From Clostridia bacterium (lineage in GTDB: Bacteria; Bacillota; Clostridia; Peptostreptococcales; Anaerovoracaceae), in NCBI GenBank assembly GCA_024684465.1, contig JAIKWW010000093.1, positions 1-43,460 of the forward strand: a stretch of DNA of 43,460 bases, in the 5' to 3' direction. Below, one piece after another: positions 1 to 43,460 of this stretch. Below the pieces are notes generated by a model. The model saw only the letters and a program-made list of their open reading frames with translations, ran no database searches and was not told the origin of the DNA. Each line of letters opens with the position of its first letter. Position 1 is the stretch's first letter. The position numbers and the translations under genes were made by a program.

Positions 1-55
1 GCTCCCTTTATGAGATACAGTGAAATACAAATTCACTGTTGATCATAAAGGGAGC
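1..55. repeat. Long imperfect palindrome (stem-loop) at the left edge
   Basis: The 13-base arm at 1-13 is perfectly complementary to 43-55. An inner 8-base arm, ACAGTGAA (17-24), pairs with TTCACTGT (32-39). Together they give a stem of about 21 pairs with a small internal loop and a 7-base hairpin loop. It lies about 100 bases past the stop codon of the minus-strand aquaporin gene. It could be a terminator or processing signal for that gene, for an unseen gene to the left, or a palindromic repeat. No T-run directly follows it on the plus strand, and the other side is outside the window. The rest of 56-156 is T-rich with no gene. Confidence 0.6.
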
Positions 56-156
56 ATATCAATATGTGATGGTTGCAGCTGTTTTTTTTTAATTTTTTTC
101 AGCAGAGCTGTTGTCCGATCCCCGGAGAAAACATGCCTGCAGCCGTGAGGCTTGCT

Positions 157-897
157 TTATTCCTGCTCTACCTCCCCGGACTCCTGAGAAACTGTTGTTT
201 CTTTTCCGTCATTGCTACTGAGATATTTCCATACCAGCGCAGCCAGCGCCGAACCGATGAGCGGGCCGACTATGAAAACCCAGAGCTCGGAGAGCGGGTG
301 AGCATCGCCCTTTAATGCATCGATCACCGCAGGCGCGATACTTCTGGCCGGATTGACGGAGCAGCCTCTGAGGCCTATTCCGATGAGATGAACGAGAACC
401 AGAGAAAGACCGATCACCAGCCCGCCGAAGGAACCGTGAGATCCGATCTTTGATGTGACACCGAGAATTGCGGTGACAAATATGAAGGTAAGAACTATTT
501 CAACCAGCAGGCCTGCGCCGGCGCTTCCGCTTACTCCCGAAAGACCGTTTGCTCCCAGGCCTCCTGTCATGTCATTAATGTTGCCCGATGTGAATATCAG
601 CACCATTATGAGAATGCCGGCAAATGCTCCCAGAATCTGTGCGATCACGTAGCCGATGAAATCCTTGAGATTCATTCCTCCGTTTATGAGTATCCCCAGG
701 GAAACGGCCGGATTGATGTGACAACCTGAAATGTTTCCTATACTGTAAGCCATGGCCACGATGGAGAGTCCGAAGGCGAGAGCGACGATGAGGTACCCGG
801 CGCCGATGCCGGCGTCGCAACCCACGAGCATAGCAGTTCCGCAGCCGATTCCGGTGAGGGTCGCAGTTCCGATGAGTTCCGCAATATACTTTTTCAT
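157..897 (-). CDS. aqpZ: Aquaporin (MIP family water channel)
   Basis: A 246-residue integral membrane channel of the major intrinsic protein family, with six membrane segments and two re-entrant half-helices. Both NPA boxes are present: NPAV at residues 62-65 and NPARS at 182-186. The selectivity-filter positions read as Phe42, His170, Cys179 and Arg185, which matches water-selective AqpZ-type channels. Glycerol facilitators have a wider filter and NPARD in the second box. The likely role is rapid water movement across the cytoplasmic membrane. The start is supported by AAAGGA upstream (minus strand). The gene stands alone, divergent from enolase. I found no convincing -35 element in its A+T-rich upstream region. 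Family assignment is firm; strict water selectivity is inferred from the filter residues. Confidence 0.93.
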   Translation of the reverse strand: MKKYIAELIGTATLTGIGCGTAMLVGCDAGIGAGYLIVALAFGLSIVAMAYSIGNISGCHINPAVSLGILINGGMNLKDFIGYVIAQILGAFAGILIMVLIFTSGNINDMTGGLGANGLSGVSGSAGAGLLVEIVLTFIFVTAILGVTSKIGSHGSFGGLVIGLSLVLVHLIGIGLRGCSVNPARSIAPAVIDALKGDAHPLSELWVFIVGPLIGSALAALVWKYLSSNDGKETTVSQESGEVEQE

Positions 898-1082
898 TTT
901 ATCCGTCCTTTCTGTAGAATTGTAAAATATAGAAATAATTACACTTAAAATATAACACTATACAGCATTTGCTACCATAGTCCGATTGTCTCAACCCCTG
1001 ATTCTGTAACACTAATGAAATACAGAGGGCAGGTGTTGTGAGAAACGCCGTCAGTATTTTTGCGGCGTATTTATATTACTTC

Positions 1083-1112
1083 TTCATATGGCAGGTGCAT
1101 TTGTGATATAAT
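1083..1112 (+). promoter_or_regulatory. Probable sigma-A promoter for eno
   Basis: A perfect -10 TATAAT at 1107-1112 is preceded by TGA (extended -10). A weak -35 TTCATA lies at 1083-1088 with an 18-base spacer. A small GC stem (GCGGC/GCCGC) at about 1140-1152 lies in the leader ahead of the GGAGG ribosome binding site. Confidence 0.65.
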
Positions 1113-1114
1113 AA

Positions 1115-2458
<1,344 letters not shown>

Positions 2459-2461
2459 CAG

Positions 2462-2490
2462 TTGACAGAATTCGGAATCTGCTATAAAAT
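2462..2490 (+). promoter_or_regulatory. Sigma-A promoter for secG
   Basis: Consensus -35 TTGACA at 2462-2467, a 17-base spacer and -10 TAAAAT at 2485-2490. It begins three bases after the enolase stop codon. The leader holds an 8-pair hairpin (2515-2522 with 2526-2533) before the ribosome binding site. Confidence 0.8.
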
Positions 2491-2572
2491 TTATAGTTGA
2501 TTTATGATTGAATCGGAGCGGGTTTCCCGTTCCAAGAATATATTGCGTTCCGCGCAAAAGGGGGGAGACCAA

Positions 2573-2803
2573 ATGAAAACAGCTTTGATGATCATCCTCA
2601 TCATTTCTTCCATCGTGCTGACTGCCAGCATCCTGTTCCAGTCCGGTAACAGCGCCGGCTTATCAGGTTCCATCGGCGGTGGTGCTGAACAGCTTTTCGG
2701 AAAGAAGAAGAGCAGGGGATATGAGACAATCTTAAGCAGAATCACTACTGTATGTGCTGTCGTATTCTTCATCGATACGATTTCTATCGTAGCAATATCG
2801 TAG
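2573..2803 (+). CDS. secG: SecG preprotein translocase subunit
   Basis: A small membrane subunit of the SecYEG channel that assists protein export. The chosen start gives 76 residues: two hydrophobic membrane helices (about 3-22 and 53-74) joined by a Gly-rich cytoplasmic loop with the family's LFQSG and GGGAEQLFGKK features. The reading frame stays open 23 codons further upstream. I chose the ATG at 2573 because a strong GGGGGGAG ribosome binding site precedes it and the protein then begins right at the first helix, as in other SecG proteins. Here secG sits next to enolase, apart from the secD/secF/yajC cluster later in the window. Confidence 0.93.
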   Translation: MKTALMIILIISSIVLTASILFQSGNSAGLSGSIGGGAEQLFGKKKSRGYETILSRITTVCAVVFFIDTISIVAIS

Positions 2804-2850
2804 CAATACAATACAATCTGCCGGATCATATTAATGAACGTTAACAAAGT

Positions 2851-2890
2851 GTCGTTGCGACTGATGTCGCAGCGGCATTTTTTTATTTTT
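2851..2890 (+). terminator. Intrinsic terminator after secG
   Basis: An 11-pair stem, GTCGTTGCGAC (2851-2861) with GTCGCAGCGGC (2866-2876), contains two G-U pairs. It has a TGAT loop and is followed by a T-rich tract. Confidence 0.9.
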
Positions 2891-2910
2891 ATTAATATTT
2901 TCATTTTGTG

Positions 2911-2939
2911 TTGACAGATTTATAGAGATGTACTACTGT
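2911..2939 (+). promoter_or_regulatory. Sigma-A promoter of the gntR-ABC operon
   Basis: -35 TTGACA at 2911-2916, a 17-base spacer and -10 TACTGT at 2934-2939. The -10 is buried inside the palindromic operator at 2929-2964, so a bound repressor would block RNA polymerase. Confidence 0.8.
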
Positions 2940-2964
2940 ATTAAGTAGTTAATACAGTAGTACA
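2929..2964. promoter_or_regulatory. Perfect palindromic operator, probably for the GntR/YtrA regulator
   Basis: The 16-base arm TGTACTACTGTATTAA (2929-2944) is the exact reverse complement of 2949-2964, with a 4-base centre GTAG. It overlaps the -10 element and ends 47 bases before the start codon of the GntR-family regulator. That position is typical of autorepression. Binding by the adjacent regulator is inferred. Confidence 0.8.
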
Positions 2965-3011
2965 AAACCTGCTGCATCCATATTTAGAATATAAAGAAAA
3001 GGAATGAGGAA

Positions 3012-3407
3012 ATGGAATGGAATTTTAAAGACGGGATTCCCATTTATGCTCAGATAATCGACGAGATGACCATGCGCATAGCAAGTAATGCATATGCACC
3101 GGGGGAAAAGCTTCCTTCAGTGAGAGAGCTTGCCATGGATGCGGGAGTAAACCCCAACACCATGCAGAGGGCACTGGCGGAACTTGAACGCAGGGGGCTA
3201 GTCTATTCGGAACGTACAAGTGGGAGATTCGTAACAAAGGAGGAAGAAGTGCTGGATAATCTGCATGAAGAGCTTGCAAGAAAATATTTCCAGGAGTTTG
3301 CTGAGAAACTGCGCAAGATAGGGATGGATAAAGCTGCGATAAAAGAATCCATCGAAAAATGGGTTGATGGAATAGAAGGAGATAACAATGGCAAGGATAG
3401 AGATTAA
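3012..3407 (+). CDS. GntR-family (YtrA subfamily) transcriptional regulator
   Basis: A 131-residue DNA-binding protein. Residues 1-75 form the GntR winged helix-turn-helix (GIPIYAQI, LPSVRELA, VNPNTMQRALAELERRG). Only a short helical tail of about 50 residues follows. This is the YtrA architecture, with no large ligand-binding domain. These regulators usually repress an adjacent ABC transporter operon, often responding to cell-envelope antibiotics. The gene overlaps the ATPase gene by 20 bases. A promoter and perfect palindrome lie directly upstream, so autoregulation is likely. The inducer cannot be told from sequence. Confidence 0.9.
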   Translation: MEWNFKDGIPIYAQIIDEMTMRIASNAYAPGEKLPSVRELAMDAGVNPNTMQRALAELERRGLVYSERTSGRFVTKEEEVLDNLHEELARKYFQEFAEKLRKIGMDKAAIKESIEKWVDGIEGDNNGKDRD

Positions 3408-4083
3408 AAATCTGACAAAGAAATTCGGCAGTCTTACTGCTCTGGATGACGTGAACTTGTCCCTTGAGGCGGGTAAGATAGTGGGCCTGCTGGGACCGAA
3501 CGGAAGCGGAAAGACCACGCTGATAAAGCTGCTTAACGGACTGCTTCAGCCCACATCCGGCACACTTGAGATCAACGGAAACAAGCCCGGCGTGAAGACG
3601 AAGAAGACAGTTGCGTATCTTCCGGACAGAGATGCTCTTCCGGATTACATGACTGCGCCGCAGCTGATGAAAATGTATGCGGACTTTTTTCTGGATTTCG
3701 ACAGGGCAAGGGCTGAGACCATGATAAACGATCTTGGTATAGATGAAAAACAGCCCATGAAAAAGATGTCAAAGGGAACCAAAGAGAAGCTCCAGCTCTG
3801 TCTGGTAATGGCCAGGAGGGCGGATGTCTATCTTCTGGATGAACCCATCGGAGGCGTTGATCCGGCAACCCGGGACTATATTCTGAGAACCATCATCTCA
3901 AATTACAACGAGGATGCTGTGGTTATCATTTCAACTCATCTTATCGCGGATGTTGAATCCGTTCTGGATGATGTGGTTTTCATAAAGAACGGCAGGATCG
4001 TCATGCATGAAGGAGCGGAGGATATCCGTCAGGAGAAAGGTGAGAGCGTGGACAAGCTCTTCAGGGAGGTATTTAAATGCTAG
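3388..4083 (+). CDS. ABC transporter ATP-binding protein (YtrB/BcrA-like)
   Basis: A 231-residue cytoplasmic ATPase that should energise the membrane protein encoded next. The Walker A motif GPNGSGKT lies at residues 36-43, Walker B YLLDE at 148-152 and the switch histidine at 184. The signature motif is degenerate (SKGTKEK at 128-134 in place of LSGGQ). This is common in the YtrB/BcrA group and suggests an export or resistance role more than import. It overlaps gntR by 20 bases and the permease gene by 7, so translation is likely coupled. The substrate is unknown. Confidence 0.92.
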   Translation: MARIEIKNLTKKFGSLTALDDVNLSLEAGKIVGLLGPNGSGKTTLIKLLNGLLQPTSGTLEINGNKPGVKTKKTVAYLPDRDALPDYMTAPQLMKMYADFFLDFDRARAETMINDLGIDEKQPMKKMSKGTKEKLQLCLVMARRADVYLLDEPIGGVDPATRDYILRTIISNYNEDAVVIISTHLIADVESVLDDVVFIKNGRIVMHEGAEDIRQEKGESVDKLFREVFKC

Positions 4084-4856
4084 GTAAATTGATAAAATAT
4101 GAGCTTCCGGCAATGGGAAGAAAGCTTCTGCCGCTGTATGCAGCCTGGGCGATCGCGGCGTTGCTGCTTGGACTTACGGCTGAATTTTCGGATTCTCCGT
4201 CGGACTTTATGCTTGCAATATCAGTCATTCTCTATACTGCCATTGCCACGGCGGTCACTGTAATATCGATAGTTATGATAGTACAGCGCTACAGCAGCAG
4301 TCTGCTGGGTAATGAGGGTTATTTCTATCACATCCTTCCGGTGGGCACGGCCTCACACATAGGCACCAAGCTGATATCGGCGACTGTGTGGGTAGTCATT
4401 ACCATGTTTGTGGCTTTTTTAACCGGCCTGCTAGTGGTACTGGGGATAGTGATCGCTCAGGGTATCGGCTTTGATGAAGTGATGAGAGGGTTTAAGCTGA
4501 TGCTGGAAATAAATTATCCGGAGCATATGTGGCTCTATCTCGGAGAGGGCATTATTCTCATGATCGCTTCCATTATCAAGACCATAATGCAAATCTATGC
4601 GGCACTCACAATCGGTTATCAGGCTTCGAACCATACCACTCTTGCATCCATAGCGGCATTTATCCTGCTTCTGGTATTTGAGTCGGTTGTGGGCAGGAAT
4701 ATCATGCCGTCCATGGTGAGCGTAGTCTTCTCTGCAAACGGCGTAATCGATTTCGACAACATTTTCGTACCGTCGATCCTGATCAGCATAGCATTTTCAG
4801 CATTGTATTTCCTGATCTGCAAAGTTCTTCTGGACAAGCGCCTCAACCTGGGATGA
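4077..4856 (+). CDS. ABC-2-type membrane subunit of the GntR-regulated transporter
   Basis: A 259-residue hydrophobic protein with about six membrane segments: near residues 15-35, 43-66, 96-124, 156-180, 187-205 and 233-252. It has no recognisable substrate-binding domain. Its place at the end of the gntR-ATPase operon, overlapping the ATPase gene by 7 bases, makes it the membrane half of the transporter. Sequence conservation in this class is low, so the assignment rests on topology and context. The operon ends at the strong terminator at 4905-4940. Confidence 0.8.
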   Translation: MLGKLIKYELPAMGRKLLPLYAAWAIAALLLGLTAEFSDSPSDFMLAISVILYTAIATAVTVISIVMIVQRYSSSLLGNEGYFYHILPVGTASHIGTKLISATVWVVITMFVAFLTGLLVVLGIVIAQGIGFDEVMRGFKLMLEINYPEHMWLYLGEGIILMIASIIKTIMQIYAALTIGYQASNHTTLASIAAFILLLVFESVVGRNIMPSMVSVVFSANGVIDFDNIFVPSILISIAFSALYFLICKVLLDKRLNLG

Positions 4857-4904
4857 TCTTGTGATCTGATCATGGAATACTGCGGAACCAAAAGTACAGT
4901 TGAT

Positions 4905-4940
4905 AAAAATGGAGCTTTCTTTCGAAGGCTCCATTTTGCT
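4905..4940. terminator. Bidirectional terminator between the ABC operon and rqcH
   Basis: AAAATGGAGC (4906-4915) pairs with GCTCCATTTT (4928-4937), giving A-runs on one side and T-runs on the other. It can end transcription from the ABC operon on the plus strand and from rqcH on the minus strand. Confidence 0.9.
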
Positions 4941-4993
4941 TTATCATAATGTTAAGTTACGTCCGGTGCGGACAGGCTGCGGCAGGAAACGCA

Positions 4994-6730
4994 TCATTTT
5001 TCCATGGCTTTGAATTTTTCCGTTTCAGCAGGTGCTGTGTACACCGTGCGATTATTGGTAAAGATCACATAGCCAGGTTTTGCGCCGTTTGGCTTCTTTA
5101 CGTATTTTGCCATCACGTAGTCAACCGGAACGTTGTCGGACATCTTTGCCTTGCTGTGAGCAGCTGCCAGAGAGGCCGCTTCGAAGATCTCTGTTTCATT
5201 TGCCTCTTCGCCGTTCATGAACATGATCACGTGGGAGCCGGGGATGTCCTTTGTATGGAGCCATAAATCTCTCGAGCCGGCCATCTTGAAGGTGAGGATA
5301 TCATTTTCCCGGTTGTTTCTGCCAACCAGTATCCGCCGTCCCGTGGACGTGACATATTCATACGGGGATGCCGCCATCTTTCTCGGACGTTCTCTGACAT
5401 TTCTTCTCTTTAAATAACCGTTCTCGATGAGCTCCTGACGGATGTCTTCGATATCTTCTCCGGTGCGGGCGTCATCAATGAAGGCGAGAACAGAGTCCAG
5501 ATATTCGATCTCGGTATCGTTGTCTGCCAGCTGTTTTTTCTTTTCGACAATTGCGGTTTTGGATTTGCCGTATTTTTTGAAGTATCTCTGAGCGTTCTGA
5601 GCCGGAGTGAATCTCGGATCCAGAGGGATAGTCATGGTGCTGCCGTCGTAGTAGTTGGTTACTTCGGCTTCACTGCGACCTTCTTTGACCAGGTGCAGAG
5701 AAGCGGTGAGCAGCTCCCCGTAGAGTCTGTACTTCTCGGAGTCCTCCGCCTGGAGAAGATCCTCCGAAAGACGCTGTTTTTTGAGCAGCATCTTGTCAAA
5801 GAGATTCTGGACATGCTTTCTGATGTCTGAGGACTTCTGACGGATGCGGTTGCTGGAGGTCCTGCCCTCAAAGTAGTCGGAGCACGCACCGCTCACAGTT
5901 TCATATGCCGTTTCTTCATATTCGGAATGAAACATTGTCATTCTCATAGCGTGAAATTCTTTTGGTGCTCCCGACGTGTCCCGGTACAGGTATGCCCTGC
6001 CGGAGGTGAGCTCCTCAAGTGACTCCGTGAGAACATCGTACAGCGCTTCTGAAAAACTGTTGTCTGTTCCCGCAACGCGGTCTCCTGCCCTGTAGCAGAG
6101 TTCGGAGGATGCTCCCGGACTTATGCCTGCCACTGTCTGCATGAGCTTTTTCTCAGGATTCTGTCCCGAGCTGTCCATGGCAGCGAGGAAACTGTCTTTG
6201 TCCAGGCTGAAGTATGACATCTTGTTCTGGGAAGGCGGAGCCACGTAAAGCAGACCCGGCAGCGTCTGACGGTACCGGTTTACGTCTCCGGATATCCGCT
6301 TGATGCTGTCGATGATCTTTCCTGTGGCGATGTCGGTTAGACATATGTTGCTGTGCTTTCCCATTATTTCGATTATTAGCCTGTGGCTGACAGCAAAGCC
6401 CAGTTCATTTGTTGAATCTGTGTCGATTCGGATGATCCTTTCCGAATCAACCTGCTGTATATCCCTTATGCGGGCGCTCTGGAGATGCTTCCGCAGCAGC
6501 ATGCAGAAGGCGGGCGGGTTCTGGGGATTCAGCCCTTTGTCCCCGATCAGGTATGCTCCCGCATGATTCGTATTTGCAGAAATGTAAAGATACAGCTTTT
6601 CTCTGCCGCTGCGAACGTTGAGAATGATCTCATCCTGAGCCGGCTGGTATATTTTATCTATCTTGGCACCGAGAAGCTTTCCCCGGAGCTCGGACACGAT
6701 GGCCGTTGTGACCATTCCATCAAATGCCAT
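4994..6730 (-). CDS. rqcH: RqcH (NFACT family ribosome quality control factor)
   Basis: A 578-residue protein of the NFACT/Rqc2 family, long annotated as fibronectin-binding protein FbpA. In Firmicutes RqcH binds stalled 50S subunits carrying peptidyl-tRNA and recruits tRNA-Ala to add degradation-marking alanine tails. The NFACT-N domain fills roughly the first half (MAFDGMVT start). A charged coiled-coil middle and a C-terminal NFACT-R domain follow (GRNNREND, DLWLHTKDIPGSHVI). The Asp-Arg pair reported as essential at positions 97-98 in Bacillus subtilis reads Glu97-Arg98 here, a conservative change. AAAGGAGG precedes the start. The gene stands alone on the minus strand. Confidence 0.93.
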   Translation of the reverse strand: MAFDGMVTTAIVSELRGKLLGAKIDKIYQPAQDEIILNVRSGREKLYLYISANTNHAGAYLIGDKGLNPQNPPAFCMLLRKHLQSARIRDIQQVDSERIIRIDTDSTNELGFAVSHRLIIEIMGKHSNICLTDIATGKIIDSIKRISGDVNRYRQTLPGLLYVAPPSQNKMSYFSLDKDSFLAAMDSSGQNPEKKLMQTVAGISPGASSELCYRAGDRVAGTDNSFSEALYDVLTESLEELTSGRAYLYRDTSGAPKEFHAMRMTMFHSEYEETAYETVSGACSDYFEGRTSSNRIRQKSSDIRKHVQNLFDKMLLKKQRLSEDLLQAEDSEKYRLYGELLTASLHLVKEGRSEAEVTNYYDGSTMTIPLDPRFTPAQNAQRYFKKYGKSKTAIVEKKKQLADNDTEIEYLDSVLAFIDDARTGEDIEDIRQELIENGYLKRRNVRERPRKMAASPYEYVTSTGRRILVGRNNRENDILTFKMAGSRDLWLHTKDIPGSHVIMFMNGEEANETEIFEAASLAAAHSKAKMSDNVPVDYVMAKYVKKPNGAKPGYVIFTNNRTVYTAPAETEKFKAMEK

Positions 6731-6755
6731 GTGTTCCTCCTTTTAAAATCTGATA

Positions 6756-6784
6756 TTGAAAATATTTTTTTCTGGTAATATAAT
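6756..6784 (+). promoter_or_regulatory. Strong sigma-A promoter for the yicC-gmk-rpoZ-coaBC operon
   Basis: -35 TTGAAA at 6756-6761, exactly 17 bases, and -10 TATAAT at 6779-6784. Transcription should begin near 6791, leaving a leader of about 170 bases. The leader contains stems at 6861-6867/6891-6897 and 6876-6880/6884-6888. Confidence 0.8.
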
Positions 6785-6829
6785 GAAAAGAGTATGCAAT
6801 GGAGAGGATAATCTCAAAACATACCCAAT

Positions 6830-6857
6830 ATGATACCATATTTCGAGAGAAAAGTAA
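6830..6857 (-). promoter_or_regulatory. Possible promoter for rqcH
   Basis: On the minus strand an extended -10, TGG then TATCAT (plus-strand 6830-6838), lies 16 bases from a weak -35 TTACTT (plus-strand 6852-6857). If real, it fires toward the yicC promoter and the two transcripts would overlap by about 30 bases. The -35 is poor. Confidence 0.35.
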
Positions 6858-6959
6858 TGATTTTTCCGTAATCAACTGCCTCCGGCAGAAGGAAAAACCG
6901 TTATGATCTTGCAGACTTAAATAAACTGCGGTGAGATTGAAAGAAAGGATGTGACCATA

Positions 6960-7844
6960 ATGGTCAGAAGTATGACTGGATTCGGCAGCGGGCAGTTTTC
7001 CGACGGCAAGCGGAATATTACCGTTGAGATCAGGTCGGTCAATCACAGATATGCAGACATATCTGTAAAGATGCCACGCAGATATGCTTTCGCTGAGGAA
7101 GCAATAAAAAAGGAAATAAGAAAATACGTCCGCAGAGGCAAGCTGGATGTCTCTGTTTCGGTGGAAAATACGACTGATGAGGAAGTTAAGATCAGTATCA
7201 ATACGGATCTGGCGAAACAGTATGTGGAAAGCCTGACAGACCTGGCAGAGCAGCTCTACATAATGGACAAGCCGTCCCTTCAGTATATCGCATCCCTGCC
7301 TGACGTCATGAAAGTGACCACTGCGGTGGAGGATGAGGATGAAGTGAGAAATTCACTTTGCGCAGCAGCAGGAGCGGCAGCGGAAAAGCTGACCGGAATG
7401 AGAACCGTTGAAGGTGAAAAACTGGCGGATGATATCCGCAGAAGAGCTGATCTCATCGACAAGATGGCTGCCGAAGTGGAGGAACGTTCTCCGGAAACGG
7501 TCAAAGAATATAAGGAACGCCTGGACAAGAGAATTACAGAGCTCATCGGAGGCGCACTTGAGGGACAGGAAGAGCGTATCGTTCTCGAAGCGGCAGTGTT
7601 TGCTGACAAGGTCAATGTGACAGAGGAGACGGTACGGCTTCACAGCCACGTGTCACAGCTGAAGAATCTTCTCAGCGATGATGCGGAATGCGACGGTAAA
7701 AAACTGGACTTCATCATCCAGGAGATGAACAGGGAAGCCAACACCATAGGCTCAAAGGCCAACGATCTGACTATTACCAACACTGTGCTGGAACTCAAGA
7801 GCGAAATTGAGAAAATCAGAGAACAGGTGCAGAATATAGAATAG
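6960..7844 (+). CDS. yicC: YicC/YloC-family endoribonuclease
   Basis: A 294-residue protein with the family's N-terminal RSMTGFG signature and a C-terminal segment (FIIQEMNREANTIGSKAND) typical of YicC. E. coli YicC and B. subtilis YloC have been described as founding members of an endoribonuclease family. A GTG at 6951 is in frame but sits one base from the AAAGGA ribosome binding site, so I chose the ATG at 6960, spaced 10 bases and matching the usual MV-R-SMTGFG start. It leads an operon with gmk, rpoZ and coaBC. Many Firmicutes have remA between yicC and gmk; here the genes are 13 bases apart with nothing between. Confidence 0.93.
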   Translation: MVRSMTGFGSGQFSDGKRNITVEIRSVNHRYADISVKMPRRYAFAEEAIKKEIRKYVRRGKLDVSVSVENTTDEEVKISINTDLAKQYVESLTDLAEQLYIMDKPSLQYIASLPDVMKVTTAVEDEDEVRNSLCAAAGAAAEKLTGMRTVEGEKLADDIRRRADLIDKMAAEVEERSPETVKEYKERLDKRITELIGGALEGQEERIVLEAAVFADKVNVTEETVRLHSHVSQLKNLLSDDAECDGKKLDFIIQEMNREANTIGSKANDLTITNTVLELKSEIEKIREQVQNIE

Positions 7845-7857
7845 GGAAGGTGAATCC

Positions 7858-8469
7858 GTGAATAAAGGAAGACTGTTTGTCATTTCGGGACCTTCCGGTG
7901 TGGGCAAGGGAACGATAGTAAAGAAGATACTGGAAACAGAACATCCGGTGGAACTGTCCGTTTCTGCCACGACGAGAGCCCCGAGAGAGGGCGAAGAGGA
8001 AGGCAGAGATTATTTCTTCGTGACCAATGAGGAATTTGAAGAAAGGATCGCAAATAAGGGATTTCTGGAATATGCCCACGTGCATGAGCATTATTACGGG
8101 ACTCCCAAAGTTCCCGTGGAGAAGGCTCTTTCAGAGGGAAAGGATATAATACTGGAAATTGACGTACAGGGCGCCATGCAGGTTAAGGAATCCTTCGACA
8201 ATGGCGTATATATATTTATCCTTCCGCCGTCCATAGACGTGCTCCGGGACAGGATAATGGGCAGAGGCACCGAGACGGAGCATTCGCTGGAAGTTCGCCT
8301 CGGGAAAGCTCTCGAAGAGATAAGATATACGGGAAAGTACGATTACTCCGTGGTGAATGACGATCTTGAAAAAGCAACAGAAGATGTGATCGGCATAATG
8401 AGGGCGGAGCATTTCAGGATTTTGGATGCAGAAGAAATAATAGGAAAATACGAAGAGGAGACGAAGTAG
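7858..8469 (+). CDS. gmk: Guanylate kinase
   Basis: Phosphorylates GMP to GDP with ATP, feeding GTP, dGTP and ppGpp synthesis. The 203-residue length is normal. The P-loop GPSGVGKGT is at residues 11-19, followed by the GMP-binding segment ([20 protein letters not shown]) and the IDVQGA motif. The start is GTG after an AGGGAAGG ribosome binding site. It is cotranscribed with yicC upstream and rpoZ one base downstream. Confidence 0.97.
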
Positions 8470-8470
8470 A

Positions 8471-8776
8471 ATGTTATATCCATCAATCAATGTACTCAGA
8501 ACAAAAGTTGACAGCAAGTATACTCTGGTTTCACTGGCAGCCAAGAGAGCCAGAGATCTCATCGACGGAAAGCCGCCTCTTGTGGACATCGGCATTGAAA
8601 AGCCGGTATCTGTTGCCACTTCTGAAATTGCAGAGGATCTCATCACATATGAGAGACTCGATGAAAATGAAGATGAGGAAGAACTGGAAGAATCACTGGA
8701 AGAAGAGATCAGGGAGAAATTTGCGGAACTCCTCCCTTCTGATGTGGAACATACTGAGGACAGCGCTGAACTGTAG
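8471..8776 (+). CDS. rpoZ: RNA polymerase omega subunit
   Basis: A 101-residue omega subunit that helps assemble and stabilise RNA polymerase. The core motif is clear: [21 protein letters not shown], then [15 protein letters not shown]. An unusually acidic tail (about residues 62-101, rich in Glu and Asp) extends beyond the conserved core. The gene begins one base after gmk ends, the usual gmk-rpoZ-coaBC arrangement. It lies next to gmk, whose product makes the precursor of the stringent-response nucleotides. Confidence 0.93.
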
Positions 8777-8806
8777 CATTTGACTGCACCGGCGGGATTT
8801 TTAGCC

Positions 8807-10048
8807 ATGAGTGAAATGAAAGAAAATAAAAAAAATATAGTTCTCGGGGTAACCGGGGGAATTGCCTGCTATAAAGCTGCGGACCTCACCAGCAGGCTGG
8901 TGAAGGATGGCTTCAACGTGGACGTGATTATGACGCCCAATGCATGTAATTTTGTTTCGCCGCTCACATTCCAGACATTATCAAAGAATCAGGTTGTTAC
9001 AGATACATTTGCAGCGCCGAAGTACTGGGAAGTCGAGCATGTTGCCCTGGCGAAGAAGGCGGATGTCTTTGTAATAGCCCCTGCTACTGCAGATATCATC
9101 GGTAAGATCGCCAACGGCATTGCGGATGATATGCTTTCGACCACGGTGATGGCCACCGGAGCCAGGGTCGTGATAGCTCCTGCCATGAACGTGAATATGT
9201 ATGAAAATGTCATCGTTCAGGAGAATATCGCCAAACTCAGAAGACTGGGATATCTCTTTGTGGAACCGGGTGCCGGCATGCTGGCGTGCGGAGATGTGGG
9301 TAAAGGCCGTATGGCTGAGCCTGTTGAGATCGCAGAGTATGTGGCATCTGTGGCGGCAGAGACCGGAGTGAATTCGGAGAAAACCTCTGTGAGAGACCTT
9401 GAAGGAAAAAGGATCCTGGTTACAGCAGGTCCCACTGTGGAGGAGATCGATCCGGTCAGATATATCAGCAACAGATCATCCGGGAAGATGGGCTTTTCCG
9501 TTGCGGAAGCGGCGCTTGATAGAGGCGCTGTGGTCACTCTGGTGGCAGGACCGGTCAATCTGGAGTGCAGCAGCGGGATAAGACGCATCGACGTGAAGTC
9601 CACGGAGGACATGCTGAAAGCCTGTCTCGACAACTTTGACGATACGGATATCGTCATCAAGGCGGCGGCTCCTGCGGATTTCAGGGTTGAGAACAAAGCT
9701 GAACACAAGATAAAGAAAACTGACGGGAATCTCTGTCTCAATCTCACGGAAAATCCGGACATCCTCGCAACTCTCGGATCACGGAAGCAGGAGCAGATCA
9801 TGGTCGGATTTGCCGCTGAGACGAGGGATCTTGAAAAATATGCCCGGGAGAAAATAAAAAAGAAGAATCTCGATATGATCGTGGCAAATAATGTTGCCGC
9901 ACCCGGCGCAGGATTCGATAAGGATACAAATATCATCACTGTCATACGCAGCGCAGACGGAAGCATGACGGAATATCCGATCATGAGCAAGCGGGCTGCC
10001 GCGGATGTAATCCTGGACAATGTACTGGATATTCTGAGATCCAGGTAG
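8807..10048 (+). CDS. coaBC: Bifunctional CoaBC (PPC synthetase/decarboxylase)
   Basis: Makes 4'-phosphopantetheine for coenzyme A from 4'-phosphopantothenate. The N-terminal flavin-dependent CoaC decarboxylase (about residues 10-190) shows the catalytic His78, the PAMN box and Cys161 in [10 protein letters not shown]. The C-terminal CoaB ligase (about 200-413) shows VTAGPT, the SNRSSGKMG segment and KIKK. The frame is open from a TTG at 8780, but no ribosome binding site precedes that. The ATG at 8807 has a weak GGCGGG and starts close to the domain. It gives 413 residues. The gene ends the yicC operon before a terminator. Confidence 0.95.
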
Positions 10049-10062
10049 ATGATGGAAGAATC

Positions 10063-10103
10063 AGAGCTGACTGCCGGTCAAGCGGCAGCCGGCTCTTTTG
10101 TTT
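10063..10103 (+). terminator. Intrinsic terminator after coaBC
   Basis: AGAGC and CTGCCG (10063-10076) pair with CGGCAG and GCTCT (10083-10096) across a small internal loop, followed by TTTGTTT. Confidence 0.8.
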
Positions 10104-10133
10104 CGCTGGATCTGCGTCGGCTGGAGAAATGAT

Positions 10134-10778
10134 ATGAAGTACAAGATGATAATATTCGATCTGGATGGCACTCTTCTGAACACACTTGATGACCTGGCGG
10201 GAAGCCTGAACTTCGCTCTTGCGGCGGAGGGTTTCGGGAAACGCACTACGGAGGAGGTCAGGTCCTTTGTGGGCAACGGTATACGAAATCTGGTCCGCAG
10301 GGGGCTCCCTTCCGATGTGGACGAGGAAACGGCTGAAAGGGTCTTTAACGAGTTCAGAGAGCATTATGCCGCTCATTCCAATGATATGACCGCGCCGTAC
10401 AGCGGCGTTACAGATATGCTGAAGGAACTTCGGGACAGGGGTTATATTCTCGCACTGATCTCAAACAAGGCGGATTTTGCAGTTCAGGATCTCTGCAGGA
10501 TCTACTTTCCCGGCTTGTTCCACAGTGCTGCGGGAGAGAAGGAAGGCGTTCGCAGGAAACCTGCTCCGGATGCCATACTTGCATTGCTGGAAAAATACGG
10601 ACTCGAACCCGGAGAAGTGTGCTATGTCGGGGATTCCGAAGTGGATGTGGAGACTGCGGAGAATGCGGGTACGGATCTGATCGCTGTGGACTGGGGGTTC
10701 AGAAATCGTAAGGATCTGGAAGCCCGGGGGGCGGATGTCATTATTTCTTCTCCTGAAGAAATCTTCAGCCTTGTTTAG
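10134..10778 (+). CDS. HAD-family phosphatase, phosphoglycolate phosphatase-like
   Basis: A 214-residue HAD-superfamily hydrolase of the Gph/PpaX type. Motif I is FDLDGTLLNT with nucleophile Asp9 and Asp11. Motif II is ALISNK, motif III is the Lys in RKPAPD and motif IV is VGDSEVDVE. A helical cap domain lies between residues about 16 and 80. Family members hydrolyse phosphoglycolate or pyrophosphate (PpaX); the exact substrate cannot be told. The ATG at 10134 was chosen over the TTG at 10098 because GGAG lies seven bases upstream and the TTG lies inside the preceding terminator. No clear promoter is visible, so it may depend on read-through. Confidence 0.88.
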   Translation: MKYKMIIFDLDGTLLNTLDDLAGSLNFALAAEGFGKRTTEEVRSFVGNGIRNLVRRGLPSDVDEETAERVFNEFREHYAAHSNDMTAPYSGVTDMLKELRDRGYILALISNKADFAVQDLCRIYFPGLFHSAAGEKEGVRRKPAPDAILALLEKYGLEPGEVCYVGDSEVDVETAENAGTDLIAVDWGFRNRKDLEARGADVIISSPEEIFSLV

Positions 10779-10791
10779 CATCGGATTGTCC

Positions 10792-10820
10792 TTGCAGATA
10801 CTGTGAACATGTGGTAAAAT
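10792..10820 (+). promoter_or_regulatory. Promoter of the rimP-nusA-infB operon
   Basis: -35 TTGCAG at 10792-10797, a 17-base spacer and -10 TAAAAT at 10815-10820 with a TGG extension. Predicted start near 10827, giving a leader of about 135 bases before rimP. Confidence 0.72.
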
Positions 10821-10847
10821 TACTGTAAATTGATACTTTGATTATTT

Positions 10848-10886
10848 CAAAGAGTGGGAACTGTTCCCGCTCTTTGTTCGTTAATC
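10848..10886 (+). promoter_or_regulatory. Leader hairpin / possible attenuator ahead of rimP
   Basis: The 13-base arm CAAAGAGTGGGAA (10848-10860) pairs with TTCCCGCTCTTTG (10864-10876) through one G-U pair and a 3-base loop. TTCGTT follows, a weak terminator-like tail. It lies between the rimP promoter and rimP. It could be an attenuator tuned by NusA, encoded by the second gene, or the terminator of the HAD gene upstream. Confidence 0.55.
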
Positions 10887-10961
10887 AGGGGATTTGTCCG
10901 GAACTGAGGCTTGAGGCCGGTGACTCCGGGCAGGTCTTCCGGGAGATATTTGGGAGGTATT

Positions 10962-11453
10962 ATGGCCAGGAAAAAAGTTAAGGACATTGTTGCTGACCTG
11001 CTCAGGGATATTCTGGAAGCTGAAGGAGTAGTCCTGTTCAATGTGGAATTTGTTAAAGAAGGCAGGGAACACTATCTTCGTGTATTCCTCGACAAGCTTC
11101 CGGATGAGAACGGGGAGGAGCAGTTCCTGGATATCGAGACCTGTGAGAGAGTCAGCCGGGCGCTCAGCGACAAGCTGGATGAGGCAGATCCTATCAGTGA
11201 AAACTACACTCTGGAGGTGTCTTCTCCGGGCATGGACAGACCGCTGATACACGACGAGGATTTCACGAGGTTCTCGGGCAGCCTGGTGGAAATAAAGTTT
11301 TACAAACCATTTAATGGGACAAAGGAACTGACGGCCGAGCTGAAGGGGCTTTCGCCGGACGGAGAAAATGTGATAATCAAGGATGAAAACGAAGAATCTG
11401 TTGATATACCTCGATCACAGATATCAAAAATAAATTTGGCAGTAGTATTCTAG
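10962..11453 (+). CDS. rimP: Ribosome maturation factor RimP
   Basis: A 163-residue factor needed for maturation of the 30S subunit. It has an N-terminal alpha/beta domain (VEFVKEG, LRVFLDK, ETCERVSRALS, YTLEVSSPGMDRPL) and a C-terminal SH3-like domain (about 90-163). The frame is open further upstream, but TGGGAGGT at 10951-10958 fixes the ATG at 10962 and the protein then starts as others in the family do. It is first in the conserved rimP-nusA-rnpM-ylxQ-infB operon. Confidence 0.95.
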   Translation: MARKKVKDIVADLLRDILEAEGVVLFNVEFVKEGREHYLRVFLDKLPDENGEEQFLDIETCERVSRALSDKLDEADPISENYTLEVSSPGMDRPLIHDEDFTRFSGSLVEIKFYKPFNGTKELTAELKGLSPDGENVIIKDENEESVDIPRSQISKINLAVVF

Positions 11454-11470
11454 AAAGGAGCTTTTGATAA

Positions 11471-12679
11471 ATGAATAAGGAATTTATCGCAGCGGTTGAG
11501 GAACTGGAAAAGGAAAAACATATTTCAAAGGAAATGCTCATCGATGCGATCGAATCTGCGCTGGTTTCCGCATATAAGAAAAACTACGGAAACTCTCAGA
11601 ATGTAAGGGTGAATATCGACAGAATATCAGGAGATATCGATGTTTACATGAGAAAGGAAGTCGTGTCCGACGAGGATGTAATGGATGAATACGGCGAACT
11701 TACGCTGGATGAGGCACATGAGATCGATCCTAAGTATCAGATCGGCGATGTGATCGAAGAGCGTATCACGCCAAAGGATTTCGGAAGAATTGCGGCGCAG
11801 ACGGCAAAGCAGGTTGTGGTTCAGAGGATCCGTGAAGCGGAGAGAGGAATGATCTACAATGAGTTCTCCGGCAGACAGGGCGAGATCGTAACCGGCGTCA
11901 TTCAGAGAGTCAGCAACGACACTGTCTTTATCAATGTGGGCAAGGCAGAAGGTATACTGGCGGTGAACGAGCAGGTGGCAAACGAATCGTATCCTGTGAA
12001 TTCCCGAATCAAGGTGTACATCATGGATGTGAAGAACACCACAAAGGGTCCGCAGATCTATCTTTCCAGATCTCATCCGGGACTGGTAAAGAGGCTCTTT
12101 GAGCTGGAAGTGCCTGAGATCCGCGAGGGCGTTGTGGAGATCAGAAGCATCGCGCGTGAGGCAGGTTCCAGAACGAAGATCGCTGTCAGCACCACTGATC
12201 CTGATGTGGATGCAGTGGGCTCATGTGTCGGCCAGAGGGGTATCCGTGTCCAGGCTGTCGTGGATGAACTCTACGGTGAGAAGATAGACATCATCAATTG
12301 GAGCGATCAGCCTGAGGAACTGGTAAAGAGTGCTCTGAGCCCGGCCAAGGCCAAGTATGTATTTATGAATCACGTTGAAAATTCCGCAGTTGTCATCGTT
12401 CCTGATTATCAGCTTTCTCTGGCTATCGGAAGAGAGGGACAGAATGTTCGTCTTGCTGCAAAGCTGTGCGGCTGGAAGATCGATATCAAGAACGAGACGC
12501 AGTTTGAAGAGGCAGGCGGATTTGAGGCTTTCGAGAGCTTCGAGGTTCCGGCACCGGAGGCTGATGAGGCTGCCGGGGTCGAGGCTGAAGCTGAGGCAGA
12601 TGTGTTTGAGACGGAAGCCGGGGATGACGGCATCGTATTTGTAGATGATGCTGAAGAAGAGACGCCTGTTGAAGAATAG
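11471..12679 (+). CDS. nusA: Transcription termination/antitermination factor NusA
   Basis: Binds RNA polymerase and nascent RNA, modulating pausing, termination and antitermination. The domains run in the usual order: N-terminal polymerase-binding domain (about 1-130), S1 domain (about 135-200), KH1 (about 203-275) and KH2 (about 280-345, including LAIGREGQNVRLAAKL). As in other Firmicutes there are no C-terminal acidic repeat domains. Instead, residues about 350-402 form a low-complexity tail dominated by Glu, Asp and Ala. AAAGGAGC precedes the ATG. The next gene starts 13 bases after the stop. Confidence 0.96.
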   Translation: MNKEFIAAVEELEKEKHISKEMLIDAIESALVSAYKKNYGNSQNVRVNIDRISGDIDVYMRKEVVSDEDVMDEYGELTLDEAHEIDPKYQIGDVIEERITPKDFGRIAAQTAKQVVVQRIREAERGMIYNEFSGRQGEIVTGVIQRVSNDTVFINVGKAEGILAVNEQVANESYPVNSRIKVYIMDVKNTTKGPQIYLSRSHPGLVKRLFELEVPEIREGVVEIRSIAREAGSRTKIAVSTTDPDVDAVGSCVGQRGIRVQAVVDELYGEKIDIINWSDQPEELVKSALSPAKAKYVFMNHVENSAVVIVPDYQLSLAIGREGQNVRLAAKLCGWKIDIKNETQFEEAGGFEAFESFEVPAPEADEAAGVEAEAEADVFETEAGDDGIVFVDDAEEETPVEE

Positions 12680-12692
12680 ACGGTGACCTATA

Positions 12693-12968
12693 ATGAAGAC
12701 CAGGAAGATTCCGATGCGCAGGTGCATCGGTTGCATGGAGTCGAAGGAAAAGAAGGCTCTGGTCAGGATAGTGGCCGATGCGGACGGCGGAGTGCTGCTG
12801 GACAGGACCGGCAAAGCCCAGGGAAGAGGGGCATATATCTGCCCGGACCCGGGATGCTTCCGGCTTGCCAGGAAGAAGAAGGCGATTGCCAGAAATCTGG
12901 GAATCACTGTATCGGAAAGCGATCTTGACAGACTTTCTGAGGAGTTTGAGACATATGGAGAGAAGTAA
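12693..12968 (+). CDS. rnpM: RnpM/YlxR family RNA-binding protein
   Basis: A 91-residue basic protein of the YlxR family. The signature RRCIGCMES, then LVRIV and GRGAYICPDPGCF, is intact, including the cysteines. In B. subtilis the family member was named RnpM because it binds RNase P RNA and inhibits RNase P activity. It sits in its standard place between nusA and ylxQ. The ribosome binding site is weak (GGTGA), so coupling to nusA translation is likely. The last 14 bases overlap the next gene. Confidence 0.93.
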   Translation: MKTRKIPMRRCIGCMESKEKKALVRIVADADGGVLLDRTGKAQGRGAYICPDPGCFRLARKKKAIARNLGITVSESDLDRLSEEFETYGEK

Positions 12969-13275
12969 GACTGAGTCCCTTCTCGGTTTTGCAAGAAAAG
13001 CCGGGAAAGTGGTATCCGGATATCATAAATGTCTCGACATGTTAAAGAAGAACAGAATAAAGCTTATCATTACAGCTGAAGACGTGTCACAGAACACGAA
13101 GGATAAATTTTCTCATCTGTGCGAGACCCGCGACATACCTTTTGGGGTGACGGGGACTATCGAGAGCCTTTCGCTGATTACCGGAAATGACGGACGCGGC
13201 GTTTACGGCATCACAGATGCAAATTTTGCTCAGGCAATAATAAAGGAGATCAGACATGATAAGGTAGCAGACTGA
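12955..13275 (+). CDS. ylxQ: YlxQ, L7Ae-family ribosomal protein-like RNA-binding protein
   Basis: A 106-residue protein of the L7Ae/L30e fold, which recognises kink-turn RNA. Family features are [14 protein letters not shown] near the start and [17 protein letters not shown]. The frame is open upstream, but the ATG at 12955 follows GAGGAG and gives the family's normal start and length. It overlaps rnpM by 14 bases and precedes infB by 16. Its exact role in Firmicutes is not settled. Confidence 0.9.
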
Positions 13276-13291
13276 CACAGGAGGTGCGGTA

Positions 13292-15787
13292 ATGGCAATA
13301 AGAGTATATGAACTCTCTAAGGAACTGAAGGTTTCAAATAAAGAACTTATTGAAAAAATGACAACATTAGGCATTCAGGTGAAGAGCCACATGAGCGTTC
13401 TCACGGATGCTGATACGGCGAAGGTGAGAGGCGCTTATGCGGGAGGCGGCGCGAAGGCGGCTGATGCAAAGGCTGCACAGAGCAAGCCGACGAAGCGCGA
13501 GGCAGCTCCGGCAGCAAAGGGCGGAAAGACTGCGGAAAAGCCTGCAGGCAGAGCACCTGAAAAGAAGGCGGCTCCGGCTGCTCATGGCGGAGAAAAGCGT
13601 CAGGCGAAGCCTGCAGACAAGCCGCAGGGCGGCCAGAAGCACAGAGCGGATGAGAAAGCCGGTGCTTCCAGGACCGGAGGCCAGCCTTCCAGAAATAACG
13701 GCCCTCAGCAGGGCAAAGGCGGAAATGACCGCAGGAGAGACGACAGACAGGGCAGAACTAATGCTGGTAACGGCGGTAAGCAGCGTCAGGAAAACAGAAA
13801 CAGAGGACACCAGGGACCGGGGGGCAGCAACAATCAGAATGGTCAGAACGGCGGCCAGAACAGAAATGAGCGCCGTGGCGGAAAGAACCAGAAAAACGGA
13901 CGCAATGACAACGGCCGTTCTTCAGTATTAAATATAGCCAAACCGCAGCACCACACAAAGAAGAAAGATGTCAGAAAAGAACAGCGTAAAGAGGCTGCCA
14001 AGCAGGCTGAACTGGAGGCAGAAGCTATTCCTGCAGGCGCTGTGGTAGTAAGTGTACCTATCACGGTGGCGGGTCTCGCTGAACAGATCGATGTATCCAC
14101 TTCCCAGCTCATCATGACACTTATGAAGATGGGAATCATGGCAAATATCAACCAGAACCTGGACGAGGATATCGTTCAGATCCTCGGTGAAGAACTTGGC
14201 AAGCAGATCATTATAGGAGAAGTTGAAGACGAGGCCAGTGAAGAGGGTATCGAGAACTTCGAGGACAAGGAAGAGGATCTCAAGCCTAGACCTCCTATTA
14301 TTACTGTAATGGGTCACGTTGACCACGGTAAGACTTCCCTGTTGGACAGGATCAGAAATACCAGCGTAACTTCCGGTGAATCCGGCGGTATCACTCAGCA
14401 CATCGGTGCATCTGAGATAAACTATAACGGTCAGCGCATCGTATTCCTGGATACTCCGGGACATGAGGCGTTTACTGCAATGCGTGCGAGAGGCGCATAT
14501 GTAACAGATATTGCGGTTCTGGTCGTAGCTGCGGATGACAGCGTTAAGCCTCAGACAATCGAGGCTATCAGCCATGCAAAGGCTGCAAATGTTCCTATTA
14601 TCGTGGCCATCAATAAGATGGATAAGCCGGGAGCAAATCCGGACCGCGTCAAGAAGGATCTGGCGGATCACAGTGTACTGGTCGAAGACTGGGGCGGTGA
14701 TGTCATCAGTGTTAACGTATCCGCAAAGACAGGAGACGGTATCGACAATCTGCTGGAAATGATCCTGCTGCAGGCAGAAATGCTGGAACTCAAGGCAAAT
14801 CCTGCGAGAATGGGTCTGGGTACTGTAGTTGAAGCCAGACTGGACAAGCAGAGAGGACCGGTTGCAACACTGCTGGTACAGAACGGAACTCTGAGAATCG
14901 GAAATGCAGTTGTTGCAGGTAACTGTTCCGGCCGTATCAAGGCTATGACAAACTACAAGGGCAAGCCACTCAAGAAGGCGGGTCCGGCAACTGCTGTTGA
15001 AATCCTCGGCATGGACGAAGTACCTGAAGCTGGTGACCAGTTCAATGTTGTAAAGTCAGACAAGATAGCAAGAGAGATCGCTGACAAGAGAAAAGAAAAG
15101 CAGAGGGAAGAAGTTCTCCAGAAGTCTGCAGGTGTAACGCTGGAACAGCTCTTCAGCCAGATCGAACAGGGCGAGGTCAAGGATCTGAACCTGGTCGTAA
15201 AGGCGGATGTACAGGGCTCAGTTGGTGCGCTGGTAACTTCACTGGAAAAGCTCTCCACGGAAAATGTTCAGGTAAAGATCGTTCACACCGGTGTGGGCGC
15301 TATCAACGAATCCGACGTCATGCTGGCCAGCACCACAGGCGCTATCATAATCGGATTCAATGTAAGACCGAGCGCGGCTGTAACTGCAGAGGCAAACCGT
15401 CAGAACGTGGAAATCAGAACATACAGAGTTATCTACGAGGCTCTCGAAGAAGTCGAGAACGCTATCAAGGGTATGCTGGATCCGGAATTCAAGGAAGAAG
15501 TCATCGGATCTGTTGAGGTCAGAGAGACTTTCAAGGTTCCGAATGTGGGAATGATCGCAGGTTCATACGTAATAGACGGCAAAATCGAGAGAAATGCAGA
15601 GGTCAGACTCATCCGTGACGGTATTGTCATTCACGAGGGCAAGGTTTCCTCCCTCCGCAGATTCAAAGACGACGTCAAGGAAGTTGCAAAGGGCTTTGAA
15701 TGCGGTGTAGGCATCGAAGATTACAACGATCTCAAGGTGGGAGATGTCATCGAAGCATTTAAGATGGTCGAAGTAGAACGTAAGTAA
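13292..15787 (+). CDS. infB: Translation initiation factor IF-2
   Basis: A GTPase that places initiator fMet-tRNA on the 30S subunit and promotes subunit joining. The 831 residues comprise an IF2-N domain ([17 protein letters not shown]), a long disordered linker (about 50-220, almost entirely Ala, Gly, Lys, Arg, Gln and Asn) and a second N-terminal subdomain. The G domain follows (GHVDHGKT at 341-348, [13 protein letters not shown]), then domains II-IV that bind fMet-tRNA. The start follows AGGAGGTG. The linker is why several spurious reading frames appear here. The rbfA-nrnA fusion begins 12 bases after the stop. Confidence 0.98.
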
Positions 15788-15799
15788 AGGGTGAGCGAT

Positions 15800-17374
15800 A
15801 TGGCAAAGAATCACAGACCTGAAAAGCTCGCAGGAGAGATCCGCCGCATTGTAGGTGAACTCCTCATCAGAGATCTGAAGGATCCACGGCTGCACGAGGG
15901 AATGGTCAGCATCACAGAGGTTGAGGTCAGCAATGACGGCAGCTACGCGACGCTATATATTTCGGCACTGAATACGAATACTGATCCGGAAGCTGCAGAA
16001 TCCTACAGGAAGGGCATCATCGATGCCTTCTCCAGTGCTTCCGGACATATCCGGAAGGAAATCGGAAAGAGAGTCAAGGTTCGCTTTGTACCGGAGCTCA
16101 GATTCAAATTCGACACTTCTCTGGACTATGCAGAGCATATGTCTGCTGTTCTGGACCGTCTCAAGGTATCCACCGGAGACGGGGAAGCATCGGCTGATGA
16201 TGAAGAAAGCCACATGGAAGCGGAACCTGCTGAAGATATCGATGCTCCGGAGGAATATGCAGAGTCAGTCGATGAGGTGAACGTTATGGCTGGAGCAGAT
16301 GACATATACTTTAAAAATTATGCTGAAAGATATCATTTTTCGCCAAATCCTGATTTTGACTATGACGTGAGACGAGAAGACATGCTGGCAGTCACCAATG
16401 AACTTCTCATGGCGGACAGCATTTACATCTTCCCGCATTATGTGGCAGACGGCGATGCCATCGGCTCGGCTTGTGCCATGTGCCGGGTTCTCAGAAAACT
16501 CGGAAAGCAGGCGGATATCCTGATGGAAGATGAAACTCCTGACGATCTGCAGTTCATGGACAAAGGCTACATAAAATTTGTTACGGAAGACGAAGAGTTG
16601 CCTCAGAGGGATCTTTCACTGGCTGTGGATTGCAGCAATGTGGACAGATTCCCGAAGAGAGAGAAGTTCTTCTTTAAAGCCGGAAAGCGCAACGCCTGCA
16701 TCGATCATCACACTTCAAATGACAACTTTGCTAACGTGAATCTGGTGGATCCGGGTGCTTCCGCCACTGCAGAGCTTCTCTACGAGCTCTTCAGTTTCAT
16801 GGGTGTTGAGCTCGACAAGGAAATCGGTGAAGCTTTATATGCCGGCATCGTAACAGATACCGGAAACTTCCAGTATACCAACACCACAAAGAAGACCCAT
16901 ATGATCACGGCGAAGCTCTACGATCTTGGCATAGATACAAAGACGGAGAATATCATTCTCTTCCAGAGCGAGAGAATGGAAAAGCTGAAACTCCATGCAA
17001 CCATAATGAACAACCTCACATCGTTCTGTGACGGAAGAGCAACCATGGCTTACGTTACGCTGGAAATGTATGAGGCCTGCAATGCCAAGACGTCCGAAAG
17101 CGACGGCATGAACGGCAAGCTCAGAGACATCAAAGGCGTCGAGGTTGCTGTGTTCATGAGAGAAAAGACACCTGACGAGGTCAAGGTGGGATTCAGAAGC
17201 AAGGACTACTTCGATGTTGCAAAGCTCTGCGAAAGGCTTGGCGGCGGCGGTCATGTCCATGCTGCGGGATGCACAGTCAAAAAAAACATGGAAGAGACAA
17301 TTCCTTTCATCAGAAAGATGGTGGAGGAAGAAATGGCGAAGTACGACGCTCGTCGCGGAATGAGTGAAGAATAA
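15800..17374 (+). CDS. RbfA-NrnA fusion: ribosome-binding factor A joined to DHH/DHHA1 phosphoesterase
   Basis: One uninterrupted 524-residue frame joins two proteins that are normally separate neighbours. Residues about 1-120 are RbfA, the cold-shock 30S maturation factor (HRPEKLAGEIRR, DLKDPRL, RVKVRFVPELRF, ending in an L-D-Y segment typical of the family). Residues about 121-185 form an acidic linker. Residues about 190-520 are NrnA, which degrades nano-RNA and pAp: DGDAIGSA (Asp217, Asp219), Asp277, the DHH box at 302-304, and the DHHA1 motif GGGGHVHAAG with His485. All catalytic residues appear intact. ATG 15800 follows AGGGTG and was preferred to an in-frame GTG at 15791. An in-frame ATG at 16286 with its own GAGGTGA site could give a separate NrnA of 362 residues. 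Confidence 0.9.
   Translation: MAKNHRPEKLAGEIRRIVGELLIRDLKDPRLHEGMVSITEVEVSNDGSYATLYISALNTNTDPEAAESYRKGIIDAFSSASGHIRKEIGKRVKVRFVPELRFKFDTSLDYAEHMSAVLDRLKVSTGDGEASADDEESHMEAEPAEDIDAPEEYAESVDEVNVMAGADDIYFKNYAERYHFSPNPDFDYDVRREDMLAVTNELLMADSIYIFPHYVADGDAIGSACAMCRVLRKLGKQADILMEDETPDDLQFMDKGYIKFVTEDEELPQRDLSLAVDCSNVDRFPKREKFFFKAGKRNACIDHHTSNDNFANVNLVDPGASATAELLYELFSFMGVELDKEIGEALYAGIVTDTGNFQYTNTTKKTHMITAKLYDLGIDTKTENIILFQSERMEKLKLHATIMNNLTSFCDGRATMAYVTLEMYEACNAKTSESDGMNGKLRDIKGVEVAVFMREKTPDEVKVGFRSKDYFDVAKLCERLGGGGHVHAAGCTVKKNMEETIPFIRKMVEEEMAKYDARRGMSEE
16274..16288 (+). promoter_or_regulatory. Internal ribosome binding site and start inside the rbfA-nrnA frame
   Basis: GAGGTGA at 16274-16280 lies five bases before an in-frame ATG at 16286 (codon 163 of the fusion), in the linker between the two domains. 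It looks like the remnant or still-active start of the ancestral nrnA gene. Confidence 0.5.
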
Positions 17375-17429
17375 TGGACGGAATTTGCCGGAGGCAAATA
17401 TCATTAATACAGAAAGGATGCATGAAACA

Positions 17430-18413
17430 GTGAACGGATTTATCAATCTGCTTAAACCTGCAGGCATGACATCTCACGATGCTGTCAATTCCGTCAGACG
17501 CATCATAGGAACAAAGAAAGTCGGACATACCGGGACTTTGGATCCAATGGCATCCGGAGTCCTTCCGATTTGTATAGGGCCGGCTACGAGGGCTGCAGAA
17601 TATCTCGAGGCAGATGTGAAGAGTTACCGCTGTGAGCTTCAGCTGGGCACGGTGACTGACACCGGAGATATCTGGGGGAATGTCCTGGAACGCAGGCCTG
17701 TGCCGGATGACCTGACAGAGGAGGATGTGAGAACTGCTCTTGAATCTATGCGGGGGGAGCAGTCTCAGTATCCGCCGATGTATTCAGCCATAAGAGTTAA
17801 CGGAAAGAGGCTTTACGAGTATGCCCGGAAGGGTGAAGAAGTAAAGGTTGAACCAAGACGGATTTTTATTTATGATATAAAGGTCGCAGGAGTATTCTAT
17901 GAGCCGGGTCGTGTCATGTTTGATGTAACCTGCTCAAAGGGAACTTATGTGAGGACTATCTGCACGGATCTGGGCAATGCACTGGGATGCGGAGCGGCAA
18001 TGTCCTGCCTCATACGTACGGGCAGCGGGCGTTTTGATATTTCCGATTCTGTGACGCTGGAAGAACTGCGGGAAGCTGCATGCAGGGATTCGGGGCTTTC
18101 CGGTGACGAAATCATGGCCACCAGGCGTGAAGGCGTAAGCGGCGGAGCTGTTTCGGAAATGATCATGCCTATGGACAGGATGCTCAGCGGATTCGGGAGC
18201 ATCGTTCTTTCGGATCCGGAGAAAATGAAATATTGCAACGGAGGAAAGATAGCGTTCAGGAATGCGTTGCGCAAGGCAGATAATACTATTGGAGAAGGAA
18301 ACAGATTCTCGGATCTGTATCTGGTTTACGGAGAGGACGGCGGATTCGTCGGGACAGCCGTGGCAGATGCCGGGAAAAGAATATATACGGTGGGCAAGGT
18401 ATTTGTAAGATGA
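17430..18413 (+). CDS. truB: tRNA pseudouridine-55 synthase TruB
   Basis: Converts uridine 55 in the T-loop of most tRNAs to pseudouridine. The N-terminal catalytic domain shows NLLKPAGMTSHDAV, GHTGTLDPMASGVL with catalytic Asp38, and CSKGTYVRTICTDLG. A less conserved PUA-like tail follows, with an insertion at about residues 215-250. The frame opens at GTG 17364, overlapping the previous gene, and ATG 17418 is also in frame. I chose GTG 17430 because the protein then begins MNGFINLLKP, as TruB usually does, and AAAGG lies 12 bases upstream. The exact start is uncertain. It gives 327 residues. The stop overlaps the ribF start by 4 bases. Confidence 0.93.
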   Translation: MNGFINLLKPAGMTSHDAVNSVRRIIGTKKVGHTGTLDPMASGVLPICIGPATRAAEYLEADVKSYRCELQLGTVTDTGDIWGNVLERRPVPDDLTEEDVRTALESMRGEQSQYPPMYSAIRVNGKRLYEYARKGEEVKVEPRRIFIYDIKVAGVFYEPGRVMFDVTCSKGTYVRTICTDLGNALGCGAAMSCLIRTGSGRFDISDSVTLEELREAACRDSGLSGDEIMATRREGVSGGAVSEMIMPMDRMLSGFGSIVLSDPEKMKYCNGGKIAFRNALRKADNTIGEGNRFSDLYLVYGEDGGFVGTAVADAGKRIYTVGKVFVR

Positions 18414-19339
18414 TAATTTTCAGGAGTTTATCAGAAATTAAAGATATTGACAGAACGGTAGTCGCTCTGGGAAACTTCGATGGCGTTCACATTGGTCATC
18501 AGGCACTGATCGACAGAGCGGTGAAGATAGCTCACGAGAAAAATTTGAAGAGTGCCGTGTTCACTTTTTCCAATCATCCCAAGAATGTCCTGTCCCACAG
18601 CAATGTTGTGAGGAACATCATCTACGAGGATGAGAAGATGAGGATTCTGGAGAGACTCGGAATCGATTATGTCTTTTCCATGGATTTTGATGAATATATG
18701 ATGAGCATGAGTCCAGACGAATTTATCGAAAAGCTCATGATCGAGACTTTTCGTGCGGACACTGCTGTCTGTGGATTTAATTTCACCTTTGGCAGCAGGG
18801 CGGCAGGGACGGCGGACTATCTCAGAGACTACTGCAGGGATCACGATCTGAATGTGATCGTGGTGGACAGGGTTAATCTTGGCGGATGCGTAGTCAGCAG
18901 CACATTGATCCGTCAGCAGATACTCGATGGAAATATGGAGGAAGTTTCCGGTCTTCTTGGCAGGACTTACTCCATAAGAGGAACTGTTGTGAAGGGTAAC
19001 GCTATCGGAAGAACTATAGGTTTTCCCACCTGCAATATTACCATCGATGAGACTATGGTATCTCCACCGAACGGGGCGTATATAACTCGCTGCAAGGTGG
19101 GGGGAGAGGTTTTCAAGAGCATAACTAACGTCGGAAACAAGCCTACCATCGGGACCTACAGCAAGAGTATCGAGACTCACATCTTTGATTTCGACCGGGA
19201 TATTTACGGAGAACTGATGGAGGTGGAATTCATCAAGATGATCCGTGAGGAGAGAAAGTTCCCGAGTCTGGATGAACTGGCGGCTCAGCTGGACAATGAT
19301 GTGAAGGTGGCAAAGAGTTACCATGAACGAACTTTGTAA
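18410..19339 (+). CDS. ribF: Bifunctional riboflavin kinase / FAD synthetase
   Basis: Phosphorylates riboflavin to FMN and adenylylates FMN to FAD. The 309 residues comprise an N-terminal nucleotidyltransferase (GNFDGVHIGH at 21-30, and the STLIR motif) and a C-terminal riboflavin kinase (GRTIGFPTCNI, PPNGAYITR). Both halves appear complete. The start codon overlaps the truB stop (ATGA), indicating coupled translation in the rimP-to-ribF operon. Confidence 0.97.
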   Translation: MIIFRSLSEIKDIDRTVVALGNFDGVHIGHQALIDRAVKIAHEKNLKSAVFTFSNHPKNVLSHSNVVRNIIYEDEKMRILERLGIDYVFSMDFDEYMMSMSPDEFIEKLMIETFRADTAVCGFNFTFGSRAAGTADYLRDYCRDHDLNVIVVDRVNLGGCVVSSTLIRQQILDGNMEEVSGLLGRTYSIRGTVVKGNAIGRTIGFPTCNITIDETMVSPPNGAYITRCKVGGEVFKSITNVGNKPTIGTYSKSIETHIFDFDRDIYGELMEVEFIKMIREERKFPSLDELAAQLDNDVKVAKSYHERTL

Positions 19340-19347
19340 AATTCCGG

Positions 19348-19376
19348 TTGACAAGGGATTGTGCAGGTAATATACT
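19348..19376 (+). promoter_or_regulatory. Strong sigma-A promoter for rpsO
   Basis: -35 TTGACA at 19348-19353, a 17-base spacer and -10 TATACT at 19371-19376. The predicted transcript starts near 19383, giving a leader of about 100 bases. Confidence 0.85.
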
Positions 19377-19413
19377 TTTCTATATGTGCGAGCACATTAA
19401 TAGTTATTTTGTT

Positions 19414-19460
19414 CTGTATGCTGCGTCTGACGACACTCCGACGTCTCACCCGGCTTACAG
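19414..19460 (+). promoter_or_regulatory. Probable S15-binding autoregulatory leader of rpsO
   Basis: CTGTATGC (19414-19421) pairs with GCTTACAG (19453-19460) across one mismatch, and inner CGTC (19424-19427) pairs with GACG (19440-19443). This structured element ends 19 bases before the AAAGGAG site. S15 leaders that mimic the rRNA binding site occur in Firmicutes; matching this one to that class is inference. Confidence 0.6.
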
Positions 19461-19484
19461 AGAATCAAGCAAAGGAGATTTAAA

Positions 19485-19751
19485 ATGATCGATCAGAAGA
19501 AGAAGGCAGAAATCATTGCTGAATATGCAACTCATGCAGGTGACACAGGTTCCCCTGAAGTTCAGATCGCTATCCTGACTTACAGAATTAACGACCTGAA
19601 CGAACATCTCAGAGTTCATAAGAAGGATCACCACTCCAGAAGAGGTCTTCTGAAGATGGTTGGTGAGAGAAGAAGTATGCTCAATTATCTGAAGGGTAAG
19701 GATCTGGAGAGATACAGAGCACTTATCGCACGTCTCGGATTAAGAAAATAA
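19485..19751 (+). CDS. rpsO: Ribosomal protein S15
   Basis: An 88-residue primary binding protein of the 16S rRNA central domain. Characteristic segments are present: [30 protein letters not shown] and LNYLKGKD. The AAAGGAG site gives a clear start. The gene has its own strong promoter and structured leader, separating it from ribF upstream, and a terminator-like hairpin separates it from pnp. The rpsO-pnp pairing is widely conserved. Confidence 0.99.
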
Positions 19752-19768
19752 TCAATCATTGACATCTC

Positions 19769-19812
19769 AGCGGAGCTGCTATTTTGGCATGCTCCGCTTT
19801 AAGTATTTAAAA
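19769..19812 (+). terminator. Terminator-like hairpin between rpsO and pnp
   Basis: AGCGGAGC (19769-19776) plus TGC pairs with GCA and GCTCCGCT (19791-19798). The following tract TTTAAGTATTT is only moderately T-rich, so partial read-through into pnp is likely. No promoter for pnp was seen. Confidence 0.75.
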
Positions 19813-19828
19813 CTGTCATCTGGCTTTT

Positions 19829-19887
19829 GACTTGAGAATCCGCTTCACCGGGAGGGCTGATAAACCGGCGGGTCGAATTGTCAAGTC
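19829..19887 (+). promoter_or_regulatory. Structured pnp leader
   Basis: GACTTGA (19829-19835) pairs with TCAAGTC (19881-19887). The pairing continues imperfectly through AAT/ATT and CG/CG, and an inner CCGG/CCGG stem is possible. The stem-loop lies 50 bases ahead of the pnp start. In E. coli a double-stranded pnp leader is cut by RNase III and lets PNPase control its own mRNA. A similar role here is inference. Confidence 0.5.
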
Positions 19888-19936
19888 GGATCGGGATGGC
19901 AGGACACGTAATTTTCAGAACGGAGGTTATAAGCAC

Positions 19937-22024
19937 ATGAAGTTTGAAGATTATCACACTTTCAGAACTGCCATTGGCGGCAGACTTCTTGAAATCGAGA
20001 TCGGCAAGGTCGCTGAACAGGCTAACGGTGCTGCAGTAGTCAAGTACGGCGATACAGTTGTAAGCGTTACTGCAACATGCTCAAAAGAACCGAGGGATGA
20101 TATCGATTTCTTCCCGCTGAGCTGCGACTACGAAGAAAGAATGTACGCTGCAGGAAAGATTCCGGGCGGATTTATCAAGAGAGAGGGACGGCCATCCGAA
20201 AAAGCGATCCTTTCATCCAGACTGATCGACAGACCGATCAGACCACTGTTCCCGAAGGGCTTCTATAACGATGTAGTAGTTGTTGCTACCGTAATGAGCG
20301 TCGATCATGACTGCGAGTCTGATATCGCTGCAATGATCGGCTCTTCCGTGGCACTGTCCATTTCCGACATTCCTTGGGATGGCCCTACAGGATCCGTTCG
20401 TGTGGGAAGAGTTGACGGCGAGTATGTAGTAAATCCTACATTCGAACAGAGAGCAGTAAGCGACATGAACCTCACTGTATCCGGAACAAAGGATGCCATC
20501 ATGATGGTGGAAGCCGGAGCACAGGAAGTTCCTGAAGATGAAGTATTAGACGGCATCATGTTCGCTCACGAAGAGATTAAGAAAATCGTTGAGTTCATCG
20601 AAGCTATCACTGCTGAGGTTGGCAAGGAAAAGAGAGCTCTTCCGGCTCACGAAATCCCTGAGGAACTCGAAGCATCCATCAGAGAGTTCGAAACAGCAAG
20701 AATGAGAGAGACTATCCAGATTCGTGACAAGGCTGAACGCCAGGATGCGATGGATGCTCTCGAAGCAGAGACAAAGGAAAAATTCCTTGAAGAATATCCT
20801 GATAATGCCAAAGACATCGATGATGTTCTCTATAAGGTAAGAAAAGAGCAGATGAGAGATCTCATCCTCACTGAAGGTGTTCGTCCTGACGGCCGTAAGA
20901 CTACGGATATAAGACCGATCTGGTGTGAAGCGGGCGTGCTGCCGAGGGTACACGGCTCAGGTATCTTCACCAGAGGACAGACTCAGGTACTCTCTGCTGT
21001 TGCACTGGGAGGTCTCGGAGAAGCGCAGACTCTTGACGGAATTTCAGAGCAGACAGAAAAGAGATACATCCATCACTATAACTTCCCTGCGTACAGCGTA
21101 GGTGAAGCGAGAACATCCAGAAGCCCGGGCAGACGTGAGATCGGTCACGGCGCTCTTGCTGAGAGAGCTCTTTTACCTGTAATTCCTTCAAAGGAAGACT
21201 TCCCTTATGCAATCAGAGTGGTATCCGAAGTCCTTTCTTCCAACGGAAGTACTTCACAGGGTTCCGTTTGCGGAAGCACGCTGGCACTTATGGATGCAGG
21301 TGTTCCTATCAAAGCTCCGGTATCAGGCATCGCAATGGGCTTGATCAAGGAAGGAGACAGAGTTGCTATCCTCAGTGACATCCAGGGAATGGAAGATTTC
21401 CTGGGGGATATGGATTTCAAGGTTGCAGGAACAAGGAAGGGCGTTACTGCTATCCAGATGGATATCAAGATTCACGGTATTTCAAGAGAAATCCTTTCAA
21501 CTGCATTGAAGCAGGCTCACGAGGGCAGAGAATTCATCCTGCAGCAGATGCTCGATGAGATTCCTGAACCTAGAGCTGAGCTGTCACCATATGCTCCTCG
21601 CATCATCAGCATGACAGTTCCTGCTGACAAGATCAGAATCGTAATCGGACCGGGAGGAAAGACGATCAACAAGATCATTTCCGAGACAGGTGCGAAGATC
21701 GATATCGATGAGGATGGGAATGTGTTCATTGCCGGACCTAACATGGAAGCTGCAGAGGCGGCAAAGGCACAGGTTGAACTCATCACAGCAGATGCTGAAG
21801 TGGGCAAGGTTTATTCCGGCGTCGTTAAGCGCATCATGAACTTCGGTGCATTTATCGAAATTCTTCCGGGCAAGGAAGGCCTGCTCCATATTTCAAAGAT
21901 GGCAAGACATCGCGTTGAAAAGGTTGAGGACGTGATGAATGTTGACGATCAGGTGGATGTAATCGTCTATGAGATCGACGGACAGGGCAGGATCAACCTG
22001 AAGCGCACTGAGCTTCCTGACTGA
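19937..22024 (+). CDS. pnp: Polyribonucleotide nucleotidyltransferase (PNPase)
   Basis: A phosphorolytic 3'-5' exoribonuclease central to mRNA decay. With the start at ATG 19937 (CGGAGGTT eight bases upstream) it has 695 residues, the normal length. The longer open frame starting at 19832 would add 35 unlikely residues translated through the leader stem-loop. The domains are two RNase PH-like domains (about 10-220 and 305-530) around an all-helical segment, a KH domain (IGPGGKTI near 570-577) and an S1 domain (about 622-690, [18 protein letters not shown]). A terminator follows. RNase J and YicC are encoded elsewhere in the window. Confidence 0.98.
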
Positions 22025-22047
22025 TCTATTCAGAATAAACTATAACT

Positions 22048-22085
22048 ATCAGCCGGGTTTCTTCAGATTCCTGGCTGATTTTATT
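22048..22085 (+). terminator. Intrinsic terminator after pnp
   Basis: ATCAGCC (22048-22054) pairs with GGCTGAT (22073-22079), extended by a G-U and a G-C pair, then TTTTATT. Confidence 0.85.
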
Positions 22086-22113
22086 ATGTATACCGTATAG
22101 TTTCACACTATTT

Positions 22114-22143
22114 CTCTGAATCATCATATTCATGTGATATAAT
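22114..22143 (+). promoter_or_regulatory. Extended -10 promoter for the small alarmone synthetase
   Basis: A perfect TATAAT at 22138-22143 is preceded by TGA. No good -35 lies at 16-18 bases (the region reads CTCTGAA), so the promoter would depend on the extended -10. Confidence 0.55.
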
Positions 22144-22178
22144 ACATAAGCATATCACACGGAGGTGTAAAAGTAGTA

Positions 22179-22919
22179 ATGGATGAACTTGAAAAGCAGG
22201 TGCTGACAAGCGCCATTATAAATCCTGAAATGGAAGGCAAGGCGCGGGATATCCTGGGCTCTGCAGAGAAACTTCAGAATATTCTCATGATGTACAACTG
22301 TGCGATCAGGGAAGTGAAAACAAAGCTTGAAGTCCTCAATGACGAGCTGTCTCTAAAGAACAGCCGCAATCCTATAGAATTCATCAAGACACGTGTAAAG
22401 TCACCTATGAGTATTTTGAACAAGCTTCAAAAGAGGGGATTTGAGCTGTCCATCGATTCGCTCATGCAAAATCTGAACGATGTGGCAGGTATAAGAGTAA
22501 TATGTTCATTTGTTGACGATATATATGATGTGGCGGAGATGCTTACAAAACAGGACGATGTCACTCTTATAGAAACAAAAGATTACATCGATCATCCGAA
22601 ACCGAACGGATACAGAAGTCTTCACCTGATCATCGAGATACCTGTGTTCTTCTCGGACAGAAAAGCAAATCTGCGGGCTGAGGTTCAGATCCGGACCATC
22701 GCTATGGACTTCTGGGCAAGTCTGGAGCATGATCTGAAATATAAAAAAGATGTTCCTGATGTGGATATGATTCAGCGTCAGTTGAAAGAGTGTGCGGATA
22801 CTATCGCGGAGACTGACCAGAAGATGATGAGTATTCGCGATCAGATAGAAATACTCAGATCAGTTGAACTTATCAAGAACGATCTGCTGGAAAACGGCGA
22901 ACTGATCGAGAATGTGTGA
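22179..22919 (+). CDS. relQ: Small alarmone synthetase (RelQ/YjbM-like GTP pyrophosphokinase)
   Basis: A 246-residue single-domain (p)ppGpp synthetase that transfers pyrophosphate from ATP to GDP or GTP. It lacks the HD hydrolase and the regulatory TGS/ACT domains of long Rel proteins. Synthetase motifs are visible: VKSPMSILNKL, DVAGIRVIC, PKPNGYRSLHLI and AEVQIRTIAMDFWASLEH. A helical N-terminus and a charged C-terminal helix resemble the tetramer-forming parts of RelQ. GGAGGTG lies 11 bases before the ATG. It has its own promoter, and ybaK follows after nine bases. The long Rel protein at 28516-30702 provides the hydrolase. Confidence 0.92.
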   Translation: MDELEKQVLTSAIINPEMEGKARDILGSAEKLQNILMMYNCAIREVKTKLEVLNDELSLKNSRNPIEFIKTRVKSPMSILNKLQKRGFELSIDSLMQNLNDVAGIRVICSFVDDIYDVAEMLTKQDDVTLIETKDYIDHPKPNGYRSLHLIIEIPVFFSDRKANLRAEVQIRTIAMDFWASLEHDLKYKKDVPDVDMIQRQLKECADTIAETDQKMMSIRDQIEILRSVELIKNDLLENGELIENV

Positions 22920-22928
22920 CGGTGAACC

Positions 22929-23411
22929 ATGGCGCAGAAGGCAAAGACAAATGCTCTGAGAGAGCTGGACACGGCGGGGATAACATACAGAGCGATACAA
23001 TACGACGTTGCGGCTGATGGATTTACCAGCGGTTCTGATATTGCCAGAAAGCAGGGCATGGATCCCGATCAGGTTTTCAAAACCCTGGTTACTTTTGCAG
23101 AGAGAGGCAGGCTTTTTGTCTGCGTAATTCCTGTTGACTGCAAGCTTAATCTGAAGAAAGCCGCAGCTCACTTCGGAGTCAAGAGACTGGAGATGCTCCC
23201 GACGAAAGATCTGCTTGCGAGTACGGGATATGTGCACGGTGGCTGTTCTCCCATCGGAATGAAGAAATTGTGGCCCACAGTTTTTGACGAAACTGCGGAA
23301 CTTTTCGATGAAATTTACGTGAGTGGAGGACGTATAGGACTACAGATCGGGATATCTCCCGGAGATCTGGCATCAATGACAAACGGGGATTTTTCGGATA
23401 TCACAGAATAG
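22929..23411 (+). CDS. ybaK: YbaK/EbsC-type aminoacyl-tRNA deacylase
   Basis: A 160-residue trans-editing enzyme; the family removes misacylated cysteine from tRNA-Pro. The YbaK fold signature is clear: QVFKTLVTF with the catalytic Lys, CVIPVDCKLNLKKAA, and HGGCSPIGMKK. It lies nine bases after relQ and probably shares its transcript, which links a translation-fidelity enzyme with an alarmone enzyme. No terminator is seen before the tRNA promoter. Confidence 0.93.
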   Translation: MAQKAKTNALRELDTAGITYRAIQYDVAADGFTSGSDIARKQGMDPDQVFKTLVTFAERGRLFVCVIPVDCKLNLKKAAAHFGVKRLEMLPTKDLLASTGYVHGGCSPIGMKKLWPTVFDETAELFDEIYVSGGRIGLQIGISPGDLASMTNGDFSDITE

Positions 23412-23433
23412 ATTAAATTCAGCTTTTATCCGG

Positions 23434-23462
23434 TTGTGTTTTGAATACATTCGTGATAGAAT
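23434..23462 (+). promoter_or_regulatory. Promoter for tRNA-Leu
   Basis: -35 TTGTGT at 23434-23439, a 17-base spacer and -10 TAGAAT at 23457-23462 with a TGA extension. The start would fall about seven bases before the mature tRNA. Confidence 0.65.
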
Positions 23463-23475
23463 AAGACCGTTACGT

Positions 23476-23562
23476 GCCGGCGTGATGGAATTGGCAGACG
23501 TGCGGGACTCAAAATCCCGTGGTGGCAACACCGTATCGGTTCGACCCCGATCGCCGGCACCA
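23476..23562 (+). tRNA. tRNA-Leu (anticodon CAA)
   Basis: The acceptor stem GCCGGCG (23476-23482) pairs with CGCCGGC (23552-23558). The D-loop contains GG, and the anticodon stem GGGA/TCCC encloses the loop CTCAAAA, giving anticodon CAA (reads UUG). The long variable arm is typical of a class II tRNA, the T-loop reads TTCGACC, and the 3' CCA is encoded. Total 87 bases. yajC begins only 23 bases after the CCA, with no strong terminator between. Confidence 0.97.
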
Positions 23563-23585
23563 TTTTTATTGGAGGTAAAGAGTTA

Positions 23586-23978
23586 ATGAACGAGACTACA
23601 CTGTATTATCTTGAAATGTTCGTGCCACTTATACTGCTTTTCGGGTTTATGTGGTTTTTCCTTATCAGACCGCAGAGAAAGAAAGATAACGAAGCGAGAA
23701 GAATGAGAAGCCAGCTCCAGCCGGGAGATGAGATCGTTACCATAGGTGGCGTGGTAGGAAAGGTTCTCAATGTTAAGGAAGAGTCCATCGTGATCTATTG
23801 CGGATCTGACAAGACCAAGATGGAGTTTAAAAAGTGGGCTGTAGCAGAAGTTACTGCCAAGAGCGAAGCGCCTCAGAAGGAAGCAGAGGTTGTTGAAACA
23901 GCTGCGGAAGAAGCAGAGGCTGCTCCGAAGAAGAAAGCAAAGAGACTGACACTCAAAGAAGAGGCTGAAGAAAAATAG
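23586..23978 (+). CDS. yajC: YajC, SecDF-associated translocase subunit
   Basis: A 130-residue membrane protein that joins SecD and SecF in the accessory export complex. A single N-terminal membrane helix (about residues 9-27) is followed by the family motif RPQRKK and the conserved domain (LQPGDEIVTIGGVVGKV). Residues about 92-130 form a tail of Glu, Ala and Lys. GGAGG precedes the ATG. yajC is separated from secD/secF only by scfA and scfB, and is probably read from the tRNA-Leu promoter. Confidence 0.95.
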   Translation: MNETTLYYLEMFVPLILLFGFMWFFLIRPQRKKDNEARRMRSQLQPGDEIVTIGGVVGKVLNVKEESIVIYCGSDKTKMEFKKWAVAEVTAKSEAPQKEAEVVETAAEEAEAAPKKKAKRLTLKEEAEEK

Positions 23979-24006
23979 TTTCTTTGGATTTCAGATAACT
24001 GACTAT

Positions 24007-24038
24007 AAAAACCTGTTCCCATCCGAACAGGTTTTTTA
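24007..24038 (+). terminator. Intrinsic terminator after yajC
   Basis: AAAACCTGTTC (24007-24017) pairs perfectly with GAACAGGTTTT (24025-24035), followed by more T. Confidence 0.93.
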
Positions 24039-24100
24039 ATTTTTAACCTTTCCGATTTCTGTGGAAAAACGTCAGAAATGCGAGAAAATAGGCACTTTAC

Positions 24101-24129
24101 TTGACACTCCAACATCGTTAAGGTAAAAT
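24101..24129 (+). promoter_or_regulatory. Strong sigma-A promoter for scfA
   Basis: -35 TTGACA at 24101-24106, a 17-base spacer and -10 TAAAAT at 24124-24129. Transcription should start near 24136, giving a leader of about 65 bases before the SCIFF precursor. Confidence 0.85.
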
Positions 24130-24200
24130 ACTACTGTTAATCAGCAATAATTTATTAAAGATAAAATTATTTGAAATATTGGAAAAGGAGGATCTTTAAA

Positions 24201-24350
24201 ATGAAGAGAGTAAAGACTATCGCGAAGCCAGTTCTCAAGTCAGCTGCATGCAGCACAGGCTGTGGTGAATGTCAGACTTCTTGCCAGTCTGCTTGCAAGA
24301 CATCTTGCACTGTAGCCAATCAGAAGTGTGAAAACGACAAGAGAAAATAG
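24201..24350 (+). CDS. scfA: SCIFF ranthipeptide precursor
   Basis: A 49-residue peptide of the SCIFF family (six cysteines in forty-five residues), found across the Clostridia. Its cysteines are joined by radical SAM chemistry to form thioethers to non-alpha carbons. The leader (residues 1-16) is basic. The core holds the family-typical GCGECQTSCQSACKTSC and a final Cys in NQKC. Counting the Cys at residue 17 there are seven cysteines. AAAGGAGG lies upstream of the ATG. The gene has its own strong promoter, and the maturase gene follows after a structured gap. The function of the mature peptide is unresolved; links to quorum sensing and metabolism have been proposed. Confidence 0.95.
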   Translation: MKRVKTIAKPVLKSAACSTGCGECQTSCQSACKTSCTVANQKCENDKRK

Positions 24351-24363
24351 TGCGTTTTAAAGG

Positions 24364-24462
24364 TGCCACAGACGTTCCTGATGTGCCCTGAACGTACGTG
24401 GGCTTCTGTGAAGGCCACCGTTCTGGCAGAGAAATGACCGCCATGTGGCAGCTTCTTTTTTT
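24364..24462 (+). ncRNA. Structured RNA with terminator-like end between scfA and scfB
   Basis: A closing stem, TGCCACA (24364-24370) with TGTGGCA (24444-24450), encloses about 73 bases. Inside are ACGTTC/GAACGT (24372-24377 with 24390-24395) and a GTGG-CTTC/GAAG-CCAC stem at about 24398-24418. GCTTCTTTTTTTT follows, so it can act as a terminator or attenuator. An alternative stem, GCCC/GGGC, competes with the inner hairpins. I recognise no known riboswitch class. It may let the precursor be made in excess over the maturase. Confidence 0.55.
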
Positions 24463-24515
24463 GAAAATAAACTCCGAAACGGCGTTCACAGCTGTTTTGG
24501 AAAAGGAGTGGTTGA

Positions 24516-25889
24516 TTGATTCATAAGTATATATTCAAGGATGAGTATATTGTTCTGGATATTAACAGCGGGGCAATTCACATAGTGGATCCGCTCATAT
24601 ACGATATACTCGATTATTGTGACGAATCAGGCAATATTGACGAAAAAGCGGTATTTGATCACCTGGATGGCGATTACAGCCGTGAGGAAATCGCTGATGC
24701 CATGTCGGATATCGCGGAGCTGACGGAGCAGGGCATGCTCTTCACGCCGGATACGGTGGTGCCTGACGTCTATGAAAACAAAGAACCTGTGATCAAGGCT
24801 ATGTGTCTTCATGTGGCACACGATTGCAATCTTGACTGTAAATACTGCTTTGGAGATCAGGGCGCCTTTGAAGGGGTGCGCTGCCTCATGACGCCGGAAA
24901 TCGGGAAAAGGGCAATTGATTTCCTCATTGAAAATTCCGGACATCGGAGAAACCTTGAAATAGATTTCTTCGGCGGAGAACCGACGATGAACTTTGATGT
25001 TGTCAGGGAGGTTGTCAGATACGGAAGAGAAGTGGAAGGCGAACATAATAAAAACATCAGGTTCACCATAACCACAAACTCGGTGCTTCTGGACGACGAA
25101 AAGATTGATTATATCAATGAAACAATGGACAATGTCATCCTGAGCATAGACGGAAGACCGGAAGTCAATGACCGGATGAGAAAGACGCGGAACGGTCGCG
25201 GCTCCTATGATATCATCGTGCCTAACATGAAGAACTTCGTTAAGAAGCGCGGTGATGCACAGTATTATGTCAGAGGTACTTTCACTAAGTATAACCTTGA
25301 TTTTTCAGAAGATATCAATCATCTCCTTGAGCTTGGCTTCCGGAATGTATCGGTTGAACCGGTAGTTACAGATTCAAAGTATCCGTATGCGCTGGGAGAA
25401 GAAGATATTGAAACGATCGTAAAGGAATATGACAAGCTTTCCGATATGTTCATCGCCAATGCGATGCAGGGAAAGCCGTTCGATTTCTTCCATTTCAAGA
25501 TCGATCTGGATCAGGGGCCTTGTGTTGTTAAACGTGTGTCGGGCTGCGGCGCCGGCACCGAATATGTGGCAATATCACCGGAGGGCGATATATACCCATG
25601 TCATCAGTTTGTTGGAAACCCGATGTTCAAGTTGGGCAACATTACTGATGAAAAATATGAAAACCGCCTGTTTGATACATTCAACAGTGCGCATGTTTAT
25701 AACAAGCCGGAATGCAGGGAATGCTGGGCCAAATTCTATTGCAGCGGCGGATGTCATTCCAACGCATTTAAGTCCAACGGCGACATCATGAAACCATACA
25801 GACTTGGGTGCGAGATGGAAAAGAAACGCGTCGAATGCGCAATCGGCATTCAGGCGTATCTCTCGGATCGATCTGAGGAAGGAGTATAA
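24516..25889 (+). CDS. scfB: SCIFF maturase, radical SAM/SPASM thioether-forming enzyme
   Basis: A 457-residue radical S-adenosylmethionine enzyme that installs thioether links in the SCIFF precursor. The N-terminus (about 1-85) resembles the PqqD-like recognition element that binds the peptide leader. The radical SAM core has CNLDCKYC (Cys104, Cys108, Cys111) for the catalytic iron-sulfur cluster and the FFGGEPT motif. The C-terminal SPASM region (about 330-440) supplies many cysteines for auxiliary clusters, including GCG, YPC, CRECW and CSGGC. Translation starts at TTG, with AAGGAG eight bases upstream. secD follows after six bases, so the maturase and secDF are probably cotranscribed. Confidence 0.95.
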   Translation: MIHKYIFKDEYIVLDINSGAIHIVDPLIYDILDYCDESGNIDEKAVFDHLDGDYSREEIADAMSDIAELTEQGMLFTPDTVVPDVYENKEPVIKAMCLHVAHDCNLDCKYCFGDQGAFEGVRCLMTPEIGKRAIDFLIENSGHRRNLEIDFFGGEPTMNFDVVREVVRYGREVEGEHNKNIRFTITTNSVLLDDEKIDYINETMDNVILSIDGRPEVNDRMRKTRNGRGSYDIIVPNMKNFVKKRGDAQYYVRGTFTKYNLDFSEDINHLLELGFRNVSVEPVVTDSKYPYALGEEDIETIVKEYDKLSDMFIANAMQGKPFDFFHFKIDLDQGPCVVKRVSGCGAGTEYVAISPEGDIYPCHQFVGNPMFKLGNITDEKYENRLFDTFNSAHVYNKPECRECWAKFYCSGGCHSNAFKSNGDIMKPYRLGCEMEKKRVECAIGIQAYLSDRSEEGV

Positions 25890-25895
25890 TAAAGG

Positions 25896-27218
25896 ATGAA
25901 AACATTTAGGCGTGTAATGGCAGTACTAGTAGTAATAGTACTCGTTGCGGGCTGGTATGTAACGGTGTTCGGTGCCGGCAGCAAGATCGGCAATATCGGC
26001 AAGTACATGAAGCTCGGACTTGACCTGCAGGGCGGCGTTTATGTCGTTCTGGAAGCAGACACTGATGCGACAGGCACTGAGCTCGATGAACTCATGTCCC
26101 AGACACAGGCAGTTATTGAAAACCGTGTCAATGAACTCGGTCTTTCAAATCCTGTCGTAACCATCGAAAACAAGAACAGGATCAGAGTAGAGCTGCCGGG
26201 TGCAGATGATGCAGAAGGCGCTATCGAAACTATCGGCCAGACTGCTCAGCTGCAGTTCATCACAGCAGACGGAAATGTGATCCTGGACGGCGGAAATGTT
26301 AAGGATGCCGGATCAGCAATCAATTCCAACGGTGCAGGTTACGTGGTTACACTGGAATTTGACGGTACAGGTGCTGCTGCGTTTGAACAGGCTACACAGG
26401 CCATCGTTAACAACGAAATTACTCTCAATGAAAATGTTTCCAGCTTCATGCAGGCAAATTGCATCGGCATTCTGCTGGATAATTCCGTCCTTTCCGCACC
26501 TAGAGTAAGCTCTGTCATCAGCGGCGGAAAGTGCGAAATCGAAGGTAACTTTACACAGGAAGAAGCTTCAAATCTGGCTGCTCTCATCAGAGGCGGTGCA
26601 CTTCCGGTAGACCTGGTCGAAGTAGAGACCAATATTATCGGACCTACACTGGGTATCGATTCTCTCAACGAGAGTTTGATCGCAGCTCTGATCGGTACGC
26701 TCCTCGTAATTCTCATGATGCTCATCGCATACAGAGTGATGGGTATAGCAGCAGATATTGCGCTGGTAGCATATGCACTGATCTATGTATGGATTCTCGT
26801 TGCCTTCGGTAACGTACTCACACTTCCGGGCATCGCAGGTATGATTCTGTCCGTAGGTATGGCTGTAGATGCAAACGTTATCATCTTTGCCAGAATTAAA
26901 GAAGAAATCAGAAAGGGCAAGTCAGTAAGAGTTGCTGCTCACTCCGGTTATAAGAGAGCGCTGATGACTATTATCGACTCCCAGGTAACAACACTGATTG
27001 CAGGTGTTGCACTCTACGAATTCGGTTCAGGCGATGTCCGCGGATTCGCACTGACGCTCATGATCGGTATCATTATCAGTATCTTCACTGCAACAGTTGT
27101 TACTAACCTGTATCTCATGCTCTTCGCTGAGAACAAGACATTAGGAACAAAGGCTTTATTTGCCTGCTCTGAGAGAGCAGCTGCCTCTGAAGCAGATGCT
27201 GCAAAGGAGGTGCTGTAA
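25896..27218 (+). CDS. secD: Protein translocase subunit SecD
   Basis: A 440-residue RND-fold membrane protein that uses the proton gradient to pull exported proteins through SecYEG. It has an N-terminal membrane helix (about 5-28), then the conserved GLDLQGGVYVVLE and an extracytoplasmic region with its P1 base (GLSNPVV). Five clustered membrane helices (about 250-415) follow, containing GMAVDANVIIFARIKEE. Separate SecD and SecF genes, rather than the fused SecDF of Bacillus, are usual in Clostridia. Its ribosome binding site overlaps the end of scfB. secF starts two bases after the stop. Confidence 0.97.
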   Translation: MKTFRRVMAVLVVIVLVAGWYVTVFGAGSKIGNIGKYMKLGLDLQGGVYVVLEADTDATGTELDELMSQTQAVIENRVNELGLSNPVVTIENKNRIRVELPGADDAEGAIETIGQTAQLQFITADGNVILDGGNVKDAGSAINSNGAGYVVTLEFDGTGAAAFEQATQAIVNNEITLNENVSSFMQANCIGILLDNSVLSAPRVSSVISGGKCEIEGNFTQEEASNLAALIRGGALPVDLVEVETNIIGPTLGIDSLNESLIAALIGTLLVILMMLIAYRVMGIAADIALVAYALIYVWILVAFGNVLTLPGIAGMILSVGMAVDANVIIFARIKEEIRKGKSVRVAAHSGYKRALMTIIDSQVTTLIAGVALYEFGSGDVRGFALTLMIGIIISIFTATVVTNLYLMLFAENKTLGTKALFACSERAAASEADAAKEVL

Positions 27219-27220
27219 TC

Positions 27221-28348
27221 ATGTCATTCTATGAAAAGCTTAAAAAAGTTGATTTTATGAAGCACAGAAAGCTGTATTATGCAGTAACGTGCATTCTGAT
27301 CGTTGTCTCCATCGCCGTTGGTCTCGTAAGAGGATACAATTTCGGTATCGACTTTACAGGCGGTACTGTTATCCAGCTGGAAATGGGCGAGACTGTTTCC
27401 AAGGATGACGTAAACAGCATCCTTAAAGATAATGGAGTAAATGATGCAACTGTCACATATGCCGGTGAGAACAATACCCAGATCATGATCAAGACAGGTG
27501 AGTCTCTTGAAAGCGAAAAGAGAACAGTAGTAGTAGCTGCACTCAAGGATAAGTTCGGCTTCGATGATGACGCTGTTCTTTCTGTAAGCAACATCGGACC
27601 TTCTGTAGGACAGACTCTGAGAACATCTGCAGCTAAGGCAATCGCGGTAGCGGTTGTACTCATGCTGATCTATATCGCTGTAAGATTCATGTGGAAGTAC
27701 GGCATCGCCGCTATTCTGGCACTGCTGAATACACTTCTGCTTGTAATGGGCTTCTACGGAGTGTTCCACATTACCATCAACAGTCCGTTTATCGCTGCTA
27801 TGCTGACGATCCTCGGTTACGGTATCAACGATACCATCGTTATATTTGACCGTATCAGAGAGAACACGGCGAGTCTCACGAGCAGAAAGAGCCTCTCTTC
27901 CGCTGCGTATCTGGTGGATGAGAGTATCAGACAGACAGTCGGTCGTTCTGTCATGACATCACTGACAACGATCGCAGTAATGATCCCTCTGCTCATCTTC
28001 TGCGGAAGTACGATCAGATCATTCATTCTGCCGCTGCTGGTAGGTGTAATCGCAAGTACGCTGTCTTCAATTTTCATTGCCACTTCACTCTGGTATGATA
28101 TCGTTAATCTCACAGATCACGATTCATATGAGGCAAGATCAAAGAAAAAGGCAAAGGAAAAGGTAAAGAGCGGAAACGCTCCTGCAAAGCCTGCAGAAAA
28201 GAACACTGAAAAGGATGAGGCTTCAAAGGAAGTTGAAGCTGAAGAAAAAAAGGAAACAGAGGCCCCTGAGGGTGAGGCTGCAAAGGAAGAAAATGAAACT
28301 GCTGCAGCTGAAACACAGGAAGAAGAACAAGAACCTGTTTCTGAATAA
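27221..28348 (+). CDS. secF: Protein translocase subunit SecF
   Basis: Partner of SecD in proton-driven export. The N-terminal helix is followed by GIDFTGGTVIQLEM and a short periplasmic domain. The membrane-helix bundle then carries GYGINDTIVIFDRIRE and the SLTTIAVMIPLLIF segment. The conserved core ends near residue 305. A tail of about 65 residues, made nearly only of Lys, Glu, Ala, Pro and Thr, extends into the cytoplasm, giving 375 residues, longer than many SecF proteins. The YajC tail has a similar makeup. Confidence 0.96.
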   Translation: MSFYEKLKKVDFMKHRKLYYAVTCILIVVSIAVGLVRGYNFGIDFTGGTVIQLEMGETVSKDDVNSILKDNGVNDATVTYAGENNTQIMIKTGESLESEKRTVVVAALKDKFGFDDDAVLSVSNIGPSVGQTLRTSAAKAIAVAVVLMLIYIAVRFMWKYGIAAILALLNTLLLVMGFYGVFHITINSPFIAAMLTILGYGINDTIVIFDRIRENTASLTSRKSLSSAAYLVDESIRQTVGRSVMTSLTTIAVMIPLLIFCGSTIRSFILPLLVGVIASTLSSIFIATSLWYDIVNLTDHDSYEARSKKKAKEKVKSGNAPAKPAEKNTEKDEASKEVEAEEKKETEAPEGEAAKEENETAAAETQEEEQEPVSE

Positions 28349-28368
28349 TAAACAACGAGTGTATCTCT

Positions 28369-28459
28369 TTAAGGCGGCGTATATCTACGTCGCCTTAAGG
28401 TGCTTAAATCATTCGTTTAAAAATGTCCATATACACGCAGCGTTACGGCTGCGTGTATA
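28369..28459 (+). other. Two stem-loops between secF and rel
   Basis: The first stem pairs 28369-28381 with 28386-28398 (13 pairs, one G-U, loop TATC). The second pairs 28431-28441 with 28448-28458 (11 perfect pairs, loop GTTACG), extended by one pair. Neither has a T-run after it. They may end or stabilise the secDF transcript, or lie in the rel leader. I could not find a convincing promoter for rel. Confidence 0.7.
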
Positions 28460-28515
28460 GCCATATTTAAAAGTAATATTGTTTTCAACACTTTTATGAC
28501 TGTAAGGTAACTATT

Positions 28516-30702
28516 ATGGATGATTTTCTGGAATATCTGAAATCCCTGAACAGGAATTATGACCTCAATTTGATAAAAAGAGCATATCTGACTGCTGAAG
28601 AAAAGCATGAAGGCCAAAAGAGAAAATCCGGAGAGCCATATATTATTCATCCGGTGGAAGTTGCAAAGATTCTTGCAGATCTCGGCATGGACGATGAGAC
28701 CATCGTCGCAGGCCTTCTTCACGATGTGGTGGAAGATACTGACTACACCACTGAGCAGCTGGAGGATGAATTCGGAAAAGAAGTAGAACAGCTGGTTGAC
28801 GGTGTCACCAAACTGGGTGCCATCGGATTTGAAACGAAAGAAGAGGCACAGGCTGAAACATTACGTAAGATGTTTCTGGCCATGTCCAAGGATATAAGAG
28901 TCCTCATAATCAAGCTGGCAGACAGACTGCATAACATGAGGACCATCGACTATATGACTCCCGAGAAGATCCGGGAGAAATCAAAAGAAACTCTTGAAAT
29001 CTACGCGCCCCTTGCGGATCGTCTGGGTATGTTCAACATGAAATTCGAACTCGAGGATATTGCCCTGAAGCACCTCGAGCCGGAGCTCTATGCTGATCTT
29101 ACAAGACAGATCAATCAGCGCAAAGTGGAACGCGATGAAAATATAAGAAGAATTATCGCAGAGCTGTCAAAGGTTCTGGATAAAATGAAGATTCACTATG
29201 AAATTCAGGGCAGATCCAAGCATTTTTACAGCATTTACAGAAAGATGCGGGATAAGCACAAGCAGCTGGATGAAATATTCGACCTGACGGCTATCAGGAT
29301 CCTGGTGGATTCGGTGAAGGACTGCTATGGAGTCCTGGGTGTGGTCCATACGATGTGGAGGCCGATACCGGGACGTTTCAAGGACTACATTGCCATGCCA
29401 AAGGCAAATCTCTACCAGTCACTTCACACCACTGTGTTCGGCACGGACGGACAGCCGTTCGAGATACAGATCCGTACATTTGACATGCACAAGGTGGCAG
29501 AGTATGGTATCGCTGCCCACTGGAAATACAAGGAAGGCATCAAGACCGATCAGGAAGAGGTCAAGCTGGCCTGGCTCAGACAGACACTGGAGTGGAATAA
29601 GGATATGGATGATCCGAAGGAGTTCATGGAGACTCTGAAGGTGGATCTGTTCTCCAACCAGGTGTTCGTGTTCACTCCGGGTGGCAAGGTGATCGAGCTG
29701 CCTGCAGGTTCCACGCCTATCGATTTCGCATTCAAGATTCACTCGGATGTGGGTGCGAAGTGTATAGGCGCCAAGATAAACGGCAAGATGGTGCCTATAG
29801 ATCATGTGCTTGAAAACGGCAACATCGTCGAGATAATCACATCTTCGAACAGTAAGGGGCCAAGCATAGACTGGCTCAAGATCGCTAAGAGCAGAAATGC
29901 CAAGAATAAGATCCGTCAGTGGCTCAAGAAAGAGAACAAGAGCGAAAATGTGGAAAAGGGCAGAGCCATGCTGGACAGATATATCCATAGAAAAGGATAT
30001 GATTCCGGTCAGATAGTAAAGCCTCAGCGCCTCAACAAGGTGGCCAAGCAGCTGAGCTACACTTCCACTGAGGATCTGTTCTCTTCAATTGGATACGGTG
30101 GTACCGCCCTTTCAAAAGTACTTGATCTTCTCGTCAAATTCTACGACGAAGAGAAACAGGCGGAACAGAAAAAGGCAAAAGAAATCAAGAATTTTGAGCC
30201 TAAGAGCCAGTCCGGCGGGCGCAAAAGTCATGAGGAAGGCGGCGGCGTAAAGATAAAGGGCGTAGATAACCTTCTCATAAGACTTTCAAAGTGCTGTAAT
30301 CCTGTTCCGGGAGATTCGATAATCGGCTTCATCACAAAGGGGAGAGGTGTGTCTGTTCACAGAGCGGACTGCTCGAATATCGTAGCTCTTTCCGAAGAAG
30401 AGAAGAACAGATTTATTCAGGTTGAATGGGATCTTGAGGATGAACAGATGTCCTTCGAGACGGAGATCATGGTTCTGGCTGAAGACAGGAAGGGTTTATT
30501 CTCCGATCTCTCAAAGATATGCGAAGATATGAACGTTCACATAACAGGAGTAATCGGAAAGAGCAATACTGACAATACTGCAAATATCGCTCTTACGGTT
30601 CAGATTTCAAATGTAAACCAGATTGCCTCTCTGATGCGCAGATTCAAGTCCCTCCGGGGTGTCGTAGACGTTCATCGCGGAGGAAACACAGTAAGCAGCT
30701 GA
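28516..30702 (+). CDS. rel: Bifunctional (p)ppGpp synthetase/hydrolase Rel
   Basis: A 728-residue long RelA/SpoT homologue that makes and breaks (p)ppGpp. The domains in order are an HD hydrolase (HDVVED at 69-74), a synthetase, a TGS domain (about 390-450, VFVFTPGGKVIELPAG), a helical and zinc-finger-like region with CCNPVPGD (about 590), and a C-terminal ACT domain. In the synthetase, RFKD at 287-290 is typical of bifunctional enzymes, together with LYQSLHTTV and EIQIRT. Both active sites look intact. AAGG precedes the ATG. The hydrolase would also clear product of the small synthetase at 22179-22919. The metallo-hydrolase gene follows after 31 bases. Confidence 0.97.
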   Translation: MDDFLEYLKSLNRNYDLNLIKRAYLTAEEKHEGQKRKSGEPYIIHPVEVAKILADLGMDDETIVAGLLHDVVEDTDYTTEQLEDEFGKEVEQLVDGVTKLGAIGFETKEEAQAETLRKMFLAMSKDIRVLIIKLADRLHNMRTIDYMTPEKIREKSKETLEIYAPLADRLGMFNMKFELEDIALKHLEPELYADLTRQINQRKVERDENIRRIIAELSKVLDKMKIHYEIQGRSKHFYSIYRKMRDKHKQLDEIFDLTAIRILVDSVKDCYGVLGVVHTMWRPIPGRFKDYIAMPKANLYQSLHTTVFGTDGQPFEIQIRTFDMHKVAEYGIAAHWKYKEGIKTDQEEVKLAWLRQTLEWNKDMDDPKEFMETLKVDLFSNQVFVFTPGGKVIELPAGSTPIDFAFKIHSDVGAKCIGAKINGKMVPIDHVLENGNIVEIITSSNSKGPSIDWLKIAKSRNAKNKIRQWLKKENKSENVEKGRAMLDRYIHRKGYDSGQIVKPQRLNKVAKQLSYTSTEDLFSSIGYGGTALSKVLDLLVKFYDEEKQAEQKKAKEIKNFEPKSQSGGRKSHEEGGGVKIKGVDNLLIRLSKCCNPVPGDSIIGFITKGRGVSVHRADCSNIVALSEEEKNRFIQVEWDLEDEQMSFETEIMVLAEDRKGLFSDLSKICEDMNVHITGVIGKSNTDNTANIALTVQISNVNQIASLMRRFKSLRGVVDVHRGGNTVSS

Positions 30703-30733
30703 CAGACAGATAATCTGTTGATAAGGAGCATAT

Positions 30734-31354
30734 ATGGATATTAAATTATTTTACACAGGTCCGATGCCGGTGAATACATATCTCTGCGCGGACGAAGAAT
30801 CCAAGCAGGCTTTCATAGTTGATCCGGGTGCGGTGAGCAAGCCTCTGGAAAGCTATATTGCAGCAAACGAGTACGAGATCAAATACATCGTCCTGACTCA
30901 CGGACACGGAGATCATATTGGCGGAGTTCTTCATTATAAAGAGCTGTATCCTGAGGCAAAGGTCGTTGCAAATACCAAGGACGATTATCTGTTTCAGGAT
31001 TCCAGAGAAAACATGGCCGTTCAGTTTGTCGGTTATCCTGTTACTTTCCGCGCAGATATCTATGTTTACGACGGAGATAAGCTGGAAGTGGGTCCTATGG
31101 AACTGACGATTCTTGAAACGCCGGGACATACTCCCGGGGGGATCTCTATATTGGTAGGAAATGTGGTATTCTGCGGAGATACTTTATTTGCGGGATCCAT
31201 TGGAAGAACGGATTTCACCGGAGGCTCATACAGGGATCTCATTAATTCAGTAAAGACCAAGCTCTTCACCCTTCCGGATGACACCTTTGTGCTCCCGGGA
31301 CATATGAGGCAGACGACTATCGGACATGAAAAGAAATACAACCCGTTCTTTTAA
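30734..31354 (+). CDS. Metallo-beta-lactamase-fold hydrolase (glyoxalase II-like)
   Basis: A 206-residue metal-dependent hydrolase. The metal-binding motif HGHGDH is at residues 56-61. Further ligands are visible in ETPGHTPGG, FCGDTLF and the C-terminal LPGH. The short form lacks the extra substrate-binding domain of true glyoxalase II, and members of this group act on varied thioesters or phosphoesters. In Firmicutes a YqgX-like member often follows rel. The gene overlaps the start of hemZ by 29 bases. The substrate is not known. Confidence 0.9.
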   Translation: MDIKLFYTGPMPVNTYLCADEESKQAFIVDPGAVSKPLESYIAANEYEIKYIVLTHGHGDHIGGVLHYKELYPEAKVVANTKDDYLFQDSRENMAVQFVGYPVTFRADIYVYDGDKLEVGPMELTILETPGHTPGGISILVGNVVFCGDTLFAGSIGRTDFTGGSYRDLINSVKTKLFTLPDDTFVLPGHMRQTTIGHEKKYNPFF

Positions 31355-32717
31355 GATAGATCTTAAGGATCATGAAAAAAAATACGAATTGGAAATGCTT
31401 ATTCGTGAGTTTATAAAACCGGATCTGTTTGTCCTGGAGGACAATGCGGAAGATGCGGATATCTCTCTTCCGGAGGGCGGCATGGACAGAAATGCCGCAA
31501 AGCGTTATCTCTATGATGCTCTGGCGGAAGCAACCGGGTACAGACCTGAGTGGGGGACACTCACGGGAGTGAGACCTGCAAAGCTTGCAACCGAGATGTT
31601 GTACAGGGACGGACATTCTGAAAAAGAAGTTTTTGACATTTTCCGTAAAGAATATTATGTAAACGAAGAAAAGGCAGAGCTCCTTCAGGAAACCTGTCGT
31701 AACCAGAGCTTTATTACTTCAGATCCTGCGGGGGACAAGGTGGCTCTCTATGTGGGCATACCTTTCTGCCCTACACGGTGTCTGTACTGTTCGTTCACCT
31801 CAAATCAGGTTGGCGAAGCTGAAATGGAGCGTTATCTGGGTGCTCTGTTCAGTGAGATTCGCGCAGTTGGCAGCAGGGTGAGAGAGTCCGGTGCCGAGAT
31901 CGAAAGTATTTACTTCGGCGGCGGCACTCCTACATCCTTATCGGCGGAGATGCTTGACAGACTTCTCGGCTCAGTGTGCTCCGAATTTGATACGGAGCAT
32001 GTACGGGAGTTCTGTGTTGAGGCCGGGAGGCCTGACACCATTACTGCTGAAAAACTCAAAGTCCTGAAGGATCACGGTGTGGACAGAGTCAGCATCAATC
32101 CTCAGACTATGAATGCGGAGACATTGGAACTGATCGGAAGAGCACATTCCATCGCGGATGTGTATACTGCTTTTGATCTGGTAAGGGCCAGCGGGATCCC
32201 TCATGTAAATACGGATCTGATAGCGGGACTTCCCGGGGAATCTCCTGAGATGTTCTCCAATACGCTGGATCAGATCCTGGATCTCGGACCTGACAACATC
32301 ACAGTCCACACTCTTGCGGTAAAGAGAAGCTCCAGGCTGCATGAGGCAAATCAGGACTACAATTATGAGACTGATAATAACGTGGGAAACATTGTCTCAG
32401 ATGCCAGAAACAGACTGACAGATTCGGGTTACAGACCATATTATATGTATCGTCAGAAGCACATGCTCGGGAATTACGAGAATGTTGGATATGCCAGACC
32501 CGGCAGTGAATCGGTCTACAACATCAGGATAATGGATGAACACCAGACGATTGTCGCGCTGGGGGCGGGCGGAATCAGCAAGGCGTACTATCCGGAGGAA
32601 AACCGGCTGGAACGCGTTCCCAATGTGAGCAATTACAGCATCTATATCGACCGTATAGATGAAATGATAGAAAGAAAAAATCAGAAGCTGTTTCCTTCTT
32701 TGGGAAAGCGGCGCTGA
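31326..32717 (+). CDS. hemZ: HemZ-family radical SAM protein (coproporphyrinogen dehydrogenase-like)
   Basis: A 463-residue radical SAM protein of the HemN/HemW/HemZ group, most like HemZ. The cluster motif CPTRCLYC (Cys148, Cys152, Cys155) is followed by FGGGTPTSL, the SINPQTMN segment and LIAGLPGES. An N-terminal domain of about 140 residues precedes the core, as in HemZ. The family is annotated as oxygen-independent coproporphyrinogen III oxidase, but no other haem genes lie in this window and several relatives have other haem-related roles. It starts inside the end of the preceding gene (29-base overlap) with only a distant GAGG. A later start cannot be excluded. Confidence 0.85.
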   Translation: MKRNTTRSFKIDLKDHEKKYELEMLIREFIKPDLFVLEDNAEDADISLPEGGMDRNAAKRYLYDALAEATGYRPEWGTLTGVRPAKLATEMLYRDGHSEKEVFDIFRKEYYVNEEKAELLQETCRNQSFITSDPAGDKVALYVGIPFCPTRCLYCSFTSNQVGEAEMERYLGALFSEIRAVGSRVRESGAEIESIYFGGGTPTSLSAEMLDRLLGSVCSEFDTEHVREFCVEAGRPDTITAEKLKVLKDHGVDRVSINPQTMNAETLELIGRAHSIADVYTAFDLVRASGIPHVNTDLIAGLPGESPEMFSNTLDQILDLGPDNITVHTLAVKRSSRLHEANQDYNYETDNNVGNIVSDARNRLTDSGYRPYYMYRQKHMLGNYENVGYARPGSESVYNIRIMDEHQTIVALGAGGISKAYYPEENRLERVPNVSNYSIYIDRIDEMIERKNQKLFPSLGKRR

Positions 32718-32742
32718 AAAATACAGGAAAGGAGGAGCTGCA

Positions 32743-33996
32743 ATGTTGACGAAGGCTCCAAAAGGTACAAAAGACATACTCCCTGAGGCTTCACCGAAGT
32801 GGAGATATGTCGAAGAAAAATTCCGTGAAGTATGCCGCAGATATGGGCTTGAAGAGATAAGGACTCCTATATTTGAGCACACTGAACTGTTTCAGAGAGG
32901 TGTGGGAGATACCACGGATATCGTTCAGAAGGAAATGTACATCTTCGAAGATCACGCAGGAAGAAGTATTTCATTAAAGCCTGAGGGGACTGCCGGAGTT
33001 GTGCGTTCTTATATTGAAAATAAGATCTATGCGGGGACAAAGCCTGCCAAGGTTTATTATGAAACTCCTTGTTTCAGATATGAAAGACCACAGGCCGGAA
33101 GACTCAGAGAATTTCACCAGTTCGGAGTGGAGGTTTTCGGCGCATCCAGCATGATGGCTGACGCCGAGGTAATAACTCTGGCTATGGATTTTCTGAAATC
33201 AGTGGGCGTCGGCGGCCTTGAGCTGCGCATAAACAGTATAGGCTGTCCTGAGTGCCGTTCAAATTACAGAAAGGCGCTGCAGGATTACCTGAGGCCACAT
33301 TTTGATGAACTCTGCGAGGACTGCAAGGGCAGATTCGAGAGAAATCCTATGAGAATCATAGATTGCAAGGTACCTCGCTGCGGCGAGATTGCAAAGGATG
33401 CTCCGAGGATGCTGGACTATCTCTGCGAGGATTGCAGCAGTTCATTTGAAGAGCTGAAGAGCAATCTGAAGGCCAGCGGTGTTGAGTTCACTGTGGATCC
33501 GGGAATAGTCAGGGGACTTGACTATTATACGAAGACGGCCTTTGAGATCGTCACCAACACCATAGGTGCGCAGGGAACTGTCTGCGGCGGCGGGAGATAT
33601 GACAATCTCGTTGAGGAACTGGACGGCCCTGCAACGCCGGGTATCGGCTTCGGCCTCGGCATCGAGAGACTTCTCATAGTCATGGAGGCTACCGGTGCAT
33701 ATCTTCCGGATGCGGAAAAGACAGATGTGTTCATTGCATTTATAGGAGATGCGGCAAAGGCTGAAGCTCAGAAGCTGGCCCGGAAGCTGAGAAATGAAGG
33801 GCTTCGCGTCATGCTCGACGTGGCGGAACGCAATGTGAAGGGGCAGTTCAAGTATTCCGACAGAGTGAATTCGCGCTTCACGGCGACCATCGGAGATGAT
33901 GAACTTGCATCCGGATGCGTCAGCCTGAAGAATATGGAAACCGGTGAACAGAAGCTGGTCAGTGAAGTTGACATTCCTTCGGTTGTCAGAGGATAA
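32743..33996 (+). CDS. hisS: Histidyl-tRNA synthetase
   Basis: A class II synthetase of 417 residues that charges tRNA-His. Motif 1 lies around GTKDILPEAS and the segment near EHTELFQRG. Motif 2 covers LKPEGTAG to FRYERPQAGR. The histidine-specific GLDYYTKTAFEI and motif 3 GIGFGLGIERL follow. The C-terminal anticodon-binding domain is about 325-417. AAAGGAGG precedes the ATG. It lies upstream of aspS, the usual Firmicute pair. I saw no T-box leader ahead of it. Confidence 0.98.
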   Translation: MLTKAPKGTKDILPEASPKWRYVEEKFREVCRRYGLEEIRTPIFEHTELFQRGVGDTTDIVQKEMYIFEDHAGRSISLKPEGTAGVVRSYIENKIYAGTKPAKVYYETPCFRYERPQAGRLREFHQFGVEVFGASSMMADAEVITLAMDFLKSVGVGGLELRINSIGCPECRSNYRKALQDYLRPHFDELCEDCKGRFERNPMRIIDCKVPRCGEIAKDAPRMLDYLCEDCSSSFEELKSNLKASGVEFTVDPGIVRGLDYYTKTAFEIVTNTIGAQGTVCGGGRYDNLVEELDGPATPGIGFGLGIERLLIVMEATGAYLPDAEKTDVFIAFIGDAAKAEAQKLARKLRNEGLRVMLDVAERNVKGQFKYSDRVNSRFTATIGDDELASGCVSLKNMETGEQKLVSEVDIPSVVRG

Positions 33997-34069
33997 CACA
34001 GAATTCAGAGCGGCATCAAATCCGGTGCCGTTTCAGAAAATAAATCAGATTCAGGAGATGGTATTTAGA

Positions 34070-35851
34070 ATGGAAAAAGTCTGGAAGAGGACAGATTACT
34101 GCGGAGATCTCAGAGCGAGTGACGCAGGAAGAGAAGTTGTATTAAACGGATGGGTAAGCAAGAAGAGAAATCTCGGAGGTCTCATCTTCTGCGATCTCAG
34201 AGACCGGGCAGGCATTGCCCAGGTGGTCTTCAACGATGAGCTTGAAAAGAGCATTTTTGAAGCTGCAGACCGGCTTAAGAGCGAATATGTCGTAAGCGTC
34301 AGGGGCAGGGTCGTAGAGAGAGAATCAAAGAACCCGAACCTTCCTACGGGAGATGTTGAAGTCATAGTTGAGGACTTCAGAATCTATTCCGAAGCGGAAA
34401 CTCCGCCTATCTACGTGAAGGATGACGATAACGTAGATGAGAATCTCAGATTGAAGTACAGATTCCTCGACCTCAGAAAGCCAAAAATGCAGAAAAATCT
34501 TCTCTTCAGGAGCAAGGTTGCAAATTGCACAAGAAACTTCCTCGCTGATGAGGGATTTATTGAAATAGAGACGCCGACACTCATAAAGCCGACACCGGAG
34601 GGCGCAAGAGATTATGTCATTCCGAGCAGAGTCAACAGCGGCAGATTCTATGCACTTCCTCAGTCACCGCAGCTCTTCAAGCAGATTCTCATGGTGAGCG
34701 GCGTAGACAGGTATTACCAGATCGCAAGATGCTACAGAGATGAGGATCTGAGAGCTGACAGACAGCCCGAATTCACTCAGATCGACATGGAAATGTCATT
34801 CGTTGAGCCCGAGGATGTGATGGAAGTTCAGGAGCGGTTCATGAAGAAGCTCTTCAAAGATATGCTGGACAGGGATATTCAGATTCCTTTCATGCGCATT
34901 CCTTTTGATGAAGCAATGGAACGTTTCGGAAGCGACAAGCCGGATACACGTGTGGGCTTCGAACTCACAGAACTGGCTGATATCGTAGCTGACCTCGGAT
35001 TCAAGGTATTTTCGGATGCCATCGAAAACGGCGGACGCGTCAAGGCTATTAATATAAAAGGCGCTGCCGACAAGTACAGCCGCAAGCAGATCGACAAGCT
35101 TCAGGAATCCATAAAGCCTTACGGCGCAAAGGGCCTCGCGTGGTTGAAGATGACGGAAGAAGGACTTACTTCACCGATCGCAAAATTCTTTGATGAAGAA
35201 CATGCATCGAAGCTGATCGAAAGAATGAACGCGGAGAATGGAGATCTCATTCTTATCGTTGCAGATAAGGCAAAGGTGGTTTTCGATTCTCTGGGATTCC
35301 TCAGAAGAGATATCGCGGGTCAGCTGGGTCTGTTGGATGATGAGCAGTTCAATTTCCTCTGGGTAACAGATTTCCCTATGTTTGAATACAGCGAGGAAGA
35401 GGGAAGATTCCAGGCAATGCATCATCCGTTCACATGCCCTAAGGATGAAGATCTGGACAAGATCGAATCAGATCCTGCAAATGTCAAGGCTAAGGCCTAC
35501 GATATAGTACTCAACGGTGTTGAAGTAGGCGGCGGCAGTATCAGAATCCACGACACAAAGCTTCAGGCGAGAATGTTGAAGGCTCTCGGCATCACAGATG
35601 AAGAGGCTGAAGAGAAATTCGGATTCCTGCTGGATGCACTGAAGTACGGTGCACCGCCTCACGGTGGCCTGGCATACGGCATGGACAGACTGGTTATGCT
35701 CATGCTCGGTGAATCCAGTATCAGGGAAGTTATCGCATTCCCTAAGAACCAGAACGCACAGTGCCTCATGAGCGGAGCACCGGGCAAGATAGACGATGTT
35801 CAGCTTGAAGAGCTTTCTATTGATGTGGTTTTAAATAAGCAGGAAGAATAA
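34070..35851 (+). CDS. aspS: Aspartyl-tRNA synthetase
   Basis: A bacterial class II synthetase of 593 residues. The N-terminal OB-fold anticodon domain (LNGWVSKKRNLGGLIFCDLR) is followed by motif 1 (FIEIETPTL), motif 2 (RCYRDEDLRADRQPEFTQ), the inserted bacterial GAD domain (about 300-410) and motif 3 (GLAYGMDRLVML). The frame is open back into hisS. I chose ATG 34070, which has AGGAG 12 bases upstream and the expected start; ATG 34058 is an in-frame alternative. The stop overlaps the nadD start by one base. Confidence 0.97.
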   Translation: MEKVWKRTDYCGDLRASDAGREVVLNGWVSKKRNLGGLIFCDLRDRAGIAQVVFNDELEKSIFEAADRLKSEYVVSVRGRVVERESKNPNLPTGDVEVIVEDFRIYSEAETPPIYVKDDDNVDENLRLKYRFLDLRKPKMQKNLLFRSKVANCTRNFLADEGFIEIETPTLIKPTPEGARDYVIPSRVNSGRFYALPQSPQLFKQILMVSGVDRYYQIARCYRDEDLRADRQPEFTQIDMEMSFVEPEDVMEVQERFMKKLFKDMLDRDIQIPFMRIPFDEAMERFGSDKPDTRVGFELTELADIVADLGFKVFSDAIENGGRVKAINIKGAADKYSRKQIDKLQESIKPYGAKGLAWLKMTEEGLTSPIAKFFDEEHASKLIERMNAENGDLILIVADKAKVVFDSLGFLRRDIAGQLGLLDDEQFNFLWVTDFPMFEYSEEEGRFQAMHHPFTCPKDEDLDKIESDPANVKAKAYDIVLNGVEVGGGSIRIHDTKLQARMLKALGITDEEAEEKFGFLLDALKYGAPPHGGLAYGMDRLVMLMLGESSIREVIAFPKNQNAQCLMSGAPGKIDDVQLEELSIDVVLNKQEE

Positions 35852-36456
35852 TGAAAATCGGAATTTTCGGCGGGAGTTTTGATCCGGTTCATATGGGACA
35901 TCTCGTTCTGGCTGAGCACGTACGTGAGGGAGCCGGTCTCGATAGTCTGATCCTGATGCCGGCATGGAAATCGCCGTTTAAAGTTGGAAACGGCGGAGCC
36001 TCCGGGATCGACAGACTGGAAATGACGCGGCTGGCAGCTGCGGATAATGAAAGAATAAGCGTCTCTTCATATGAAGTGGATCTCGGGAAGGTGTCGTATA
36101 CGGTGGATACTCTGCGGGAACTCAGGAAGGACTATCGTCCGGAGGACAAGCTCTATTTCATCCTGGGCGGTGATTCGTTCCTGACACTGGAAAAGTGGGC
36201 AGGAGCCGATGAACTGCTGTCGGAGTACGGATTTGCTGTGGGCAGACGTCCCGGCTCAGGTGACGGTGAACTGCAGGAATGTGCGGAACGTCTCCGTTCA
36301 AAGTACGGAACAGAAGTTATAATGACAGATGTCCCTCAGTTGGATATATCCTCAACCGATATCAGGGAACGGGTCAAAGAGGGCAGGGATATCCGATATC
36401 TCGTCCCCCGCAGCGTCGAAGATTATATCAGGGAGCATGGTCTTTACAGAGACTGA
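35851..36456 (+). CDS. nadD: Nicotinate-nucleotide adenylyltransferase
   Basis: Joins nicotinate mononucleotide and ATP to make deamido-NAD in the NAD pathway. The 201 residues show the nucleotidyltransferase signature GGSFDPVHMGH at 6-16, GGDSFLTLEKW in the middle and the C-terminal ISSTDIRERV with VPRSVEDYI. It starts on the last base of the aspS stop. In Firmicutes nadD, yqeK and rsfS usually follow one another, and the next gene here is a fused yqeK-rsfS. Confidence 0.97.
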   Translation: MKIGIFGGSFDPVHMGHLVLAEHVREGAGLDSLILMPAWKSPFKVGNGGASGIDRLEMTRLAAADNERISVSSYEVDLGKVSYTVDTLRELRKDYRPEDKLYFILGGDSFLTLEKWAGADELLSEYGFAVGRRPGSGDGELQECAERLRSKYGTEVIMTDVPQLDISSTDIRERVKEGRDIRYLVPRSVEDYIREHGLYRD

Positions 36457-36478
36457 ACATGGTTAGGAGCTACACTAC

Positions 36479-37411
36479 ATGGATAAAGAATTCAGACAGA
36501 AATTAGATGATTATGTAAAAGTCCGGCTTACGGAAAAACGTTATGCACATACTCAGGGCGTGGTGGAGACTGCAGTTGGACTCGCCAGACAGTATGGAAT
36601 TGACGAAGACAAGGCAGATATGGCTGCGCTCTTTCACGATGCCTGCAAGAACCTGGACATCGAGGAGATGAACATGCTGGTGGAGTATTATGAGATCGGC
36701 GATGTTTATATCGACAAGCCACAGCTGGCACACAGTAAGCTTGCCGCAGCAATCCTTAAAGACAAGTTTGGTGTCGTGGATGAGGATGTTCTCAATGCAG
36801 TGAGTTTCCATACCACCGGACGCGAAGGCATGTCCCTGCTGGAGAAGATCATCTATGTGGCGGATGCGACAGAGCCAAACAGGACATATAAGGACGCAAA
36901 ACGTCTGAACAGACTCGCTTATTCAGATCTGGACATGGCATGCTATGAAGTTGCCAAATACAGTCTTGAAATTCTGGATAACTCGGGTAAATACATCGAT
37001 CAGGATACGGTGAGAGCCTTCAAGTATTTTGAAGGTATCGTACATTCCCAGTCCTTTGAAAACAGCAGAACCTTTGCCACTTATATCGCAAAAGTCCTGG
37101 AGGAGAAGAAGGGCGAGGATGTCATCGTTCTGGATATATCAGAGCAGTCTTCGTTCGCAGACTACTTCGTCATTGCTACAGGTGGTTCTCTGCGTCAGTT
37201 AAATGCGCTTGCAGATGAGATCGATGACAAAGCATCGGCTTCTAATCGTCAGGTTAGAGCCATTGAAGGCAGAAACGGTTCCGGATGGGTACTTGTGGAC
37301 TTCGGAGACGTTGTTGTAAATTTATTCACTGATGACAAACGCGACAAGTACAATCTGGAAAAGATCTGGAGTGATTGTGAGAGCGTTGACTGGGAGGCAG
37401 AAGTAAGATAA
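36479..37411 (+). CDS. YqeK-RsfS fusion: Ap4A hydrolase joined to ribosome silencing factor
   Basis: One 310-residue frame joins two proteins normally encoded side by side. Residues 1-188 are YqeK, an HD-domain Ap4A hydrolase: His24, His53-Asp54, His85, His111 and Asp129 are all present. Residues about 197-303 are RsfS (YbeB), which binds ribosomal protein L14 and blocks subunit joining when nutrients are scarce: [12 protein letters not shown], then [15 protein letters not shown] and [10 protein letters not shown]. The usual His after DVVV is Asn282 here. No ATG, GTG or TTG lies in frame near the join, so RsfS cannot easily be made alone. The start has GGAG-like sequence upstream in TTAGGAGC. 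The stop overlaps the leuS start. Confidence 0.9.
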
Positions 37412-39879
37412 TGTCAGAGAGATATGATTTCCGTGAGATTGAGCAGAAATGGCAGAAGTACTGGGCGGAAAAGGACCTTTTCAAGACAGTCGAAGATGAT
37501 TCAAAAGAAAAATACTACGTGCTGGAGATGTTCCCTTATCCGTCCGGCAAGCTTCATATGGGGCATGTGAGAAACTACTCCATCGGCGATGTCACAGCCA
37601 GATACATGAAGATGAAGGGCTACAATGTACTTCATCCGATGGGCTGGGATTCCTTTGGTCTTCCTGCTGAGAATGCGGCTATCAAGAATGGAATCAGACC
37701 GGACATCTGGACCCATGACAATATTGCGGAAATGAAGGAACAGCTTAAATCTCTGGGTCTGAGCTACGATTGGGACAGAGAAGTAGCTACCTGCAAGGAA
37801 GATTACTACAAGTGGATGCAGTGGATCTTCATTCAGTTCTACAATAAGGGTCTTGCATACAAGAAAGAGAATGCAGTAAACTGGTGCCCGTCATGCCAGA
37901 CCGTACTCGCAAACGAGCAGGTGGTAAACGGAAAGTGCGAACGCTGCAAGACTCCTGTGGGCAAGAAGGACCTTTCCCAGTGGTATCTCAAGATTACAGA
38001 CTATGCCCAGAGACTTCTCGATGATCTGGACAAACTGCCGGGCTGGCCGGAGAAGGTCAAGCTGATGCAGAAGAACTGGATCGGACGCAGCACCGGCGCA
38101 GAAGTTCAGTTTGAGATCGAGGGCTTTGATAAAAAGCTTGACATTTATACCACGAGACCTGATACCATATTCGGCGTAACCTGCATGATCCTTGCACCGG
38201 AGCATCCTTTTGTAAAGGAACTGGTAACGGAAGATCATAAGGCTGACGTGGATGCTTTCATGGACAAACTCCAGTATCTCTCGGATATCGACAGAAGCGC
38301 GACAACTCTGGAAAAAGAGGGATGCTTCCTTGGAAGATATGCCATTAATCCACTCAACGGTGACAGAGTTCCTATTTACATTGCAAATTATGTAATGATG
38401 GACTACGGCACCGGCGCTATCATGGTAGTTCCTGCCCATGACCAGAGAGACTTCGAGTTTGCCACCAAGTACGGCATCAAGATCGTTCCTGTCATTCAGC
38501 CGGAGGATCCTGAAATCGATGTCAACAACCTGAAGGCTGCTTTTGCCGCAGAAGGCACTATGATCAATTCAGGTGAGTTTGACGGAATGAACAATAAAGA
38601 CGCCATCGAAAAGATCATTCAGTATATGGATGAAAAAGGCATCGGCAAGAGCTCTGTGAACTTCAGGCTCCGTGACTGGCTCATCTCAAGACAGAGATAC
38701 TGGGGAACACCGATTCCTATGATCTGGTGCGACGACTGCGGCTGGTCTCCTGTAAACGAAGAGGATCTTCCGGTTCTCCTTCCGAAGGATGTGGAGTTCA
38801 CAGGCAAGGGTCAGTCTCCGCTCACAACAAGCAAGACATTTGGAAAGTGCACATGCCCTAAGTGCGGAAAGCCTGCGTCACGTGAGATGGATACTATGGA
38901 TACATTCCTTGATTCCTCGTGGTATTTCCTCAGATATACAGATGCGAGAAATGAAGAGGCTGCCTTCGATGCAAAGAAGGCAAACTACTGGATGCCTGTT
39001 GACCAGTATGTAGGCGGCGTTGAACACGCAATCCTGCATCTGCTCTATGCCAGATTCTTCACAAAGGTCCTCCATGACCTGGGTCTGGTAGAGGCTGATG
39101 AACCGTTCACCAACCTGCTCACTCAGGGCATGGTTCTCAAGGACGGTTCAAAGATGTCCAAATCAGTCGGAAATATCGTAAGTCCGCAGGAGATCATAGA
39201 AAAATACGGCTCTGATACAGCAAGACTCTTCATCCTGTTCGCAGCACCGCCTGAAAGAGATCTGGACTGGTCCGATACAGGCGTGGAAGGAAGCTACAAG
39301 TTCCTGAACAGGATATGGCGTCTGGTTGGCGAGATTATTGAAAAGAGAGATGCGTCCGTCAAGCCGGAAGTAGTTTCCGGAGATGACAAGCAGCTGAACT
39401 TCCAGCTCAATGCGACGACAAAGAGAGTTTCAGACAGCCTTTCCAAGGGCCGCTTCAGCTTTAACACAGCTATAAGCGCGATCATGGAACTCGTAAATGA
39501 AATGTACAGATATAAGGAAACGGAGAATGCCAATTACTCACTTCTGTTCGATGCGGCTGAGAGAATGGTATTACTCCTGTCACCGTTTACGCCGCACATC
39601 TGTGAAGAGATGTGGCAGCAGCTGGGTCATGAGACTTCAGCATATCTCGAAAGCTGGCCGGAGTATGACGAAAGCGCATTGCTTCAGGATACGGTGGAAA
39701 TCGTTGTACAGCTTAACGGCAGGGTGAAGATGAAGGCAAATGTTGCCAGTGGAATCTCCGCGGACGAACAGAAGGAGACTGTGCTTGCCGAAGACGGCGT
39801 CAAGGCACTGATCGGCGACAAGAGCATCGTCAAAGTTGTTTCTGTACCTGAAAGACTGGTAAATATAGTAGTGAAATAG
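37411..39879 (+). CDS. leuS: Leucyl-tRNA synthetase
   Basis: A class I synthetase of 822 residues that charges tRNA-Leu. The HIGH-equivalent HMGH is at residues 49-52. The CP1 editing domain (about 220-420, TTRPDTIFG) and the KMSKS loop at 581-585 are intact. The zinc-binding cysteines (CPSC, CERC) are present, with the anticodon and C-terminal domains after residue 650. It begins on the last base of the yqeK-rsfS stop, so translation is likely coupled. A tRNA-Leu(CAA) gene lies at 23476-23562. Confidence 0.98.
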
Positions 39880-39946
39880 CGGGAGCATGCTCCCGCTGAG
39901 AGTTCCCCGCATTGCGGGGATAAACATCTGTCATGAAGACAGGTGT
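39878..39946 (+). promoter_or_regulatory. Three tandem stem-loops in the RNase J leader
   Basis: A perfect 20-base palindrome (39878-39897) overlaps the leuS stop codon. TCCCCGC (39904-39910) then pairs with GCGGGGA (39914-39920), and ACATCTGTC (39924-39932) pairs with GACAGGTGT (39938-39946) with one G-U. The last stem ends four bases before the GGAGG site. No T-runs follow. The element fills almost the whole leuS-rnj gap. Confidence 0.75.
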
Positions 39947-39960
39947 GATCGGAGGCAAAT

Positions 39961-41661
39961 TTGAGAAACAGAGATTACAGAAGACGGAGAAAGAGATCAT
40001 CTGAGGACGAAAGCATAAAGGTGATACCTCTCGGCGGCCTGAATGAGATCGGAAAGAATATGACGGCTTTTCAGTACAATGACGAGATTCTCCTTGTTGA
40101 CTGTGGAATGACATTCCCAAGTGACGAAATGTACGGAATTGATGTCGTCATCCCGGATATGACATTCGTAGCTGAGAACAGGGAAAAGCTGAAGGGCCTG
40201 ATGGTAACCCATGGACATGAGGACCACATCGGCGGTATCCCGTACCTTTTAAAGAAAATAGGGAGCATCCCTATATACGGCACGCCGCTCACATGCGGCC
40301 TCATTCAGAACAAACTGAAGGAGCACGGGCTAAAAGCAGATCTGAGAGTAATAAAAGCGGGTGACAGAGTCGTTGTTGGCAGCTTCAACGTGGAAGCACT
40401 TCAGATGACGCATTCTATCGCTGATGCGGTGGGATTTGCAATCGATACGCCTGCAGGGACGATCTTCCACACCGGTGACTTTAAGATCGATTATACGCCA
40501 TTAAAGGGCGAGCCTATTGATTTTCACAGGCTTGCAGAGCTGGGAAGAAAGGGTGTACTGCTGCTCATGGCTGACAGTACCAACGCTCACAGAAAGGGCT
40601 ATACCCCTTCGGAACAGACAGTGGTAGCAACCCTTGAAAACCTGTTTGCAACAGCAAAGGGAAGGATGATCATCGCAACATTTGCGTCAAACGTAAACAG
40701 GATTCAGAAGGTCATCGAGATCGCGGCTCAGCACAAGAGAAAGGTAGCCGTTTCCGGAAGGAGCATGGTTAATATCATCGAGATCTCAACAGAATTGGGT
40801 TATCTCGATATTCCTGAGGGAACGCTTATCGATATCAATAAGATAAAGAACTATAAGGACAGCGAAATCGTGCTCATAACCACGGGAAGCCAGGGCGAGC
40901 CGATGTCTGCTCTGACAAGGATGGCATCAAACGATCACCGCTCCGTTCAGATAAAACCGGGGGACATGGTAGTGCTTTCTTCAAGTCCTATTCCCGGTAA
41001 CGAGAAGATGATAACGGATGTGATCAACAAGCTCCTCATGAAAGGGGCGAAGGTGGTTAACTCATCCATTGCGGATATACACGTATCGGGACATCCGTGC
41101 CAGGAGGAGCTCAAACTGATCCACAGTCTCCTCAGACCGAAGTTCTTTGTCCCGGTTCACGGAGAATACAAGCATCTGAATGAACATGCAAGGATTGCGG
41201 AATCCATAGGAACGCCGCATGAAAATATTTTTATACTAAAGAACGGCAGTGTCCTGAATCTCTCTGCAGATCACGCTGAGGTTGCCAAGGAAGAGGTTAC
41301 AGCCGGAAAGGTGCTCGTGGACGGCCTGGGCGTTGGCGACGTGGGCAATATAGTTCTCAGAGACAGAAAGCTGCTTTCAGAGAGCGGTCTGATCCTGGTT
41401 GTCGCTGCCATAGAGAAGGGATCCGGTTTCCTTGTTTCCGGACCGGAAATCCTTTCCAGAGGTTTCGTTTACGTAAGGGAATCCGAGGAGCTTATTACAT
41501 CTGCGAGGGAGATCGTGAGAGACGTGATAAACCACTGTCAGGAGAAGGGTCTCAGAGACTGGGCCGCTATGAAGAATGCCATCAGGGATGAACTCAGAAC
41601 TTTCATTTATGAAACAACGAAGCGCAGTCCTATCATTCTTCCTATACTCCTTGAGGTTTAA
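39961..41661 (+). CDS. rnj: Ribonuclease J
   Basis: A metallo-beta-lactamase/beta-CASP ribonuclease with 5'-3' exonuclease and endonuclease activity, a main mRNA decay enzyme in Firmicutes. The 566 residues begin with a short basic extension (RRRRKRSS). The metal motif HGHEDH follows at 84-89, then HTGDFKID, the beta-CASP segment (IIATFASNVNRI, SGRSM) and the C-terminal domain. The start is TTG, with GGAGG five bases upstream. Only one RNase J is seen in this window. Its leader is packed with stem-loops, which suggests control by processing. Confidence 0.96.
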   Translation: MRNRDYRRRRKRSSEDESIKVIPLGGLNEIGKNMTAFQYNDEILLVDCGMTFPSDEMYGIDVVIPDMTFVAENREKLKGLMVTHGHEDHIGGIPYLLKKIGSIPIYGTPLTCGLIQNKLKEHGLKADLRVIKAGDRVVVGSFNVEALQMTHSIADAVGFAIDTPAGTIFHTGDFKIDYTPLKGEPIDFHRLAELGRKGVLLLMADSTNAHRKGYTPSEQTVVATLENLFATAKGRMIIATFASNVNRIQKVIEIAAQHKRKVAVSGRSMVNIIEISTELGYLDIPEGTLIDINKIKNYKDSEIVLITTGSQGEPMSALTRMASNDHRSVQIKPGDMVVLSSSPIPGNEKMITDVINKLLMKGAKVVNSSIADIHVSGHPCQEELKLIHSLLRPKFFVPVHGEYKHLNEHARIAESIGTPHENIFILKNGSVLNLSADHAEVAKEEVTAGKVLVDGLGVGDVGNIVLRDRKLLSESGLILVVAAIEKGSGFLVSGPEILSRGFVYVRESEELITSAREIVRDVINHCQEKGLRDWAAMKNAIRDELRTFIYETTKRSPIILPILLEV

Positions 41662-41680
41662 GAGAAGGCAGGCTTAATAA

Positions 41681-42781
41681 ATGGAACAGGAAAAATCAGC
41701 GCTGGTGATCAAAAGACTGAATTCTGTCAGAGCGGGTATGAAGAAGGCCGGTGCAGACATCTTTATAGTCAACAAGGCTGAGAACAAACAGTATCTCACC
41801 ACGTTCAGACCGGATGACAATACAGTTATCATCACGCCGGAAAGGAATTATCTTCTGACGGATTTCCGCTATATCGAAGCAGCTTCGGATCACCTCACTC
41901 CTGAATATGAGATAATCGAAACCAGAACCGGATACGGGGTCTTTGACTTCATCGCGGATCTTCTTGCTGACGGAACAGGGAAATCTGTGGGTATAGAAAA
42001 GGAAACCGTGAGCTGGTCGTATGCCCAGGAACTCAGCAGGAGAATACCCAAAGCTGAATTCGTCGCATTCGACGGGCTGGTGGAGAACATCCGCCGTATC
42101 AAAGATGAGGTGGAGCTGTCCTATATCAGAGAGGCTGAACACATTGGAGATCAGGCATTTTCATACATATTGGGTGAGATCCGTCCCGGCGTGTCAGAAC
42201 GTGAGATAGCTCTGAAACTGGAAATGAAAATGAGAGAGTTGGGAGCAGAGGGACTGTCCTTTCCGACAATAGCTGTTTCAGGAGCCAGAACATCCCTGCC
42301 TCACGGGGAGCCGACGGACAAACTTATTGAAAACGGCGATCTGCTCACTATGGATTTCGGCTGCCGATACAACGGATATTGCTCTGATATGACGAGAACT
42401 GTGGGAATCGGTCATCTGGATGAGGAGCAGAAGAAAATCTATGAGATAGTGCTCCGTGCGCAGAAGACAACCTGCGAAGCCATCCATGCGGGAATGACCG
42501 GACGGGAAATCGATGCCGTTGCAAGAGATATCATCACTGCAGAGGGATATGGCGAGTATTTCGGTCACAGCCTCGGACACGGAGTTGGTCTGGAAATACA
42601 TGAGGCGCCTACGGCAAGTTCGAGAAATGAAGATATATTCAGGCCCAATATGCTCATAACCATCGAACCGGGAATATATCTCCCCAAAAAATTCGGTGTG
42701 AGGATAGAGGACTTGTCCATCGTGAGGGATTCTGATATAATCATTCTGTCTGAATCCGAGAAGGAACTGATCATCCTCTGA
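41681..42781 (+). CDS. Xaa-Pro aminopeptidase (M24B metallopeptidase)
   Basis: Removes N-terminal residues that precede proline. The N-terminal creatinase-like domain spans about 1-130. The pita-bread catalytic domain (about 135-366) carries the five metal ligands Asp225, Asp236, His300, Glu329 and Glu343. Motifs include DFGCRYNGYCSDMTRT, GHSLGHGVGLEIHE and EPGIYLP. It lies 19 bases after rnj and 41 bases before efp. The pepP-like gene next to efp is a common Firmicute pairing, and EF-P relieves stalling at proline runs. Confidence 0.95.
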   Translation: MEQEKSALVIKRLNSVRAGMKKAGADIFIVNKAENKQYLTTFRPDDNTVIITPERNYLLTDFRYIEAASDHLTPEYEIIETRTGYGVFDFIADLLADGTGKSVGIEKETVSWSYAQELSRRIPKAEFVAFDGLVENIRRIKDEVELSYIREAEHIGDQAFSYILGEIRPGVSEREIALKLEMKMRELGAEGLSFPTIAVSGARTSLPHGEPTDKLIENGDLLTMDFGCRYNGYCSDMTRTVGIGHLDEEQKKIYEIVLRAQKTTCEAIHAGMTGREIDAVARDIITAEGYGEYFGHSLGHGVGLEIHEAPTASSRNEDIFRPNMLITIEPGIYLPKKFGVRIEDLSIVRDSDIIILSESEKELIIL

Positions 42782-42822
42782 TCAGGATGAAATAATTAAA
42801 GATATTAATGGAGGAATAAAAT

Positions 42823-43392
42823 ATGGTAACTGCAAGTGATTTTAGAAAAGGCAAGACATTCGTTATGAATGGCGAGCCTCATGTTGTACTTGATTTTCAG
42901 CATGTAAAGCCGGGCAAGGGCGCTGCTTTTGTAAGAACAAAGTACAGAAACATTCTCACAGGAGCAACTCGTGAAGAGGCTTTCAACCCTAATGATAAAT
43001 TTGAGGATGCTATCATCGAAACCAAGCAGATGACATATCTGTACAATGACGGTGAGCTCTACTATTTCATGGATCAGGAGAGCTATGATCAGATTCCGCT
43101 CACATACGATGATGTAGAAGATGCTATCAAGTATCTGAGAGAGAATGATGATGCGACCATCAGATTCTATGATGGTAAGGCATTCCAGGTAGAAGCTCCT
43201 AACTTCGTTAACCTGAAGGTTATCGAGACTGAACCGGGTGTAAAGGGCGACACAGCTACCAACGTTACCAAGGCTGCAACAGTAGAGACAGGTGCAGTTA
43301 TTCAGGTTCCTATCTTCATCAATGAGGGAGAACTCATTCAGATCGATACAAGAACAGGTGAGTACCTCGGAAGAGCCAAGGAAGACAAATAA
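42823..43392 (+). CDS. efp: Elongation factor P
   Basis: A 189-residue translation factor that rescues ribosomes stalled at consecutive prolines. Domain I contains the loop VKPGKGAAF with Lys32 at its tip. This residue is modified in Firmicutes such as B. subtilis (5-aminopentanol group). Domains II and III follow, ending in [24 protein letters not shown] precedes the ATG. A terminator follows. No EF-P modification enzyme is visible in the window. Confidence 0.98.
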
Positions 43393-43414
43393 AAAACGGC
43401 AATCCGATATTCAG

Positions 43415-43452
43415 GGGCACGGTCGCTACTTAAGTACCGACGTGCCCTTTTA
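43415..43452 (+). terminator. Intrinsic terminator after efp
   Basis: GGGCACG (43415-43421) pairs with CGTGCCC (43441-43447). The stem continues through TCG/CGA and TAC/GTA with single-base bulges, then TTTTAG. Confidence 0.85.
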
Positions 43453-43460
43453 GTTTGAAC

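Follow-up and report, generated by a model that had tools for sequence, protein, structure and literature searches.

RbfA binds the pre-30S subunit at the neck and the mRNA-channel exit; one structure shows its C-terminus directed at the 16S rRNA 5' end (reviewed in PMC9032327). NrnA of Bacillus subtilis cleaves RNAs that are 2-4 nucleotides long and acts inefficiently on pAp (PMC9757072); its catalytic residues are H20, D24, D26, D80, H103, H104 and D156, and NrnA relatives are reported to form dimers (PMC5593865). At standard enzyme amounts, no pAp phosphatase activity was detectable in purified NrnA-like proteins, B. subtilis NrnA among them; the B. subtilis enzyme released phosphate from pAp only when its amount was raised 10-100 times (PMC9757072). 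The NrnA and CnpB proteins assayed in that study were stand-alone and carried no other recognisable domains. In many Clostridia, rbfA and a gene for a DHH-type nanoRNase lie side by side.

We analysed a stretch of DNA of 43,460 nucleotides from a gut-type Clostridia genome, referred to here as the window, in which both proteins are encoded by a single uninterrupted frame running from ATG to TAA, with both parts complete (Table 1). An earlier note on this DNA had described RbfA and NrnA in one frame of 524 residues, and the open frame and the Pfam domains bear this out. The Pfam RBFA model matched residues 6-118 (102 bits, 1e-29, cut-off 34.7), and the RbfA model TIGR00082 scored 90.1 bits, above its cut-off of 51.15. 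The DHH and DHHA1 domains scored 75 and 52 bits, respectively, both above the Pfam cut-offs. An AlphaFold2 model of the fused protein, built on an alignment of the 18 fused sequences described below, predicted two separate folded domains and a disordered stretch (residues 109-177, pLDDT below 50). The linker between the RbfA and DHH domains was found to be acidic and disordered; the earlier note was right about its acidity and slightly short in its length, which is about 75-80 residues and not 65. We consider it quite probable that the locus is a true gene fusion giving a single protein of about 58 kDa whose domains each do their ordinary job.

Table 1. Features of the fused gene and its neighbours (window positions).
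Feature	Position	Strand	Basis or detail
Fused rbfA-nrnA gene	15800..17374	+	524 codons plus TAA, internal stops = 0
RbfA domain (KH-type 30S-binding factor), residues 1-122	15800..16165	+	PF02033, TIGR00082; A-x-G motif at 80-82
Acidic disordered linker, residues 123 to ~202, 30% D+E	16166..16405	+	composition; pLDDT
DHH catalytic domain, residues 208-350	16421..16849	+	PF01368; holds H213 D217 D219 D277 H303 H304
DHHA1 substrate-binding domain, residues 428-513	17081..17338	+	PF02272; GGGGH motif 481-485
Shine-Dalgarno-like GGGTGA, 5 nt ahead of rbfA-nrnA start	15789..15794	+	direct reading; duplex energy -6.9
Candidate internal ribosome-binding site and start, AGGTGA-N5-ATG, M163	16275..16288	+	duplex energy -9.9 kcal/mol
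infB, upstream neighbour	13292..15787	+	TIGR00487, 842 bits
truB, downstream neighbour	17421..18413	+	TIGR00431, 259 bits

The seven B. subtilis NrnA ligands correspond, in the order given above, to H213, D217, D219, D277, H303, H304 and D353 of the fused protein, the last being a metal ligand just past the DHH domain boundary. The earlier claim that all DHH/DHHA1 residues are intact thus held, and the metal ligands and the GGGGH motif were invariant across the 18 fused proteins. Since the NCBIfam NrnA equivalog model NF053633 gave 126 bits against a cut-off of 350, we name the second half an NrnA-type DHH/DHHA1 phosphodiesterase and not a strict NrnA. Its nearest solved relative, by fold and by sequence, was the Thermotoga maritima phosphodiesterase TM1595, structures of which have been solved with 5'-pApA and with AMP; the next-best structures were mycobacterial, Bacteroides, Staphylococcus and Bacillus enzymes.

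The fused gene occupies the place of rbfA in the usual operon, nusA-rnpM-ylxQ-infB-[rbfA-nrnA]-truB-ribF-rpsO-pnp. Neighbours were identified with NCBIfam models, the ylxQ match lying just under its cut-off, and rpsO was assigned from position and sequence. No terminator-like site was listed within the fused gene on the + strand. In the ribF/rpsO gap, at window positions 19348-19376, there is a near-consensus sigma-70 type promoter (TTGACA-17-TATACT, 11/12 matches). The fused copy was the only RbfA of the genome, and the whole protein had one match. The remaining DHHA1 proteins, judged by sequence or length, were an 889-aa frame of AlaRS length, RecJ and an AlaX-like protein, and no second copy of an RbfA or NrnA-type gene was found in this 84% complete genome.

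The assembly (2.06 Mb) is fragmented into 174 contigs and is the sole member of its genus in the sample, so the window junction has no check from any close genome. An assembly or sequencing artefact, for which a single base at the junction would be enough, as the case of G216 below illustrates, is nevertheless highly improbable: the same architecture recurs in separate assemblies from the nearest genus with fusions, as well as at 12 further loci, and almost up to M163 the linker has the character of an acidic tail.

The spread of the fusion was examined by searching 198 genomes of the family and by reading 130 loci, 129 from the family and one from another family. Uninterrupted rbfA-nrnA fusions were present at 18 of the 130 loci, a proportion that is no frequency because the family loci were picked partly for long open frames. 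The search for the two-domain architecture among relatives, suggested in the earlier note, therefore yielded 17 further fused loci. Linkers of 53-116 residues occurred in the window and at four loci of genus g22 (uncultured Clostridia metagenomes, one titled sheep duodenum), and linkers of 14-38 residues at a second set of twelve loci in eight genera; the single case outside the family was G216. At the other 112 loci the two genes were adjacent and separate, in agreement with the arrangement that had been described as usual. Close relatives with separate genes, which the earlier note had taken as a sign against the fusion, do occur (L005, L007 and L008), but other close relatives, the four g22 loci, are fused. 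In the 112 unfused loci, the nrnA frame relative to that of rbfA was +1 in 78, +2 in 23 and the same in 11; this strong +1 preference may reflect a standard overlap for coupled translation.

In wider samples, the short-linker type of fusion was rare: among the matches listed, it was uninterrupted in 1 of 381 genomes of the class (G216) and in 0 of 398 genomes of the phylum, and the other same-frame neighbour pairs contained at least one stop. The short-linker profile used there reports long-linker fusions, such as that of the window, only partially and would miss such cases. Eight long frames that contain NrnA and resembled fusions (G082, G281, G522, G588, G672, G759, G899 and G917) were rejected, since each has its RbfA in another frame. 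Long RbfA frames at L031 and L033 were also set aside, as their added N-terminal part did not match infB and resembles unrelated open sequence. Among the loci read, no infB-rbfA or nrnA-truB fusions were found.

A tree of RbfA plus NrnA from the 130 loci required three changes. The twelve-locus clade had a support of 99 and contained no unfused member, and one origin for all fused family proteins was rejected (AU p=6e-5). The grouping of the window with g22 was favoured (support 82 in this tree, 87/74 in another), while the alternative grouping of the window with the unfused L005 was not rejected (AU p 0.27, or 0.74 with fewer columns). A tree of infB plus truB required 5 changes; there, L041, a short and long-branched row, was placed away from its clade, and the grouping of the window with g22 had no resolution. 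A common linker of the window and g22, seen by eye as HFxP...R..DM, was dropped, since the alignment scores were mostly no better than those of shuffled linkers. These data point to at least two, perhaps three, lasting fusion events in the family, besides that of G216.

G216 differs from its genus-mate G372 by one base missing at the overlapping junction, which might be a very recent fusion, a sequencing error or a slippage site. Comparison of the two loci (L068 and L176) placed the missing base in the A-rich rbfA/nrnA overlap, with the TTG start and the upstream GGAAGAAGGA retained.

Unfused RbfA tails in the family were already acidic, with a median of 46% D+E, which explains the acidic linker without a special function; the linker is probably derived from the tail of RbfA itself. 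Across 693 linker codons there was no in-frame stop, against about 30 expected from composition (20.1 and 10.3 in the two groups), and the two other frames contained 14/39 and 10/8 stops in the two groups. The same architecture at 17 other loci together with the absence of linker stops excludes chance. Linkers varied between the groups in length and in charge. A strong internal start in the linker was absent in most other fused loci, and NrnA is therefore probably made there only within the fusion. Together with the invariant catalytic residues, this argues for production of the complete protein in working form. For the window, we infer that the whole fused protein is synthesized and that both halves are active. 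The retention of the fusion shows a need for the open frame; it is no proof that joining the domains helps.

The window linker does contain a candidate start at M163, which raises the possibility, tentative and on balance not likely, that one gene gives two products, the full fusion and a free NrnA of 362 aa. The M163 site was the strongest among the start codons of the window linker and exceeds most true nrnA starts in strength (their median is -6.05 kcal/mol), and MAFFT set it opposite the nrnA start of the unfused L005. However, 1.3% of background in-frame internal start codons reach -9.9, the linker offers several start codons, and the window has 2 sites of the AGGTGA-N5-ATG type where chance predicts 2.4. 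The junction similarity between the window locus (L001) and L005 was weak, 22 of 500 shuffles being equally good, and M163 lies some 15-20 residues farther upstream of the domain than L005 predicts. The rarity of a comparable site in the other fused loci also speaks against a second product. The site may have served as the nrnA start before the fusion, and its homology with the L005 start is suggestive only. Separately, L045, a fused member of the second clade, has a strong internal Shine-Dalgarno (GGAGG) ahead of an in-frame ATG in its linker.

Turning to the true fusion itself, rbfA and nrnA lie next to each other and often overlap in the family, and the single frame probably arose by loss of the stop or frame difference that had separated them, the acidic RbfA tail becoming a flexible linker. 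The RbfA domain would then bind the pre-30S subunit while RNAs of 2-4 nucleotides would be cleaved by the DHH/DHHA1 domain, with some 80 disordered residues leaving the enzyme free to act near the subunit or away from it. Two RbfA domains might also be brought together by dimerisation of the NrnA part. Stop-codon loss between neighbours had been offered in the earlier note as the plainer reading. Loss of a stop or of a frame difference does stand as the origin; it is not in competition with the fusion, which has been kept over long divergence in the relatives.

Whether the tether matters is a further question. One possibility is that it has a specific job, the nanoRNase on the assembling 30S subunit clearing the 2-4 nt pieces left by rRNA trimming or linking ribosome assembly with RNA decay. 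RbfA sits by the rRNA ends on the pre-30S subunit and the enzyme is attached at the RbfA C-terminus, which in one structure points to the 16S 5' end (PMC9032327), and fusion of exactly rbfA and nrnA recurs within the operon. Against this, linkers differing widely in length (14-116 residues) and in charge suggest that no fixed geometry is kept, operon neighbours also fuse without functional need, and nanoRNAs diffuse freely; we regard such a job as rather doubtful. The stronger proposal of a recurrently evolved, selected machine, in which RbfA tethers the nanoRNase at 30S assembly and couples maturation to fragment removal, appears unlikely. Clearance of pAp, also suggested in the earlier note, is unlikely as a role given the behaviour of NrnA-like proteins on pAp (PMC9757072).

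A neutral route, whose chances we judge to be even, is that of a ratchet, in which loss of the stop brought with it loss of the start signals of the second gene, so that the frame has to remain open even with the joining itself neutral. It is compatible with a true fusion and bears only on whether the tether matters. The genes were adjacent and often overlapping beforehand, G216 displays a one-base route, and start sites are weak in most other linkers. By itself, however, a ratchet gives no account of why just this operon pair fused in three lineages, a small sample.

Both parts of the protein are known. A literature search of openly accessible papers found no account of an RbfA-DHH fusion. 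Repeated fusion of this pair, with infB and truB unfused, is classical gene-fusion evidence for a functional or expression link, here of ribosome assembly to terminal RNA decay, and the fused loci are natural constructs for testing the assembly-decay link. Should the joining prove neutral, the fused loci still illustrate clearly that operon neighbours can merge and are then hard to part again.

With the RbfA family, the window protein shares the complete domain, scores above both curated cut-offs, the AxG motif and the usual position after infB; the difference lies in the C-terminal tail, which ends normally in the family and here runs on into a second enzyme. B. subtilis NrnA, T. maritima TM1595 and Mycobacterium tuberculosis CnpB/Rv2837c have both domains and all metal ligands in common with the window protein. 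These enzymes are stand-alone, whereas that of the window is fused to RbfA. In GdpP, as in the window protein, a DHH/DHHA1 unit is joined with further domains; there, the partners are membrane, PAS and GGDEF-like domains, not RbfA, and the substrate is c-di-AMP.
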